Origin: Marinomonas lutimaris
GTDB lineage: Bacteria; Pseudomonadota; Gammaproteobacteria; Pseudomonadales; Marinomonadaceae
Length of the DNA: 64,000 nucleotides
Direction: 5' to 3'
NCBI RefSeq assembly: GCF_019426345.1
Contig: NZ_JAHLLW010000012.1
Span: 1-64,000 of the forward strand
The position numbers were made by a program, and so were the translations under genes. Below the pieces are notes generated by a model that ran no database searches, was not told the origin of the DNA, and was given only the letters and a program-made list of their open reading frames with translations. This document shows positions 1-64,000 of this stretch, one piece after another (position 1 is the stretch's first letter; each line of letters opens with the position of its first letter).

Positions 1-144
1 TCAGCTGCAAAATTGAGTAAATTATTAGACCTTCCTCGAGGTGCTGTCATTCCGGTAGTAATTGCCCTTGGATACCGCGCTGATGAAGCAAGAATTGAAG
101 AGCAATCCCGTCGACCTTTAGAAAGTGTCATTAAGGAACACTAA
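1..144 (+). CDS. Nitroreductase family protein, C-terminal fragment
   Basis: The reading frame is open from the first base and ends at TAA 142-144, giving 47 residues of a gene that begins left of the window. The segment IPVVIALGYRADEA, followed by RRPLESVI, resembles the C-terminal end of FMN-dependent nitroreductase/NADH-dehydrogenase-like flavoproteins, where an IALGYP.E stretch precedes a conserved RRPLE.V tail. The flavin-binding core is outside the window, so substrate and exact subfamily cannot be judged. The next gene starts 134 bases downstream on the same strand and is unrelated in function. Confidence 0.6.
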   Translation, partial: SAAKLSKLLDLPRGAVIPVVIALGYRADEARIEEQSRRPLESVIKEH

Positions 145-278
145 ATAATTTCCTAAGTAAGTGTTGAGTAATATTTAAGAAATTAATGTAGGTAATCGTA
201 ATTTGAGAATCAGGTAATACTCCTGAAATTCATGAATCAATCGCATATTCAACGCTACCCACACACATAGGAAAAATA

Positions 279-1454
279 ATGACCATCAATAAACTACGGG
301 GGCTCAAGAAAGTATTATCGAAGAAATCAATACTACTCACTGCCATAACAACAAGCAGTATACTGATTGTTGCACAATATTTTTCGTCCTCAGCCTATGC
401 CATTGAGAATGAGATAAAACCAGCAGCGGCATTAACCGTCACGACTGCAACGGTGAGTTCTTTAGAATGGAGTGACAGCATTGAAGCGTCTGGGGGTATT
501 GTTGCGTGGCAAGAAGCGATTATCGGAGCACAATTAACTGGCTTACGATTGATTGACGTACTGGTTGATACAGGCGACCAGGTGAAAAAAGGGCAAATAA
601 TTGCTCGCTTTGAAAGTGCAAGCCTACTAAATGAAAGGGCTTTATTAAAAGCGAATCTTGATGAAGCATCAGCTCTAGTTTTACAAGCTTCTGTTGATTA
701 TAAAAGAGCGCTAGCACTCAGCCAAACTGGTGGTATAAGCAGACAAAACCTACTACAAGCCGAAACACAAAAACAAACCACAGCAGCTGCAGCATTAGCC
801 GTCAAAGCTCAACTCGCGTCGAATACGTTGCAATTAAGTTACATCAATGTAGTCGCGCCTGATAACGGAGTAATTAGCTCTAGATCAGCAACTCTAGGTG
901 CTATCGGCTCAGTTGGAGAAGAACTGTTTCGTCTCATTCGAGACAATCGAATTGAATGGCATGGTCAACTTACTGCAATGCAAGCAACTCAGCTAGCTGT
1001 AGGTCAAAAAGTGACACTTGATCTTGCCAATAATAGTACGGCAACTGCGTATGTACGCCAGATCTCACCCACGATGAACCCAGAGACCCGAATGATCACT
1101 GCATACGCGGCGATTGAGCCAAACAGCAAAGCACGTGCTGGTATGTTTGCCACTGGTAATATCCAACTCAATAAAACACCTGCGCTTGTTGTACCTGCAG
1201 CCAGCGTGGTTATCCGTGATGGCCGCAGCTATGTCTTTGAGCTAGTTGCAGCAACCCAACAAGTGATACAACGCCCTGTCGAAGTAGCACGCCGCCAAGG
1301 AGATTATGTCGAGGTCATAGGAAAAATACAGGCTAATACTACCGTCATAAATCAAGGAGCTGGCTTTCTTAGCGAAGGCGATATTGTAAAAGTAGTAAGT
1401 GAAAACACATCAAGCATTGACTCAGCAATATCGCAAAAGCAGGAGATACTATGA
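279..1454 (+). CDS. RND efflux periplasmic adaptor (membrane fusion protein)
   Basis: A 391-residue HlyD/AcrA-type adaptor that would link an inner-membrane RND pump to an outer-membrane channel. Residues about 17-40 form an N-terminal hydrophobic segment (signal peptide or anchor). A biotinyl-lipoyl-like half motif (GLRLIDVLVDTGDQVKKGQ) lies near residues 86-110, an Ala/Leu-rich helical hairpin at about 115-175, and a beta-barrel region with the family-typical PTMNPETRM at about 268-276. The start is supported by AGGAAAAATA before ATG 279. The stop overlaps the permease start by four bases (ATGA), so the two are translationally coupled. No outer-membrane factor is encoded nearby, so a TolC-like partner must come from elsewhere. 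Substrate is unknown. Confidence 0.9.
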   Translation: MTINKLRGLKKVLSKKSILLTAITTSSILIVAQYFSSSAYAIENEIKPAAALTVTTATVSSLEWSDSIEASGGIVAWQEAIIGAQLTGLRLIDVLVDTGDQVKKGQIIARFESASLLNERALLKANLDEASALVLQASVDYKRALALSQTGGISRQNLLQAETQKQTTAAAALAVKAQLASNTLQLSYINVVAPDNGVISSRSATLGAIGSVGEELFRLIRDNRIEWHGQLTAMQATQLAVGQKVTLDLANNSTATAYVRQISPTMNPETRMITAYAAIEPNSKARAGMFATGNIQLNKTPALVVPAASVVIRDGRSYVFELVAATQQVIQRPVEVARRQGDYVEVIGKIQANTTVINQGAGFLSEGDIVKVVSENTSSIDSAISQKQEIL

Positions 1455-4400
1455 GCAAGTTGACTGAAAATTTCGCCACTTGGTCTATTCGAAACCCTAT
1501 CCCTACGATTTTATTGTTTATCTTACTATCTGTTGCGGGTATTAAAAGCTTTAGAGAGTTGTCTATCGCAGAATTCCCAGACATCCAATTACCCACTGTC
1601 GTAGTTGCATTATCCCTACCAGGAGCAGCGCCTGCTCAGCTTGAAACAGAAGTTGCGAGAAAAGCTGAAGATGCTTTAGCGACCTTGTCTGGACTTCGCC
1701 ATATACAAACCGCGATCACCGACGGTGTTGTTAACATACGCGTAGAGTTTATCTTAGAGAAATCCCTTTCTGATGCATTAATAGAATCTCGAAATGCATT
1801 GGATGGTATTCGTTCTGACTTACCAGATGACTTACTTGAACCGTCTGTAAGTGCTGAAACGGTAGGTGCAGACACACTGCTGACCTACGCAATAAATGCA
1901 CCGCGTATGAGTGAGGAAGAACTCTCTTGGTATATCGACAATACAATAAGCAAACATGTTCTAACTGTTCCTGGCCTTGGCCGTTTTGAGCGAGTTGGTG
2001 GTGTACAGCGTGAAATACGTATTGCGCTAGATCCAACTAGGCTTACTGGACTTGGTGTAACAGCAAGCGATGTATCTCAAGCGCTTCGCAATGCTCAAAT
2101 GGAGTCTTCTGGCGGTAGAATGCAGCTGGGAAACACTGAGCAATCTGTTCGAACTATCACAACAGTCAAAACAGCTGCAGAATTAAAAGCCTTCCCTATT
2201 GTGTTGTCAGATGGCCGCTACCTTCGACTAGACCAAGTGGCCAACGTTCAGGACACCACCGCAGAAAGAACTCAAATAGCCTTGTTAGATGGTCAGGCTG
2301 TTGTAGGTTTCCAAGTCTATCGTGCAAACGGATTCGATGAAACTCAGATCGCAGCAGGCATAAAAAAGGAGCTTAAAGATCTTAAAAGCAAAGATAATAT
2401 TAATTTTACGCTAGTCTACGACAAAGTGTCTCAGACTGAAGAGCAGTACAAAGGCTCAATAAATATGCTCTTTGAAGGGGCTTTTTTAGCCATATTAATT
2501 GTCTGGTGGTTCTTACGTGATTGGCGCGCAACACTGATTGCGGCAACGGCTTTACCGCTGTCAATTTTGCCTACTTTTGCAGCCATGCATTTTCTAGATT
2601 ATTCATTAAACACTTTAACCCTACTCGCTCTTGCCGTCATTGTCGGCATTCTTGTGGACGATGCCATTGTCGAAATAGAAAATATCGAACGCCATGCAAG
2701 CATGGGGAAAAATATTAAAAGAGCCGCAGGTGATGCAGTAACAGAAATAGCCCTAGCCGTTATGGCAACAACAATGACACTCGTTATGGTATTTGCTCCA
2801 ACGGCCATGATGAGTGGCGTAACAGGATTATTTTTCAAGCAATTTGGCTGGACCGCTGTTGTTGCAGTACTGTCATCATTATTAGTTGCCCGTCTACTAA
2901 CACCCATGATGGCCGCTTATATGCTGAAACCCAAAATGCAAAAAGTAGAAGAAAAACAAGGAAAGTTACTTACATTCTACCTATCTCTAGTGAACTGGAC
3001 ATTAGCACATCGCTTCACAACACTAATCGCTACCTTTGCTATATTTGCAGCATCAGTATCCTTAGTGCCACTATTAAATACGGGGCTAATGCCAGCCTCT
3101 AATACTAATTATACGAGCGTATCAATTGAACTTCCTCCTGGTAGCGCTTTTAAAACTACCTTGGCGAAAGCGGAAGAGGCCCGCAAAGCACTCGCTAATG
3201 TAGCTGGGATCGACCATGTGTTTACAACGGTAGGCGTAGCTGGTGGAGAAGGTGCTAGTGCTGCAAGCGGTGATGTACGTAAAAGCAAATTAACTTTGAT
3301 TTTAAAAGAAAGAGATCAAAGAGCAACACAAGGCGATATAGAAAAAGCCTTACGCAGTGCCTTGATTAATGTACCTGGTGCAAGGTTTTCAGTTGGTGGC
3401 GGTCTAGGGCAAGAACTGTCTTTTATTCTTGCCAGTGACGATAGCGCAGCTCTAAAAGCAAGTGCAAATAACGTCTTAAAAGAGTTTCGTGCCATCAGTG
3501 GTATCTCAAACATTCAATCTACCGCTAGCTTAGAGCGCCCTGAGGTTATTGTTCGTCCTAATTTACAACGTGCTGCGGAGCTTGGCATATCAACATCTGC
3601 AATTGGTGACACTATCCGAATTGCCACCAGCGGAGACTATAACTCACAACTTGCGAAGTTGAATTTAGACTCTAGACAAATCTATATCCGTGTTCAGTTA
3701 GCTGATAACCATCGACTTGATATGGAAACACTTAACAATTTGCATGTACCGGGACGCAACGGACAACTAATACCTCTATCTAGCGTGGCTTCTCTTTCCT
3801 TAAAAAGCGGCCCCTCACAAATAGATCGCTATGATCGTGAACGCTTTATCACTATTAATGCAAAACTAAATGGGAGCGCACTGGGGGATATTGTCAATAC
3901 TGTCTATGAGCTCCCATCAATCAAAGGACTCCCAGACAACGTACATTTAACCGAAGCTGGTGATGCTGAGTTAATGAACGAACTAGGATCCGGTTTCAGC
4001 ACGGCCATCATCACGGGATTACTATGTGTTTTGTGCGTATTGATTTTGTTATTTAAAGATTTTCTACAGCCGATTACGATATTGTCAGCAATTCCTTTGT
4101 CTTTAGGAGGCGCCTTTGTTGCCTTATTGTTAGCAGACAGTGAATTGGATATTCCATCGATGATTGGCTTAATTATGCTCATGGGGATTGTCACTAAAAA
4201 CTCTATTCTTCTTGTGGAATACGCCGTGATGTCGATGAAAAAACAAGGGTTAAGTATGCATGACGCACTTGTAGATGCCTGCCATAAAAGAGCTCGTCCT
4301 ATCATTATGACTACGGTAGCAATGATTGCTGGAATGCTCCCTATCGCAATTGGCTACGGCGCAGACGCGAGTTTTCGACAACCTATGGCAATTGCAGTCA

Positions 4401-4549
4401 TTGGAGGACTCATTACTTCGACCTGCTTGAGCTTATTGGTAGTCCCTGTGGTGTTTACTTATATGCATAACATAGAGCTTCGGTTCACCGCATTATTTAA
4501 ACACCGATCCAACACAAATAAAGAAATATCTAACAGTGGTGGCATTTAA
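1451..4549 (+). CDS. RND efflux transporter, inner-membrane permease
   Basis: A 1032-residue AcrB/MexF-type proton-driven exporter. Hydrophobic segments fall at about 13-30, in clusters around 335-490 and 525-550, and around 850-1010, the usual 12-helix plan with two large periplasmic loops. The TM4 motif ILVDDAIVEIENIERH (about residues 398-413) carries the paired aspartates of the proton relay. The later MGIVTKNSILLVEYA matches the TM10 repeat. The stretch SLPGAAPAQLETEVARKAEDAL near residue 55 is typical of this branch. It shares the ATGA overlap with the adaptor and has an AGGAG ribosome site inside the adaptor gene. Length is normal. Drug, dye or metabolite substrate cannot be read from sequence. 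Confidence 0.93.
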   Translation: MSKLTENFATWSIRNPIPTILLFILLSVAGIKSFRELSIAEFPDIQLPTVVVALSLPGAAPAQLETEVARKAEDALATLSGLRHIQTAITDGVVNIRVEFILEKSLSDALIESRNALDGIRSDLPDDLLEPSVSAETVGADTLLTYAINAPRMSEEELSWYIDNTISKHVLTVPGLGRFERVGGVQREIRIALDPTRLTGLGVTASDVSQALRNAQMESSGGRMQLGNTEQSVRTITTVKTAAELKAFPIVLSDGRYLRLDQVANVQDTTAERTQIALLDGQAVVGFQVYRANGFDETQIAAGIKKELKDLKSKDNINFTLVYDKVSQTEEQYKGSINMLFEGAFLAILIVWWFLRDWRATLIAATALPLSILPTFAAMHFLDYSLNTLTLLALAVIVGILVDDAIVEIENIERHASMGKNIKRAAGDAVTEIALAVMATTMTLVMVFAPTAMMSGVTGLFFKQFGWTAVVAVLSSLLVARLLTPMMAAYMLKPKMQKVEEKQGKLLTFYLSLVNWTLAHRFTTLIATFAIFAASVSLVPLLNTGLMPASNTNYTSVSIELPPGSAFKTTLAKAEEARKALANVAGIDHVFTTVGVAGGEGASAASGDVRKSKLTLILKERDQRATQGDIEKALRSALINVPGARFSVGGGLGQELSFILASDDSAALKASANNVLKEFRAISGISNIQSTASLERPEVIVRPNLQRAAELGISTSAIGDTIRIATSGDYNSQLAKLNLDSRQIYIRVQLADNHRLDMETLNNLHVPGRNGQLIPLSSVASLSLKSGPSQIDRYDRERFITINAKLNGSALGDIVNTVYELPSIKGLPDNVHLTEAGDAELMNELGSGFSTAIITGLLCVLCVLILLFKDFLQPITILSAIPLSLGGAFVALLLADSELDIPSMIGLIMLMGIVTKNSILLVEYAVMSMKKQGLSMHDALVDACHKRARPIIMTTVAMIAGMLPIAIGYGADASFRQPMAIAVIGGLITSTCLSLLVVPVVFTYMHNIELRFTALFKHRSNTNKEISNSGGI

Positions 4550-4662
4550 AACATCAAACCATCGCAATTTACAAGTGGGGACACAAAAAATTTGCCTGTA
4601 AGTGTGCAGTAATATTTCGCGCCCTATAGTAAAAACACATTTTATAGAATTTGGAGAATATA

Positions 4663-5481
4663 GTGATAAAGACCCTTAAAAATACACAATCGAGCAAATT
4701 TGAGAACACTCGACTGAGTCAGATATCCCCCATAAAAAAACATACTATCGCATCAATAATTTTTGCTTTCGTTCCAATAAGTAATGCAATGGCCGATGGT
4801 ACAACGTCATTTGCCTTGGGTATTGGAGCTGGCTTTAGTGACCCTGAATACATTGGCGTCGATAATGAATTCGAAGTATTACCTCTTGTGTTTTTTGATA
4901 ACTCTTGGGTTTCACTCGTCGGCACCACGTTGGACGTTAAAGTAGCCAATATAAATAACACCACCTTTAGCATACGCGGAAAATATGCCTTAGGTGATGG
5001 TTATGATGACTCAGATTCTTATATTTTTGATGGCATGGACACCAGAGACTCAAGCCTCTGGATTGGCCCTGCAATGACGTGGAGTAACCCTATGTTTGAT
5101 TTAAAACTTGACGCTCTAGTAGATGCAATGGACAACAGCGAAGGCCAGCAAGCGTCCATTTCAATATCGAAGGGCTTTAAAATTAGTGAACGCCTGCAAG
5201 TCGAGCCAAGTATTGGCACGACATGGTATAGTGATAAGTATGTAAATTATTATTATGGCGTAAAATCCTCTGAAGTAAATGCAAATAGATCACAATATAA
5301 TGGTAAATCTACAACCGTATTAGATGCTGGCGTTCGTTTCAATTACGCTATAGATAATCAACAGTCATTAGCATTAGATGTTAGTGTTAAACAATTCGGT
5401 GATGAAATTAAAGATAGTCCCTTGGTCGATAAAAAGACAACTGCGGCGGCTTATCTAGGCTACATATATCGTTTTAAATAA
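4663..5481 (+). CDS. MipA/OmpV family outer-membrane protein
   Basis: A beta-rich protein of 272 residues if started at GTG 4663, which has GGAG six bases upstream; a TTG at 4651 opens the frame further but overlaps that ribosome site. A signal peptide runs to about residue 42 with a likely cleavage after SNAMA. The mature start (GTTSFALGIGAGFSDPEYIGVDNEFEVLPLVFF) is characteristic of MipA/OmpV porin-like scaffolds, and alternating hydrophobic strands continue to the terminal aromatic-ended strand (AAYLGYIYRFK). Members occur beside two-component systems and efflux genes and are linked to antibiotic or osmotic responses. The role here is inferred from position between the RND pair and the two-component pair. 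Confidence 0.85.
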   Translation: MIKTLKNTQSSKFENTRLSQISPIKKHTIASIIFAFVPISNAMADGTTSFALGIGAGFSDPEYIGVDNEFEVLPLVFFDNSWVSLVGTTLDVKVANINNTTFSIRGKYALGDGYDDSDSYIFDGMDTRDSSLWIGPAMTWSNPMFDLKLDALVDAMDNSEGQQASISISKGFKISERLQVEPSIGTTWYSDKYVNYYYGVKSSEVNANRSQYNGKSTTVLDAGVRFNYAIDNQQSLALDVSVKQFGDEIKDSPLVDKKTTAAAYLGYIYRFK

Positions 5482-5510
5482 CACCTTCCTTGTCACAAAT
5501 AAATCCCTAG

Positions 5511-5548
5511 AAATTACCTTATGAAGCTATTTTCCTAAGGTAATTTTT
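5511..5548 (+). terminator. Intrinsic terminator after the mipA-like gene
   Basis: The arms AAATTACCTTA (5511-5521) and TAAGGTAATTT (5536-5546) are perfect reverse complements separated by 14 bases, and a T-run follows. It lies 29 bases after the MipA-like stop and before the response-regulator start. It would separate the efflux/outer-membrane genes from the two-component pair unless read through. Confidence 0.65.
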
Positions 5549-5575
5549 CTATTCCAATTTACTTATATATCTTAT

Positions 5576-6262
5576 ATGAATCGAATTATTTTAGTTGAAG
5601 ATAATGATCGCCTAGCCAATATGGTGTCTATTGCCTTACAAAAATCTGGTATTGAGCTAGATGCATTTACTAATTTAGCCACTGCTAAACTCGCACTGGA
5701 TATACAAGAATATAGCTTACTCATACTAGATCGAGGATTACCAGACGGTGATGGATTAAAGCTGCTAAAGATATTACGTAAAAATAATATCACTATCCCC
5801 TGTTTAGTGCTCACCGCCAGAAATGCTGTGCACGATCGTATAGAGGGCTTGGAAACGGGAGCAGATGACTATCTAGTGAAACCCTTTGCTATGGACGAAT
5901 TAGTAGCCAGAGTTAGAGCGCTTCTTCGTAGACCAACCACTATTAAATCTTTAACTCCTGCTTTCGGAGATCTAACACTGGACATCAATAATGCTCAACT
6001 TAAATGCGGTAATCAGATCGCTCCCCTTGCTCCAGCAGAAGTTCAAATTCTATACATATTGATACAAGCTGAAGGTGAAACGGTCACTAGAAGTAAACTA
6101 GAACAAGGCGCATGGGGGTTAACTCAAGCGGTTACACCGAATGCTCTAGATGTCGCATTACATAGAATCCGTCGAAAATTATTTACTGTAGGATCGCAAA
6201 TAGTTATCTCAAATATTCGAGGCCGAGGTTATGTCATATCTAAAAAAAATCATCAAAAATAG
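5576..6262 (+). CDS. OmpR-family response regulator (QseB/PmrA-like)
   Basis: A 228-residue regulator. The receiver domain spans about 1-115 with acidic residues E8/D9, phospho-acceptor D52 in ILDRGLPDGDG, and K102 in the YLVKPF motif. A winged-helix DNA-binding domain follows (about 130-225), with the NALDVALHRIRRKL recognition region and the terminal RGRGYVI hairpin. It overlaps the kinase gene by 32 bases, a strong sign of co-translation. There is no clear Shine-Dalgarno before ATG 5576. The nearby RND and MipA-like genes are the obvious candidate targets, as is common for such modules, but no binding site was identified. Confidence 0.92.
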   Translation: MNRIILVEDNDRLANMVSIALQKSGIELDAFTNLATAKLALDIQEYSLLILDRGLPDGDGLKLLKILRKNNITIPCLVLTARNAVHDRIEGLETGADDYLVKPFAMDELVARVRALLRRPTTIKSLTPAFGDLTLDINNAQLKCGNQIAPLAPAEVQILYILIQAEGETVTRSKLEQGAWGLTQAVTPNALDVALHRIRRKLFTVGSQIVISNIRGRGYVISKKNHQK

Positions 6263-7601
6263 CCTTAAAGCTCGGCTAATTATCGCCTTTTTCACCGCGC
6301 TAATATTACTAATAAGTGGCATTTACACTTATTTATTTTTACTAAACCCTAACATTTTAATTGATCACATTTTAAATAAACAAGTGAGTTTTTTAATAGA
6401 AGATATCAAAACGGACCCTCAAGGAGTACCTTATGTTTTTCAAAGTAATAGTGAGGAAGGAAACTGGATATACAGTATCTTAAATAAAGATATTTTTTAC
6501 CAAATCATTAATGAAAAAGGCGAAGTAGTATCATCTTCAAGTAAATCGTATGAAGCTTTTTCCCCAAACAATGAATCTTATAACAAAGATACAACCTATT
6601 TTAACTTCAATCATGAAAATTCATTATTTTATGCGCTAAATCATAAGCTCCCTCTTCCTTTTACCAACTACAATTTACAAGTCGCTACGAGTCTTAGACT
6701 ATTAGATGTATTTCAAATAACGAACATATCCCCAATTTCAAAGACCGTTCTACTAGTCTCTTTATTATCGTTACTTATAGTTAGTATCGCTGTGATTATC
6801 ACTATACATTTTATGTTACGTCCACTAAGAGATGCCTCTGCAGTCGCTTATAAAATCACACCTCAAAACCTTCAAGGCCGATTATCCATCGCCGGAATGC
6901 CAGACGAGCTAGTACCACTTATTAGCGCCTTTAATGAGGCACTTGAAAGGTTAGAGCAAGGCTTTAAGGTTCAACAGGAGTTTTTGGCGACAGCTGCACA
7001 CGAACTAAAAACCCCTTTAACGCTTATTAGAGGGGAAGTTGAAATGCTAGAGAAAACAGACTCTAAAAATCTTATATTAGAAGATGTAGATCATATTTCA
7101 CGCCAAATTAACCAACTACTTCACCTCGCCGAAGTACGTGAATCACATAATTATTCCTTCCAGGAAATAGCTCTCGTTAATGTGGTTAATGATGCAGCCA
7201 ACTATTTATCTCGCATTGCTAAAGTACATGAGGTGTCGATTAAAATCATTAACAATACTAAAAGGGTTCATCTCAACGCAGATCCAAGTACACTTTTTAT
7301 ACTCCTCAAAAATCTAATTGAGAATGCTATTTATCACTCACCTATAGGTGCGACTATCGATGTCACTATCACAGACAATACGCTAATCGTCAGAGATCAT
7401 GGTCAAGGTATCGATGAAGAACACATGACGTTACTATTCAATCGATTTTGGCGTGCCCCTAAGCAAAAAATCAATGGAGCGGGCTTAGGATTAGCCATCT
7501 GCATGGAAATTGCTTTGATTCACGGATGGGGAATTACTGCACATAACACATCACCAGGAGCTTCATTTGTATTAGATATTTCATCCAAAGAGCAACGGTA
7601 G
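6231..7601 (+). CDS. Sensor histidine kinase paired with the OmpR-type regulator
   Basis: A 456-residue inner-membrane kinase. TM1 is at about 15-37, a periplasmic region of about 135 residues follows, and TM2 is at about 172-195, then HAMP-like sequence. The dimerisation/phospho-acceptor box is FLATAAHELKTPL with H257. The ATP-binding domain shows the N box (LLKNLIENAIYHSP), G1 (RDHGQGI), an F box (LFNRFWRAP) and G2 (GAGLGLAI). The gene starts inside the regulator gene in another frame. Its codons look more AT-rich than the metabolic genes further right, judged by eye. The signal sensed is unknown; the closest known architectures are QseC/PmrB. Confidence 0.9.
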   Translation: MSYLKKIIKNSLKARLIIAFFTALILLISGIYTYLFLLNPNILIDHILNKQVSFLIEDIKTDPQGVPYVFQSNSEEGNWIYSILNKDIFYQIINEKGEVVSSSSKSYEAFSPNNESYNKDTTYFNFNHENSLFYALNHKLPLPFTNYNLQVATSLRLLDVFQITNISPISKTVLLVSLLSLLIVSIAVIITIHFMLRPLRDASAVAYKITPQNLQGRLSIAGMPDELVPLISAFNEALERLEQGFKVQQEFLATAAHELKTPLTLIRGEVEMLEKTDSKNLILEDVDHISRQINQLLHLAEVRESHNYSFQEIALVNVVNDAANYLSRIAKVHEVSIKIINNTKRVHLNADPSTLFILLKNLIENAIYHSPIGATIDVTITDNTLIVRDHGQGIDEEHMTLLFNRFWRAPKQKINGAGLGLAICMEIALIHGWGITAHNTSPGASFVLDISSKEQR

Positions 7602-7648
7602 ACTCAACGAAACAATCCGGATATATTTTGAGCTAACTTTACGTAATG

Positions 7649-7677
7649 TTTAGTGATGCCCCCGTATACTGTATAAT
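7649..7677 (+). promoter_or_regulatory. Candidate sigma-70 promoter for the CitA/DcuS-type operon
   Basis: A perfect -10 TATAAT lies at 7672-7677, with a weak -35 (TTTAGT, 7649-7654) 17 bases upstream. Predicted initiation near 7684 leaves a leader of about 27 bases before ATG 7711. Only the -10 is strong. Confidence 0.4.
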
Positions 7678-7710
7678 CGCGTTCCATCTTTTATTAATCT
7701 AGACACGCGA

Positions 7711-9309
7711 ATGACTCTAAAGTCTTATCTTGCCTTAATTACGCTCTCTACCATCACTATTATTGTGTTAGCTGTCGGCGTGGTGTTGGGTTATTCCCTA
7801 CAAAAAACCTATTTAGATAGCATTAGCCAACGAGGCCTAGAACTAGGCCGAGTAATCGCCAACAATGAAAAAGTGATTCAAGCCGTAGAATTAAGCAACC
7901 TAGGCAAGCCTAATGACATTCAAGCTTACATAGAAATGCTTCGCGCCCAAACAGACGCCTCTTACATTGTTGTTGTTAATAAAGATTCAATTCGTTTGAG
8001 TCATCCGGAACCAGAAAGAGTCGGTAAACGCTTTGTAGGTGATGATATTTACCAAGCACTAAACCAAGGCAAAGATTACACAAAAGTTGCCGTTGGTACA
8101 CTAGGTCAAGCGATTCGAAACTCCGTCACCATACGAAAAGATGGTCAAATCATTGGGGCTATTAGCATTGGTTATTTATCCCAACCCACTAGCGAGTTAA
8201 TTTTTAAACATTTACAAGAAGCAGGACTGCTGGTCGGTTTTGTTTATCTTCTTGGTATTATCATTGCTGGCTTTTTAATTCTAAAACTCAAACGAACTTT
8301 TTTAAGCTTAGAACCAGAAGAGATTGTTCAAAAATTCAAAGAGCATGAATTAATTTTGGACAGTATTCGCGATGGCATTGTGGCAATCGATCATGAACAA
8401 AACATCACGGCAATCAACAGCATGGCAATTGAGTGGCTAACCATGAATGTGCTGAATGCCCCTCAGGTTGTTAGTAAACCATTGAGCGAACAATCACAAA
8501 GTCTTTCTCACTTCGCACTAGAAGCAAAAGGAAAAATCACACAAAACCGTTTTAATTTAGGAAAATTAGAGTTCATTGCGACTTTATACCCAATAAAAAT
8601 CCAAAAAGGCGATATTGGCTATGTCATTGTATTTTTTCCAGATCACGGTGAAAAATCCTTAGAACAAGAACTCACGTCTACCAAAAACTATGCAGACCTA
8701 CTTCGTGCAAAAACCCATGAGTATGCCAATCACTTAAACGTGTTATCCGGCATGTTGCAGGCCGAACGCTATGATGATGCAATCGAATTTCTTCAGCAGG
8801 AAAGCGACGGCGATCAAGTCGCACTAAGACGCATCATAAAAACTATTGAGAACAGCGCTGTTGCAGGGCTAATTTTCGCCAAACACAATAAAGCTAAAGA
8901 CCTAAAAGTCGACATGCTGATCGAAAGCGACTGCCAGCTTGGCCGATATCCATCCAAAACTAACGAAGCATTAGTCACATTAGTAGGAAATCTAATCGAC
9001 AACGCTTTATTGGCCGCTTGGTCTAACAGACTACTTACACCACCTTTTGTTAAGCTGTATATTAGTGACCGAAATGCCCACATCATGATCCAAATTGAAG
9101 ACAGTGGCGCTGGGGTTGATGAAAAGCTGGAAAGTCGAATATTAGACTTTGGCGTCAGCAGCAAACACAATACGGAACAACACGGCATCGGGCTTTATTT
9201 GGTCAAAAAAATTGTCGATCAATATCACGGCAGTCTTGATTGGGAACGCAGTGAGTTTAACACCACTGTTTTTAGTATTTATTTAGAAAAACGAGCGCTA
9301 ACAAGATGA
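7711..9309 (+). CDS. CitA/DcuS-type sensor histidine kinase
   Basis: A 532-residue kinase. TM1 is at about 7-30, a periplasmic PAS-like (PDC) sensor at about 35-165 contains the family-typical DASYIVVVNKDSIRLSHPEP, and TM2 is at about 172-192. A cytoplasmic PAS domain (about 212-310) and a CitA-type kinase core follow. H336 in THEYANHLNVLSGML is the phospho-acceptor; the N box is VGNLIDNALLAAW and the G2 box is HGIGLYLVKK. Relatives sense citrate, C4-dicarboxylates or similar carboxylates. It overlaps its regulator by four bases (ATGA). No transporter gene is adjacent, so the ligand cannot be inferred from context. Confidence 0.92.
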   Translation: MTLKSYLALITLSTITIIVLAVGVVLGYSLQKTYLDSISQRGLELGRVIANNEKVIQAVELSNLGKPNDIQAYIEMLRAQTDASYIVVVNKDSIRLSHPEPERVGKRFVGDDIYQALNQGKDYTKVAVGTLGQAIRNSVTIRKDGQIIGAISIGYLSQPTSELIFKHLQEAGLLVGFVYLLGIIIAGFLILKLKRTFLSLEPEEIVQKFKEHELILDSIRDGIVAIDHEQNITAINSMAIEWLTMNVLNAPQVVSKPLSEQSQSLSHFALEAKGKITQNRFNLGKLEFIATLYPIKIQKGDIGYVIVFFPDHGEKSLEQELTSTKNYADLLRAKTHEYANHLNVLSGMLQAERYDDAIEFLQQESDGDQVALRRIIKTIENSAVAGLIFAKHNKAKDLKVDMLIESDCQLGRYPSKTNEALVTLVGNLIDNALLAAWSNRLLTPPFVKLYISDRNAHIMIQIEDSGAGVDEKLESRILDFGVSSKHNTEQHGIGLYLVKKIVDQYHGSLDWERSEFNTTVFSIYLEKRALTR

Positions 9310-9989
9310 ATCGCATTCCGGTCATGATAGTGGAAGATGATCTACGTGCTAGCTATGTATTAGAAAGTACCATCAACCAACACACAGATTTCTATGTTGT
9401 CGCAGCTTGCGAAAGCCTTATAGAAGCGGAGTTAAAAGCAGAAGCTTTCGATCCGGAGCTTATTATGGTGGATATTTCCCTACCCGATGGTAACGGAATT
9501 GATCTAGTAAAATTATTAAAAAGCAAAGGCATGAAAGCGGCCTTTATTATGACCACAGCTGAGCGAGAAACGGCGACTATTGAAAAAGCCATTCAGCTTG
9601 GTGTGATGGATTACCTTGTAAAGCCCATTCGAATGTCTCGTGTCTTACAAGCACTTGATGATTATTTGGACTTTAAAAAACGCCTTACTAAAAATGATAA
9701 AATTGATCAGCAAGATATAGATGCCCTATTTAGAAAAAGTGCAGCGTTAGACGGAAGCCGTAAAACACCAAAAGGTATTGATGAAAACACCCTAGACAAA
9801 CTCACTCAGTATCTTGACACCATGGATGAGAGTCCGTTCACTGCAGAAGACATAGGCGAAGCTATCAACCTTAGCCGAATTACTGCCAGACGTTATCTTG
9901 AGTACTTAGAAGCCCAAGGCCAAGTCAGCATGACGCTAGACTACAAGACGGGTGGCAGACCAAAACAACGCTATAGCAAAACGGTTTAA
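9306..9989 (+). CDS. CitB/DcuR-type response regulator
   Basis: A 227-residue regulator with an N-terminal receiver: E10-D11-D12, phospho-acceptor D56 in MVDISLPDGNG, and K106 in YLVKPI. The C-terminal helix-turn-helix (about 165-220) includes TAEDIGEAINLSRITARRYLEYL and GGRPKQRY, the arrangement of CitB/DcuR regulators. It is translationally coupled to the kinase at ATGA. Targets are not visible; the only downstream co-directional gene is the small Rossmann-like protein six bases on. By homology it would control uptake or use of a carboxylate. Confidence 0.9.
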   Translation: MNRIPVMIVEDDLRASYVLESTINQHTDFYVVAACESLIEAELKAEAFDPELIMVDISLPDGNGIDLVKLLKSKGMKAAFIMTTAERETATIEKAIQLGVMDYLVKPIRMSRVLQALDDYLDFKKRLTKNDKIDQQDIDALFRKSAALDGSRKTPKGIDENTLDKLTQYLDTMDESPFTAEDIGEAINLSRITARRYLEYLEAQGQVSMTLDYKTGGRPKQRYSKTV

Positions 9990-9995
9990 TGAGAC

Positions 9996-10406
9996 ATGAT
10001 TCAACTAATGCATTTTGTTAGGCGACTTTTTCAGAGTAATGCGACACCCAAAAAAGTGATTGTTATTGGAATAGATTATCTATGCTTTTCTTTATCGAAA
10101 TCTCTACTAGACAACAACAAACATGCACAGCAACCTATCGAAATTACGGCGTTCATTGATGATGAACCATGGAATAACCGAACTCAGGTTCTTGGGGCAA
10201 CCGTATTTTCACCAAGTGAAATATCCGCCCTCGTTCGAAAGCACGATGTCGCATTAATAATACAAATTAAGGGAGAATCTATCAGCATCGCTGACAATAT
10301 TTGGGAATATATTTTTAAGACAAAGGCTAAATTAGTAACACTAGACCAAGGCCAAGATATAACAGCCATGCAAAAAATCATTTATCAGGCGTGTACGGCT
10401 GAGTAG
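9996..10406 (+). CDS. Small Rossmann-like (CoA-binding/CapD N-terminal-like) protein
   Basis: A 136-residue protein. KKVIVIGIDYLCFSLSKSLL near residues 19-38 is a beta strand-loop-helix resembling a nucleotide-binding Rossmann start, but with a degenerate glycine loop (GIDYLC instead of GAGxxG). The later ITAFIDDEPWNNRTQVLGATVFSPSEISALVRKHDVALIIQI matches the order seen in the N-terminal domain of FlaA1/CapD-type proteins (new strand, FIDDDP, IxGxxVxxPxxI). No catalytic epimerase domain follows. It begins six bases after the regulator stop, with only a weak ribosome site, so it is probably co-transcribed. Function is unknown. Confidence 0.6.
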   Translation: MIQLMHFVRRLFQSNATPKKVIVIGIDYLCFSLSKSLLDNNKHAQQPIEITAFIDDEPWNNRTQVLGATVFSPSEISALVRKHDVALIIQIKGESISIADNIWEYIFKTKAKLVTLDQGQDITAMQKIIYQACTAE

Positions 10407-10416
10407 TTTTTAAATC

Positions 10417-10448
10417 TTTAAACTAAAAAATCCATTCTTTAGTTTAAA
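10417..10448. repeat. AT-rich inverted repeat between convergent genes
   Basis: The perfect 11-base arms TTTAAACTAAA and TTTAGTTTAAA are separated by 10 bases, between convergent genes ending at 10406 and 10496. Position suggests a bidirectional terminator, but the stem has little GC and no clean T-run. Confidence 0.4.
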
Positions 10449-10495
10449 TATTCAATTGGCTTATAAATCCAAACTTACTCTTTTACTTTAACGGC

Positions 10496-10966
10496 TTAGT
10501 AAGCTTGAGCAGAAGCAACTCGCTCATTAGACATATTCATTGCCGTTTTAAGAGACTGAGTAGACGACATGGCCATCACATTCAATTGATCTGTGTAAGC
10601 ATCTTTTGGCAGTTTAATATCGCTACGCTGAGCCATCACAGTTTTAAACTTTTCAACGTCTATCGAATCAGGGCCATTTTTAATCGAGTTCAATTCATCT
10701 TCCGTTAAACTCGCCATACCGCCGCCTGGTAAATAAATTGCACCGGTAATAAAGTCCACACCAAACGCCACAACACCTGGAACAAAAAAGAACAACAAAC
10801 CAATAGCATCTAATGCAGCAACACCCACGTCGATTTGGCCATTTGTTTGACCACGACGCTCAGGATAAAGCAAAGTACCACATGCCGTCACTTGAGTAAT
10901 AAGCAACGCGGCTGCAATACCTCGCGCCAGATGAGTAAAGCCTAGATTTTTCTTCAAACCCGTCAT
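10496..10966 (-). CDS. Putative lipoprotein of unknown function
   Basis: A 156-residue protein with a signal peptide and lipobox LITQVTACG (Cys at about residue 29), so probably a lipid-anchored envelope protein. After the Cys comes GTLLYPERRGQ, then a hydrophobic stretch (VAALDAIGLLFFFVPGVVAFGVDFITGAIYLP) at about 48-79 and a polar C-terminal half. Similar short proteins with the YPERRGQ...GVVAFAVDF pattern are common in Pseudomonas and Marinobacter but uncharacterised, from memory. The start has AAGGAATAAG upstream. It lies downstream of lhgO on the same strand with a 96-base gap, so co-transcription is uncertain. Confidence 0.75.
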   Translation of the reverse strand: MTGLKKNLGFTHLARGIAAALLITQVTACGTLLYPERRGQTNGQIDVGVAALDAIGLLFFFVPGVVAFGVDFITGAIYLPGGGMASLTEDELNSIKNGPDSIDVEKFKTVMAQRSDIKLPKDAYTDQLNVMAMSSTQSLKTAMNMSNERVASAQAY

Positions 10967-11062
10967 ACTTATTCCTTATCAGTGATTATTACGTACTCCA
11001 CTCTATATCGAAACCCTTACATAGCACAAACCAAGCCACCTTTATTTCACAATGCTTTCGTA

Positions 11063-12286
11063 CTAAACAGACGTAATTTGTTCATCGAGTTTGTCGATGA
11101 TATAAGCACCAATAGGAAATGCACTGGTAGCTGCAGGTGAAGGCGCATTACAAACATGTAAGGTTCGAGCGCTTTGAGCAAACAGAAAATCATGCACCAA
11201 ACTGCCGTCGCTCATTACGGCTTGAGCTCTTATTCCAGCAGGATAGGACTGTAAATCATCCAGAGAAATAAGATCACAATACTTTCGAACTTGGGCTAAA
11301 TAGCCAGGCTTATACCAAGAGTTTTTTGTCTCTACCAACCCTGTTTGCCAATGATTCATTAGCAATTTCCAAAAACCTGGAAAACACACCATGTCGAAAA
11401 TATCACGCAAATCAATATTGATTCGACCGTACCCTTCTCGCTTCCATCCTTGTACCGCATTAGGACCAACCGTCACTGAACCATCAATCATCCTAGTCAG
11501 ATGTACTCCTAAAAAAGGCAAGCCTGGATCCGGAATAGGATAAATAAGATGATTCACAATCTGATTATGTTTCGCTGGCAATTGATAGTATTCGCCCCGA
11601 AAAGGAATAATCTGAAAATCAGTCGGAATATTGAGCATTCTAGTCAAACGGTCAGCCATAAGACCACCACAACTAACAAGGTAGGAAGTATGAACCACAT
11701 CGTTATTTAACGTGATTGCAACCCGCTCATAGCTTTCTTCAAGATTCTGTACTTCGGCACTTAAACGTAACTCTCCACCTTTTTGCACAAAAAGCTCAGC
11801 CAGCTTTTGACAAATCTTACGATAGTTCACAATCCCAGTAGATGGGACAAACAGTGCCGCAACGCCTTTAACATTCGGTTCACGCTCTTTTAATTGAGCC
11901 TGATCTAACTTATGCACTTCCAAACCATTGTCCTGACAACGTAGGTACAAGGCTTCCATACGCTCTTCTTCAAGCGCATTCGTCGCAACCAACAACTTAC
12001 CGCATTCGTCGAACTCAATATCATGCTGGAGACAAAAAGCCTTAGTCGCTTTTGCTCCACGCTGGCAAAAATCCGCCTTAAGACTACCTGGCGCGTAATA
12101 CACACCAGCATGTATAACACCAGAATTGTGCCCTGTTTGATGCACCCCTACTTCGGATTCTTTTTCGACCAATAAAATGCGATATTTAGGATAACGCTGA
12201 AGCAACTGCCACGCAGTAGATAGACCAACAATACCTGCACCAATGACAGTAATGTCATAAATTGATTTTTTTAATTCATTACTCAT
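11063..12286 (-). CDS. lhgO: L-2-hydroxyglutarate oxidase/dehydrogenase
   Basis: A 407-residue FAD-dependent DAO-family enzyme that oxidises L-2-hydroxyglutarate to 2-oxoglutarate and feeds electrons to the quinone pool or oxygen. The dinucleotide-binding start DITVIGAGIVGLSTAWQL is near residue 12. The stretch HQTGHNSGVIHAGVYYAPGSLKA and the later VSCGGLMADRL, PFRGEYY and LGVHLTR are typical of LhgO. ATG 12286 with AGGA upstream is preferred over GTG 12289. It lies just beyond the 2-oxoglutarate dehydrogenase and succinyl-CoA synthetase genes on the same strand. That placement fits repair or recycling of 2-hydroxyglutarate made by side reactions on 2-oxoglutarate. Confidence 0.92.
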   Translation of the reverse strand: MSNELKKSIYDITVIGAGIVGLSTAWQLLQRYPKYRILLVEKESEVGVHQTGHNSGVIHAGVYYAPGSLKADFCQRGAKATKAFCLQHDIEFDECGKLLVATNALEEERMEALYLRCQDNGLEVHKLDQAQLKEREPNVKGVAALFVPSTGIVNYRKICQKLAELFVQKGGELRLSAEVQNLEESYERVAITLNNDVVHTSYLVSCGGLMADRLTRMLNIPTDFQIIPFRGEYYQLPAKHNQIVNHLIYPIPDPGLPFLGVHLTRMIDGSVTVGPNAVQGWKREGYGRINIDLRDIFDMVCFPGFWKLLMNHWQTGLVETKNSWYKPGYLAQVRKYCDLISLDDLQSYPAGIRAQAVMSDGSLVHDFLFAQSARTLHVCNAPSPAATSAFPIGAYIIDKLDEQITSV

Positions 12287-12358
12287 CACCCAATCCTTTT
12301 TATTTTTTTAAAAAACACCTGTCTAAACTCAGGCCAGAAACAAGCTATAGAAACAACC

Positions 12359-12562
12359 TTAACTTAAATGAAATTTCTTTAAAAAGCCTGATTTATCTCT
12401 TTCATACCAATCAATACATTGCCGACAAACACACATCTTGTCTTTTTGCTCTGAAGAAAGCAGTGCTAACATTTCCTTAGGAATGATGATATTAAAACAC
12501 CAACAAGGTTCAATATTGGCAACACCGCATGCATTATCACTCAAACAAAAGGGACACATCAT
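12359..12562 (-). CDS. Cysteine-rich CWC family protein
   Basis: A short protein of 67 residues. MCPFCLSDNACG at the start, CWC near residue 22 and CVCRQCI near residue 45 reproduce the spacing of the Cys-rich CWC family, which probably binds zinc or another metal through its Cys pairs. GTG 12571 would add three residues, but ATG 12562 has a better-placed AGG. Members are widespread, small and uncharacterised. It sits between the sucD terminator and lhgO on the same strand, 72 bases upstream of lhgO, and may share its transcript. Confidence 0.75.
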   Translation of the reverse strand: MMCPFCLSDNACGVANIEPCWCFNIIIPKEMLALLSSEQKDKMCVCRQCIDWYERDKSGFLKKFHLS

Positions 12563-12581
12563 AATTGACACCTATGTAGGC

Positions 12582-12612
12582 AAAAAAAAATCCCCGCCGA
12601 AGCAGGGATTTT
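12582..12612 (-). terminator. Intrinsic terminator of the suc operon
   Basis: Read leftward, the stem AAAATCCCTGC/GCGGGGATTTT has a TTCG loop and one G-U pair and runs into an uninterrupted T-tract. It begins 28 bases after the sucD stop. This is a textbook rho-independent terminator ending the sucABlpdCD transcript. Confidence 0.92.
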
Positions 12613-12640
12613 ATAATCAGCAACACTTTAGAATACTAGC

Positions 12641-13513
12641 TTACCAGCCAGTGATTTCTTTAAGTGCAGTACCGATGTCCGCTAGAGAGCGAACAGTTTT
12701 AACACCAGCATCTTGTAGAGCTGCGAATTTCTCGTCAGCTGTACCTTTACCGCCAGAAATGATTGCGCCAGCGTGACCCATACGCTTACCAGCAGGTGCA
12801 GTTACACCAGCAATGTAAGAAACAACAGGTTTAGTTACGTTTGCTTTGATGTAAGCAGCCGCTTCTTCTTCAGCAGTACCACCAATTTCACCGATCATAA
12901 CAATCGCTTCAGTTTGTGGATCGTTTTGGAACATTTCCAATACGTCGATGAAGTTAGTACCAGGAATTGGGTCACCACCAATACCTACACAAGTAGATTG
13001 ACCGAAACCAGCATCAGTAGTTTGCTTAACAGCTTCATAAGTCAAAGTACCAGAACGAGATACGATACCTACTTTACCAGGCATGTGGATGTGACCAGGC
13101 ATGATACCAATCTTACACTCACCTGGTGTGATAACACCTGGGCAGTTAGGTCCGATTAGACGTACGCCTAGCTCGTCACATTTAACTTTACAGTCAAGCA
13201 TGTCAAGAGTCGGAACACCTTCAGTGATACAAACGATTAGTTTGATACCAGCATTCGCCGCTTCAAGGATAGAGTCTTTGCAGAAAGGAGCTGGAACGTA
13301 GATAACAGAAGCTTCTGCACCTGTTTGTTCAACGGCTTCTTTAACAGTGTTGAAAACTGGTAGACCTAGGTGAGTTTGACCACCCTTACCAGGAGTAACA
13401 CCACCAACCATTTTCGTTCCGTATGCAATCGCTTGCTCAGAGTGGAACGTACCTTGTCCGCCAGTGAAACCCTGACAGATTACTTTAGTATCTTTATTAA
13501 TTAAAACAGACAT
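12641..13513 (-). CDS. sucD: Succinyl-CoA synthetase, alpha subunit
   Basis: A 290-residue subunit that carries the CoA-binding site and the phospho-histidine of succinyl-CoA synthetase (succinyl-CoA + NDP + Pi to succinate + NTP). The N-terminal CoA-binding fold contains [31 protein letters not shown] is present near residue 122, and the active-site His lies in GHAGAI near residue 247. Length equals the family norm. It starts two bases after the sucC stop, so the two subunits are almost certainly co-translated. A strong terminator follows. Confidence 0.98.
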
Positions 13514-13515
13514 TA

Positions 13516-14682
13516 TTATTTGCCCTCCGCAGCTTTAACAACTTGTTCAGCCGCGTCTTTTAGACTTGTTGCAGCGATGATGTCTAGACCTGAATTTGCA
13601 AGAACTTCACGGCCTTTCTCTGCGTTAGTACCTTCAAGACGAACAACAACAGGCACGTTAACACCTACTTGCTCTACCGCACCGATAATACCTTCAGCGA
13701 TCATATCGCAACGTACGATACCACCAAAGATGTTAACCAATACCGCTTTAACATTGCTGTCAGAAAGGATGATTTTGAATGCTTCAGCAACACGTTCTTT
13801 AGTTGCACCGCCACCAACGTCTAGGAAGTTAGCAGGTTTGCCGCCGTGTAGGTTAACGATATCCATAGTACCCATTGCTAGGCCGGCACCGTTTACCATG
13901 CAGCCAACGTTTCCGTCTAGAGCTACATAGTTAAGTTCCCATTTAGCTGCATGCGCTTCACGCTCATCTTCTTGAGATGGATCGTGGAACTCTTGCATTT
14001 TCTTCTGACGGTAAACAGCGTTGCTGTCGATGCCGATTTTGCCATCTAGACAATGAAGGTTACCTTCATCAGTGATTACTAGAGGGTTGATTTCAAGAAG
14101 TGCGAAATCGTAATCGTGGAACATTTGAGACAAACCAAGGAATACTTTAGTGAATTGCTTGATTTGAGTTGGGTTAAGACCCAATTTAAATGCCAATTCA
14201 CGAGCTTGGTAAGGTTGTGCACCTACTAGAGGGTCGATAATCGCTTTGTGGATAAGTTCTGGAGTTTCTTCAGCAACTTTCTCAATTTCAACACCGCCTT
14301 CAGTTGACGCCATGAAAACAACGCGACGAGTAGAACGGTCAACAACTGCACCTAGGTACAATTCGTTAGCAATGTCAGTGCAAGATTCAACTAGAATTTT
14401 AGCAACAGGCTGACCATTTGCATCTGTTTGGTAAGTAACTAGGTTTTTACCCAACCAGTTTTGTGTAAACGCTGCAACTTCTTCATAAGAATCAACAAGC
14501 TTTACACCGCCTGCTTTACCGCGACCACCAGCGTGAACCTGAGCTTTAACAACCCACTTGTCACCACCAATTTTCTTCGCTGCTTCAACTGCCGCTTCTG
14601 GCGTGTCTACTGCGTACCCTGTAGATACTGGCAGGCCGTATTCAGCAAAAAGCTGTTTAGCCTGATATTCATGTAAGTTCAT
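13516..14682 (-). CDS. sucC: Succinyl-CoA synthetase, beta subunit
   Basis: A 388-residue ATP-grasp subunit that binds nucleotide and completes the succinyl-CoA synthetase heterotetramer. [19 protein letters not shown] is the canonical N terminus. [16 protein letters not shown] near residues 46-61 is the nucleotide-binding segment, and the C-terminal ligase domain includes [17 protein letters not shown]. Full length. It follows lpd after an 87-base spacer that contains a perfect hairpin, so expression relative to lpd may be tuned there. Confidence 0.98.
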
Positions 14683-14738
14683 TTGATTCTTCCGCTCATC
14701 TGAATGATTGACATAAGCTCTGCCCGCTAAGACAGAAA

Positions 14739-14759
14739 TTGCCGGCTCGAAGCCGGCAA
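14739..14759 (-). repeat. GC-rich hairpin between lpd and sucC
   Basis: The perfect 9-bp arms TTGCCGGCT/AGCCGGCAA close a 3-base loop, 10 bases after the lpd stop, with only three T residues following. It looks like a weak terminator, or an mRNA-stabilising 3' structure that would allow partial read-through into sucCD. Confidence 0.6.
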
Positions 14760-14769
14760 ATCTAATTTA

Positions 14770-16224
<1,455 letters not shown>

Positions 16225-16232
16225 TCAGTCAA

Positions 16233-16263
16233 ACTGGACGGCATATAACACATGCAGTCCAGT
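16233..16263 (-). repeat. Hairpin between sucB and lpd
   Basis: The arms ACTGGAC (16233-16239) and GTCCAGT (16257-16263) are complementary, and an inner GCAT/ATGC pairing extends the stem. It lies 32 bases past the sucB stop with no T-tract, so an intercistronic stabiliser or processing structure is more likely than a terminator. Confidence 0.5.
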
Positions 16264-16295
16264 ATTCAATTCATACAAATAATTGGTACGAATAC

Positions 16296-17825
16296 TTAGA
16301 TTTCAAGTAAAAGACGAGCTGGGTCTTCAAGCAGGTCTTTGATCGTTACCAAGAATTGTACGGCTTCTTTGCCGTCAATCATACGGTGATCATAAGACAA
16401 GGCCAAATACATCATTGGCTGAATCACAACTTGACCATTAACAGCCATTGGGCGCTCTTGGATTTTATGCATACCCAAGATACCCGTTTGAGGTGGGTTA
16501 ATGATTGGAGTAGATAGCAAAGAACCGAAAGTACCACCATTAGTAATAGTGAAAGTACCGCCTTGCATGTCATCCATACCAAGCTTGCCATCACGACCAC
16601 GAAGTGCGAAATCCATGATTGCTGACTCGATATCCGCAAGCCCCATCGCTTCAGTGTTACGAAGAACAGGAACCATCAAACCACGGTCAGTAGAAACAGC
16701 AACACCGATATCTTGGTAACCATGGTAAACCATGTCGTTGCCATCGATAGATGCGTTTACAGCTGGGAAGCGTTTAAGCGCTTCAGTTGCAGCTTTCACG
16801 AAGAAAGACATGAAACCAAGTTTAGTACCGTTATGAGCTTTCATGAACTCATCTTTGTACTTTTTACGAAGTTCCATGATTGGGCCCATGTTCACTTCAT
16901 TGTAAGTCGTCAATAGAGCTGCTGTTTGCTGAGCCTCAACCAAACGCTTAGCAATAGTTGCACGAAGACGAGTCATAGGAACTCGTTTTTCAATGCGACC
17001 TTCAGCACCTAGCGCTGTAGATGTAGGCGCAGTAGCCGCTTTAGCAGCAGGTGCAGACGCTGCTTTAGCTGGGGTAGCAGGAGCGGTTGATTTTGCTTTA
17101 ACAGCAGCATCAACATCTTCTTTAGTAATACGACCGCCTTTACCTGTGCCCTTAACTTGAGCAACAGTTAGACCAGCTTCAGAAAGAGCCTTACGAGCAG
17201 CAGGACCGGCAACACCGTCTTCCTCTGCGTCAGAAGCAGAAGTAGACGCTGCTGGAGCAGATGCCGCTTCAGAGCCAGATGCTCCTACCAAGAAGTTAGC
17301 AAGAACTTCATCGCTAAGAACAGTATCGCCTTCGTTTTTCAAGATTTCGCCGATCACGCCATCAGCAGGCGCCACAACTTCTAGAACAACTTTATCGGTT
17401 TCGATATCAACAATATGATCATCACGTGTACAAGCTTCGCCTGGTTGTTTGTACCAAGTAGCAACCGTACCATCAGCAACAGATTCAGGGAAAGTTGGCG
17501 CTTTAATTTGAACGGTTTCTTTTGAAGAAGAAGCAGCTGCAGGGGCTGCTGCTTTTTCAGCTGGAGCTGGAGCAGCAGAAGCGGCTGCACCAGATTCAAA
17601 AATAGCCAAAACCTCATCGCTCAATACGATGTCGCCTTCCGCTTTTAAAATTTCTTTTAGCACACCATCTGCAGGTGCAACGACTTCTAAGACAACTTTA
17701 TCTGTCTCGATATCTACAATGTGCTCATCACGTGCACAGGCTTCGCCTGGCTGTTTGTACCAAGTAGCAACGGTGCCGTCTGCTACAGATTCTGGAAAAG
17801 TAGGTGCTTTAATTTCAATGCTCAT
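16296..17825 (-). CDS. sucB: 2-oxoglutarate dehydrogenase E2 with two lipoyl domains
   Basis: Dihydrolipoyl succinyltransferase of 509 residues, about 100 longer than the single-lipoyl E. coli enzyme. Lipoyl domain 1 is at about 3-79 (DKV lysine K43), an Ala/Pro linker follows, and lipoyl domain 2 is at about 105-181 (K145). The two domains share almost the same residues but differ at many synonymous sites. Another Ala-rich linker leads to a peripheral-subunit-binding domain ([15 protein letters not shown] at about 205-240) and the acyltransferase core from about 275, with SYDHRMIDG holding the catalytic His and Asp. It starts 33 bases after the sucA stop. Confidence 0.96.
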
Positions 17826-17858
17826 TTTATACCCTTATCTCTCTGACAGGCTATGGTA

Positions 17859-20696
17859 CTAACCAACTAATGCGTCGTTGACCAGCGCTTCTTGTTCTTC
17901 AACATGGATAGACATGTAACCAGCCGCTGGTGCAGCAGACGAAATTCGACCTGCAAAGCGGATTTTTAACTCTGGATACAATTTTTCCAATACTCGATTC
18001 ATACGGTGACGATTGGCATGCCAAGCACCTTGGTTTTTCGGCTCTTCTTGACACCAAACCAAACTCTCAACATTTTTGTACTGTTCTAACTCAGACTCAA
18101 GGTCAGCGTATGGGAACGGATACAATTGCTCCAAACGAATCACAGCAACATCATCTTTTTGTAGCTCTTCACGACGATTAATCAAGTCGAAATAAACCTT
18201 ACCGCTACATAGGACAATACGTTTCACTTTATCCGCAGTAACTGTTTCAGATGATTCTGGTAGGACCGTTTTAAAGCTTCCTTCCGCCAAGTCTTCTAGT
18301 GTCGAAATCGCTTGTTTATGACGCAACAAACTCTTAGGAGACATGATGATAAGCGGACGACGCATTGGACGAATCGCTTGACGACGAATGATATGGAAAA
18401 TTTGTGACGGTGTAGTCGGCACACAAACCTGAATATTATATTCAGCACAAAGCTGCAAGAAGCGCTCTAGTCGTGCTGATGAATGCTCAGGACCTTGACC
18501 TTCATAACCGTGTGGCAACAACATAGTCAAACCACATAAGCGACCCCATTTGTGCTCGCCACTGGTGATAAATTGGTCAATAACAACCTGTGCACCGTTG
18601 GCAAAGTCACCAAACTGCGCTTCCCAAATAACCAAACCTTTTGGTGAAGTACTTGCGTAACCATATTCAAAGGCCAATACCGCTTCTTCTGAAAGGTAAG
18701 AGTCATAAAGATCTAGTGTAGGCTGATCTTCAGACAAATGTTTCAGTGGAATATAAGTACTACCATCTTTTTGACTATGAATGACCGCATGACGATGCGA
18801 GAAAGTACCGCGACCAGAATCCTGACCCGTAATACGAATCGGATAACCCTGCTCAAGCAAAGTTGCAAACGCCAATGTTTCTGCGTAACCCCAGTTTAGA
18901 GGCAAAGCACCTGCTGTCATTTTGTCACGATCTTGATAAATCTTTTGAACTTGACGCTGAACAACCACACCATCAGGAATACTCGTTAATTTCTTAGCGA
19001 CTTCCTGTAATTTAGCCAATGGATATGTCGTATCACCTGCATCAGTCCATTCAACACCAAGATAAGGCTTCCAATCGACAAATGAGCCAGTTTGAGATTC
19101 AAGAACAAGGCTTTTCGCAACATGGCGAGCATTGTCTAAATCTTCACGATTCTCACTGACCATTTGGTCTGATTTTTCTTGTGTAACAACAGACTCTGCA
19201 ACTAGACGCTCAGAGTAAAGAGTACGTGTTGTTTTCAGATTATTAATTACGCTGTACATCAGTGGCTGAGTACCAGAAGGCTCATCCGTTTCATTATGAC
19301 CACGACGACGGTAACAAACCATGTCAATCACAACATCACGACCAAATTCGTAACGGTAATCCAATGCTAGCTGAGTGACAAACAACACCGCCTCTGGATC
19401 ATCACCATTAACGTGGAAGATAGGCGCTTGAATGATTTTAGCAACATCTGTTGCGTATTCAGTAGAGCGAGAATCCTCTTGGCGGTTAGTAGTAAAGCCA
19501 ACTTGGTTGTTGATAACGATATGAACCGTACCACCAGTGCGGTAAGCGCGAGTTTGAGACATTTGGAACGTCTCCATAACAACACCTTGACCAGCAAAAG
19601 CAGCATCACCATGAATTGAGATAGGAACAACAGTTTTACCCGTCGTGTCTTTACGACGATCCTGACGAGCTCGCACCGAACCTTCAACAACAGGAGAAAC
19701 GATTTCCAAATGCGATGGGTTAAAAGACAGGGCGATATGGACTTCCCCACCCGCTGTCATCACATTAGATGAGAAACCTTGGTGATATTTAACGTCACCA
19801 GATGTATTAACTAGTTTTTTACCTTCAAACTCATCAAACAAGTCTTTCGGGTTTTTACCTAGTGTATTAACCAAGACGTTTAGACGGCCACGGTGAGCCA
19901 TACCGATTACAACTTCTTTAGCGCCAAGTGCGCCAGATCGTTGAATCAACTCATTCACCATAGGGATCAGACTCTCGCCACCCTCAAGACCAAAACGTTT
20001 TGCACCTGGGTAACGGCTAGCAAGATATTTTTCTAGACCTTCCGCTGCAGTTAAACGCTCTAGTAAATTTTCACGGGTTTCTTGTGAGTATTCTGGATGC
20101 GAGCGAACCGATTCAACACGCTGTTGAAGCCACGCTTTTTCTTGCGTATCAACAATGTGCATGAATTCATAACCTATGCTTCCGCAATAGGTTTTTTCAA
20201 GTTCGGATACAATTTCACTTAATTTGAGAGAGTCTTTATTAAAAAACAAAGAACCTACATTGAATGTTGTATCTAAGTCAGCGCCAGTTAATTGGTGATA
20301 ACCAATATCTAGGTCGGCAACTTTTTCTCGCTTTTGCAATCCAAGTGGATCAAGTGTCGCATGTTGATGCCCGCGTACGCGATAAGCATTAATCAGTTGC
20401 AACACGTTAATTTGCTTCTGTTCATGTGCAGAACTAGCTACCACACCCGTAGAAACAGGCATTGAACGGAACTTATTCTTACCAATCTGCAGAAACTGCT
20501 CTTGAATCACTGAATGAGGAAGATCAGTTGATTGCGCTTCACTTACGCGAGGCAATTGATCAAAACATTTACGCCATTCTTCCGACACTGAGTTCGGATC
20601 GACGAGGTAGCTTTCAAACAACCCTTCAACATATTCCAAGTTTCCACCTGAAAAATGAGAGGTGCTCCACAGCAACTCCATTAAACTTTCGTGCAT
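17859..20696 (-). CDS. sucA: 2-oxoglutarate dehydrogenase E1 component
   Basis: A 945-residue thiamine-diphosphate enzyme that decarboxylates 2-oxoglutarate and succinylates the E2 lipoyl arm. The N terminus MHESLMELLWSTSHFSGGN and the VEGLFESYLVDPNSV segment fit the pseudomonad-type E2-binding region, which supports ATG 20696. ThDP/Mg binding is seen in HGDAAFAGQGVVMET and the following INNQVGFTT. AHRGRLNVL and MLLPHGYEGQGPEHSSAR are conserved active-site segments. Full length. It is preceded by a 377-base gap containing the sdh terminator and two palindromes, so it probably has its own promoter. Confidence 0.98.
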   Translation of the reverse strand: MHESLMELLWSTSHFSGGNLEYVEGLFESYLVDPNSVSEEWRKCFDQLPRVSEAQSTDLPHSVIQEQFLQIGKNKFRSMPVSTGVVASSAHEQKQINVLQLINAYRVRGHQHATLDPLGLQKREKVADLDIGYHQLTGADLDTTFNVGSLFFNKDSLKLSEIVSELEKTYCGSIGYEFMHIVDTQEKAWLQQRVESVRSHPEYSQETRENLLERLTAAEGLEKYLASRYPGAKRFGLEGGESLIPMVNELIQRSGALGAKEVVIGMAHRGRLNVLVNTLGKNPKDLFDEFEGKKLVNTSGDVKYHQGFSSNVMTAGGEVHIALSFNPSHLEIVSPVVEGSVRARQDRRKDTTGKTVVPISIHGDAAFAGQGVVMETFQMSQTRAYRTGGTVHIVINNQVGFTTNRQEDSRSTEYATDVAKIIQAPIFHVNGDDPEAVLFVTQLALDYRYEFGRDVVIDMVCYRRRGHNETDEPSGTQPLMYSVINNLKTTRTLYSERLVAESVVTQEKSDQMVSENREDLDNARHVAKSLVLESQTGSFVDWKPYLGVEWTDAGDTTYPLAKLQEVAKKLTSIPDGVVVQRQVQKIYQDRDKMTAGALPLNWGYAETLAFATLLEQGYPIRITGQDSGRGTFSHRHAVIHSQKDGSTYIPLKHLSEDQPTLDLYDSYLSEEAVLAFEYGYASTSPKGLVIWEAQFGDFANGAQVVIDQFITSGEHKWGRLCGLTMLLPHGYEGQGPEHSSARLERFLQLCAEYNIQVCVPTTPSQIFHIIRRQAIRPMRRPLIIMSPKSLLRHKQAISTLEDLAEGSFKTVLPESSETVTADKVKRIVLCSGKVYFDLINRREELQKDDVAVIRLEQLYPFPYADLESELEQYKNVESLVWCQEEPKNQGAWHANRHRMNRVLEKLYPELKIRFAGRISSAAPAAGYMSIHVEEQEALVNDALVG

Positions 20697-20985
20697 TCTC
20701 GATCACCCTTATGTTCGAGCCAGCTACCGGGGTCCCGGTATCAACCTATGATTAAGGTCGATCATTTTATCAGGCCCGTAAGGCTATTAAAGCCTCGATT
20801 TTTTGTTTATTTCCAGCTACTTTCGCCCTTTTACGTTTCAATACTAAGCCACTAAAAGTATTTTATTTAGTTAAATAAAATACCCTGAATCCATAATCAC
20901 TGAGTCAGTAGCTTTTCTTAGTACATCCTTGCTCGTAAAGATCGAATTTTAAATTCTTTTTGTTACATTCTCTACATAAGAATAT
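20697..20985 (-). promoter_or_regulatory. sucA upstream region with two palindromes
   Basis: This is the sucA-proximal part of the sdhB-sucA gap. It holds a perfect palindrome with 12-base arms, GTATTTTATTTA/TAAATAAAATAC (20858-20883), and a GC-rich palindrome TACCGGGGTCCCGGTA (20725-20740) about 30 bases before the sucA start. Either could be a regulator site or an mRNA hairpin. No convincing -35/-10 pair was found by eye. Confidence 0.4.
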
Positions 20986-20986
20986 G

Positions 20987-21023
20987 CAAAAATGGCGGCA
21001 TTGAAATTAATATTCAAGCCGCC
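20987..21023 (-). terminator. Terminator of the sdhCDAB operon
   Basis: Read leftward, GGCGGC-TTGAA pairs with TTCAA-(T)-GCCGCC around an AT-rich loop, and ATTTTT follows. It starts 50 bases after the sdhB stop. It should separate sdhCDAB from sucAB, at least partly. Confidence 0.75.
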
Positions 21024-21073
21024 TACTTTCGGTGGTCACATCAAAACGCAATTATGAACCACACGGAGCACTA

Positions 21074-21778
21074 TTAGGTCGCTCTCTGCAAAAGCATAGT
21101 ACGAATATTACCAATTGCCTTAGTAGGATTTAATCCTTTAGGACAAACGTTGACACAGTTCATGATACCGTGACAACGGAAAACGCTGAATGGATCATCT
21201 AAATCACTAAGACGCTCTTGAGTTGCCGTATCACGACTATCCGCCAAGAAACGATATGCTTGCAACAAGCCAGACGGACCAACAAATTTATCTGGGTTCC
21301 ACCAGAAAGATGGGCAAGCCGTTGAACAACAAGCACATAAGATACATTCATAAAGGCCATCAAGCTTTTCACGCTCTTCAGGGCTTTGCAAGCGCTCAAT
21401 CGCTGGTGCTGGCGCATCATTGATCAAGAACGGGCGAATTTTCTCATATTGCTTATAGAATTGCCCCATATCTACGACAAGATCACGAACCACAGGCAAA
21501 CCAGGAAGTGGACGCAATACCAACTTACCTTTTTTAACCGCTTCAGAAACTGGCGTAATACAAGCTAGACCATTTTTGCCTGACATATTCATACCATCTG
21601 AACCACATACACCTTCACGGCATGAACGACGGTAAGAAATACTAGGATCTTGAGCCTTCAACAAGTTTAAAACATCAAGCACCATTAGGTCTTTACCTGC
21701 TGGCAACTCAATTTCATAATCCTGCATATAAGGAGCGTCGTCCTTCTCAGGATTGTAGCGATAAATACTAACTAACAT
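21074..21778 (-). CDS. sdhB: Succinate dehydrogenase iron-sulfur subunit
   Basis: A 234-residue subunit carrying the electron wire of complex II from FAD to quinone. The [2Fe-2S] Cys cluster is in SCREGVCGSDGMNMSGKNGLAC (about 54-75). The [4Fe-4S] and [3Fe-4S] ligands are in CILCACCSTACPSFWWN and CHGIMNCVNVCPKGLNP. ATG 21778 has AAGGAG eight bases upstream; GTG 21784 is too close to that site. Six-base-scale spacing behind sdhA shows co-translation. Full length for the family. Confidence 0.97.
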   Translation of the reverse strand: MLVSIYRYNPEKDDAPYMQDYEIELPAGKDLMVLDVLNLLKAQDPSISYRRSCREGVCGSDGMNMSGKNGLACITPVSEAVKKGKLVLRPLPGLPVVRDLVVDMGQFYKQYEKIRPFLINDAPAPAIERLQSPEEREKLDGLYECILCACCSTACPSFWWNPDKFVGPSGLLQAYRFLADSRDTATQERLSDLDDPFSVFRCHGIMNCVNVCPKGLNPTKAIGNIRTMLLQRAT

Positions 21779-21790
21779 TGACACAACTCC

Positions 21791-23563
21791 TTAGTATGAA
21801 CGAATTTTAGGTGGGAAAGCTTCCATAGTTTTTGGCGCAAAGTTTACATCACGCTTAGTCACTTTCTTATCAGCCGGGTGGAACAAAGAATGTTTCAACC
21901 AGTTTTCATCGTCACGTTCAGTAAAGTCATTACGCGCGTGAGCCCCACGGCTTTCCTTACGGAATTCAGCAGGAATAGCAGTAGCTTCAGCAACTTCCAA
22001 TAAGTTCTCAAGTTCAAGAGCTTCAATACGAGCAGTGTTAAAGGCTTGACTCTTATCTTCAAGGTGCAAATTCTCAACACGAGTACGAATATCTTTAAGT
22101 TGAGACAAACCTTTCTGCATTGCCTCGCCATCACGGAATACACCGAAGTAGAGCTGCATTACACGCTGAAGGTCCGCACGAACAGCGGCAACACTTTCAC
22201 CACCTGTTGTGTTATTTAAGCGATTTAGACGAACCAACGCTTTTTCGATATTGGTATCGTCAGCATCAAGCGATTCAAAACCTTCATCCAAAGATTTTTT
22301 AACTTGAATACCAACTGCACGCCCAAACACAACCAAATCAAGTAATGAGTTACCACCAAGACGATTTGCACCATGTACAGACACACAAGCAGCCTCACCA
22401 CACGCGTAAAGACCATCAATGATAACGTCTTCACCCGCTTCGTTAATCTTAATTGCTTGACCACCGATATTCGTTGGAATACCACCCATCATATAGTGAC
22501 AAGTAGGGATAACTGGAATTGGCTCTTTAACTGGGTCAACGTGAGCAAAAGTACGAGAAAGCTCAAGAATACCAGGAAGACGCTTATTCAACGTCTCTTC
22601 ACCCAAGTGATCCAATTTAAGCAATACGTGATCACCATCAGGACCACAGCCACGGCCTTCTAAAATTTCAAGAACCATTGAGCGAGCAACAACATCACGA
22701 CCAGCAAGGTCTTTTGCGTTTGGAGCATAACGCTCCATAAAGCGTTCACCGTCTTTATTAATTAGGTATCCACCTTCACCACGACAACCTTCTGTTACAA
22801 GCGTACCTGCACCATAAATACCTGTTGGGTGAAACTGCCACATTTCCATATCTTGCATTGGGAAGCCAGCACGCAACGCCATACCTACACCATCACCTGT
22901 ATTGATGTGAGCATTGGTTGTAGATTGATAAATACGGCCAGCACCACCAGTCGCGATAACCGTTGCCTTAGCTTTTAGATAGACGGTTTCACCATTTTCA
23001 ATACAGATTGCAATAACACCAACAACCGCATCTTCGCTATTTTTCACAAGATCAGTCGCATACCATTCATTTAAGAATGTCGTGCCGCCTTTAAGGTTAC
23101 CCTGATAAAGCGTATGAAGAAGAGCGTGGCCTGTACGGTCAGCAGCAGCACAAGTACGAGCAGCCTGACCACCTTTACCAAAATCTTTAGACTGTCCACC
23201 AAATGGACGCTGGTAAATACGACCTTGCTCTGTACGAGAAAATGGTAGACCCATGTGTTCAAGCTCAAAAACAGCCTGAGGACCTACAGAACACATGTAT
23301 TCAATAGCATCTTGGTCACCGATGTAATCCGACCCTTTTACGGTGTCATACATGTGCCAGCGCCAATCATCATTTGGATCATCACTTGCAATCGCACAAG
23401 TAATACCACCTTGAGCGGACACAGTGTGTGAACGCGTTGGGAATACTTTAGTAACACATGCGGTATTCAAACCGGATTCAGTTAACTGAAGTGCTGCACG
23501 CATACCTGCGCCACCACCACCGATAACAATGGCATCAAAAGAAATAGTACGAATATTTGCCAT
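21791..23563 (-). CDS. sdhA: Succinate dehydrogenase flavoprotein subunit
   Basis: A 590-residue catalytic subunit that oxidises succinate to fumarate using covalently bound FAD. The FAD-binding start [18 protein letters not shown] is near residue 10. The flavin-attachment His is in [10 protein letters not shown] (about residue 45), and the active-site stretch [23 protein letters not shown] is near residue 245. [19 protein letters not shown] is present near residue 400. It starts three bases after the sdhD stop. Length and motifs are normal. Confidence 0.98.
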
Positions 23564-23566
23564 TAC

Positions 23567-23914
23567 TTATAGCCCCCAAAGAACCTGAACACCCCATACG
23601 ATGTAAACAAACATTACAAGGCCGCATAGAGATTGAAAAAAGAAACGAGCACCAGTTGCTTTAATATAGTCTGTAGAAATAGACCACAAGCCAATCCAAG
23701 AATGCATACCAATAGATAAAAGCACCATCAAGCTAAATATGCGCATCCATGTTGCTTCAAATAAAGCGCTCCACTGATCGTATGTAAGATCAGGATTAAG
23801 CAGCAAGTAACCGATAATGAAAACCGTGTATAGAGACAATACAACGGCAGAAACTCGTTGCATCATCCAGTCGTAAAGGCCTGAACGACCAAAACTTGTG
23901 ATTTGAGTTACCAT
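23567..23914 (-). CDS. sdhD: Succinate dehydrogenase membrane anchor
   Basis: A 115-residue membrane anchor of complex II with three hydrophobic segments (about 18-38, 52-75, 90-112). RSGLYDWMMQRVSAVVLSLYTVFI carries the conserved arginine/serine region near the quinone site, and HSWIGLWSISTDYIK holds the conserved His and the Asp-Tyr pair. Both ATG 23920 and ATG 23914 are possible. The second gives the usual MVTQ start and overlaps the end of sdhC by seven bases, so translation is coupled. Confidence 0.92.
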   Translation of the reverse strand: MVTQITSFGRSGLYDWMMQRVSAVVLSLYTVFIIGYLLLNPDLTYDQWSALFEATWMRIFSLMVLLSIGMHSWIGLWSISTDYIKATGARFFFQSLCGLVMFVYIVWGVQVLWGL

Positions 23915-24285
23915 ATCCAAACTCCTGCTAATACAATAAGAACTGCAGCAATCACAATGTTTGCGATAGCAGCACTACGTCCGCTTTCTAATTCTTCAAA
24001 ATACCCCATATCCATAAACAAGTGTTTCACACCCGCTACGAAGTGGTACATCAGCGCAGAAACAACACCCCAAATAACAAACTTAACTAAAAAGTTAGTT
24101 TGCAGTGCATTAACCACCTGATCAAAACCTTCTTGAGATTCTAAAGAAAGATCGAACGCATAAAACAAGAAAGCTAACCCCACAAAAAGGATGATTCCTG
24201 TTACACGGTGAAGGATAGACACGATTGCTGTGACGGGCATCGATATTGTTAAAATATCAAGGTTGACTGGTCTTTTTTTATTCAC
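23908..24285 (-). CDS. sdhC: Succinate dehydrogenase cytochrome b556 subunit
   Basis: A 125-residue haem b-binding anchor of complex II, starting at GTG 24285. The N terminus MNKKRPVNLDILTISMPVTAIVSILHRVTGIILF is characteristic, with the Ser/Arg quinone-site residues in SILHRVTG. The haem-ligand His lies in HFVAGVKHLFMD (about residues 81-92). Three transmembrane segments are visible. There is no good Shine-Dalgarno, and a leader of roughly 190 bases is predicted, so post-transcriptional control of the operon is possible. Confidence 0.95.
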   Translation of the reverse strand: MNKKRPVNLDILTISMPVTAIVSILHRVTGIILFVGLAFLFYAFDLSLESQEGFDQVVNALQTNFLVKFVIWGVVSALMYHFVAGVKHLFMDMGYFEELESGRSAAIANIVIAAVLIVLAGVWIW

Positions 24286-24483
24286 GACTTTTTACACCAT
24301 CTTATCGATTGAATGGTCAATCACGACCCAATGTCTATACGCAATTACACAATCTTTAAAAAGAGTAACGCAATCACGTCATAGGCCTGCTTTGAAAATC
24401 TCATCGATTTGCAAACAAATGTTTAAAAGCGACTCTCTTTTATCCATTAGCATCAGCAAATCAATGAAATCGTCTGAGGCGCA

Positions 24484-24513
24484 ATTATAGACCAGCCAAA
24501 AATACTAAGACAA
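24484..24513 (-). promoter_or_regulatory. Candidate sdhC promoter
   Basis: On the minus strand a perfect TATAAT (24489-24484) lies 18 bases from TTGTCT (24513-24508, four of six matches to the -35 consensus). Initiation near 24477 would give a leader of about 190 bases before sdhC. It sits in the divergent sdhC-gltA gap of 570 bases (24286-24855), where no believable gene was found. Confidence 0.4.
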
Positions 24514-24750
24514 ATAGACTGAACAAGAGGTTTTCAATGGTCACCATTCAGCAAATGAATGTAGCCATAAGCCGAAACAATAATGGTATAAAATTACATA
24601 ATTATTTACACAAAAAACAGGATTAAAAACCTTATTTTTCAATAGGATATTGAAAAAACACTAACACCTTGACTTTATGCTACTTTATATTTTTGTCAGA
24701 TAATTACAAAATTAGACACCCTAATGTAAATAGAGTGCAAATGAACAAGA

Positions 24751-24780
24751 TTGACATTTATAGTCTAGAGACAGTATTTT
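24751..24780 (+). promoter_or_regulatory. Candidate gltA promoter
   Basis: A perfect -35 TTGACA (24751-24756) is followed 18 bases later by TATTTT (24775-24780). Predicted initiation near 24787 gives a leader of about 70 bases ending in AAGGAG before gltA ATG 24856. Confidence 0.55.
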
Positions 24781-24855
24781 TTCCGCACCTTCTGGGCCAG
24801 GTAGAGTCAACCTACGACTTCTTAGCCCCGAACCAGAATACGAAGGAGACCATAA

Positions 24856-26139
24856 ATGGCTGATAAAAAAGCGACACTCAAAGTGGACGGAATCGATAAA
24901 ACTATCGAGCTTCCTGTTCTTTCAGGCACTTTAGGCACAGACGTTATAGACGTTCGTAGCTTAGGCGCTAACGGTGTATTCACCTACGATCCAGGCTTTA
25001 TGTCTACCGGCTCTTGTGAATCCTCTATTACATTCATAGATGGAGACGCTGGAATCCTTTTGCATCGAGGCTACCCAATTGCCCAACTTGCAGAGCATTC
25101 AGACTACCTAGAAACATGTTACTTGTTACTTTATGGGGAACTTCCCGATAAAGACCAAAAAGCAGAATTTGAAAAAACGGTTGGTAAACACACCATGGTG
25201 AACCAATCGATGCACAAATTCATTGAAGGCTTTAGAAATGATGCCCATCCGATGGCAATCATGTGCGGCCTAGTTGGTGCGCTATCTGCTTTTTATCAAG
25301 ATCATATGGATATTAACAATCCTAAACATCGTGAAATTGCAGCATTTCGCCTAATTTCTAAAATGCCGACGCTGGCATCTATATGCTACAAATACTCTAA
25401 AGATCAGCCTGTTATGTACCCACGTAACGACCTATCTTATGCAGAGAACTTCTTGTACATGATGTTTGCAAACCCTTGCGAAGACTATGTAGTAAACCCA
25501 GTTTTCGCTAAAGCAATGGATAGAATCTTTATCCTGCATGCAGACCATGAGCAAAATGCTTCGACATCCACTGTACGCTTAGCAGGTTCCTCTGGCGCCA
25601 ATCCATTTGCTTGTATTGCTGCTGGTATTGCAACACTTTGGGGGCCTGCTCACGGTGGCGCTAACGAAGCGGTACTAACAATGCTTGAAGAAATTGGTGA
25701 CGTTGAAAATATCGATGAATACATTGCAAAAGCAAAAGATAAAAACGACCCGTTTAGATTGATGGGCTTTGGTCATCGTGTTTACAAAAACTTTGACCCC
25801 CGCGCTAAAGTGATGCGAGAGACCTGCGACCAAGTGTTGGCTGAACTAGGTCAATCGAATGATCCATTACTAAAAATCGCGAAGCGTCTTGAGCAAATCG
25901 CCCTAGAAGATCCTTATTTTGTAGAGCGTAAGCTTTACCCTAACGTGGACTTCTACTCTGGCATCATTATGAAAGCGATTGGTATTCCTACCAGCATGTT
26001 TACGGTGATTTTTGCCATGTCTCGTACCATTGGTTGGATTTCCCATTGGAACGAAATGATCAGTGGACCTTACAAAATTGGCCGTCCTCGTCAATTATAT
26101 GTTGGTAAACCTGAGCGTAATTATCCAACTAAAAAGTAA
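24856..26139 (+). CDS. gltA: Citrate synthase (type II)
   Basis: A 427-residue entry enzyme of the TCA cycle (oxaloacetate + acetyl-CoA to citrate). The N terminus [22 protein letters not shown] is typical of the NADH-sensitive hexameric Gram-negative type. Active-site motifs include [24 protein letters not shown] (about 230-255) and [12 protein letters not shown], with the catalytic Asp near [14 protein letters not shown] lies eight bases before the start. It is divergent from sdhC, as in many gammaproteobacteria, and is followed by a strong bidirectional terminator. Confidence 0.98.
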
Positions 26140-26161
26140 TTCATTGGACTAATGGATTATA

Positions 26162-26189
26162 AAAAAACGCGCCGTAAGGCGCGTTTTTT
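26162..26189. terminator. Bidirectional terminator between gltA and the small DUF2066-linked gene
   Basis: AAAAAACGCGCC and GGCGCGTTTTTT form a perfect stem on a GTAA loop. It lies 22 bases after gltA and 30 bases after the convergent minus-strand gene, and gives a T-tract in both directions. Confidence 0.92.
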
Positions 26190-26219
26190 ATATGCTAAAA
26201 TCAGTAACAATGCTAAGCA

Positions 26220-26450
26220 CTACTCTTCATCATCTTCGACTATTTCAGTTACAGTCGAATGACCGCACTTCACACAATCACCCTCTATCCATACTCTCTC
26301 TTTGCTTTCAAACTCCTTGGGATTGCTCATTCCCAAGTCCACTTCCATACAGTGATTACACCAAGTTTGCGCCAAAAAATCGTTTTGCTCCTCCACTGGA
26401 CGAGCAAAAAAATCTCGCTCTACAACCTTTTCATCCAATAGATCTGTCAT
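26220..26450 (-). CDS. Small acidic protein with two CxxC pairs
   Basis: A 76-residue protein of unknown function. WCNHCMEVDLG near residue 30 and DCVKCGHS near residue 58 give two CxxC pairs, probably one zinc site. The N and C termini are acidic (ends IVEDDEE). Its ATG directly abuts the stop of the upstream DUF2066 gene (TAAATG), so the two are translated together. I recognise no named family. The placement suggests a partner or passenger of the DUF2066 protein, but nothing in the sequence shows a function. Confidence 0.65.
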   Translation of the reverse strand: MTDLLDEKVVERDFFARPVEEQNDFLAQTWCNHCMEVDLGMSNPKEFESKERVWIEGDCVKCGHSTVTEIVEDDEE

Positions 26451-27536
26451 TTAATTCACTCCACTATATTGATAAGACACAACTCGATTTGCATCAGGAT
26501 CTAAGGCATTCAATGGTGCACTAATTAACAAGCTGCTTAGTGATATACTGTTAAATAGCTTTTGCTTATCACCATCAATCTCAATCGAAAATTCAACTTT
26601 TTCACCATCAACCTGAACCAAAGTTACATCTCGGACCACCCCTATATTTTCTAAGTAGGACTGCACTTTACTCATAACACTGTAGCTCTTAACACCCACT
26701 ATCTGAACATTCAACTTACTAGCAGAGCCGCCATTACGTACTGAAGCATAACGAGACGAAAATGCTTTAGCCAAGTCAGCACTCGCTTGATCAATTAAGT
26801 CATTAAGGTTTTCACCTCGCAAAACAAATCGCTCTGTCTCGCCACTTTTTAATAACACCAATAAATTTCCGCTCACTTGCCCTGCATAATTACTTATTCT
26901 AAGAGCCGCTACAGAATCCGTCTGATAACGTTTACTCGCATTTGTTATGCTGTCCTCAAAAAAGCCCCAGACATCAGACGCAGCAAGACTTCGTTTATCG
27001 ACATCATCAAGCAAAGGTGCATAAATAGGCACACCGACTTTGCCAGCAGACTGTGCTAATTTATTCAGCGCCTCTGATGGCTCTTTTGATCCAGATAATG
27101 TCCTAACACCATTATTTTCACTCACCAACCAGACCAAGACAGACGGTCTATTCCCACCCCAAACTGGCAAATTATTCTGCGACAAAAAGCCATCAATGGA
27201 TTCTTGATAAAAAGTTACCTTAACTTGCTTACCGGGAACCAAGCCGTCATCAGAAGGCAACAACTCGTTAAGCGACGCTACAGAATGTTGCACAACCCAA
27301 GTTGGTGCTTTCTTTTTAGCCTGCTCTAATAAATCACCAGAAATGGCATTTTTATTACCCGAGACTTTTATCAACACATCCTCAGCGGCCAAACCAAATG
27401 CTTCATTTAGCATTTGCGCCTCTGATTGTGTCACTGGCAGATTAATTTCAGCACTATAAAGCCCCTCAACAGGGACTGCATTGACTGGCGAAATACAAAA
27501 AACACTAATAAGTAGTAAAAATATACGAGAATTCAT
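26451..27536 (-). CDS. DUF2066 domain-containing protein, probably exported
   Basis: A 361-residue protein with an N-terminal signal peptide (RIFLLLISVFCISPVNAVPV, cleavage near residue 20). It then matches the DUF2066 pattern: LYSAEINLPVTQSEAQMLNEAFGLAAEDVLIKVSGN near 26-61 and the VWLVSENNGVR region near 131. DUF2066 genes are commonly found divergent from purM in gammaproteobacteria, as here, which supports the assignment. The cellular role is unknown; a periplasmic or membrane-associated location is inferred from the signal sequence. Confidence 0.8.
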   Translation of the reverse strand: MNSRIFLLLISVFCISPVNAVPVEGLYSAEINLPVTQSEAQMLNEAFGLAAEDVLIKVSGNKNAISGDLLEQAKKKAPTWVVQHSVASLNELLPSDDGLVPGKQVKVTFYQESIDGFLSQNNLPVWGGNRPSVLVWLVSENNGVRTLSGSKEPSEALNKLAQSAGKVGVPIYAPLLDDVDKRSLAASDVWGFFEDSITNASKRYQTDSVAALRISNYAGQVSGNLLVLLKSGETERFVLRGENLNDLIDQASADLAKAFSSRYASVRNGGSASKLNVQIVGVKSYSVMSKVQSYLENIGVVRDVTLVQVDGEKVEFSIEIDGDKQKLFNSISLSSLLISAPLNALDPDANRVVSYQYSGVN

Positions 27537-27652
27537 AACCCTTCCTTCGTTTATTTGCCTATTCTACTGTCTTAATTGCAAAGAACCATAGCCCTAATGC
27601 GCCACTATGCTAAAATGCATTTTTTTCCTCGTACCATGATAAGGCATAGGCA

Positions 27653-28711
27653 ATGACCAAGTCGGATAAACCATCCATTAGTTATAAAGACGCAGGCGTT
27701 GATATCAACGCTGGCAATCAACTTGTTGAACGTATTAAAGGCGTAAGCAAAAAAACTCGTCGCCCTGAAGTAATGGGTGGTCTGGGTGGATTTGGTGCTT
27801 TGACACGTCTTCCAACAAAATACAAAAACCCTGTTCTTGTTTCTGGCACCGATGGTGTTGGTACTAAGCTTCGTCTAGCGATGGACCTTAACCAACACGA
27901 CACCATTGGTATCGACTTAGTTGCAATGTGCGTTAACGATCTAGTCGTAGCCGGTGCTGAGCCTCTATTATTCCTAGATTACTACGCAACTGGCAAGCTA
28001 GATGTTGATGTGGCTGCAAACGTTGTTACCGGTATCGGTGAAGGCTGTCTACAAGCAGGCTGCGCACTTGTTGGCGGTGAAACCGCCGAAATGCCTGGCA
28101 TGTACCATGACGGTGATTACGATCTAGCTGGCTTTTGTGTTGGCGTGGTTGAAGAAGAAAACATTATTGACGGCAGCAAAGTCAAAGCTGGCGACAAATT
28201 GATTGCTTTAGGCTCATCTGGCCCGCATTCAAACGGCTACTCACTTATTCGCAAAATCCTTGAAGTAAGCAAAGCGGATCTTAATCAAGATATCGACGGT
28301 GTTGCTTTAAAAGACGCGCTAATGGAGCCAACTCGCATTTACGTCAAATCCATTCTTAAATTAATGGAATCCATTTCTGTGAATGCCCTAGCCCACATTA
28401 CTGGCGGCGGCTTACTTGAAAACATTCCTCGTGTTCTTCCTGAAGACGCAGCGGCTCGTATCAATGCAACAAGCTGGAAACGTCCTGCTGTGTTCGATTG
28501 GTTGCAAGAACAAGGAAATGTTGAGCAAGAAGAAATGTACCGTGTTTTAAATTGCGGTGTCGGCATGGTACTTTCTATTGATGCAGAAAAAGCAGACGAA
28601 GCACTCGCTATTCTAAAAGCAGAAGGCGAAAACGCTTGGATCATTGGTGATATTTGCCCTCGTAACGGCGGAAAAGAGGTTTTAATCTCTGACCTAGAGA
28701 CGCAGGCATGA
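27653..28711 (+). CDS. purM: Phosphoribosylformylglycinamidine cyclo-ligase (AIR synthetase)
   Basis: A 352-residue enzyme of de novo purine synthesis that converts FGAM plus ATP to aminoimidazole ribonucleotide. [21 protein letters not shown] opens the protein. The ATP-binding region includes [15 protein letters not shown] (about 62-76), [13 protein letters not shown] and [11 protein letters not shown]; later conserved stretches are [12 protein letters not shown] and [13 protein letters not shown]. Full length. It overlaps purN by four bases (ATGA), the usual purMN arrangement. Confidence 0.98.
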
Positions 28712-29361
28712 GTTTTCCGATCGTTGTCTTAATTTCTGGCAGCGGCAGCAACTTGCAAGCTTTGATTGATCAAAGCTTGCAAGGACTACTCAATATCAAG
28801 ATCTGTGCTGTAATAAGCAACAAAGCAGAAGCTTATGGTTTAGAGCGTGCCAAGGTAGCAGGTATACCAACGCACACACTTAACCATAAATCGTTTGATA
28901 GTCGAGAGGAGTTTGATGCTGAACTGCAAACACTTATCGATCAATATCAACCAAAATTGGTTGTTCTCGCTGGTTTTATGCGCATTCTAACTGAAACCTT
29001 TGCGAAACATTTTGAAGGTAGAATGCTAAATATTCACCCTTCTTTGCTTCCAAAGTACAAAGGTTTGAATACACATCAGCGTGCTATTGATGCAAACGAA
29101 AAAGAACATGGCGTTTCAGTACACTTTGTCAGCCCAGAACTGGATGCTGGCGCCGTTATACTCCAAGCGAGTACGGAAATAGCGCAAGAAGAAACCGCAG
29201 AAAGTTTAGCTAGTAAGGTTCACTCTTTAGAACATATTATCTATCCGCTGGCGGTTAAATGGCTCAGTGAAGAAAGATTAACATTCCATGACGGAACAGC
29301 TTTTTTTGATAACAATGCCCTGCCTGAAAGCGGCATTCTTTATAACGAAGCTCTAACATGA
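28708..29361 (+). CDS. purN: Phosphoribosylglycinamide formyltransferase
   Basis: A 217-residue enzyme that transfers a formyl group from 10-formyl-tetrahydrofolate to GAR in purine synthesis. The start [18 protein letters not shown] holds the phosphate-binding loop. LAGFMRIL and the catalytic [20 protein letters not shown] (Asn-His pair, about 107-126) are present, and the catalytic Asp lies in the [10 protein letters not shown] region. It is translationally coupled to purM. A DUF3108 gene follows after 13 bases. Confidence 0.97.
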
Positions 29362-29374
29362 TGTAGGAGAAAGT

Positions 29375-30112
29375 ATGAGAACTCGTAAAATCCCAATGTT
29401 TTTAATGGCTATTTTTATGAGTATTCCCATGCTTTCTTTTTCTTCCACTAAAGTAAGCGCCGCAGAACAACCCCAAGAAACCTTCCTAAAGCCATATTCA
29501 GCTGTCTATAGTACTATCTGGAAAAAAGGCATTAGCCTGAAGGTGGAAGGCAAACAAACCCTATCGAAAAAAGCTGGCAATCTTTGGCACTTTGCTTTTA
29601 CTGCAGACAGCATGATCGCCTCCCTTGACGAGTCATCCACTTTCTATGTTAAAGATCATCAAATCATTCCAACCAAATACGAATACAAAAGTTCGGCTTT
29701 AGGGAAAAAAAGAAGTGCGACACTCACTTTTGATTGGGAAAACAACCTTGTCCATAATGATGTAAAAGACAAGCCTTGGAATCTGGCAATTAACCCAAAA
29801 ACATTAGATAAACTGTCTATCCAGCTGCAAGTTAGACAAGATCTAAAAATGGGAAAAAATGAATTCGACTATCAAATTGCCGATGGTGGTTATATTAAAA
29901 ACTGGCGCTTTGAACGTGACAAAATGGAAACCATCGATACCAAGTTAGGTCGTGTTTCTGCTATTAAAATCATCCGCACCGACAACCAAGAAAAAGGTAA
30001 AAAGACTTCTTTTTGGTTTGTACCGAAATTTGATTACCTATTGGTCAAATTGGAACATAAAGAAGATGGTGAGTCTTATCATCTAGACATTGAATCCATG
30101 AGCCAATCATAA
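29375..30112 (+). CDS. DUF3108 domain-containing exported protein
   Basis: A 245-residue protein with a signal peptide (about 1-29, cleavage near VSAAEQ) and the DUF3108 pattern: LKPYSAVYSTIWKKGISLKVEGKQTLSK, then DSMIASLDESSTFYV and a closing FWFVPKFDYLLVKLEHKEDG. The fold is expected to be a beta-rich periplasmic one. It has a clear AGGAGA site and follows purN by 13 bases, an arrangement I recall from other gammaproteobacteria. The biochemical role is unknown, and no link to purine synthesis is evident beyond operon position. Confidence 0.82.
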   Translation: MRTRKIPMFLMAIFMSIPMLSFSSTKVSAAEQPQETFLKPYSAVYSTIWKKGISLKVEGKQTLSKKAGNLWHFAFTADSMIASLDESSTFYVKDHQIIPTKYEYKSSALGKKRSATLTFDWENNLVHNDVKDKPWNLAINPKTLDKLSIQLQVRQDLKMGKNEFDYQIADGGYIKNWRFERDKMETIDTKLGRVSAIKIIRTDNQEKGKKTSFWFVPKFDYLLVKLEHKEDGESYHLDIESMSQS

Positions 30113-30134
30113 AAAATGCCAACGTAATACGAGT

Positions 30135-30710
30135 TTAAGCTAGCTCGTTAGGCGTGTTGACATTTAGTAACTCAGCACCATTTCCCCAAGTAACGGGTTG
30201 GCAGCCAAATGCGTCATAAAAACCTAAGACGCTATAACGCTGCCCTCCATCTAAAAAATGCTTAAGCGCAACCAACGCAGAGTCTACCGGCAAAATGGCA
30301 TGCAATGGATGTGTACCCGATGCATCACTCAAAAAATGTATTTGTTCTGAAGACAACAGACTGGCCTCTTTAAGCTTTGCAAAAGCCGCACTACTAATAC
30401 GGGGCGTATCGCAAGGTGAGATCAATAAATGCGATGTTTTCGCAAAGGCTAAACAAGTCAATAAGCCAGACAATGGTCCTTTCCCTTGATGATATTGATC
30501 ATCGGCAACCACTTCATAACCAAGCTTTGCATAAGCTTCAAAATTTCGGTTGGCATTGATAAACACTCTTTCAGCAACTTGCTGCAAAGCTCGCCCGACT
30601 AACAAGGCCATAGGCTCTTTCTGAAACAACAGCAAACCTTTGTCCTGACGCGACATTCGCTCTGCTTTTCCACCAGCCAATACCGCCGCCGATAAGGAAA
30701 TAAACGCCAT
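30135..30710 (-). CDS. mobA: Molybdenum cofactor guanylyltransferase
   Basis: A 191-residue nucleotidyltransferase that attaches GMP to molybdopterin to form the bis-MGD cofactor required by assimilatory nitrate reductase. The signature AAVLAGGKAERMSRQDKGLL is near residue 8, with LISPCDTPRIS near residue 95. HPLHAILPVDSALVAL is a typical C-terminal stretch. It is the last gene of the leftward nasA transcript (14 bases after the TrpD2-like gene), which makes functional sense because NasA needs MGD. No terminator is obvious in the 22 bases separating it from the convergent DUF3108 gene. Confidence 0.93.
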   Translation of the reverse strand: MAFISLSAAVLAGGKAERMSRQDKGLLLFQKEPMALLVGRALQQVAERVFINANRNFEAYAKLGYEVVADDQYHQGKGPLSGLLTCLAFAKTSHLLISPCDTPRISSAAFAKLKEASLLSSEQIHFLSDASGTHPLHAILPVDSALVALKHFLDGGQRYSVLGFYDAFGCQPVTWGNGAELLNVNTPNELA

Positions 30711-30724
30711 ACAACTTTCTCTTT

Positions 30725-31747
30725 CTACAAAACCGAATCAAAATACATTTTATCTCGTCTGGTCCAAATATCATCAGCCAAAACAAGACAATCCCCATGA
30801 GACGTCACACCATAAAGAAGTCCAGCAACTGACGCAATGGTTTGTCGAACCGCTTGCTCGCCAAATTGATCAAGTTGATCTCCACGCCAATGATCCGTCA
30901 ATCGCGACAAATCCAAATTGTCTTTTAAGCGCCTATGCTCTTTTTCGGCTTTCGGCCAATCTGACCAACTGGCTACGCCATTTTGCCATTTCCCCAAAGT
31001 AACATCGCGCTCTGGATTTACTTCTGCTTCACCATTGCCGCCACGGAACACCAACACCGACGCATCACCTAATTGCTCACAAGCAGAAAGATGAAGCTGA
31101 TCATAACCACGATGAAACACCCCATGCACACTATGATCAGCTGAAAATGGATTCATCATGCGTACAACCGTGTTTACAGGCGAGCGCAAACCCAATACGT
31201 ACTTAAGATCCATCATGCCGCCTAACTGTTTATCTACTTCAGCCAACGGCATATAAGCAAAACACCTAACTTCAAGCTCTTGTGTTAACTGAGTCCTAGA
31301 ATGACAAACAGCTAATCCCAATTGATTAATAGCATGCTCTACATACATTCGATTTTCCCCTTCAAACGTATGTCCATGCATCACAATTTTGATCCCTGTA
31401 TTAGCAAGTGCAAGCGCCGCCAGCAAAAACCAAGGCAACTCATTGCGCTTACCAGCATAAGCAGGCCAATCCAAATCAACTTTAATTCCCAATGCTTCTT
31501 TTTTCGATAAATAGTCTCTAGTCGCCTTGGTAAAGCCAACGGTTTCTTCTACTGTCTCTTCTCGTATCCGAATCAACATCCAAAAAGCTCCCGATTGTTC
31601 TGGTGCTACGTTGCCAGACAACATCAAACTCATGGCGTGTTCAGCTTCTTCCACTGTTAAACTGCGTGTGCCTTTTTTACCTCGGCCTAAAATTTTTACA
31701 TATTGAGTGAAATCATTCGTCATTCGGATTTGTGTACTACTCATCAT
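30725..31747 (-). CDS. TrpD2/YbiB-like glycosyltransferase-family protein
   Basis: A 340-residue protein of the anthranilate-phosphoribosyltransferase-like fold. The N-terminal helical domain (YVKILGRGKKGTRSLTVEEAEHAMSLMLSGNVAPEQSGAFWMLIRIREET) matches the Glycos_trans_3N pattern, and the C-terminal part includes MHGHTFEGENRMYVEHA and LGLRSPVNTVVRMMNPF. It resembles YbiB/TrpD2, which binds nucleic acid rather than making tryptophan. The start overlaps the nasA stop by four bases (ATGA). It is therefore tied to nitrate reductase expression, but its function in assimilation is not established. ATG 31723 is an alternative start. Confidence 0.75.
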   Translation of the reverse strand: MMSSTQIRMTNDFTQYVKILGRGKKGTRSLTVEEAEHAMSLMLSGNVAPEQSGAFWMLIRIREETVEETVGFTKATRDYLSKKEALGIKVDLDWPAYAGKRNELPWFLLAALALANTGIKIVMHGHTFEGENRMYVEHAINQLGLAVCHSRTQLTQELEVRCFAYMPLAEVDKQLGGMMDLKYVLGLRSPVNTVVRMMNPFSADHSVHGVFHRGYDQLHLSACEQLGDASVLVFRGGNGEAEVNPERDVTLGKWQNGVASWSDWPKAEKEHRRLKDNLDLSRLTDHWRGDQLDQFGEQAVRQTIASVAGLLYGVTSHGDCLVLADDIWTRRDKMYFDSVL

Positions 31748-34443
31748 GCAGATAACTCCACCACTGAAGAAACAAAGCGTTTTAATTCAGGAAGACAAGA
31801 GCCGCAATTGGTGCCACATTTTAACTTGGCCCCCAATCCATCGACGGAACAAATACCAGTCGAAACCGCCTTTTCAATTTGCTTACTGCCTACTTGATAG
31901 CAAGAACAAACAATTTCTCCTTTCTCTTCAGCGTTGGCGGGACTGCCTACCAAAATAGCTAAACGGTCTACTAATGATAACGGCGTGTTGACTTCTAATT
32001 TAGAAATAAGCCAATCCGCCAAGATGGATTTAGGCTGCGAATGCATATAAATAAGCATGGTAATTTTTTGATCAACTAACTTGGCCAATCGAATTTGTTG
32101 CGTCGCGGGATTTGAATATTCTAGCCATTCAACATTTTCAGCTAAGTCTTTGTCCTGCTCTCTATCTATGGCTTTCAACGACGCTTGCGTTTGTCCGTTA
32201 GGCCAAACTACTTCGTAGTGATAACCTTGCTCAGAAGGTACTTGGCACCAATACAGACACTCTGATAAAACAAGCGGTACAGCTGAAATAATCAGGCCAT
32301 AGCAAATATCTCTAACAGCCTCGAGCTGAACTTGAGCATGTTTCGACTCTGGTTGCCCTGACAAAGGATCAACGACTTGGGGGATTAGGTTAGATACAAC
32401 GGACGCGTTAGCAAATTGTCGAGTCCAGTGAATAGGTGCAAATACATTGTCTGGCGCAACCGCTCGACTCACTTTAGCTTTTAGTAAAGCCTCTCCGTAC
32501 GATGAAGTAAGACGTACTAAGTCTTTATCTTTAATACCAAGACGTTTCGCATCCTTGGGATGAATTTCCACATAAGGTTGTGCGGTATGCTTAGCCAAAG
32601 ACGCTGCATCTCCGGTTCTTGTCATCGTGTGCCATTGATCGCGCACTCGTCCGGTATTTAAGGTAAAAGGCCATTCTTGTGAAGCTTGGTACTTCGGCAA
32701 ACTTGGTGAGATCGCCACAAATTTTGCTCGACCGTCTAGTGTGAAAAAATAACCGTCCTCAAACATCCGCTTGGTACCTTCTGGACGACCTTTCGGCACC
32801 GGCCACTGCACTGGCGTAAGAGCGTCATACTCTGACTGGGTTATTTGACTAAAATGACCAATATCGAAATCACGCTTGCCATTGTTTTCAAACGCCGACA
32901 AAGCCGCATGTTCAGCAAAAATCTCATGCACATTTTGATAAGAAAACGCCGATTGAAAGCCAAGGCGTTTTGCCACTTCGCAGATTGCCCACCAATCATG
33001 CTTGGCTTCACCTGGCGCAGGTAATAAACCTCGTTGGCGAGAAATACGTCGCTCTGAATTAGTCACCGTACCGTCTTTTTCACTCCAGCCCGTCGCAGGA
33101 AATAGAACATCAGCCATAGCGGTTGTATCAGTATGCGCTTTGCAATCACTGACAATCACCAGCTCGCATTTTTCCAGCGCGCGTCGAACCTGAGCAGTAT
33201 CTGGTAAGCTCACCATAGGATTAGTCGACATAATCCACACCACTTTGACCTTACCTTTTTCCATGGCCTGAAATAAGTCGACGGCTTTTAAACCGTCCTT
33301 TGTTGCCATATTCGGCGCTTGCCAAAAACGCTGTACCAAATCTTGTGCGCCCGGTGTGGCAAAATCCATATGAGCGGCTAATTGATTGGCCAAACCACCC
33401 ACTTCTCGCCCGCCCATAGCGTTTGGTTGACCCGTAATAGAAAAAGGTCCAGCACCTTCTTTGCCAATACGACCCGTCGCCAAATGACAATTAATGATCG
33501 CGTTGCATTTATCAACGCCAGAGGAAGACTGATTCACCCCCTGAGAATAAAAGGTAATTGTCTTTGCCGTGTCGCGCCACCAGCTGGCTAAACTTGCTAG
33601 ATCTTGCTCACCGATTCCGCAAAAATCCGCCGTCAAAGATAAACTCGGTGTCGACTCTTTCGCTTGCGATAAAGCAGCCTCAAATCCATTGGTGTGGTTC
33701 GCAATAAAGTCATCATTTAAAATGCCAGCTTGAACTGAATCAGTTAATAAAAAGGAAAAAATCGCGGCGTCGGATCCGGGCTTAATAGCCAGGTGTAGAT
33801 CCGCAATATCGCAAGTCGCTGTTTCTCTTGGGTCAATCACCACCACTTTCATGTTAGGACGTTGTTTTTTCGCTGCGGCAATGCGTTGATATAAAATGGG
33901 GTGTGTCCAGGCCGCGTTTGACCCAACCATAATCAATAAATCACAGAGCTCTAGATCTTCATAATTACAAGGCACAGAGTCTGAGCCAAAAGCACGCTTA
34001 TAACCGACAACAGCAGACGCCATGCACAGACGAGAATTGGTATCCACGTTGGCTGTGCCGATAAAACCTTTGGCCAGTTTATTTGCCACGTAATAATCTT
34101 CAGTGAGAATCTGACCAGATAGATAAAAAGCAAAAGCATCAGGGCCATGATCTTTTACGACTTGAGCAATTTTCGCGCTCACTGTTTTAATAGCCGATTC
34201 CCAAGCAACAGGATGACCATCAACTATAGGTGTTATTAAGCGATCATCCGATTGAATGGTTTGCGCAAGACTGCTACCTTTCACACATAAACGACCAAAA
34301 TTAGCCGGATGCTCCAAGTCACCAGACACAGGTGGAACGGCTTCACTTGCCGAATGTGGAAGAGTCAAATTTACGCCACACCCAACACCGCAATATGGAC
34401 AGGTCGTTTTTACGCTGGTTGCTGTCTTCATTGTTGTCGTCAT
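31744..34443 (-). CDS. nasA: Assimilatory nitrate reductase, catalytic subunit
   Basis: An 899-residue cytoplasmic molybdoenzyme reducing nitrate to nitrite. The N-terminal [4Fe-4S] motif CPYCGVGCGV starts at C15, with its last ligand in FGRLCVKGS. The bis-MGD domains contain the expected SRLCMASAVVGYKRAFG and GPFSITGQPNAMGGREVGG segments. A C-terminal BFD-like [2Fe-2S] domain (CSCYQV...CGTNCGSC) marks the NasA/NarB type that takes electrons from a flavoprotein. ATG 34443 has AGGAAGG upstream; an upstream in-frame start at 34494 would lie inside the leader terminator. The start is preceded by a sigma-54 promoter and a strong terminator hairpin. Confidence 0.96.
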   Translation of the reverse strand: MTTTMKTATSVKTTCPYCGVGCGVNLTLPHSASEAVPPVSGDLEHPANFGRLCVKGSSLAQTIQSDDRLITPIVDGHPVAWESAIKTVSAKIAQVVKDHGPDAFAFYLSGQILTEDYYVANKLAKGFIGTANVDTNSRLCMASAVVGYKRAFGSDSVPCNYEDLELCDLLIMVGSNAAWTHPILYQRIAAAKKQRPNMKVVVIDPRETATCDIADLHLAIKPGSDAAIFSFLLTDSVQAGILNDDFIANHTNGFEAALSQAKESTPSLSLTADFCGIGEQDLASLASWWRDTAKTITFYSQGVNQSSSGVDKCNAIINCHLATGRIGKEGAGPFSITGQPNAMGGREVGGLANQLAAHMDFATPGAQDLVQRFWQAPNMATKDGLKAVDLFQAMEKGKVKVVWIMSTNPMVSLPDTAQVRRALEKCELVIVSDCKAHTDTTAMADVLFPATGWSEKDGTVTNSERRISRQRGLLPAPGEAKHDWWAICEVAKRLGFQSAFSYQNVHEIFAEHAALSAFENNGKRDFDIGHFSQITQSEYDALTPVQWPVPKGRPEGTKRMFEDGYFFTLDGRAKFVAISPSLPKYQASQEWPFTLNTGRVRDQWHTMTRTGDAASLAKHTAQPYVEIHPKDAKRLGIKDKDLVRLTSSYGEALLKAKVSRAVAPDNVFAPIHWTRQFANASVVSNLIPQVVDPLSGQPESKHAQVQLEAVRDICYGLIISAVPLVLSECLYWCQVPSEQGYHYEVVWPNGQTQASLKAIDREQDKDLAENVEWLEYSNPATQQIRLAKLVDQKITMLIYMHSQPKSILADWLISKLEVNTPLSLVDRLAILVGSPANAEEKGEIVCSCYQVGSKQIEKAVSTGICSVDGLGAKLKCGTNCGSCLPELKRFVSSVVELSA

Positions 34444-34470
34444 GGACCTTCCTCGCGCTTTTAACTTTTT

Positions 34471-34518
34471 TAAAAACAAAAAAGGCCCAATCACTTTTCT
34501 AAAAAAGTGATTGGGCCT
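34471..34518 (-). terminator. Leader terminator (probable attenuator) of nasA
   Basis: A perfect 16-bp stem (34503-34518 with 34483-34498, outer bases AGGCCCAATC) on a 4-base loop is followed leftward by a T-rich tract (34472-34482). It ends 28 bases before the nasA ATG and lies downstream of a sigma-54 promoter, so nasA mRNA must pass through it. Just upstream, GGC-AACGAG-GCC could form a small hairpin that borrows the first bases of the terminator arm. Confidence 0.85.
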
Positions 34519-34594
34519 CGTTGCCTTTTGTAATATCTGTATGCTTTATGTGTAAGCCATCGTCGGTTTACGGTGCATCAGTAATATTAATTTA

Positions 34595-34610
34595 GCAATA
34601 AGCAAGCCAA
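34595..34610 (-). promoter_or_regulatory. Sigma-54 promoter for nasA
   Basis: On the minus strand TTGGCTTG-CTTA-TTGCT gives GG (34608-34607), exactly ten bases, then GC (34596-34595). This fits the -24/-12 consensus TTGGCACG-N4-TTGCW with two mismatches. Initiation near 34583 would give a leader of about 140 bases. The whole 34444-34744 gap otherwise holds only the attenuator. Confidence 0.7.
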
Positions 34611-34744
34611 CTTTTAATAAAGCAGATAAAGCCAGTTATAACTGAGTTTTACAGGCCTTGCGGCTGGCGTACTTCTGAAGTGCTATAAAAAGCGATCTTT
34701 TAGAGCCCTCAAACAGTGCAGCTAAGCAATAAAATGCACCATTT

Positions 34745-35077
34745 CTAATTGACGGCGATAAGCACCTCATTACCTTCTAACTTCGCTTGCCAGTGAGGTA
34801 CTTTAATATCCTCTTCCAGACATTCGCCCGATGCCAAGACAAAGTGTTGTTTATACAAAGGGCTGGCAACGACCCATTGATTTTGTAAATGAGCAACCAA
34901 GCCTCGTGATAAAACATTCGCCTTGCCAACCGGATCCCAGTTACCGATCACAAAGACTTTATTATCTGACTCAGGGACGTAGAAAATCGCTACTTGCTCG
35001 CCATTTACCATGGCCGCCACACCAGCGCCTTCTATCAGATCTTCTTGTTTACAAATTAATTTCCATGGCGTCGTCAT
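34745..35077 (-). CDS. nirD: Nitrite reductase small subunit
   Basis: A 110-residue Rieske-like subunit of the NADH-dependent cytoplasmic nitrite reductase. WKLICKQEDLIEGAGVAAMVNGEQVAIFYV and the later VFVIGNWDPVGKANVLSRG match NirD, with the cluster-binding Cys/His pairs of true Rieske proteins absent, as is normal in this family. It starts four bases after the nirB stop and is followed by the sigma-54-controlled nasA leader. Length is normal. Confidence 0.95.
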   Translation of the reverse strand: MTTPWKLICKQEDLIEGAGVAAMVNGEQVAIFYVPESDNKVFVIGNWDPVGKANVLSRGLVAHLQNQWVVASPLYKQHFVLASGECLEEDIKVPHWQAKLEGNEVLIAVN

Positions 35078-35081
35078 CGTA

Positions 35082-37640
35082 TTAGCCTACCTTCGCAATT
35101 AATTGTTGTTTCTCCGCTTCTGTTGCCGGACGCATTTGACTGCGCTCTTCAACAAAGACCACATTGCTATCACTTCCCTCATAATTCACAAATTGGCGGA
35201 AAGTCTTTAATGCTTCAGGATCTTGCAACGTGGTTTTCCATTCGCACTGGAAGGTATTTACTACGTGTTGCATACTGGCTTCAAGCTCTGAACATAAGCC
35301 CAGTTTGTCGTTAATCACTACGTCTTTAAGATAGTCCAAACCGCCTTCTAGGCCGTCCATCCAAACGGAGGTACGCTGCAATCGATCCGCGGTTTTGGTG
35401 TAAAACATCAATACGCGGTCGATGTATTTCACCAAGGTTTCATCGTCCAGATCTTTGGCAAACAAGTCACCGTGGCGTGGTTTCATACCGCCATTACCGC
35501 AAACATATAGATTCCAGCCGCCTTCAGTGGCGATCACACCAATATCTTTACTCTGAGCTTCAGCGCATTCCCTCGTACAACCAGATACCGCAAATTTGAT
35601 TTTATGGGGTGAGCGCAAGCCCTTATAACGATTCTCTAGATCAATCGCCATCTTCATGCTGTCATTCACGCCGTAGCGGCACCAAGTGCTACCAACGCAA
35701 GATTTCACTGTACGTAAGGATTTGCCATAGGCTTGACCGGTTTCAAAACCCGCTGCAATTAACTTTTCCCAAATTTCGGGTAATTGCGGCAGAGTGGCAC
35801 CAAACAAATCAATACGTTGGCCTCCAGTGACCTTGGTGTATAAGCCGTACTCTTTTGCTACCTCGCCTAATACAATCAATTTATCAGGGGTTATTTCACC
35901 TCCGGGAATTCGTGGCACAATGGAGTAAGTCCCGTCTTTTTGCATATTGGCCAAAAAGCGATCATTAGTGTCTTGCAAGCTGATGTGTTCTTTTTTCAAC
36001 ACGTAGTCGTTCCAAACACTGGCTAAAATAGAACCAACAGCGGGTTTACAAATTTCACAACCGTGCCCTTTGCCATGTTGGTTTAACAATTCAGCAAAAG
36101 TTTTGATTCCACCGACTTTCACTAGGTTGTACAAATCTTGGCGGGTATAAGCAAAATGTTCACAAATGTCTGTGCTGACCTCAACACCCAAGGCTAACAA
36201 TTCGTTGTCGACGACTTTTTTCAATAAAGCCGCGCAACCACCACAACCCGTTCCTGCTTTCGTAATACCTTTCACATCACCGACGGACAAAGCACCACTA
36301 CAAACAGCATCGTTAATATCTTGCTTGGACACGTTATGGCAACTACAAATTGATGCGGTCGCTGGTAAAGCATCTACACCTAGGCCAACGGGAGCATCGC
36401 CCATCGTAGGTAAAATAAGTGCTTGTGCTTGCTCAGGTAAATCAATGGCATTGAGGTAATATTGCAACAAGGTATCGTAATAGCTGTTGTCGCCCACTAA
36501 GACCGCGCCTAATAGCTTTTTACCGTCTTCAGAAACCACCATTTTTCGATAGCTCTGACTTATTTCATCTTGGTAAACAAAGACTTTGCAGCCTTGCGAC
36601 TGAGCATGCGCATCACCAACTGAACCCACATCGCAGCCCAGTAATTTCAGTTTCGTACTCATGTCTGCGCCAGTGAAAGTCACACCCGCATCACCCATAA
36701 GATGCCCAGCAGCTGACTTTGCCATGGCATAACCAGGTGCAACTAAGCCAAAAATACGATTATTCCAAAGCGCACACTCGCCAATGGCATAAATGTCTTC
36801 ATCACTGGTTTGGCAGTGATTATTAACACTGATGCCGCCACGCTCTCCGACCGTTAAGCCAGATTGATGTGCCAAAGCATCCTGCGGTCGAATCCCCGCA
36901 GAGAATAAAATAAGATCCGTTTCAAGATGAGAGCCATCAGCAAAGTTCATGCGATGAAAAGCACTCTCTCCATCAATTATTTCTTTGGTCGCGGTGTCGG
37001 TATGTACCTTTACACCTAACCCCTCGATCATTTCCTTAAGAACCGCACCGCCCTTTTCATCTAATTGAACCGGCATTAAACGTGGCGCAAACTCTACTAC
37101 ACTGGTTTCCAAGCCAAGATTTTTGAGCGCATTAGCCGCTTCCAACCCCAGTAAACCACCACCGACAACCGTGCCTCGTGTTACTTGTTTTGCACAAGCT
37201 CGGATTGCATCTAAATCGTCAAGAGTACGATAAACAAAGGTGTTATCACGTTTATGACCTGGAATAGGCGGAACAAAGGGATAAGAGCCTGTCGCCAGAA
37301 CAAGCTTGTCATAAGACAATGACTCGCCATTTTGTAATATGAGCGTCTTCGCCTCACGGTCGATCTCGGTCACCAGGCTATTGGTAAAATAACGCACACC
37401 ATGTTCACTATATAAAGTGCCATCTGTCATGGCCAAATCAGCCGCACCTTTGCCAGTGAAATATTCGCTGAGATGTACACGGTCATAAGCTAAATACGGC
37501 TCTTCACCAAACACCGTAATTTGAAACTCTTCATGGCCAGCTTGGGCAATCATTTGCTCGACAAAGTGATGGCCAACCATACCATTACCGATTACCACTA
37601 GATGAGGTTTAGTATTAAGAAAAGACTCTGTTGACGTCAT
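35082..37640 (-). CDS. nirB: Nitrite reductase large subunit (NADH)
   Basis: An 852-residue sirohaem enzyme reducing nitrite to ammonium. The N-terminal FAD/NAD module begins LVVIGNGMVGHHFVEQM and has VVGGGLLGLEAANAL. A BFD-like [2Fe-2S] domain (CSCHNV...GTGCGGC) near 420-475 and a second Cys pair (GCEICKP) follow. The C-terminal sirohaem/[4Fe-4S] ligands are CVGSTWCRYG and VSGCTRECAEAQ. AAGGGGA precedes the start. It belongs to the nrt-nir transcript and sits 71 bases after the FAD oxidoreductase gene. Confidence 0.97.
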   Translation of the reverse strand: MTSTESFLNTKPHLVVIGNGMVGHHFVEQMIAQAGHEEFQITVFGEEPYLAYDRVHLSEYFTGKGAADLAMTDGTLYSEHGVRYFTNSLVTEIDREAKTLILQNGESLSYDKLVLATGSYPFVPPIPGHKRDNTFVYRTLDDLDAIRACAKQVTRGTVVGGGLLGLEAANALKNLGLETSVVEFAPRLMPVQLDEKGGAVLKEMIEGLGVKVHTDTATKEIIDGESAFHRMNFADGSHLETDLILFSAGIRPQDALAHQSGLTVGERGGISVNNHCQTSDEDIYAIGECALWNNRIFGLVAPGYAMAKSAAGHLMGDAGVTFTGADMSTKLKLLGCDVGSVGDAHAQSQGCKVFVYQDEISQSYRKMVVSEDGKKLLGAVLVGDNSYYDTLLQYYLNAIDLPEQAQALILPTMGDAPVGLGVDALPATASICSCHNVSKQDINDAVCSGALSVGDVKGITKAGTGCGGCAALLKKVVDNELLALGVEVSTDICEHFAYTRQDLYNLVKVGGIKTFAELLNQHGKGHGCEICKPAVGSILASVWNDYVLKKEHISLQDTNDRFLANMQKDGTYSIVPRIPGGEITPDKLIVLGEVAKEYGLYTKVTGGQRIDLFGATLPQLPEIWEKLIAAGFETGQAYGKSLRTVKSCVGSTWCRYGVNDSMKMAIDLENRYKGLRSPHKIKFAVSGCTRECAEAQSKDIGVIATEGGWNLYVCGNGGMKPRHGDLFAKDLDDETLVKYIDRVLMFYTKTADRLQRTSVWMDGLEGGLDYLKDVVINDKLGLCSELEASMQHVVNTFQCEWKTTLQDPEALKTFRQFVNYEGSDSNVVFVEERSQMRPATEAEKQQLIAKVG

Positions 37641-37711
37641 TTTATTCCCCTTGCAATAACTCTTATTGAAGTAACATGCCTAACGGCTAGCAACGTCTAA
37701 AACGGCTTAAT

Positions 37712-38953
37712 TCAGGCGACTTGAGGACAGCAATACGCTTCGCCAAATACCAGTAAATCAAGCATGTCAGAGACATTGGTCTTATTTTGAATTAGCTGGA
37801 AATACCAGCTTCCATCGGCGACGTTGCCATAAAGAATTGCGCCAACCAGTAAGCCATCGTTGACCACCAGTTTGCGGTAATGATTTGCGCTAACATCTTT
37901 AAAAAAGATGCAGCTGTCTTCTTCTGAAGGTTGAATCTTACCAACTGAAAAAAGATTCACGCCTGACACTTTCAACTTAGTAGGAGTGGGTTCTATCACA
38001 AACGCAGCCTCTTCCCCGACCAATACCTTCATCAAGACGTTAATTTGTGTCCAAATAGGCGCCACTAAGCCAAAGGTTTGTCGATCAAATTCACAACATT
38101 CTCCCAATGCAAATACATCTTGGTGAGATGTCTTCATTTGGTCATCGACTAAAATAGCTCGACCGGTCTCTAAACCAGCCGCCCTGGCTAAAGTAATTTC
38201 AGGGTAAATTCCAGCCGCCATCACGACTAAACTCACCGTTAGCTGTTCACCATTTTGACAAACCACATGGGACACTCGACCGTCATCCGCTTGCTTAAAG
38301 GACTCTGGTGACTCGCCAAGGCGAAATTCAATGCCCATTTGCGTAAGTCTATTAAGCAAAAGCTCAGCTGATTCTTCGTCTAGCTGACGATTTAGCAACC
38401 ACTTTGAGCGATGAAACACCACCACTTTGTGACCACGTTTCACCAAGCCCACTGCGGCTTCTAGACCCAACAAGCCACCGCCAATCACACAAACTGATTG
38501 GCTACCTTTCAGCTGAGTCATGACATCTACATCATTCCAAGTACGAAAGCCCATTACATTAGGGGCCGACCCCCCTTTGATTGGTAACACACTTGCCCGA
38601 GAACCAGTCGCTAGCACTAATTGATCGTATTTAATGGTTTTTCCACTGGCTAATAAGAGCGTTTTATTTTTCGGGTCCAACTTAATAGCGGGATCATTGG
38701 ACACAATATCAACGCCATCTTCTTGCATCTTCTGCGCATCAACAAATGACATATCGGCGTCAGAAATATCCTTTGCCAATAAAGAGGACAACATGATGCG
38801 GTTATAGCCAACTCTGGATTCCTCTCCAACCAAAACTATTTGGTAATCATCGCCATGCGCTTTTTCGAAGTCGTGCGCAAGCTTGCTGCCAGCCATGCCA
38901 GCACCAACAATGACGAGACGGCGTTTCACCGGCTGAGAGATAAGACTAGGCAT
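37712..38953 (-). CDS. NAD(P)/FAD oxidoreductase, candidate electron donor to NasA
   Basis: A 413-residue flavoprotein that aligns with only the N-terminal FAD/NAD half of NirB. It has LVIVGAGMAGSKLAHDF, an ATGSR motif, VIGGGLLGLEAAVGLVKRG and VFALGECCEF, and ends (FGEAYCCPQVA) where NirB would begin its [2Fe-2S] domain. In Klebsiella-type systems a separate flavoprotein (NasC) delivers NADH electrons to NasA; this gene is the best local candidate. ATG 38953 overlaps the transporter ATPase stop by eight bases; ATG 38968 is the alternative. Confidence 0.82.
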   Translation of the reverse strand: MPSLISQPVKRRLVIVGAGMAGSKLAHDFEKAHGDDYQIVLVGEESRVGYNRIMLSSLLAKDISDADMSFVDAQKMQEDGVDIVSNDPAIKLDPKNKTLLLASGKTIKYDQLVLATGSRASVLPIKGGSAPNVMGFRTWNDVDVMTQLKGSQSVCVIGGGLLGLEAAVGLVKRGHKVVVFHRSKWLLNRQLDEESAELLLNRLTQMGIEFRLGESPESFKQADDGRVSHVVCQNGEQLTVSLVVMAAGIYPEITLARAAGLETGRAILVDDQMKTSHQDVFALGECCEFDRQTFGLVAPIWTQINVLMKVLVGEEAAFVIEPTPTKLKVSGVNLFSVGKIQPSEEDSCIFFKDVSANHYRKLVVNDGLLVGAILYGNVADGSWYFQLIQNKTNVSDMLDLLVFGEAYCCPQVA

Positions 38954-39794
38954 TCGCAACCTTGGCACTGGCCGCCACCGTTTTACTCTTAGCCGTTGCT
39001 TGAATCGGCTCTACTTTACGTTGTTTTTCATATAAGAAGGTCAACACTTGGGTCCGATAATCCACGTACCTTGGGTCATTCGCTAAGGCCAGACGTTCAC
39101 GAGGACGCTCAAGATCAACATGCAGAATTTCCCCTACGGTTGCTGCTGGGCCATTCGTCATCATCACAATACGATCCGACAACAACACAGCTTCGTCCAC
39201 ATCATGGGTGATCATAATCACTGTGTTGTTAAGGTCTTTTTGAATTTCCATCAACGAGTCTTGAAGATGCGCTCGAGTCAAAGCATCCAAGGCGCCGAAA
39301 GGTTCATCCATCAGTAACACACTAGGCTCCATCGCCAAGGCTCTGGCGATACCAACACGCTGTTTCATACCGCCAGAAATTTCATCTGGGCGCTTGTCCG
39401 CTGCATGGGTCATATGCACCAACTCTAGGTTGTGCATAATCCAATCATGCATTTCTTTCTTTGATTTGGTTTTACGAAAAACCTGCTTTACCGCCAATTC
39501 AACATTTTGGTAAGAGGTTAACCAAGGCAGTAAAGAATGATTTTGGAAAACCACCGCACGTTCTGGCCCAGGCCCTTTAACTTCACGGCCGTCCAATAAA
39601 ATTCCGCCTTCAGTCGCATCGTATAAACCGGCCACTATGTTGAGAACTGTCGATTTACCGCAGCCGGAATGGCCGATCAGAGAGACAAATTCGCCCTTCT
39701 CTATTTTTAAACTGACATTGTCCAGCGCTTTAAACGGCCCTTTTGGCGTTGGGAACTCAATCGATATGTGACTGATATCTAAATGTGTTGCCAT
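38946..39794 (-). CDS. nrtC: Nitrate ABC transporter, ATP-binding subunit
   Basis: A 282-residue ATPase of the NrtCD/SsuB-like group powering nitrate/nitrite import. Walker A is GHSGCGKST, the Q loop is in VFQNHSLLPW, the signature is SGGMKQR, Walker B is VLLMDEPFGALD, and the switch His is in MITHDVDEA. ATG 39794 (MATHLDIS) has GGAG seven bases upstream; a TTG at 39806 overlaps that site. It lies between the permease (39 bases) and the FAD oxidoreductase (overlap). It lacks the C-terminal NrtA-like domain found in cyanobacterial NrtC, so nasD is an equally valid name. Confidence 0.92.
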   Translation of the reverse strand: MATHLDISHISIEFPTPKGPFKALDNVSLKIEKGEFVSLIGHSGCGKSTVLNIVAGLYDATEGGILLDGREVKGPGPERAVVFQNHSLLPWLTSYQNVELAVKQVFRKTKSKKEMHDWIMHNLELVHMTHAADKRPDEISGGMKQRVGIARALAMEPSVLLMDEPFGALDALTRAHLQDSLMEIQKDLNNTVIMITHDVDEAVLLSDRIVMMTNGPAATVGEILHVDLERPRERLALANDPRYVDYRTQVLTFLYEKQRKVEPIQATAKSKTVAASAKVANA

Positions 39795-39833
39795 GTTTTT
39801 CTCCAATCCAATCTGTTTCTAATAAAAGTCTAC

Positions 39834-40805
39834 TTAGCGCAATATCTGAGTTTTATCCCAAGAAACAAAACGCTGAATCGTCAACATGACTCTATCTAGC
39901 AAATAGCCGATGAAACCTATCATCAACACCGCCACCATGATTCGGCCTAATGAATTCGAACTGCCGTTCTGGAATTCGTCCCAAACAAACTTCCCTAATC
40001 CTGGATTTTGCGCCAACATTTCCGCTGCGATCAGCACCATCCAAGCAATACCAAGAGACAAGCGTAGACCAGTAAACATAAGAGGAATTGCCGACGGAAT
40101 GACAATTTTCATCACATGTGTCATCCAACCAAGACGCAATACTTTTGACACGTTAAGTAGGTCTTTTTCCACCGCAGCCACGCCAACTGCGGTGTTAATT
40201 AGCGTTGGCCACATGCAACACAAGGTAACGGTGAACATGGAGGTTAAAAAGGATTTAGAAAACATCGGATCATCAGACACGTAACTGGCACTCACCACCA
40301 TGGTCACCAAGGGCAACCATGCCAACGGTGACACGGGTTTGAATACCTGAATGACAGGATTTAAAGCACTGTAAACGGAGCGATTCAAGCCAATCAAAAT
40401 CCCCAATGGAATAGCAATTAAACTCGCCAAGCCAAAGCCGGCCAACACGGTATAAAGACTGGTAAATATCTGATCAAAAAAAGTAGGCTTTCCTGTGTAA
40501 TCTCTTAACGTACCAACATAACTTGGATCTTTAGCTTGTCGCTCGGCAATACGCTCTTCTTGACGCACATAAAATTTATCTTCTTTTACACGCTCTCTCT
40601 GATGCTCAGCAACAAGACTATTCCATTGCTCATAAACCACAACTGGCCCAGGAAACTCACCCAAAGAAGTGTGAACACGACTCGCTCCAACCTGCCACAG
40701 CAAGATAAACACTAGAATGCCAAAGACAGGCAGCAAGATTCCCTTAACAGAAAAGGCACTGATTTTGTCTTTTAATGCAGTCATGGTTACGCTTGATATC
40801 ATCAT
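39834..40805 (-). CDS. nrtB: Nitrate ABC transporter, permease subunit
   Basis: A 323-residue inner-membrane permease with about six hydrophobic segments (first at about 21-41, others from about 118 to 312). The EAA-like coupling region lies around LNVSKVLRLGWMTHVMKIVIPSAIPLMFTGLRLSLG near 215-250. A polar insertion of about 60 residues after TM1 (EHQRERVKEDKFYVRQEERIAERQ) is typical of the NrtB/NasE branch compared with SsuC. Operon context with nrtA, the ATPase and nirBD makes nitrate the expected substrate. Confidence 0.92.
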   Translation of the reverse strand: MMISSVTMTALKDKISAFSVKGILLPVFGILVFILLWQVGASRVHTSLGEFPGPVVVYEQWNSLVAEHQRERVKEDKFYVRQEERIAERQAKDPSYVGTLRDYTGKPTFFDQIFTSLYTVLAGFGLASLIAIPLGILIGLNRSVYSALNPVIQVFKPVSPLAWLPLVTMVVSASYVSDDPMFSKSFLTSMFTVTLCCMWPTLINTAVGVAAVEKDLLNVSKVLRLGWMTHVMKIVIPSAIPLMFTGLRLSLGIAWMVLIAAEMLAQNPGLGKFVWDEFQNGSSNSLGRIMVAVLMIGFIGYLLDRVMLTIQRFVSWDKTQILR

Positions 40806-40831
40806 CTTTTTCTCACTTAATCTTGTTTGGT

Positions 40832-42241
40832 TTAGATCTGGTCGTCGCCTTTTAAACCGATTTTGAAGCTTTTCAAATAATCATTTGGGTGTTTGCCGTC
40901 ATAAGTCACACCATCGATAAAGTCACTTTGTGGTGGCTTAAAACCATCTTCTTTAGCGAAATCAGGGAATTCAGACGCCGTCATCACACCATCTTCTATC
41001 AAGGATTTTGCGGCTTGCGCATAAATATCAGGACGATAGACATCTTTGGCGGTCTTCATGAACCATTCGTCAGACTTAGGTTCGGCGATTTGCCCCCAAC
41101 GACGCATTTGCGTTAGGTACCAAATCGCATCGCTGTAATAGGGATAAGTTGCGTGGTGACGAAAGAAAACATTGAAATCGGGTATTTCACGCTTATCACC
41201 TTTTTCATACTCAAACGTCCCAGTCATGCTATTAGCGATCACATCGTAATCAGCACCGACATATTGACTACGTGCGAGTATTTTTACCGCTTCCGGACGA
41301 TTGGCGTTGTTGTTTTCATCTAACCATTTCGCAGCGCGAATCATGGCTTTTACAACACGAATATGAGTATTTGGGTATTTTTCCGCCCATTCACTGCTCA
41401 CACCGAAAACTTTCTCTGGGTTGTTTTTCCAGATTTCATAATCTGTAATGACTGGTACACCAATACCTTTAAAGACGGCTTGTTGGTTCCAAGGTTCGCC
41501 AACGCAATAACCAGAAATCGTGCCTGCTTCCATAGTGGCTGGCATTTGTGGTGGTGGCGTCACAGACAACAAAGCATCGGCGTTAATTTGACCACTGGTA
41601 TCGCCTCGTGCTGGCGCGTAATAACCCGGATGGATGCCACCTGCAGCAAGCCAATAACGCAGCTCGTAGTTATGTGTTGAAACAGGAAACACCATGCCCA
41701 TTTTGAATGGCTTGCCTTGTGCTTTATAGCCATCGATCACAGGTTTTAAAGCGCTGGCGCTAATAGGATGTACAGGCTTTCCATCTGGACCGTTAGGAAT
41801 GTTTTTCTTCATTTCATCCCAAACATCATTTGAAACGGTAATCCCGTTACCATTCAAATCCATACTAAAAGCCGTCACTATGTGTGCTTTTGTACCGTAT
41901 CCGATGGTTGCACCAAGTGGCTGACCCGCTAACATGTGAGCGCCGTCCAACTGACCGTCAATGACTCGATCTAGTAAAACTTTCCAGTTTGCTTGCGCTT
42001 CTAAAGTGACGTACAAACCTTCGTCTTCGAAATAGCCTTTCTCATAAGCAATAGCTAATGGCGCCATATCGGTCAATTTGATAAAGCCAAATTTAAGCTC
42101 TTCTTTTTCTGCATAACCTAGTTCTGCATGCGCCGCCCCAGATAAGAGTGCAGAGCCCAACAATATAGAAAGACTAGCTTTTTGAGTGGCATTGACGAAT
42201 ATCGGAAAAGGAATTACCGCTTTCAAAAATCTTAGGTTCAT
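40832..42241 (-). CDS. nrtA: Nitrate ABC transporter, substrate-binding protein
   Basis: A 469-residue exported nitrate/nitrite-binding protein of the NrtA/NasF/CmpA family. A signal peptide covers about residues 1-39 (cleavage near GAAHAE). The mature part has [45 protein letters not shown] and [18 protein letters not shown], all typical. GGAGCGAG precedes the ATG. It is the first gene of the long transport/nitrite-reduction transcript and follows a sigma-54 promoter, a two-hairpin motif and a terminator, so its expression is gated at initiation and in the leader. Confidence 0.95.
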
Positions 42242-42280
42242 AGTCTCGCTCCGCGTAAGGGATTAAAAAGTACAAAAACA

Positions 42281-42325
42281 AAAAAGGCGCATGCGAATCA
42301 CAAAATTTGTGTTCGCAGGCGCCTT
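42281..42325 (-). terminator. Leader terminator (attenuator) of nrtA
   Basis: Read leftward, AAAGGCGC-CTGCGAA pairs with TTCGCA-T-GCGCCTTT around CACAAATTTTGTG, with a bulge and a small internal loop, and runs into TTTTTTGTTTTTG. It ends 40 bases upstream of the nrtA ATG and downstream of its sigma-54 promoter. It therefore lies in the leader and must be relieved for expression. Confidence 0.85.
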
Positions 42326-42336
42326 TGCCATTCATA

Positions 42337-42399
42337 GAAAGCCCTACATTGGACTTTCAATAATGTGGGTGACAATTAACGATCGTTGCTAATTTCACC
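42337..42399 (-). promoter_or_regulatory. Two-hairpin ANTAR-type antitermination element
   Basis: Hairpin P1 (42399-42368): GGTGA/TCACC plus AATTAGC/GTTAATT closing a loop that starts AACGAT. Hairpin P2 (42358-42337): GAAAGTCC/GGGCTTTC closing the hexaloop AATGTA. Both loops have A at position 1 and G at position 4, the signature of RNA bound by ANTAR proteins. The terminator follows 11 bases after P2. NasT, encoded just upstream, is an ANTAR protein. Confidence 0.75.
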
Positions 42400-42452
42400 A
42401 AAATTTTTTTAAAACTCTATGTCTCTATAAATAATTCTATGATTTTTATAAA

Positions 42453-42468
42453 GCACGCAGCGTGCCAA
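42453..42468 (-). promoter_or_regulatory. Sigma-54 promoter for nrtA
   Basis: On the minus strand TTGGCACG-CTGC-GTGCT has GG (42466-42465), ten bases, then GC (42454-42453), one mismatch from the -24/-12 consensus TTGGCACG-N4-TTGCW. Initiation near 42441 gives a leader of about 200 bases that includes the two hairpins and terminator. A dyad at 42505-42527 (AGTGT...ACACT around TTATCTAGATAA) lies upstream. Confidence 0.8.
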
Positions 42469-42599
42469 TATAACTAACTCAATGATTTATAAGTTTTTTA
42501 GGGTAGTGTGCTTATCTAGATAACACTATTCAACACGTAATATGAACCTATTCGCCCAACAATCAAGCAGAGCGCACTAAAAGAAGACACGCAAACACA

Positions 42600-43802
42600 T
42601 TATTTAGCCGATGTATCAAAACCGGCTAAAATCCCATCTGGATGCAAACGTATCTTTCCTGCCGCAACGGCATCCAACCAAGTTTCCTCCTGCTCGACAG
42701 ACAAATACCAATCCCTACTTTCACCTTCTTCAGGAAAACCTAAAGCTTTGTTATAAAGATCCTGACGATAAACTTGCTCTGCCACTTTACTCAGTGACTG
42801 AATCTCCCCCAGCTGCTGCCAACGATGCATTTGCGCCATAATCCATAATGCGTAACTAGGTAAAGGTTTATTAATATCGCTACCAGAAAAACGCTGATAC
42901 GCCTTCATTGGCCAATCAAATTGACCTTTTGGTTTAATGGCACTGAAACCATAAACTAGCTGCTCTAGTGTGCAATTCAGATAATCTGGATGACTTAATA
43001 TACTCAGCAACTCAGTTTGGTTGCTGGGCTCATCTACCCACAAACAGGCTTTTTCTAAGGCGCGAATAATTGACAAATACACGGCTTGGTTCCGTTCGGC
43101 CCAAACAGAGTTCACGCCAAATACTTTTTCTGGTGTACTCCCCCAAATTTCATAACCAGTCACCAACATATGCCCAATACCTTGCTCAACAGCAAGACTG
43201 TTCCATGGCTCACCGACGCAATAACCATCGATATCACCCTGCCTTAAGCTATCGAGCATCTTCACAGGTGGAACCACGACTATTTGCATATCTTTATCGG
43301 AATCAATTCCGGCGCGGCTTAGCCAATCTCTTAGCTGATAGTTATGGGATGAATAAGGATAAACCATTGCAAAACGTAATGGTGCCGCGTCAGCTCCTCG
43401 GGCATCGAGCAATTTTTTCAACGCCACACCTGTGCGAATATCAACCGAAGACTCAGCATAATGCTGCAACTCTTCATACAGGGCATTACCAATCGTGATG
43501 CCGTTGCCGTTATGGCTTACGGTAAAACTCGTTTGCATGGCGGTCTTAATGGTACCAACCCCCAAACTGGCCGCAATCGGCATAGACGCCAACATATGAG
43601 CGCCATCAAGCAGATTAAAGGCCACTTTATCGCGGATACTTGCCCAAGATGCTTCTTTAGATAGCACCACATCCACGCCTTCTTGAATGAAAAAGCCTTT
43701 TTCTTGGGCAATTACAAAGGGGGCACAATCGATCAATGGAATAAAACCAATACGAACAGGTTCACTATTTTGAATAATATTATTTGGCTGCATCAGGTTC
43801 AT
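42600..43802 (-). CDS. nasS: Cytoplasmic nitrate sensor NasS
   Basis: A 400-residue homologue of the nitrate-binding protein without a signal peptide: it starts directly into [49 protein letters not shown] and [18 protein letters not shown] repeat the NrtA ligand-site segments. In known systems NasS binds NasT and releases it when nitrate or nitrite is present. The start overlaps the nasT stop by four bases with GGGAGG upstream, so the pair is made together. A 358-base gap (42242-42599) with the nrtA control region follows. Confidence 0.93.
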   Translation of the reverse strand: MNLMQPNNIIQNSEPVRIGFIPLIDCAPFVIAQEKGFFIQEGVDVVLSKEASWASIRDKVAFNLLDGAHMLASMPIAASLGVGTIKTAMQTSFTVSHNGNGITIGNALYEELQHYAESSVDIRTGVALKKLLDARGADAAPLRFAMVYPYSSHNYQLRDWLSRAGIDSDKDMQIVVVPPVKMLDSLRQGDIDGYCVGEPWNSLAVEQGIGHMLVTGYEIWGSTPEKVFGVNSVWAERNQAVYLSIIRALEKACLWVDEPSNQTELLSILSHPDYLNCTLEQLVYGFSAIKPKGQFDWPMKAYQRFSGSDINKPLPSYALWIMAQMHRWQQLGEIQSLSKVAEQVYRQDLYNKALGFPEEGESRDWYLSVEQEETWLDAVAAGKIRLHPDGILAGFDTSAK

Positions 43803-44404
43803 TTTGAACCTCCCATCAGTTCCATCACAGAGATGATATTACGAGCTACGTCTGTCATTCGCTGACTACGATCCATCGCGAGTTTCCTCAGCGCTTTATA
43901 AGCAGCAGGCTCATCACATTGTTGATGTTTCATTATCAGCCCTTTTGCTTTATCTATCAGCTTACGGTCTTCAAGCTGACTTTTTACGGATTCTAATTCC
44001 GACCTTAGCGCCTGAAACTCTCGAAATCTTGCAATGGCAACTTGCAGCAACGCTTTAACGCTACCACTGTTAACACCATCAACCACATAGGCGCTGACAC
44101 CCGCTCGAATAGCCGCTTCCACGTGTCTGGAATCATCTTCTTCGGCAAACATCACAATAGGACGAGGATTATCTTTGGTAAGTCGAGACATGTTTTCCAA
44201 CATATCTCGATCTGGGGATTCGATATCAATAATGACCATATCTGGTTGAAATTCGTTAACTGCTTCCGTTAGATTCTTGGCATTTTCCAGTCGTCTAATT
44301 ACGCGATAACCACTATCAATCATGGCTTGCTCTACAATGGCTGCTCGTGCGGGCTCATTGTCAACAAGCATCACGGTTAATTCTTTTTCTGGGCGAGCAG
44401 GCAT
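43799..44404 (-). CDS. nasT: ANTAR-domain antiterminator NasT
   Basis: A 201-residue regulator with an N-terminal receiver (VMLVDNEPARAAIVEQ; acidic D60 in VIIDIESPDRD) and a C-terminal ANTAR RNA-binding domain from about residue 138. The ANTAR part shows LEDRKLIDKAKGLIMKHQQCDEPAAYKALRKLAMDRSQRMTDVARNII with the conserved AKG, Ala-Tyr and Leu-Arg positions. Known NasT proteins bind nitrate-leader RNA and prevent termination once freed from NasS. The nrtA leader carries the expected two-hairpin target. It is translationally coupled to nasS. Confidence 0.94.
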   Translation of the reverse strand: MPARPEKELTVMLVDNEPARAAIVEQAMIDSGYRVIRRLENAKNLTEAVNEFQPDMVIIDIESPDRDMLENMSRLTKDNPRPIVMFAEEDDSRHVEAAIRAGVSAYVVDGVNSGSVKALLQVAIARFREFQALRSELESVKSQLEDRKLIDKAKGLIMKHQQCDEPAAYKALRKLAMDRSQRMTDVARNIISVMELMGGSK

Positions 44405-44494
44405 GGTGCATTCTCTTAAAAACGTGAAGTCATTCTCAGATAAAATGCAAGATATGCGCCATTTCGATACACTATTTTTCTAGAGGATTAAACG

Positions 44495-44520
44495 CAAAAA
44501 AGGCTCAAAATAGAGCCTTT
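44495..44520 (-). terminator. Terminator of the LuxR-type regulator gene
   Basis: Leftward, AAAGGCTC/GAGCCTTT forms a perfect 8-bp stem on a 6-base loop followed by TTTTTTG. It lies 73 bases after the regulator's stop and 91 bases before nasT. It insulates nasTS from the secretion genes. Confidence 0.85.
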
Positions 44521-44592
44521 AGAGAGAAGCAACTAGATAAAACATTAAAAGCGAGCTTTATAAGTGCACACTAGCACTCATAAAGAACCAAA

Positions 44593-45231
44593 CTAATGCA
44601 CAGCATATCTAGTCTGTGCAAGCAGCGCTAAAGACAAACGGTCTTTAGTATTGGTTTTTTTGAAAATCGAAGTTAAATGGGCTTTTACAGTACGCTCTGT
44701 AATACCCATCTCAAGAGCGATTTGCTTATTTGATAAGCCTCTTGAAACACTGTGAGCAACATTCACCTCTCGTTCAGACAAGTCATCCAAATCATCATTA
44801 TGAATCATCTTCGCAGGTAAGGTAGACTGCATAATAAGCTGCTGAATAAAGGATTTACCGCCCCAAATTTCACCAGAATCAACAACAGATAACACTAAAG
44901 AAAGCTGCTCTTTACCAATATAAGGGGCACATTGACCACTCACACCTACAGAAAAAAGTCTTAAAGCCGCTGCTTGATTCAATTGATTCGGAAATACGAT
45001 AATTTTTTGCTTAGGAAAAGCAGAGCAAAGCGCAACGACGTCCTCTACCTGTTTAGAAAAAGATATCTCGTCTAAATAAATAAAACAGTAGGTGAAACTA
45101 GACATTGCGGTTTCCAACGCTTGGTACACCTCATCAAACGTCTCAACTCGAACCAATGAAGCACTTACATTGACAATTTGATTCCAATGTTTCCATACGG
45201 CATCATCTGTATTCCAACACAAAGTTTTCAA
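44593..45231 (-). CDS. LuxR-family regulator with a degenerate receiver domain
   Basis: A 212-residue protein starting at TTG 45231 (no ATG or GTG is available upstream in frame). Residues about 1-130 have receiver-like secondary structure (FIYLDEISF, KIIVFPN) but lack the usual acidic pair and the KP motif, so phosphorylation is doubtful. The C-terminal helix-turn-helix (about 148-208) is intact: LSEREVNVAHSVSRGLSNKQIALEMGITERTVKAHLTSIFKKTNTKDR. It follows lapC on the same strand after 105 bases. Control of the adhesin-secretion genes is plausible from position only. Confidence 0.85.
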   Translation of the reverse strand: MKTLCWNTDDAVWKHWNQIVNVSASLVRVETFDEVYQALETAMSSFTYCFIYLDEISFSKQVEDVVALCSAFPKQKIIVFPNQLNQAAALRLFSVGVSGQCAPYIGKEQLSLVLSVVDSGEIWGGKSFIQQLIMQSTLPAKMIHNDDLDDLSEREVNVAHSVSRGLSNKQIALEMGITERTVKAHLTSIFKKTNTKDRLSLALLAQTRYAVH

Positions 45232-45336
45232 AATAAGTCTCGTCCTATCAAGTGCGATGTGACCATTCTAACCAGCTAACAAGAGCGTATTGTTAACATT
45301 TGTAACTATGCATTACGCTTGAAAACTTTTTTGTAA

Positions 45337-46668
45337 TTACCGCTCACGAAGCGCATTTTGTTTTGCTTTCAAAATAGGCTTTAGCAAATAATCCAATAAG
45401 GTTTTCTTACCAGTAATAATATCTACTGTAGCCTGCATACCCGGAATAACTGGTAATGGAGCTTTCTCCGTCCCTAAATAGTTTTTATCAGTCCTAACCC
45501 TTACCAAATAAAAACTGTTCCCTTCTTCATCAAGGATAGTATCTGCGCTGATATTTTCTACAATGCCATGTAAACCGCCAAATATGGCGAAATCATAGGC
45601 AGATAGTTTCACCACAGCACTCAAATTTGGCTGAATAAAACCAATGTTTTCAGGTCGAACTTTTGCCTCGATCAATAACGAGTCTTCAAACGGTACAATT
45701 TCAAGCAAGTTCATGCCTGGCTTTATAACGCCGCCAACCGTATTAATCTGAATCTGTTTTACAATGCCTTTTACTGGAGAACGAACTTGTGTTCTTGATA
45801 CTTTATCTTCAAGAGAGACATTACTTTCACGCAGCTGATCCAGTTTGCTTCTTACTCCGGTCAGATCTTCTTGAGCATCTGCCCGGAACTTCGCATCACC
45901 TTCGTCTAATTTGCTTTGCGCTTCTTTTAACGCTGAGCGCGCACGGGGAATAGCTAACTGAGTCGCCTCCAAATCCCCTTGTAGCTGATTCACTTGACGC
46001 TCAAGTTGTAAAAGCTCAACTCTAGACACAGCGCCTTGTTCAAACGCTGGACGAGTTAATGACAACTCCTCTTTCGAAAAAGCATAACTCTGTTTTAGGT
46101 TATCTAGCTTTGCCTGTAATTCAACTATCTCTTGCTTCTTTTGCTCTATTTGCTGCTGGAAACTAACTTGATTAGTCCGCAAGGACTCTAATCGATTGTT
46201 ATACAAATCCAGCTCACGCTTTACAACTAACGGATACTCTTTCATGATTTCTGCATCAAACTGCGGCTTTACACCGTAAGATTCTGCCTGCAGACGCGTT
46301 GCGCGCACTTTTAAATTAACAGATTCTGCCTGCTGTTCCCGTAATGACGATAGCGCTTCGGTATTTTCGATTGTCATTAACACCTGACCACTATCAACCA
46401 CTTGACCTACTTTGGCGTTAATTTCTTTTAAAATGCCACCTTCAAGGTTTTGTATCTGCTGAACTTGGCTAGAGGGAATGACCTTCCCTTCTCCAACGGT
46501 AACTTCATCTAAAGCAGTATAATTCGCCCAGACTAATGCCGCTGCCACGAAAATAAAAATTACCCAAAGGATAATTCTACCGCCACGGGGCGTTCTCAAC
46601 ATCAAAGCCGCATTTCGATCCGTCAGATACTCTAAGTCATGTTGTGAAATCGGATTTTTATTACTCAT
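45337..46668 (-). CDS. lapC: Type I secretion periplasmic adaptor (LapC-like)
   Basis: A 443-residue HlyD-family adaptor. One N-terminal transmembrane segment (IILWVIFIFVAAALVWANY, about 31-49) is followed by a lipoyl-like half (GVVPS-type VIPSSQVQQIQNLEGGILKEI), a long coiled-coil region (about 110-290, rich in Gln/Glu/Leu heptads) and the second half-lipoyl plus a beta-barrel. VRSPVKGIVKQIQINTVGGVIKPGMNLLEIVP is typical. It lies two bases after the ABC transporter stop. With LapB it would export a large repeat adhesin; the outer-membrane LapE/TolC partner is not in the window. Confidence 0.9.
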   Translation of the reverse strand: MSNKNPISQHDLEYLTDRNAALMLRTPRGGRIILWVIFIFVAAALVWANYTALDEVTVGEGKVIPSSQVQQIQNLEGGILKEINAKVGQVVDSGQVLMTIENTEALSSLREQQAESVNLKVRATRLQAESYGVKPQFDAEIMKEYPLVVKRELDLYNNRLESLRTNQVSFQQQIEQKKQEIVELQAKLDNLKQSYAFSKEELSLTRPAFEQGAVSRVELLQLERQVNQLQGDLEATQLAIPRARSALKEAQSKLDEGDAKFRADAQEDLTGVRSKLDQLRESNVSLEDKVSRTQVRSPVKGIVKQIQINTVGGVIKPGMNLLEIVPFEDSLLIEAKVRPENIGFIQPNLSAVVKLSAYDFAIFGGLHGIVENISADTILDEEGNSFYLVRVRTDKNYLGTEKAPLPVIPGMQATVDIITGKKTLLDYLLKPILKAKQNALRER

Positions 46669-46670
46669 TT

Positions 46671-48959
46671 TTAACTGACCTTCAACTTGCCTTGGCGAAG
46701 CGCTTCATGCACTTGCGCTTTTGGACCATCAGCAATCAAGCGACCATTATCCATAACGATAATACGATCAACCATATCTAGCATAGAGGCCTTATGTGTA
46801 ATCAAAATAAGGGTTTTATCTTTCACCCCTTCTATTAAACGGCGTTTCATTCGAGACTCTGTCGTATTATCCATCGACGCTGTCGGTTCATCCAATATCA
46901 AAATTGGTGGATCAAATAATAAGGCCCTCGCAATCGCAATACTTTGACGCTGCCCACCAGATAACAGGGCGCCACGCTCACCAACAATACTATCAAGCCC
47001 GCTCGGCTTACGATTGGCAAATTCCGACACACCAGACAAATCTGCCGCGCGAATGATGGCATCGTCTTCCATATAAGGAACGCCCATTACGATGTTATCC
47101 TTGATAGAGCCATAGAATAAATTCACATCTTGCGAAACCGCACCAATATTTCGACGCAGATCCGTTGGATTAACTTGACGTAAATCCACACCGTCTATTC
47201 TTATTGCGCCACTATCTGGTGTATAAAGCCCAGTCATTAATTTACCAAGGGTCGATTTACCTGAGCCAATCCGGCCAATAATAGCCACTTTTTCCCCTTG
47301 CTTAATATTAATATTAATAGCACTGACTGCAGCCTGCTCTTGATCAGGATAAGCGAAGTTAACCGCTTCAAATTGAAATTCACCTTTAAACACTGGACGA
47401 TGAACAAATTTGACGTCATCAGGATTTTCAACCGGTGACGACATGATTTCGTTTAACGAAGTAAAAGCAGATTTTGCTTGGTTATAACGGGTCGCTAAGC
47501 CAGCTACTTGCGCCATAGGGCCAAGCGCCCTTCCAGTCAACATAACAGAGGCAACCAAAGCGCCCATACTCATATTACCTTCAGATATTTGGTACACCCC
47601 AACAATAACAATAATAACGGTGGTTAGCTGCTGAGCGACCATCGCAAAAGAGGAAGAAGATTGTGACAACTGACGCGTTTTTACCCCCCAGTCGGCGATG
47701 TTACCAACAGCATTTTCCCACTGTTTCTGCATCACGCCTTCGGCATTATTGAGCTTAACGCTTTCTGCGTTATACAAACTCTCAATCAATACGGCATTTT
47801 TTTGTGATGCGGTTTTCTGGCCTTCTTCGATAGAGCGGCGCAGTGGAATTTGAATAATGATGCTATAAAGGACGATCAGAGCAATGGTTACAATCGGAAT
47901 ATAACCAACTGGGCCGCCAATTAACCAAATCACGCCAATGATCAAAAACATAAAAGGAATATCAACCAATGTGGTGATAGACGCAGAGGTGATAAAGTCT
48001 CGAATGCTTTCAAATTCTTGTAGGTTTTTGGCAAAAGCCCCAACAGATTTGGGTCTCGATGCCATGGTGATGTTATTTACTCTGGAGAAGATAGCCGCTG
48101 ATATCAAAATATCAGATTTCTTACCCGCTATGTCGATAAAATAAGCCCGTAAGGTTCGCAATAGAAAATCGAATAAATACACAACAGCAGCACCGATAGC
48201 CAACACCCAAAGCGTATCAAACGCATTATTCGGCACAACGCGGTCATAAACGTTCATAACAAAAAGAGGACTAGCAACGGCAAAAATATTAATCAGCAAG
48301 GACGCAATAAAAACGTCTCGATAGATTCGCCAAGAACCTGCAATGGTTCCCCAAAACCAATGACCCTTTTTATTTTCTTTTTCATCACTTTTTTCAGAGC
48401 GTTTATCAAATTGATACAGAGGGCGAACAAAGAAGCAATAGCCAGTAAAAGACTCGGCAAGCTGATCGATAGGAAGAGTAATCTCGCCTTCTCCAGCTTC
48501 TGGGCGAAGGATTTTCGCGACACCTTGAGTTTGGTCTAATTCTAGTAAAATGCAGGCTTGCTGATCTCTTAATAACAATACAGCGGGTAACACCATATCA
48601 GGGATTTTTACGAGAGATCGTTTAACAAAACGTGTACTAATACCAATACGTTTAGCTGCCCGCTGAAAAAGCTCAGGCGTCATAGCATTGTCGGTAATAG
48701 GTAAACCGGCTGCAATACCATCAGCTGTATAAGGATTATGGAAATATTTGCTTAGCAATACTAAACAATCTAACAGAGGATTAGGGTATTCTAAAGCTGC
48801 GCCTTGTGTATTCCACTGATCCACATTCTCTTTAGAACTCTCTTCTTTTGTTGTTTCCATCTGCCCTTCTTCTGATTCATTACTAACTTCATTTTCTTCA
48901 TACGAATCATTTTCTAAAGGTGACGAAGAGTTCTGTTCTGAGCGACCAGAGTCAGACAT
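46671..48959 (-). CDS. lapB: Type I secretion ABC transporter (LapB-like)
   Basis: A 762-residue permease-ATPase. The first 45 or so residues form a Glu/Ser-rich acidic extension. A C39-peptidase-like domain without a catalytic Cys (DCLVLLSKYFHNPYTADGIAAGLP, about 63-190) follows, then six transmembrane segments (about 210-500). The ATPase has Walker A GRIGSGKST, signature LLSGGQRQSIAIARAL and Walker B ILILDEPTASMD. The degenerate peptidase domain is the hallmark of exporters of RTX-type adhesins and toxins. It is divergent from the small gene at 49105. Confidence 0.92.
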   Translation of the reverse strand: MSDSGRSEQNSSSPLENDSYEENEVSNESEEGQMETTKEESSKENVDQWNTQGAALEYPNPLLDCLVLLSKYFHNPYTADGIAAGLPITDNAMTPELFQRAAKRIGISTRFVKRSLVKIPDMVLPAVLLLRDQQACILLELDQTQGVAKILRPEAGEGEITLPIDQLAESFTGYCFFVRPLYQFDKRSEKSDEKENKKGHWFWGTIAGSWRIYRDVFIASLLINIFAVASPLFVMNVYDRVVPNNAFDTLWVLAIGAAVVYLFDFLLRTLRAYFIDIAGKKSDILISAAIFSRVNNITMASRPKSVGAFAKNLQEFESIRDFITSASITTLVDIPFMFLIIGVIWLIGGPVGYIPIVTIALIVLYSIIIQIPLRRSIEEGQKTASQKNAVLIESLYNAESVKLNNAEGVMQKQWENAVGNIADWGVKTRQLSQSSSSFAMVAQQLTTVIIVIVGVYQISEGNMSMGALVASVMLTGRALGPMAQVAGLATRYNQAKSAFTSLNEIMSSPVENPDDVKFVHRPVFKGEFQFEAVNFAYPDQEQAAVSAININIKQGEKVAIIGRIGSGKSTLGKLMTGLYTPDSGAIRIDGVDLRQVNPTDLRRNIGAVSQDVNLFYGSIKDNIVMGVPYMEDDAIIRAADLSGVSEFANRKPSGLDSIVGERGALLSGGQRQSIAIARALLFDPPILILDEPTASMDNTTESRMKRRLIEGVKDKTLILITHKASMLDMVDRIIVMDNGRLIADGPKAQVHEALRQGKLKVS

Positions 48960-49104
48960 ACTCTATATTCTCCTAAAACTACCGAAAATCTGTTGTTTAT
49001 AAACCAATAACACACTAATTATGGTCTAGAATAGTGGTTATTCAGTAATATGTGAAGCGAACAAATCGCCTTGCTACAAAATGAGACAATACAAGGAAAT
49101 CAAT

Positions 49105-49476
49105 ATGCTATACGCAAAAGTCAATGAGAATGGTGTAATTATTGATGTTGCCACATCCCAATCGGATGAGTACAAATTATTAGTCGCGCCAAATGAACCG
49201 GCGGTTGCTAGCATATTAGAAAAAAAATTCACCGCAGCTAGTACAAGCACCCAAGAAATACTCGCAAGTTCAGACGGCGAAATGATGCGTATATTGGAAG
49301 ATTTGATCGATCTTCTTACCGAAAAACGCCTGATACAATTTACCGAACTGCCTCTAGCTGCACAGAAGAAATTACTTGGCAGAAAATGGGTACGTGGCGT
49401 ACACAGTAGCCACGACGAAGGTTTAATGACTGAAAATGACCTTGTCGAAGGAGACGACGAAGACTCGTTGATTTAA
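49105..49476 (+). CDS. Small conserved protein linked to Lap genes
   Basis: A 123-residue soluble protein; ATG 49105 has AAGGAAA upstream, whereas the upstream in-frame ATG 49081 has none. MMRILEDLIDLLTEKRLIQFTELPLAAQKKLLGRKWVRG near the C-terminal third resembles a family in pseudomonads and relatives that databases often mislabel as tryptophan synthase beta subunit-like; that label is not meaningful. The tail is strongly acidic. It is divergent from lapB and convergent with lapD, in the middle of the Lap module. Function is unknown. Confidence 0.7.
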   Translation: MLYAKVNENGVIIDVATSQSDEYKLLVAPNEPAVASILEKKFTAASTSTQEILASSDGEMMRILEDLIDLLTEKRLIQFTELPLAAQKKLLGRKWVRGVHSSHDEGLMTENDLVEGDDEDSLI

Positions 49477-49534
49477 AAAGACGCGTTGATTTACTCCCCA
49501 TATTTTGCATAAGCAAGATAAGTAGAAATGACAC

Positions 49535-51484
49535 CTACATATCTTGCGCACGCCCAATTAGGAACCCTTGCCCACCAGAAACATCAAATCGTTTTAATGC
49601 GATTAATTGCTTTTCACTTTCCACACCCGTAGCAATCACTTCTATATTCAAGCTATTAAACATCTTACAAAGCGTATGCATAAAGAAAGATTCCGACTCT
49701 TTACCTGCGGCCATGCGGGTATAAGAAGAATCTACCTTGACATAATCTGGCATCAAGGTTTGTAGGTATTGGAAAGCTGAAAATTGCTTACCAACATTAT
49801 CTATTCCAAATAAAACACGCTGATTTTTCAACATCTGGGCCAGCTCATTGGCCTGTTCTTCTTCAATCAAAACACTCTGCTCTGAAATTTCAAACATCAG
49901 CTTACTTTTCACATCCGCACTAAGATGACTTAAAGTCTTATTCAGCCACTCAATAAAAGCAGGCTTGGCGTATGAAGAAGCAGACAAATTTACAGTTAAC
50001 GGAATCGTTAACTGTCTCAACTTAATATGTTCTATTACTCGACCAATGATGACTTGGTCTATTTGACTACCTAAATCAAACTGCTCAGCCAGACCAATAA
50101 AGTAACCAGCATGATACTCTTTACCTGCATGCTCCAAGCCCATAAACACTTCTTCGTGAAGAACAACAGGCGACTCATCCAGAGTCGTAATTTTTTGTTT
50201 CTTGAGTTTAAAAGATTTATGTAGGATCGCCGATTCTAATATGTCTTTCCAAGCCGTTCTGCTAATAGCCATGTTTTGACCCATGTTAAGGTCAAACACC
50301 TTACTTGTATTACTGCCTTCTCGCTTCGCTTCACGTAGAGCAGCATCCGCTTGAGACATGGCGCTGGAACGCTCTACCGCCCCATCGATGGTCACCGCAC
50401 CAATATTAGCCACAGCGACGGAGTAACTAATACTTGCTGTATTCAACTCCATCAATTCAGTCAAAATTTCATCGACTACTTTAGTGAGCTGACTGTGATC
50501 GAAATTAGGAATAAGTAAAACAAAGTCCGCGCCAGACAAACGCGCTAAAGTAGCAAAAGAAGAAAGCGTTGACACTTTTTGAGTCAAAATATCCGCTGCA
50601 GACTGAATAAACATATCGGCTGACTCATAACCACGTTCATTATTTAACTTGCCCAAATCCGCCAAACTAACCAAAATCAGACCATCTACGCCACGCTCTC
50701 TTTCACCAAAATGTGACTTCATCTGACTTTCAAAAAAATGTCGGTTACCCAACCCACTGACTGGGTCTTTGAAGGCTTTGGCTTGTAGCCATTTCGCTGT
50801 TTCAACTTCAGAAGCGAACTCTTTCTCCAATTTCGCGGCCATTCGATTCATCGACAAAACAACAGACTTTAGCTCTCGTGTTTTAGGTACCGCTATCGTT
50901 TTAATAAATCGACGTTGCTGAATCGCTTCTGCTTGTTTTTCAAGCTCAGCCAAGGGTCGGAATAAATAGCGTAATGCAAAACTACCGACAATAAGAGTGA
51001 TCGCACCAATCACAAAAAACGACACTAGCAAATCTCGTGAAGCCAGCCAAAGTTGGTTATAACCGTAGCCCGCACTACCCGTTATGTAGACTTGTCCAAG
51101 CTCATTCCAGCCATTAGAAATAATAGCTCTAGCCACTGGCACTTTGAAATCGATCAAGTTAATGAACCAATTAGGGACGCCGTCTATTTTAGTTTCATTA
51201 GAGCGGGTGATATTTTTATCCGTATCATAAACATGAATTCTTACTTCCGAAAAATAGCCACTATCGAATACTGCATTGATACTACTTTCAACCGATGCGT
51301 AATCTTCTGACGCCATAAAATCTGACACTGACATACTCAAGGATGTCGCTGAGTCTTGGGTGGTCGATTCCAATTGTCCGATCAAATAGCCTTTCGTAGT
51401 ATTGAAGTTAATAACCATCACTACAGCCAGCATCAGTGAGAATATGGCAATAATCGTCATCATTAATTGGCGGAACAGTGTCAT
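49535..51484 (-). CDS. lapD: c-di-GMP receptor of LapD type (degenerate GGDEF and EAL)
   Basis: A 649-residue inner-membrane protein. TM1 is at about 7-27, a periplasmic LapD/MoxY-like domain at about 28-150, TM2 at about 152-172, and HAMP at about 173-225. The GGDEF-like domain (about 240-395) reads RLSGADFV instead of the catalytic motif. The EAL-like domain (about 410-645) reads HEEVFMGLEH at the signature and GIDNVGKQFS at loop 6. Loss of both active sites fits a receptor, not an enzyme. LapD proteins bind c-di-GMP and sequester LapG so that the adhesin stays attached. It starts 10 bases after lapG. Confidence 0.92.
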   Translation of the reverse strand: MTLFRQLMMTIIAIFSLMLAVVMVINFNTTKGYLIGQLESTTQDSATSLSMSVSDFMASEDYASVESSINAVFDSGYFSEVRIHVYDTDKNITRSNETKIDGVPNWFINLIDFKVPVARAIISNGWNELGQVYITGSAGYGYNQLWLASRDLLVSFFVIGAITLIVGSFALRYLFRPLAELEKQAEAIQQRRFIKTIAVPKTRELKSVVLSMNRMAAKLEKEFASEVETAKWLQAKAFKDPVSGLGNRHFFESQMKSHFGERERGVDGLILVSLADLGKLNNERGYESADMFIQSAADILTQKVSTLSSFATLARLSGADFVLLIPNFDHSQLTKVVDEILTELMELNTASISYSVAVANIGAVTIDGAVERSSAMSQADAALREAKREGSNTSKVFDLNMGQNMAISRTAWKDILESAILHKSFKLKKQKITTLDESPVVLHEEVFMGLEHAGKEYHAGYFIGLAEQFDLGSQIDQVIIGRVIEHIKLRQLTIPLTVNLSASSYAKPAFIEWLNKTLSHLSADVKSKLMFEISEQSVLIEEEQANELAQMLKNQRVLFGIDNVGKQFSAFQYLQTLMPDYVKVDSSYTRMAAGKESESFFMHTLCKMFNSLNIEVIATGVESEKQLIALKRFDVSGGQGFLIGRAQDM

Positions 51485-51494
51485 CCAAGCTCTC

Positions 51495-52217
51495 CTAATT
51501 TGTCATCGTATTGAAACGATTATTTAAATCTGTCCACAAGCTCAATCTTGATGAGCCACCTACCAATACACCACGCCCTTTTTCTTTTGAAAGCCACAAG
51601 TTCTCTGCATTGAACGAATAAATAGGCAAAAGATCATTGCGCTTTGACGCGGGTTTTAATTCTTTATCAAGATTATCAAGCAAGACAGGAACGGAAGTTG
51701 GCTTATGATAATAGGCCAATACCATATGATGTTGATTAAGCTTCAACGCCTTTACATACACAAGTCGTAGTTTTTCATCTGGGACACCAAGCTCTCTAAG
51801 CGTGAAATATTTGGCAATAGTAAAGTCTTCACAATCTCCAGCTTGCATCCCTAAAAATTCAATGGGCGTTGCCCAATAGTCTTCTTTCCCCCACAAGGAC
51901 ATGTCGTCGACAAATTCCATCTGGTTAAAGAAATTATTTACTTGAGTAAGTTGATCAACAATAGCTAAAGATCGGGAATCATCGATCAACTTTCGCCAAG
52001 CTAGAATACGCTTTTCAGCCCCGACGCCATATACTGAACCCGCTTGTTTTGCTAACTTTCGATATTTATCTGACACATCAGCGTACAGCCACCAATGTGG
52101 AACAAAGCACATAATAAGAAGCACACAAACAAGACGCTTGGTGCTTCTTAAGCATGAAAAAAACGAGTTGAATCGTTTTTTCAAGGCAATATTACTTGTC
52201 AGACTTAGGCTTTGCAT
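51495..52217 (-). CDS. lapG: LapG-type periplasmic cysteine protease
   Basis: A bacterial transglutaminase-like protease that clips the N-terminal retention domain of LapA-type adhesins. The catalytic triad is visible: Cys in QAGDCEDF, His in NQHHMVLAYY, Asp in VLLDNLDKE. A hydrophobic export segment (LVCVLLIMCFVPHWWLY) precedes the mature protein. The start is uncertain: ATG 52217 overlaps the upstream DUF1244 gene by 26 bases, and the longer start at 52310 would overlap by 119. Being directly upstream of lapD matches the standard lapGD order and regulatory pairing. Confidence 0.9.
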   Translation of the reverse strand: MQSLSLTSNIALKKRFNSFFSCLRSTKRLVCVLLIMCFVPHWWLYADVSDKYRKLAKQAGSVYGVGAEKRILAWRKLIDDSRSLAIVDQLTQVNNFFNQMEFVDDMSLWGKEDYWATPIEFLGMQAGDCEDFTIAKYFTLRELGVPDEKLRLVYVKALKLNQHHMVLAYYHKPTSVPVLLDNLDKELKPASKRNDLLPIYSFNAENLWLSKEKGRGVLVGGSSRLSLWTDLNNRFNTMTN

Positions 52218-52485
52218 TAAAAGCGGCCAACTGCTCTGCAGTGGCTTCTGGTTGATACTTGGCCTTCCAAGTGTCGTAAGGTTCGCCATAAACGAACTCA
52301 CGCGCTTCATCGTAGTCTACTTTAACGCCGTGCTGGTCTGCCTCGGCCATATACCATTTGCTCAAACAGTTACGACAAAAACCAGCTAGGTTCATCAGAT
52401 CAATATTTTGCACAGACTTATTGTCATCGAGATGTTTCAAAAGGCGACGCAATACAGCGGCTTCAATTTCAGTTTGTTTGCTCAT
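52192..52485 (-). CDS. DUF1244 domain-containing protein
   Basis: A 97-residue protein. LLKHLDDNKSVQNIDLMNLAGFCRNCLSKWYMAEADQHGVKVDYDEAREFVYGEPYDTWKAKYQ is the DUF1244 pattern, with the conserved CRNC pair and YGEPYDxWK, spanning nearly the whole protein. The CxxC could bind a metal, but the function of the family is unknown. The C-terminal tail is charged. It overlaps the predicted start of lapG, so it may be co-expressed, although no functional tie to the adhesin system is known. Confidence 0.88.
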   Translation of the reverse strand: MSKQTEIEAAVLRRLLKHLDDNKSVQNIDLMNLAGFCRNCLSKWYMAEADQHGVKVDYDEAREFVYGEPYDTWKAKYQPEATAEQLAAFNAKPKSDK

Positions 52486-52527
52486 AATAATTTCAAATCT
52501 CTCTGTCTTCTTCTAACTCGTTAACGA

Positions 52528-53127
52528 TTAATCAAGGTGTCGATGACTCAAGGGCTGCTTGCGCCACTGCCATTCTTGCGCCACTGCCATAAACTCTCTT
52601 AATGGCTGCATGTCCTCACCAGTTACTTGCTCTATTGCGTAGGCACATGCTTCTAAGGTTGATAACGACTGCACACTGGGTGACTTACGAATACTATATT
52701 GCCCTACTGGCGGCCGCGAAAAACACACAGCGTTAAAAGCATGCAGTAAGGGTTCAGTTAAATACAGTTTCTTCGCCTTTCTCCAAGTTGCATCAAGTAA
52801 AATCAAACCTTCAATTTCAGCTATTGAGCCTTTATCTATCGACTCTATAAACACAGCATCGTCCGATGGAAAAACCAAACACCATTTAGCAGGATCTTTT
52901 TGCCTCAAAGTATTAATTAATGCTTCTTGATTGACTGTCGAAACACATTCCATCGACGGCAATCCTAAAGACAACAATGACACTGTATTTTTAGCATGTT
53001 GTGCCTCTTTAGGATCTTGCAAAATCAAAATCTTTAATCGCGTAGAAAGCACAGGTATCCACTTACAAACGCACTGATCAGTTAAAAAGTGACAATCATC
53101 ACAGCGTGCTCTTTTTGCGCTTTGCAT
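52528..53127 (-). CDS. tapT: tRNA-uridine aminocarboxypropyltransferase (DTW domain)
   Basis: A 199-residue DTW-domain enzyme expected to add the 3-amino-3-carboxypropyl group from S-adenosylmethionine to a tRNA uridine (acp3U). The N-terminal zinc-like Cys cluster is RCDDCHFLTDQCVCKWI. The name-giving motif appears as LLDATWRKAKKLY, with SIRKSPSVQSLSTLEACAYA near the C terminus. ATG 53127 is preferred to a TTG at 53133. Whether it is the TapT or the TuaA-like paralogue cannot be settled by eye. Confidence 0.85.
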   Translation of the reverse strand: MQSAKRARCDDCHFLTDQCVCKWIPVLSTRLKILILQDPKEAQHAKNTVSLLSLGLPSMECVSTVNQEALINTLRQKDPAKWCLVFPSDDAVFIESIDKGSIAEIEGLILLDATWRKAKKLYLTEPLLHAFNAVCFSRPPVGQYSIRKSPSVQSLSTLEACAYAIEQVTGEDMQPLREFMAVAQEWQWRKQPLSHRHLD

Positions 53128-53157
53128 ACTCAAGTCTCAGGTTTAGGTTCCTATCTC

Positions 53158-53883
53158 TCAAGCCAATTTTTCAAGGTAAGCTTTTACTACGTTATTCCAG
53201 CCTAGATCCAAAGCTTCAATGGTTAATGCATGACCAATCGATACCTCCATGATTCGACCTTGCTCACACAAAGTCCGAACATTATTTAAATCTAAGTCAT
53301 GCCCAGCGTTTACTTCCAATCCTGCATCCAAGGCAGCTTGAGCCGCTTGCTGGTAGGTTTCAAGAACCTCATCAAAACCATCTTTACCAAATGCATTAGC
53401 ATAGGCTTCTGTATATAGCTCCACACGGTCAGCACCAACTTCTTTGGCTAACACCATGTTTTCAGGCTCAGGATCCATAAATAAAACAACGCGGATACCT
53501 TTTGCTTTGAGTTTAGCAATAACTGGACGCAATGCGTCTTGATCACGAGCGATATTCCAACCGTGGTCGGATGTAAGCTGATTTGGGTCATCAGGTACTA
53601 GCGTACATTGATCCGGCTCTACTTCTAAAACAACGTCCAGAAACTGTGCATCAGGAAAACCTTCAACATTTAATTCAGCACCTGGGAAACGTTTTAATAG
53701 CGTCTTCAAATCGTGCGCATCTTGATAAGTCGCATGACGCTGATCAGGCCTTGGGTGAATGGTAATACCAAACGCGCCAAGCTCCAGCGTACGTTCCGCC
53801 ATATCAATCAAATTTGGATAATCTCTTCCACGAGAATTACGAAGTAAGCCAATTTTATTCAGATTAACGCTTAAGTGTGTCAT
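53158..53883 (-). CDS. pdxJ: Pyridoxine 5'-phosphate synthase
   Basis: A 241-residue TIM-barrel enzyme that makes pyridoxine 5'-phosphate from 1-deoxyxylulose 5-phosphate and 3-amino-2-oxopropyl phosphate. The opening LSVNLNKIGLLRNSRG has the conserved substrate-binding Asn. ITIHPRPDQRHA supplies His and Arg residues, ELNVEGFP the catalytic Glu, and GLEVNAGHDLDLNN the last His. Full length. It is the last recognisable gene before the MITE, and tapT follows after 30 bases on the same strand. Confidence 0.97.
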   Translation of the reverse strand: MTHLSVNLNKIGLLRNSRGRDYPNLIDMAERTLELGAFGITIHPRPDQRHATYQDAHDLKTLLKRFPGAELNVEGFPDAQFLDVVLEVEPDQCTLVPDDPNQLTSDHGWNIARDQDALRPVIAKLKAKGIRVVLFMDPEPENMVLAKEVGADRVELYTEAYANAFGKDGFDEVLETYQQAAQAALDAGLEVNAGHDLDLNNVRTLCEQGRIMEVSIGHALTIEALDLGWNNVVKAYLEKLA

Positions 53884-53983
53884 TCAACTTCTCTCGACAG
53901 GGTCATTTATTGGCATTATAGGACAAACACATAGCGTCCATCACTAAAATACCAAACAAGTTATCCGCTCAGCCATTATCTAG

Positions 53984-54260
53984 GGAAGGTGCGAACAAGC
54001 CCTCTTGTCTCAGCATGTGGATAAAAGCCTGTTATTCGTGGCGAGTAGCGAATGTGAATAGTGGTTCTATTTTCGAGGTGCTCAACAAAGAATACAGGCT
54101 TTTAGGACATGCCCTGCGGGTCTTTCAGAGTTTACTATTAAAAGTAACAGGCCACATATCGTTGCGACTCTTTGAAAGGTACCTACATTCCTTCAGAGTC
54201 GTGCTTTATTTGACGATTTCTCTGAAAGACTGAGGCTTAGTAGACTTATTCGCACCTTCC
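53984..54260. mobile_element. IS5-type MITE (non-autonomous, 277 bp)
   Basis: The terminal inverted repeats GGAAGGTGCGAACAAG (left) and GGAAGGTGCGAATAAG (right, reverse-complemented) differ at one base and match the ends I recall for IS5. They are flanked by a perfect CTAG duplication (53980-53983 and 54261-54264), the YTAR target used by that group. No transposase is encoded. Inside are two nested palindromes: AAAAGCCTGT/ACAGGCTTTT (54023-54103) and GTCTTTCAGAG/CTCTGAAAGAC (54120-54230). The rest of the 53884-54309 gap shows nothing else. Confidence 0.88.
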
Positions 54261-54309
54261 CTAGAGCGAGGCTTATGATAAACTGAGCGCCACAAAATAG
54301 GAGTCCAGG

Positions 54310-54984
54310 ATGAAATACGAACTCTTTCAATCAATTTACGATCGAGCCGCCCTTCGACATGGTGGAGCGAAGCACCTTGAAGCCATGCTCTCTGTACCAC
54401 TAAGCCCTGCGCAACTGAGTCAACACAGCGACGATAGATGGCTAGCGGCGTTCTCTCAGAAAGTCTTTCAATCAGGCATTAACTGGCAAGTGGTTCGCAA
54501 CAAATGGCCCGGTTTTGAAACTGTTTTTTTCGGTTTTGATATCGAAAAAATGCTGCTTATCCATGACGAAATGTGGGAAGAAAAAGCCAAAGACGTACGC
54601 ATCATTCGTAACTTTGGCAAGGTAATGACAATCCGCGAAAACGCCCTGATGATTAGCGAATGTCAGGCTAGTCATGGATCATTCTCTAACTTTGTTGCTA
54701 ACTGGCCAAATGACGACATTATTGGTCTGTGGGCCTATTTAAAAAAACACGGCGCTCGTCTTGGTGGCAATACTGGCCCCTATACATTAAGAGCAATGGG
54801 CAAAGACACGTTTATGCTAACCAGAGATGTTGAAGGCTATTTGCGTCAACATGAGATCATTACCACAGGAAGAGACACTCAGTCCGCTTGGAAAGCAGCA
54901 CAAGTAGCGTTTAATTATTGGCACAAAGAAAGCGGTCGCTCTTATACAGAAATTAGCCAGTGCATTGCATTGAGCGTCAATTAA
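54310..54984 (+). CDS. Tag-like (DNA-3-methyladenine glycosylase I-like) protein
   Basis: A 224-residue protein resembling Tag through SQKVFQSGINWQVVRNKWPGFETVFFGFDIEKM (about 49-81), IIRNFGKVMTIRENALMI (about 98-115) and the following helices. The usual zinc ligands (an N-terminal Cys-His pair and a C-terminal HxxxC) are not visible. By-eye alignment puts K51 where E. coli Tag has its catalytic Glu38. Either the substrate or chemistry differs, or it is a non-catalytic relative. AGGAGTCC precedes the start. The MITE right end lies 49 bases upstream and may affect its promoter. Confidence 0.7.
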   Translation: MKYELFQSIYDRAALRHGGAKHLEAMLSVPLSPAQLSQHSDDRWLAAFSQKVFQSGINWQVVRNKWPGFETVFFGFDIEKMLLIHDEMWEEKAKDVRIIRNFGKVMTIRENALMISECQASHGSFSNFVANWPNDDIIGLWAYLKKHGARLGGNTGPYTLRAMGKDTFMLTRDVEGYLRQHEIITTGRDTQSAWKAAQVAFNYWHKESGRSYTEISQCIALSVN

Positions 54985-55018
54985 ACACTTTAAACTTTAC
55001 TATTCTTTAGGAGAACAC

Positions 55019-55660
55019 ATGGCCGATCTTCGTATCGACATTATTTCAGATGTAGTTTGCCCTTGGTGCTACCTAGGCTATTCACGTCTTAAGCAAGCCA
55101 TTGAACAATTAGGCGATGACTATAAAATCGACATTCGTTGGCAGCCCTTTGAACTGCATCCCGATATGCCGTTAGAAGGCGCTGACCGAGAAACTTACCT
55201 CGGCGAGCGATTCGGCAGTCCAGAAAAACTCAATGAAGCCACACACGCGATTCAACAAGTGGGAATTGAAGCAGGTATCCAATTTAATTTCTCAGAAAAA
55301 GACCGCATCCCTAATACCAAACTTGCCCACCAATTTGTGCTTGCAGCCACTAAATCTGGATTAGCGACACCATTTGTCTTGGCTGCATTCCATGCTTATT
55401 TTACGGACGGAAAAGACATAGGATCAAAAAGTATCCTTGAAGAAGTAGCAGTGAGTATCGGTATGCAAAAAGCCGATATTGAATACGCACTAAGCGCAGA
55501 AGCTAAAACACTAACTGAGAAAAAACTACAGCATTTACGTGGTTTGCAAATTAACTCAGTGCCGACTTATGTCATCAACGACAAATATATGGTTCAAGGC
55601 GCTCATGACCCAGAATCCTTCCTAAAAGTGCTTAACGATATCGCTGAAAAAGAGTTGTAA
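55019..55660 (+). CDS. DsbA-family oxidoreductase (FrnE-like)
   Basis: A 213-residue cytoplasmic thioredoxin-fold protein with the redox motif CPWC at residues 14-17 in ISDVVCPWCYLGYSRL, no signal peptide, and the FELHPDMPLEGADRETYLGERFGS segment of FrnE/polyketide-associated DsbA proteins. The cis-Pro region is VPTYVIN near residue 182. Relatives help resist oxidative stress or act as disulfide isomerases; the substrate is not known here. AGGAGAA precedes the start. It is 34 bases downstream of the Tag-like gene and may share its transcript. Confidence 0.88.
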   Translation: MADLRIDIISDVVCPWCYLGYSRLKQAIEQLGDDYKIDIRWQPFELHPDMPLEGADRETYLGERFGSPEKLNEATHAIQQVGIEAGIQFNFSEKDRIPNTKLAHQFVLAATKSGLATPFVLAAFHAYFTDGKDIGSKSILEEVAVSIGMQKADIEYALSAEAKTLTEKKLQHLRGLQINSVPTYVINDKYMVQGAHDPESFLKVLNDIAEKEL

Positions 55661-55680
55661 CCCCTATCACTCAATCCTGA

Positions 55681-55719
55681 TAACGATAAGACTAAAGCGG
55701 TCATTTGGTCTTATCGTTA
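55681..55719. repeat. Long 16-bp hairpin after the DsbA-family gene
   Basis: TAACGATAAGACTAAA pairs with TTTGGTCTTATCGTTA (one T-G pair) around a 7-base loop, 20 bases after the stop. There is no T-tract on either side, so a simple intrinsic terminator is unlikely; a 3'-end stabiliser is an alternative. Confidence 0.55.
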
Positions 55720-55780
55720 ACGCTTTGAAAAAGCTCTAAAAAAAACTATCAAACCATGAAAATAGATAAATTATTATCTA

Positions 55781-55795
55781 TTGATAATCATTAAC
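55781..55795 (+). promoter_or_regulatory. Fur box upstream of bfd
   Basis: TGATAAT-C-ATTAACA matches the 7-1-7 Fur inverted repeat (TGATAAT-N-ATTATCA) with one mismatch and sits in an AT-rich stretch 52 bases before bfd. It fits iron-repressed expression of bfd. Confidence 0.7.
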
Positions 55796-55846
55796 ATTAA
55801 AAATACAATCGCATGATTAGAATATTAGTGAGAGTGATTTTCATTT

Positions 55847-56041
55847 ATGTACGTTTGTATTTGTAATCGAGTATCAGACAGAGAAATCAAAGCGTCCATC
55901 CAAGAAGGGGCGACAACTATGCGTGAACTATATAAAGAACACAGTATTGGTAGTCAGTGTGGAAAGTGCTGTCAGTGCGCAAAAAAGCTACTAAACAGTG
56001 AGTTAATCAAAATTGCTGAAACCCAAGTTCAAGTAGCTTAA
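55847..56041 (+). CDS. bfd: Bacterioferritin-associated ferredoxin
   Basis: A 64-residue [2Fe-2S] protein that reduces ferric iron inside bacterioferritin and promotes its release. The ligand pattern C-x-C...C-x2-C is present: MYVCICNRVSD at the start and GSQCGKCCQCAKKLL near residue 36. A Fur box lies upstream, consistent with induction under iron starvation. It is convergent with the two bacterioferritin genes, 13 bases from the first, so store and release functions sit side by side under opposite expected regulation. Confidence 0.95.
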   Translation: MYVCICNRVSDREIKASIQEGATTMRELYKEHSIGSQCGKCCQCAKKLLNSELIKIAETQVQVA

Positions 56042-56054
56042 TTGCAGCATTGAG

Positions 56055-56519
56055 TTACATTTGAGATTGCAGGTAATTTTCAATGCCAGAACTGGCAATC
56101 AGGTGTTGCTGAGTTTCAAGCCAATCAATTTGTTCTTCTTGCTCTTCTAATATTTTTTCTAATGTATCACGACTCATAAAGTCTTTTTTCTGCTCACATA
56201 AATCGATCGCCGCTTTAAGTGCTGGCAACGTATCCAATTCAAACTCTAAGTTAGCAGAAATCATTTCTTCACTATTTTCACCTATACGCAGACGACCAAG
56301 GTCTTGCAGATTAGGCAAACCTTCCAAAAACAAAACTCGCTCAATCAAACGATCCGCATTTTTCATTTTTTGAATAGAGGTTTTATAGTCTGCTTTATCA
56401 AGCGCACTAAAGCCAAAATCTTTAAACATACGAGCATGAAGAAAATATTGGTTGATACCTACTAATTCATTCGCTAACACTTTATTCAGGTTAGCAACTA
56501 CGTCACGGTCCCCTTTCAT
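56055..56519 (-). CDS. bfr: Bacterioferritin, haem-binding type without ferroxidase ligands
   Basis: A 154-residue four-helix subunit of the iron-storage shell. By position against E. coli Bfr it keeps E18, Y25, the haem ligand M52 (SIQKMKNAD) and E127. However, E51 is replaced by Lys, H54 by Asn and H130 by Gln (EEQEEQIDW), so the di-iron ferroxidase centre should not form. AGGAGAGG precedes the start. It follows the second bacterioferritin by 11 bases; co-assembly of the two subunits into mixed shells, as in known two-gene systems, is likely. Confidence 0.92.
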   Translation of the reverse strand: MKGDRDVVANLNKVLANELVGINQYFLHARMFKDFGFSALDKADYKTSIQKMKNADRLIERVLFLEGLPNLQDLGRLRIGENSEEMISANLEFELDTLPALKAAIDLCEQKKDFMSRDTLEKILEEQEEQIDWLETQQHLIASSGIENYLQSQM

Positions 56520-56530
56520 AAAACCTCTCC

Positions 56531-57004
56531 TTAGTTACCCATCTGCGATTGGTAATAGTTCTGCATGCCAATTTTTTCCATTAGACCAAGCTGTTTTTCC
56601 AACCAATAAACATGGTCTTCTTCTGTGTCAAACAACAACTTTTCAAGGGTCTCACGTGTTTGATAATCACCTTCAGCTTCGCACACAGCAATCACTTCAC
56701 GAACACTCGCCACCACTTCTAATTCGAGTGTCAAATCGTTGCTCATCATAGAACGAACATCAGAGCCAATTAGCAAATCGCGACGTTTTGTCATACATGG
56801 AACACCTTCCAAGAACAAAATGCGCTTGATAAGCCAGTCAGAATGCTGAGTTTCTTCTTCCATTTCATGATTAAGGCGGTCATATAACTTGCTCAAGCCC
56901 CAGTCTTCGTACATGCGCGAGTGAATGAAATACTGATCAATTGCCGCTAATTCATTCGCTAACAACGCATTCAAACCATCGATTACTTTTTTACTGCCTT
57001 TCAT
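56531..57004 (-). CDS. bfr: Bacterioferritin, ferroxidase type without haem ligand
   Basis: A 157-residue subunit from ATG 57004 (MKGSKK), whose AGAGGA spacing is better than for ATG 57010. Ferroxidase ligands match E. coli Bfr: E18, E51, H54 (EEETQHSD), E127 and H130 (TEEDHVYW). The haem-ligating position 52 is Thr rather than Met. It would therefore oxidise Fe(II) but not bind haem in the usual way. It is the first gene of the two-gene operon and complements the other subunit. Confidence 0.92.
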   Translation of the reverse strand: MKGSKKVIDGLNALLANELAAIDQYFIHSRMYEDWGLSKLYDRLNHEMEEETQHSDWLIKRILFLEGVPCMTKRRDLLIGSDVRSMMSNDLTLELEVVASVREVIAVCEAEGDYQTRETLEKLLFDTEEDHVYWLEKQLGLMEKIGMQNYYQSQMGN

Positions 57005-57078
57005 ATTCATTTCCTCTTATTGCAAGCAAGTCCATTTCGCAGAACGAGTACAGAACTCAAAACTTAATTCATAAAATT

Positions 57079-57109
57079 CTAAAGTCTAGAACATAATTCC
57101 GGACTTTAG
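57079..57109. repeat. Inverted repeat between bfr and parC
   Basis: CTAAAGTC (57079-57086) and GACTTTAG (57102-57109) flank a 15-base loop in the 121-base gap after parC. It could be a weak terminator of parC or a regulator site near the bfr promoter; no T-tract decides between them. Confidence 0.35.
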
Positions 57110-57125
57110 CGTTAATTGGCTATTT

Positions 57126-59423
57126 TTAAAACAATTCTTGGCTTGGTGGATCATCCGTTTTAACAACCTTACCTTCGCCCACCTTCACTTCGAGACTATC
57201 AATTCGCTGAAAACCTCTAGGTAGTTTCAAGCCTCTCCGGCCACGCTCACCTAGATATTCTTCGAGATCTTTCTCAGTAAAAGAGATAAAACGCTTGCCA
57301 GCGTAAGCAGTCAAAAGATCATTTGGCTGAACACAAGCCAGCGCAATAACTAACTCTTCTCTGTCGGCAGCACGAGCACTTGGGATGCTTAGCATCTTGT
57401 TGCCCTTGCCTTTCGCCATTTGCGGTAGAGAAGCCACATCAAATGCCAACATACGACCCTCATTAGAAATAGCAACAACACGGCCCGACGCTGGATCTTG
57501 CACTGGAACCGGCGGCATGACTTGCGCGCCTTTCGGTAATGACAATGTCGCTTTGCCTGCTTTATTTTTAGCATACAGCTCTTTGAGTTGCGCAACGAAA
57601 CCATAACCCGCATCACTCGCAATCAAATAATGCGCTTCTTCGTTATCCAGTACCGCAGAAACAATAGTGGCGTCTTTTTCTAGCGAAATACGCCCTGTAA
57701 TTGGCTCACCTTGACCACGAGCGGAAGGCAATGTATGCGCTTTAATGGAATAGGTGCGCCCATTAGAAGCAAGCAAAACGAGCGTTTGGTTCGAGCGACC
57801 TTTGGTACTAACTAAGAATTCATCGCCAGATTTATAACTCAAGCCATTTACATCAATGTCATGGCCTTTTGCGGCACGAATCCAACCTTGCTTAGAGATC
57901 ACCACAGTAATTGGGTCATTCGACAAAAGGTCTTCTTCGCTGAAAGCTTGCGCCTCTTTACGAGCAACAATCGGAGTACGACGATCATCACCAAAATCAT
58001 CAATCGCTTCTTGAATCTCCTCGGTGATTAATTTCTTCAACTTACGATCAGAAGACAGCAAGCCTTCTAATTGCTTACGCTCTTTTTCTAGCTCGTCTTG
58101 CTCACCCTTGATACGCATCTCTTCAAGTTTAGCAAGGTGACGCAACTTCAATTCTAGAATAGATTCAGCTTGCATATCACTCAAACCAAAACGCGCCATC
58201 AACTCTACTTTTGGTTTTTCTTCTGTACGTATAATCTCGATAACTTCATCGATATTTAAGTAGGCGATCAACAAACCTTCTAAAATATGTAAACGGTTAT
58301 TCACTTTATCAAGACGGAATTGCAAACGACGACGTACCACATCAATACGGAAACGCAACCACTCAGATAAGAAGTTCTTTAGTGGTTTCACTTGAGGCAG
58401 GCCATCTAGACCAATCACGTTCATATTAACGCGATAGGATTTTTCTAGATCAGTAGTCGCAAAAAGATGTGTCATGACAGAATCTATATCGACACGATTT
58501 GATTTAGGTACGATTACCAGTCGCGTCGGATTTTCATGATCTGATTCATCCCGTAAATCCACCACCATTGGCAGTTTTTTCGCCTGCATTTGCGCGGCAA
58601 TTTGCTCTAATACTTTACTACCAGACACCTGATGAGGTAGCTCATTAACTACTATTTCACCATCCTCAACAGTAAAACGAGCTCGCGCTTTAATCTGCCC
58701 TTTACCTGTTTCGTAAAGTCTAACAATGTCACTTCTTGGCGTAATGATTTCACCACCCGTTGGAAAGTCTGGGCCTTGGACAAAATTAAGCAAATCATCT
58801 AATTCAGCATTGGGATTATTAAGCAGATGAATACAAGCGCCACCAATTTCACGTAAGTTATGGGGCGGGATATCCGTTGCCATACCAACCGCAATACCAG
58901 TCGTACCATTAAGCAATAAATTAGGCAGACGGGACGGTAATACCGATGGCTCTTGTAAGGTACCATCAAAGTTAGGCGTCCAATCAACCGTGCCTTGACT
59001 GACTTCTCTTAGCAATACATCAGCGTATTTTGATAAACGAGACTCAGTGTAACGCATGGCAGCAAAAGATTTTGGATCATCTGGCGCGCCCCAGTTACCC
59101 TGTCCATCGACAAGCGGATAACGGTATGAGAAAGGCTGAGCCATCAATACCATGGCTTCATAACAAGCACTGTCACCATGTGGGTGAAACTTACCCAACA
59201 CATCACCCACAGTACGAGCGGATTTTTTATATTTTGCGCTGGCTTTCAAGCCTAATTCGCTCATTGCATAGATGATACGACGCTGAACTGGTTTTAAACC
59301 GTCACCAATATGTGGCAAAGCTCGATCTAAAATAACGTACATGGAGTAATTCAAGTACGCTTTTTCTGTGTAGTCTTTTAATGAAAGGGTTTCATTCGAC
59401 TCGAAATTTGACAACTCACTCAA
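57126..59423 (-). CDS. parC: DNA topoisomerase IV subunit A
   Basis: A 765-residue type II topoisomerase subunit that decatenates daughter chromosomes. The catalytic Tyr lies in [10 protein letters not shown] (about residue 123). The quinolone-resistance region [15 protein letters not shown] keeps the Ser and Glu of susceptible enzymes. The C-terminal part has degenerate beta-pinwheel blades, as expected for ParC and not GyrA (no GQRGGKG-type GyrA box). The start is TTG 59423 with AAGGAAA upstream; no ATG is available before MYVILDR. parE is not in the window. Confidence 0.95.
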
Positions 59424-59604
59424 GGAAACTTTCCTTCTATAATCGTTTGCATGGGCAAATTATCGGCACATGCGGATTTCATAAACTAATATGGGCTCAA
59501 CTATAAAGAAACATCCCAACTCACTGCAACACTCATCGTAAGATTATCATGGAAAGGTCGTTATTCTCGTGTTTCAATACATTCGATAATTAAAAAGGTA
59601 CTTG

Positions 59605-60345
59605 ATGGTGAACTTAACTGATCAAAATACACTCGACCCAATGAACTATAACCTTGGAGAGTCAAGTAAACACTTTATCATCCACCAACAAGATGACCTT
59701 TTCATTGCACATGAACATCTGTTTCAAACAGATATTCCTACCCGCTTCTATCACCATCAGGCCGATACGTTTCTTTTTCTCATCAAGGGAGAATTATACT
59801 TACAGCAAGGTGCACAACAAAACCTGCAAAGCAATGAACAAGAAACAGCACTAAAACAACACCAAGGAATATGGCTAGAAGCTCACACAATCAATAGCAT
59901 TACTTTATTAACGCCCACAGTAGAACTTTGTTTAATACGGCTAAAAAACACAGAACAAACAGAGCTAAGAGGTTCGTTTAAAAAAATCTCTTCTGGAACA
60001 GTGGAATCAATCTTAGGAAGAAGCCATATTAAGACATGGCCTCTCTGGCACGGAAAAGCAGGCCAAATTACAATAGAGCTGTACCCTCCTCAATTTAAAG
60101 AAACCCTTTACTATCAAAAGTCGGCTACTCAATACCTTCTTCCATTGAGCGGCATCACGTTTATTTCAAATGAGAATAAAATATCTAAACCCTGCCCAAG
60201 TTTTGGTAAAGTCCTCGCAAGAAGGGAGCCAAGAGCCATATCAAACCCGAACAGCGAAAGTATTACTGTACTGTCCGTTATGACAACGCAAAAAAACATA
60301 GGGCGAGTACTAATACTCACCAAGCCGGAGACAAAAATACGTTAA
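59605..60345 (+). CDS. Cupin-like protein of unknown function
   Basis: A 246-residue soluble protein. ATG 59605 with AAAGGTA upstream is preferred over TTG 59602. The segment PTRFYHHQADTFLFLIKGELYLQQGAQ (about 46-72) and GIWLEAHTINSITLL (about 88-102) read like a cupin fold: a His-rich first motif, a short loop and a second strand motif. The second half (YYQKSATQYLLPLSGITFIS) may be a repeat of the fold. Metal ligands are incomplete compared with enzymatic cupins. No close family is recognised. It is convergent with the ABM-GNAT gene. Confidence 0.55.
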   Translation: MVNLTDQNTLDPMNYNLGESSKHFIIHQQDDLFIAHEHLFQTDIPTRFYHHQADTFLFLIKGELYLQQGAQQNLQSNEQETALKQHQGIWLEAHTINSITLLTPTVELCLIRLKNTEQTELRGSFKKISSGTVESILGRSHIKTWPLWHGKAGQITIELYPPQFKETLYYQKSATQYLLPLSGITFISNENKISKPCPSFGKVLARREPRAISNPNSESITVLSVMTTQKNIGRVLILTKPETKIR

Positions 60346-60352
60346 GCAATTT

Positions 60353-61240
60353 TTATCGCAGAACTAATGCGGTAAGAATATGATCCTCCCACTGACCGTT
60401 GATTTTCAAGTAATCCCTAGCTATACCTTCTTTATCAAAACCTAACTTCTTTAACACGGCTGCACTGCGAGTATTTCTTGGCATATGACTCGCTTGAATT
60501 CGATCAATATGTTGCTCTTTATGGATGTACTCTATTCCTGCGCTTAAGGCTTCTTGCATGATACCTTTACCCTGTTCACTTTCTCGTAAACTGTAGCCAA
60601 GATTGCAAGCCTGAAAGACACCACGAATAATATTTGAGTAATTGGTATAAGCGAGCATTCTGTCTTCATTAGGCGTTAGAAAGCACAATACAACCCCTTT
60701 ATCTTCTAAAAAATCACGCCGCATTTCTCGGACTCGTAGCTGGCAGGTTTCGAGTGAATAATAGCCATCCGTTCTAAACGGCTCCCATGGGGCAAGAAAC
60801 GCCTTTTCTTGATTAATATAATCATGCAAGAGCGGAGCTTGAGCTTCGTCTAATATTTTCAATACACCTCTCTCGGTAACAATCCGAGGAAAACGTGAAG
60901 CATGTAAACCTTGGTTAGAGTACTTAAATGACATGTCCTTCATCACTTCAAACAATTTTAACGAATATTCTTCATACCAAAAACTTTCACCAATGGATAA
61001 GGTTTTACGCTGCATGTCATGGTTTAACCAAGCTTCTGCAGCCTCTTTAGTTTGCCAGTAGGTCATTAGTAAATCCATTTCTCCCGAACCATACTCAGCA
61101 CCAAGATACCCCGGCTGACCTTGTGCGAGTTCGAGCATTTTTTCTGCCATGATGCGATAAGTTAAATCATTCAACATCAGCTTGCTGGACAACATGACTG
61201 CAAAATAAGGCAATTTACTTGGGGAACTAAATACGTTCAT
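60353..61240 (-). CDS. Fusion: ABM-like domain plus GNAT acetyltransferase
   Basis: A 295-residue protein with two distinct parts. Residues about 12-98 resemble an antibiotic-biosynthesis-monooxygenase-like (dimeric alpha/beta barrel) domain: YFAVMLSSKLMLND, QPGYLGAEYGSG and TYWQTKEAAEAWLNHDMQR. From about 118 a RimJ/RimL-type N-acetyltransferase follows: GYSLRESEQGKGIMQEAL is the acetyl-CoA loop (Q/R-x-x-G-x-G/A variant) and PRNTRSAAVLKKLGFDKEGIARDYLKINGQWEDH is the typical end. The reading frame is continuous across the junction. The substrate is unknown. A one-gene fusion implies related activities. Confidence 0.8.
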   Translation of the reverse strand: MNVFSSPSKLPYFAVMLSSKLMLNDLTYRIMAEKMLELAQGQPGYLGAEYGSGEMDLLMTYWQTKEAAEAWLNHDMQRKTLSIGESFWYEEYSLKLFEVMKDMSFKYSNQGLHASRFPRIVTERGVLKILDEAQAPLLHDYINQEKAFLAPWEPFRTDGYYSLETCQLRVREMRRDFLEDKGVVLCFLTPNEDRMLAYTNYSNIIRGVFQACNLGYSLRESEQGKGIMQEALSAGIEYIHKEQHIDRIQASHMPRNTRSAAVLKKLGFDKEGIARDYLKINGQWEDHILTALVLR

Positions 61241-61481
61241 CGGTTCTCTAAAATAAAAGGATGGATCTTTTAGCTAAGTGCAGAAGCAGAATTATATTCG
61301 CACCTATTTAAAATCTCAGGCCATAGTTGGGATCTAGGACTATAGTTAATATCTAGGTTTTGGACAGATCTATGCTGACTTCTTACAAAACCTTGTAATA
61401 AAAAGCACTTTATTCGCTTTACATTACCGTCAGGGTATTTCGAAAGGCACCAGCCTTGCACTATGTTCTACACCAATTTTA

Positions 61482-61586
61482 GGCTTCGAAAAGCCAAGTG
61501 CAAATAGATCTACCTTATTGATATTCCCCCTTTTTACCAATAAGGATAAGGAAAGCTTTGTGCCCGCATCATGCGGGCACTTTTTT
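61482..61586 (+). ncRNA. Candidate small RNA with three hairpins and terminator
   Basis: Three stems lie in a row on the plus strand: GGCTT/AAGCC (61482-61495), CCTTATTG/CAATAAGG (61513-61545) with a C-rich loop containing ATTCCCCCTTTTTAC, and a GC-rich terminator GTGCCCGCA/TGCGGGCAC (61560-61580) followed by six T. No plus-strand gene lies upstream, since the neighbouring genes read leftward, so the oriented terminator needs another transcript. The 5' end is unknown. The 355-base gap 61241-61595 holds no believable protein gene. Confidence 0.5.
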
Positions 61587-61595
61587 GCTTTCTAT

Positions 61596-62474
61596 CTATT
61601 TATCCCAAGTAATACCTGCACCAGAAGTAATAGCTTGATATTGATCTGGTCGACGATCACGGAACAAACCAAAAGAGCGACGAGCTTTGCGAATAGCGTC
61701 TAAATCATACTCAGAGTACAAAATAGTGCTTTCGTCACGGCTCGCGACACACTTCATTGCCCCCATTTCATCTGTCATGAATGAAGAACCGTAAAACTGG
61801 ATAAAACTATTTTCACCTTCTTCACGACCGACACGGTTTGCAGCAATGACTGGCACCATATTCGCGGCAGAATGTCCTTGCATGGTTCTCTGCCAATGAT
61901 CTTTCGAATCCCACTCAGGGTAAGGAGGCTCAGAACCAATTGCGGTAGGGTAAAAAATCAATTCTGCACCTTTCAGCGCCAATTCACGCGCCAACTCTGG
62001 AAACCATTGATCCCAACAAATACCACAACCAATTCGACCAAACTTCGTATCCCAAACTTTCACGCCAGTATTACCCGGTGTGAAATAGTATTTTTCTTGG
62101 TAACCAGGACCATCTGGAATATGCGTCTTGCGATACAAGTCCATCACATCACCATTGGCATCAATCATCACCAAGGAGTTGTAAAAGACATTGCCATCAC
62201 GCTCAAAAAAGCTAATAGGTAAAACCACCCCTAACTCTTTTGCAAGCTTACTCATTGTCTGAATAGCCAAGCAATCATTTACCGGTTGCGCCCAATCAAA
62301 ATACGCTGGCTTTTGATCAATGCAAAAATATGGCCCCATAAACAATTCTTGTAAAAGAATAATATTAGCCTGATTTGCAGCCGCTTCTCTTACTTGCACC
62401 ACCGCATTATCTAAATTCGCCTGAAAGTCTGTACTGACCGCCATTTGGACACAGGCCACTTTTACATTACTCAT
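61596..62474 (-). CDS. aguB: N-carbamoylputrescine amidase
   Basis: A 292-residue nitrilase-superfamily enzyme converting N-carbamoylputrescine to putrescine, CO2 and ammonia. The catalytic triad is visible: Glu in LLQELFMGPYFC, Lys in RKTHIPDGPGYQEKYYF and Cys in GCGICWDQWFPE. The C-terminal region ESTILYSEYDLDAIRKARRSFGLFRDRRPDQY is characteristic. ATG 62474 has GGAGG eight bases upstream; a longer in-frame start at 62510 has none. It follows speA by 47 bases and is probably in the same operon. Agmatine deiminase (aguA) is not in the window. Confidence 0.95.
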   Translation of the reverse strand: MSNVKVACVQMAVSTDFQANLDNAVVQVREAAANQANIILLQELFMGPYFCIDQKPAYFDWAQPVNDCLAIQTMSKLAKELGVVLPISFFERDGNVFYNSLVMIDANGDVMDLYRKTHIPDGPGYQEKYYFTPGNTGVKVWDTKFGRIGCGICWDQWFPELARELALKGAELIFYPTAIGSEPPYPEWDSKDHWQRTMQGHSAANMVPVIAANRVGREEGENSFIQFYGSSFMTDEMGAMKCVASRDESTILYSEYDLDAIRKARRSFGLFRDRRPDQYQAITSGAGITWDK

Positions 62475-62521
62475 ACTTACTACCTCCAAAATATGTTGCG
62501 CCACAAGCACAGAGGCTCAAC

Positions 62522-64000
62522 CTATACTTGAGTCAAATAGGTCGTACCTTCCAGCACTTTTTTATAGGTCGCCATTAGTGATACTTGCTCTTCTTGGCTA
62601 AGTGGGCTCGCTGACACTTTATCCTGATAACTCTTCATCAGCTCTTGCTCATTATAACTAACAGACTTAAGTACATCCTGAACGCTATCACCTTTCAATA
62701 CGTGATCAATTCTGAAACCGTCGTCTGTTAAATAAACGTCAACAGAACAAGTATCGCCGAATAAATTATGTAAATCCCCTAAGGTTTCTTGATAAGCCCC
62801 GACTAAGAAAAAGCCCATTAAATAGTCTTCACCTTTTGGTGGCGCTGGTGGCAATGGCAAAGAAGACTCAATACCTTGGCCATCTACATAGCTGTACAAG
62901 CAACCGTCCGAATCACAAGTAACATCTTGGATTTTACCTCTAAAAGAAGGCGCCTGATCCAGCCCCTGTAAAGGCAATACTGGGAACAGTTGATCAATCC
63001 CCCATGCATCAGGCATAGACTGAAACACAGATAAATTAACAAACAACTTCTCAGCCAAACGTTCGTTTAGTTCATCAATTACAGCACGATGCCCTCTGTT
63101 TCGGTTATCTAAACGAGGCAACAAGTTGCGACACGCAGAAAGAAAAAGGTTTTCTGCTTGTGCTCTTTGCGACAGGTTAAGCTGGCCATGGTTATATAAG
63201 GTCAAACTATCGTTAAAGTCATCTAACAAGTCATGATAAATCTCGACCAAGGATCGACTTTCCTCTTCGTTTTCACCTTTCAAACTTTGATAAGACGCCC
63301 AAAGTCGTTGCAGCTCTAGCTCACTGCCTTCCGCTGGTTCTTCAATCGGCAAAAGCTCAGCACCATGAGAGAAAACATCTGCAATCATCATGGCATGATG
63401 AGCTGTGACAGCTCGGCCAGACTCGGAAATCAAATGAGGATGAGGAAGTTCATATTGCTCACACACATTATGGAAAGCAAATACCACATTGTTAGCATAT
63501 TCGCCAATACTGTAGTTCGCAGAAAAATCATTTTGACAACGAGTACCTTCGTAATCGACACCTAAACCACCACCAACATCGACCCACTTCACTTTGACAC
63601 CCATCTGGTGAAGTTCAGCGTAATAACGAGCACACTCTTTTAGACTATTTTGAATATCTCGAATACGCGTAATTTGTGAACCTAAATGGAAGTGAATCAA
63701 CTCAAGGCAATGTAACAAGTCCAATTCGCGTAAACGATCAATAGCTCGTAGCAATTGTGATGTAGTCAAACCAAATTTAGATTTTTCGCCGCCACTATTG
63801 CCCCAATGCGTCGTACAAGTAGACGCCAATCGGATACGAATACCAATACGCGGCTGAACCCCAATTTTGTCTGCTTCTTCTAGAATCCAATCAAGCTCAT
63901 GCATCTTCTCAACAACAATAAAAACTTGATGCCCCATTTTTTCAGCCATCAAAGCAAGATGAATAAACTCGCGGTCTTTATAGCCATTGCAAACTATGAT
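62522..64000 (-). CDS. speA: Biosynthetic arginine decarboxylase, N-terminal part outside the window
   Basis: About 492 C-terminal residues of a PLP-dependent decarboxylase that makes agmatine from arginine, the first step toward putrescine. The frame is open through base 64000, where IIVCNGYKDREFIHLAL is a conserved SpeA segment. Further motifs are KFGLT, HFHLGSQI, WVDVGGGLGVDYEGT (PLP phosphate site), SESGRA and, near the end, DVTCDSDGC with the active-site Cys. Roughly the first 130-140 residues, including the PLP lysine region, are beyond the edge. An aguB gene follows, defining a putrescine route. Confidence 0.95.
   Translation of the reverse strand: MIVCNGYKDREFIHLALMAEKMGHQVFIVVEKMHELDWILEEADKIGVQPRIGIRIRLASTCTTHWGNSGGEKSKFGLTTSQLLRAIDRLRELDLLHCLELIHFHLGSQITRIRDIQNSLKECARYYAELHQMGVKVKWVDVGGGLGVDYEGTRCQNDFSANYSIGEYANNVVFAFHNVCEQYELPHPHLISESGRAVTAHHAMMIADVFSHGAELLPIEEPAEGSELELQRLWASYQSLKGENEEESRSLVEIYHDLLDDFNDSLTLYNHGQLNLSQRAQAENLFLSACRNLLPRLDNRNRGHRAVIDELNERLAEKLFVNLSVFQSMPDAWGIDQLFPVLPLQGLDQAPSFRGKIQDVTCDSDGCLYSYVDGQGIESSLPLPPAPPKGEDYLMGFFLVGAYQETLGDLHNLFGDTCSVDVYLTDDGFRIDHVLKGDSVQDVLKSVSYNEQELMKSYQDKVSASPLSQEEQVSLMATYKKVLEGTTYLTQV

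Follow-up and report, generated by a model that had tools for sequence, protein, structure and literature searches.

A terminator-embedded ANTAR hairpin in the nrtA leader of Marinomonas lutimaris, a probable NasT-controlled antitermination switch

The nasTS–nrtA locus and the nrtA promoter

The window, by which we mean the whole 64,000-nucleotide stretch of Marinomonas lutimaris DNA that was analysed, carries nasT, nasS and nrtA in this order on its minus strand. The Pfam matches of the first two genes and their adjacency confirm the preliminary description, which had placed NasT and NasS just upstream of the nrtA leader. nrtA is followed on the same strand by an nrtB-like gene (169 bits, under its cut-off of 209), nrtC, a FAD/NAD reductase gene, nirB and then nasA; the matches to ntrCD (353 bits) and nirB (1285 bits) behind nrtA both exceed their own cut-offs. 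The FAD/NAD reductase between nrtC and nirB (418 amino acids, 37712–38968, minus strand) resembles the N-terminal part of NirB and may supply the assimilatory reductase with electrons. The features of the region are the following.

44446–44461, minus strand: sigma54-like site of nasTS, TGGCGCATATCTTGCA, two mismatches
43799–44404, minus strand: nasT, receiver-like and ANTAR protein of 201 amino acids (Pfam ANTAR 70.9 bits, Response_reg 50.1 bits)
42600–43802, minus strand: nasS, NMT1_2-family nitrate-binding-like sensor (Pfam NMT1_2 251 bits), overlapping nasT by 4 bases
42573–42578, minus strand: AGTGCG, candidate NtrC half-site ahead of the nrtA promoter
42475–42487, minus strand: AATCATTGAGTTA, IHF-like site between enhancer and promoter
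42452–42467, minus strand: sigma54 −24/−12 site of nrtA, TGGCACGCTGCGTGCT, one mismatch to TGGCACG-N4-TTGCW
42368–42399, minus strand: distal ANTAR-like hairpin (P1 of the preliminary description), 12 bp with a bulge, 7-nt loop AACGATC at 42381–42387
42337–42358, minus strand: proximal ANTAR hairpin (P2 of the preliminary description, P1 in the EutV sense), 8 bp, loop AATGTA at 42345–42350
42318–42329, minus strand: terminator-embedded ANTAR hairpin GGC[AAAGGC]GCC (P2 in the EutV sense), within the 5' arm of the terminator
42280–42326, minus strand: intrinsic terminator of the nrtA leader with T-tract, −25.8 kcal/mol alone, ending 38 nt before nrtA
40832–42241, minus strand: nrtA, first gene behind the switch (Pfam NMT1_2)

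The nrtA leader spans 42280–42467 of the minus strand. Direct reading gives a −24/−12 site, two hairpins with A1/G4 loops (A at loop position 1 and G at position 4) and a terminator, an arrangement that is kept across Marinomonas with exceptions. For the 205-nt leader the predicted folding energy is −61.8 kcal/mol (z = −5.9), a value that none of 200 shuffles reaches. Rfam gives no match in the window at the gathering score, and the eight matches obtained on relaxing the search to E values of up to 5 are all sub-threshold and unrelated. A plasmid search with the nrtA leader as query returned no match.

The sigma54-like site upstream of nrtA is, as the preliminary description had it, one mismatch from the consensus. 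Taken alone, a single site of this kind is weak evidence, because matches with at most two mismatches occur in the window at the chance rate (10 found, 10.3 expected). All 39 Marinomonas nrtA leaders examined contain TGGC-N8-TGC, counted as the best match per leader and without a shuffle control. None of them has T at position 12 of the site, so the family as a whole shares the mismatch. From the position of the site, transcription of nrtA is predicted to start near 42441. The corresponding sequence upstream of nasT, TGGCGC-N5-TTGC, is found in 25 of 30 fetched loci.

In 37 of 39 leaders the 100 nt between 50 and 150 nt upstream of the −24 box contain RGTGCR, which we take to be the NtrC consensus, whereas mononucleotide shuffles give 2.4 leaders on average and 7 at most; the leaders are related sequences and the count involves no curated site model. 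AGTGCG at 42573–42578 would presumably be such a site, and NtrC exceeds its curated cut-off in the M. lutimaris genome. Of the 39 leaders, 26 have WATCA-N5/6-TTR, presumably the IHF consensus, shortly ahead of the promoter, and none of these is among the six NasR-type leaders (again without a shuffle control); AATCATTGAGTTA is a candidate IHF site on this basis. A sigma54-like start of nrtA is supported, with NtrC present in the genome, and NtrC and IHF may act at these sites.

The leader hairpins and the terminator

Both upstream hairpins, with the loops AACGAT(C) and AATGTA that had been described, are confirmed by direct reading, by folding and by covariation of their stems. For the covariation analysis we aligned 29 NasT-type leaders from the 39 that contain the anchor, leaving out six NasR-type leaders together with L040, L049, L050 and L051; class counts and pair counts were used in place of a covariance model. 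Changes on both sides are seen at 8 of the 12 pairs of the distal stem and at 7 of the 8 pairs of the proximal stem. For either structure the covariation score was reached by none of 500 shuffles and all slid versions score lower; the shuffles ignore relatedness, and related genomes weight all genus counts given here. On weaker measures, the proximal-plus-embedded structure is matched by 30 of 500 shuffles for the number of both-side pairs and by 89 of 500 for pair types. In 12 of 28 rows one pair of the proximal stem (columns 56/73) is not formed, and nine of 28 rows lack the pair that closes the distal loop in its 7-nt register, chiefly rows that are able to close a hexaloop instead.

A1 and G4 are conserved in related genomes. 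Among the 29 distal loops 26 have both, the exceptions being L017, L027 and L038 (L039 was scored on its own hairpin); the proximal loops have both in 25 of 29, and three of the four others combine G1 with G4. These counts were taken from the aligned letters at the loop positions, because an energy-based choice often prefers a tetraloop in which loop positions 1 and 6 are paired. The 7-nt distal loop, described earlier as a slight departure from the ideal hexaloop, is real: at this position some Marinomonas leaders can form a six-base loop and others one of seven bases, and the 26 leaders just mentioned retain A1 and G4. A pairing of the linker ACATT with AATGT of the proximal loop was also considered and was dropped, being broken by eye in L019–L021 and L027.

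The terminator with its T-tract lies shortly before nrtA, as expected from the preliminary description, and ends 38 nt ahead of the start codon. The same description had assigned the role of antiterminator to the two upstream hairpins, and this is not supported. Neither overlaps the terminator and all three elements coexist in the minimum-energy fold, so neither hairpin can exclude the terminator. According to the folding model, the decisive element would instead be the mini-hairpin GGC[AAAGGC]GCC at 42318–42329, overlooked at first reading, which would exclude the terminator from within its 5' arm. A second hairpin embedded in the terminator is also what the published ANTAR model contains (PMC3369936; PMC8934654, in the part available). 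The linkers between the three hairpins are 9 and 7 nt, the latter separating the proximal hairpin from the embedded P2.

On paper, the embedded hairpin and the terminator are mutually exclusive. With the former imposed, the leader folds at −50.5 instead of −61.8 kcal/mol, a cost of 11.3 kcal/mol; the stem that remains has −11.1 kcal/mol, compared with −25.8 kcal/mol for the intact terminator, and is set apart from the T-tract. The mini-hairpin alone has −2.8 kcal/mol. These calculated energies would fit termination by default, with a protein needed to hold P2.

The embedded sequence GGCAAAGGYGCC is present in 39 of 41 nrtA loci. In the 40th (G016), CGAGC[AACGAC]GCTCG stands by eye in the same relation to another terminator, and in the 41st (G041) the sequence ends 227 bases beyond the NasS match. 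As the 39 leaders were collected using GGCAAAGGYGCC itself, its conservation within them is by construction. Independent of the collection are that just two of the 41 loci are without it and that its GGC stays constant although it lies outside the terminator stem and has no partner there. Across the 29 aligned leaders this GGC is invariant, and so is the T before it, which differs in L051. The 3-bp embedded stem shows no variation in the alignment either and therefore gains no covariation support there; its support comes from the differing stems in other loci. GGCAAAGGYGCC alone has six matches in the M. lutimaris genome; a terminator follows the window copy only, the other five being by eye without a nearby T-tract. 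As a different third ANTAR loop we considered a hairpin with an AATGG loop just ahead of the terminator (TGAATGGCA), which was rejected as its flank varies by eye (TTTGGC, TAAAGGC and others) while GGCAAAGGYGCC is constant.

With their covarying stems and A1/G4 loops, the distal and proximal hairpins could still be an antiterminator pair by themselves, with GGCAAAGGCGCC being ordinary terminator sequence. Several observations make this improbable: their coexistence with the terminator in the fold, the invariance of a GGC that the terminator stem does not use, and the dominance of embedded A1/G4 loops in other Gammaproteobacteria (see below). Moreover, the divergent NasT leaders L040, L049 and L050, with 70–73 nt from promoter to GGC, have no distal hairpin yet keep the proximal and embedded ones. 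Any part that the distal hairpin may play in M. lutimaris is conjectural, in contrast to its structure.

Terminators between operons are common, and the present one could be a plain terminator of nasTS next to a separate promoter, without any control by NasT. It is located, however, downstream of a conserved promoter and ahead of nrtA, the order of promoter and then embedded loop is kept in 39 of 39 leaders, and the ANTAR protein and the nrtA operon occur in the same genomes. We consider a plain terminator highly unlikely. Much the same holds for an action of NasT on translation or RNA stability instead of termination. PMC3369931 (in the part available) puts forward an ANTAR target that overlaps a ribosome-binding site elsewhere. 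The loop found here, however, belongs to a terminator whose end is 38 nt ahead of the start codon, and this reading is very unlikely for nrtA. An ANTAR-type antitermination switch that uses the embedded P2 and is controlled by NasT is very probably the function of the nrtA leader.

Embedded loops in other leaders and the exchange of regulators

We scanned 61 loci for terminator-embedded loops: the window and 60 ANTAR loci from 60 of 97 ANTAR-bearing gammaproteobacterial genomes, which were chosen among the stronger matches before their leaders were viewed, weaker matches not being sampled. In these loci 92 hexaloops are embedded at terminator starts, of which 52 are A1/G4, including two in the window, followed by G1/G4 with nine; an earlier, stricter scan gave 50 of 74. 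The binomial tail at p = 1/16 is 4e-38, a value that is naive about composition and descent. A1/G4 is found in one of 36 embedded 5-nt loops and four of 44 embedded 7-nt loops. Embedded A1/G4 sites are present in 43 of the 61 loci and absent from the other 18, and at least two matches (L095, plus strand, and L110) resemble chance. The three pairs beside the 52 loops are GAC/GTC in 32 cases, GGC/GCC in 12, AGC/GCT in five and others in three.

Upstream loops accompany most of these sites. At least one A1/G4 hexaloop hairpin is found within 110 nt upstream of 42 of the 52 sites and none at ten, while at least two are found at 11 sites, some of them weak or overlapping. With the window excluded, A1/G4 accounts for 28 of 41 upstream hexaloops at −36 to −17, 15 of 25 at −66 to −46 and eight of 26 at −110 to −70. 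The counts in the same three bins are 0/14, 2/13 and 3/13 for 5-nt loops and 1/13, 1/14 and 2/30 for 7-nt loops. Two upstream loops near −57 and −21, spaced much as in the nrtA leader, occur together at six of the 52 sites (L068, L072, L077, L113 twice and L115), so a three-loop leader is not peculiar to Marinomonas. The heptaloop as distal loop has no parallel among the scanned gammaproteobacterial loci. 7-nt A1/G4 loops upstream of embedded sites are not enriched in other Gammaproteobacteria, as the two nearer bins show, which on sequence grounds speaks against a general role of the heptaloop; with one in 14 in the distance bin concerned, the departure from the hexaloop may matter.

When used as a search pattern, the embedded loop plus terminator matches the M. 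lutimaris genome exactly twice, at the nrtA and nasA leaders. It is found in 35 of 48 Marinomonas genomes and the reversed control gives 0 matches in the 48. Patterns with GAC/GTC and AGC/GCT stems have no match in the M. lutimaris genome, and in the genus the GAC/GTC pattern is noisy, with 12 matches against five for the reversed control.

The second match is a further ANTAR leader, absent from the preliminary description, upstream of nasA (34478–34609, minus strand). It comprises the following features.

34594–34609, minus strand: sigma54-like site of nasA, TGGCTTGCTTATTGCT, two mismatches
34552–34571, minus strand: upstream hairpin of the nasA leader, loop GACGAT (G1, G4)
34514–34525, minus strand: terminator-embedded ANTAR hairpin GGC[AACGAG]GCC of the nasA leader
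34478–34518, minus strand: terminator of the nasA leader

The nasA match is present in 43 genomes, and 30 Marinomonas loci were fetched. All 30 of these leaders carry an embedded A1/G4 loop that fits GGC[AACGRN]GCC, and 29 carry TGGC-N8-TGC, the 30th sequence ending early. The upstream loop has G1/G4 in 26 of the 30 leaders and A1/G4 in four, and the top of the G1 loop is about 31 nt from the embedded hairpin. The GTG listed as the start of nasA (34494) is part of the leader terminator; a likelier and better-fitting start is the ATG at 34443, which follows GAGGAAGG.

Seven of the 48 Marinomonas genomes, the M. lutimaris genome not among them, contain an operon with a methyl-accepting chemotaxis protein and a NIT-domain protein (L160–L166; the protein families were checked in one locus, L156). 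In all seven copies a sigma54-like site is present and a terminator contains GGC[AAAGGC]GCC; the upstream hairpin is without a clear A1/G4 loop. The operon possibly serves nitrate taxis under ANTAR antitermination.

Antitermination of the ANTAR type with NasT as the partner, as put forward in the preliminary description, is supported by NasT being the only ANTAR match in the M. lutimaris genome. Its best PDB match is EutV (entries 6wsh/6ww6, E = 4.5e-25). When mapped by eye, Tyr164, Arg168, Met172 and Arg177 of EutV correspond to Tyr, Arg, Met and Arg in NasT, while Asn173 and Arg175 are replaced by Asp and Ser. These EutV residues are named in connection with RNA in the available part of PMC8934654.

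Among the 48 Marinomonas genomes, NasS/NrtA-type and ANTAR matches occur together in 41 and neither occurs in the other seven. NasS with an adjacent ANTAR match is found in 34 of the 48. The genomes G009, G011, G014, G016, G019, G021 and G023 have an NrtA-type match only, and their ANTAR gene is not adjacent to it. An NIT-ANTAR (NasR-like) protein is present in all three that were scanned of these seven NasS-less genomes. The same seven (loci L042–L048 and L149–L155) keep the same kind of nrtA leader. NasS-NasT and NasR are apparently exchanged as regulators of one operon within the genus. Two further observations concern ANTAR genes in Marinomonas. One genome contains a second, weaker ANTAR match (41.7 bits, G045:C12:323400-323558). 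Moreover, GAC[AATGGC]GTC lies in a terminator-like stretch no more than a few hundred bases from a NasR-like gene at G014:C1:95390, G021:C12:275103 and G023:C28:122569, where it may mark a further ANTAR leader, the pattern having also given five control matches elsewhere.

A proposed switch and its relation to known systems

In the mechanism that we propose, the sigma54 promoter would start transcription, probably under the control of NtrC in times of nitrogen shortage. By default the RNA would fold the strong terminator and polymerase would halt ahead of nrtA. On binding nitrate or nitrite NasS would release NasT, as is known in Paracoccus, the sensing of nitrate by NasS being assumed here by homology. 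Released NasT would then bind the A1/G4 loops as they emerge, first the distal, then the proximal and finally the embedded GGC[AAAGGC]GCC. With the embedded hairpin held closed, the terminator would lose its lower stem and the remainder would be split from the T-tract, allowing polymerase to read into nrtABC and beyond. The same kind of switch would also operate ahead of nasA.

The preliminary description had read this logic as an AND gate of nitrogen shortage and nitrate, which is plausible. Such a gate is known in kind, as control by NtrC plus NasR or NasT has been described in Klebsiella oxytoca and Paracoccus denitrificans (PMC5424462, in the part available). Predicted sigma54 promoters of ANTAR genes, mainly from beta- and gammaproteobacteria, are likewise reported in the available part of PMC12316311. 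A more speculative extension, which we rate as rather unlikely, is a relay that passes NasT from the distal hairpin, where it loads, to the proximal one and then to the embedded loop. The number of loops would then set the sensitivity to NasT, and the nrtA leader with three loops and the nasA leader with its G1 upstream loop would be tuned to different nitrate thresholds.

A close known arrangement is that of P. denitrificans, where NasTS are also encoded directly upstream, a hairpin leader lies between nasS and the structural operon, and Ntr control applies (available parts of PMC3795266 and PMC5424462). There, NasS and NasT dissociate on nitrate and NasT binds the nasA leader (PMC3795266, same part). 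In Paracoccus nasA is first behind the leader, whereas in Marinomonas it is the ABC nitrate transporter gene nrtA. The third loop, the embedded loop and the second leader seen in Marinomonas are not described for Paracoccus in the available parts of these two papers. The leader also resembles that of K. oxytoca nasF under NasR in having a P1 with A1/G4, a P2 that overlaps the proximal stem of the terminator and an Ntr-dependent start. K. oxytoca, in contrast, uses a one-component NIT-ANTAR sensor and two hairpins where Marinomonas has NasS-NasT and three (PMC7496416, in the part available; PMC3369936).

With the dual hexaloop motif of Enterococcus faecalis EutV it shares the A1/G4 hexaloops, the second of which is embedded in the terminator, and linkers within the 5–12 nt seen in the E. 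faecalis eut leaders (PMC3369931 and PMC8934654, in the parts available). To this Marinomonas adds an upstream hairpin, with a 7-nt loop in this species, and its NasT would by homology be freed by a binding protein, whereas EutV is activated by a kinase (same sources, same parts). The published dual motif has exactly two hairpins, and two are what the available parts of PMC8934654 and PMC3369931 describe for ANTAR systems; the nrtA leader has three ANTAR-like loops, with the P1–P2 pair still present.

Literature searches for three or additional ANTAR hairpins, for Marinomonas or nrtA with NasT and for a nirBD leader with NasT found, among the papers listed, none on this leader or on a three-loop form, and an earlier description is possible. 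A literal search of papers for the embedded P2 sequence returned only papers unrelated by title. The kind of ANTAR leader described here is already known and the third loop is the variant.

The analysis turns an impression from the sequence into a testable switch with named bases, and it moves the decisive element to a site missed at first reading. An A1/G4 hexaloop in the 5' arm of a terminator is a simple signature for ANTAR leaders in many Gammaproteobacteria, one that applies in a window for which Rfam gives no match. The apparent exchange of NasS-NasT and NasR together with the three-loop form offers a comparison that could test how ANTAR dimers use several hairpins in turn.
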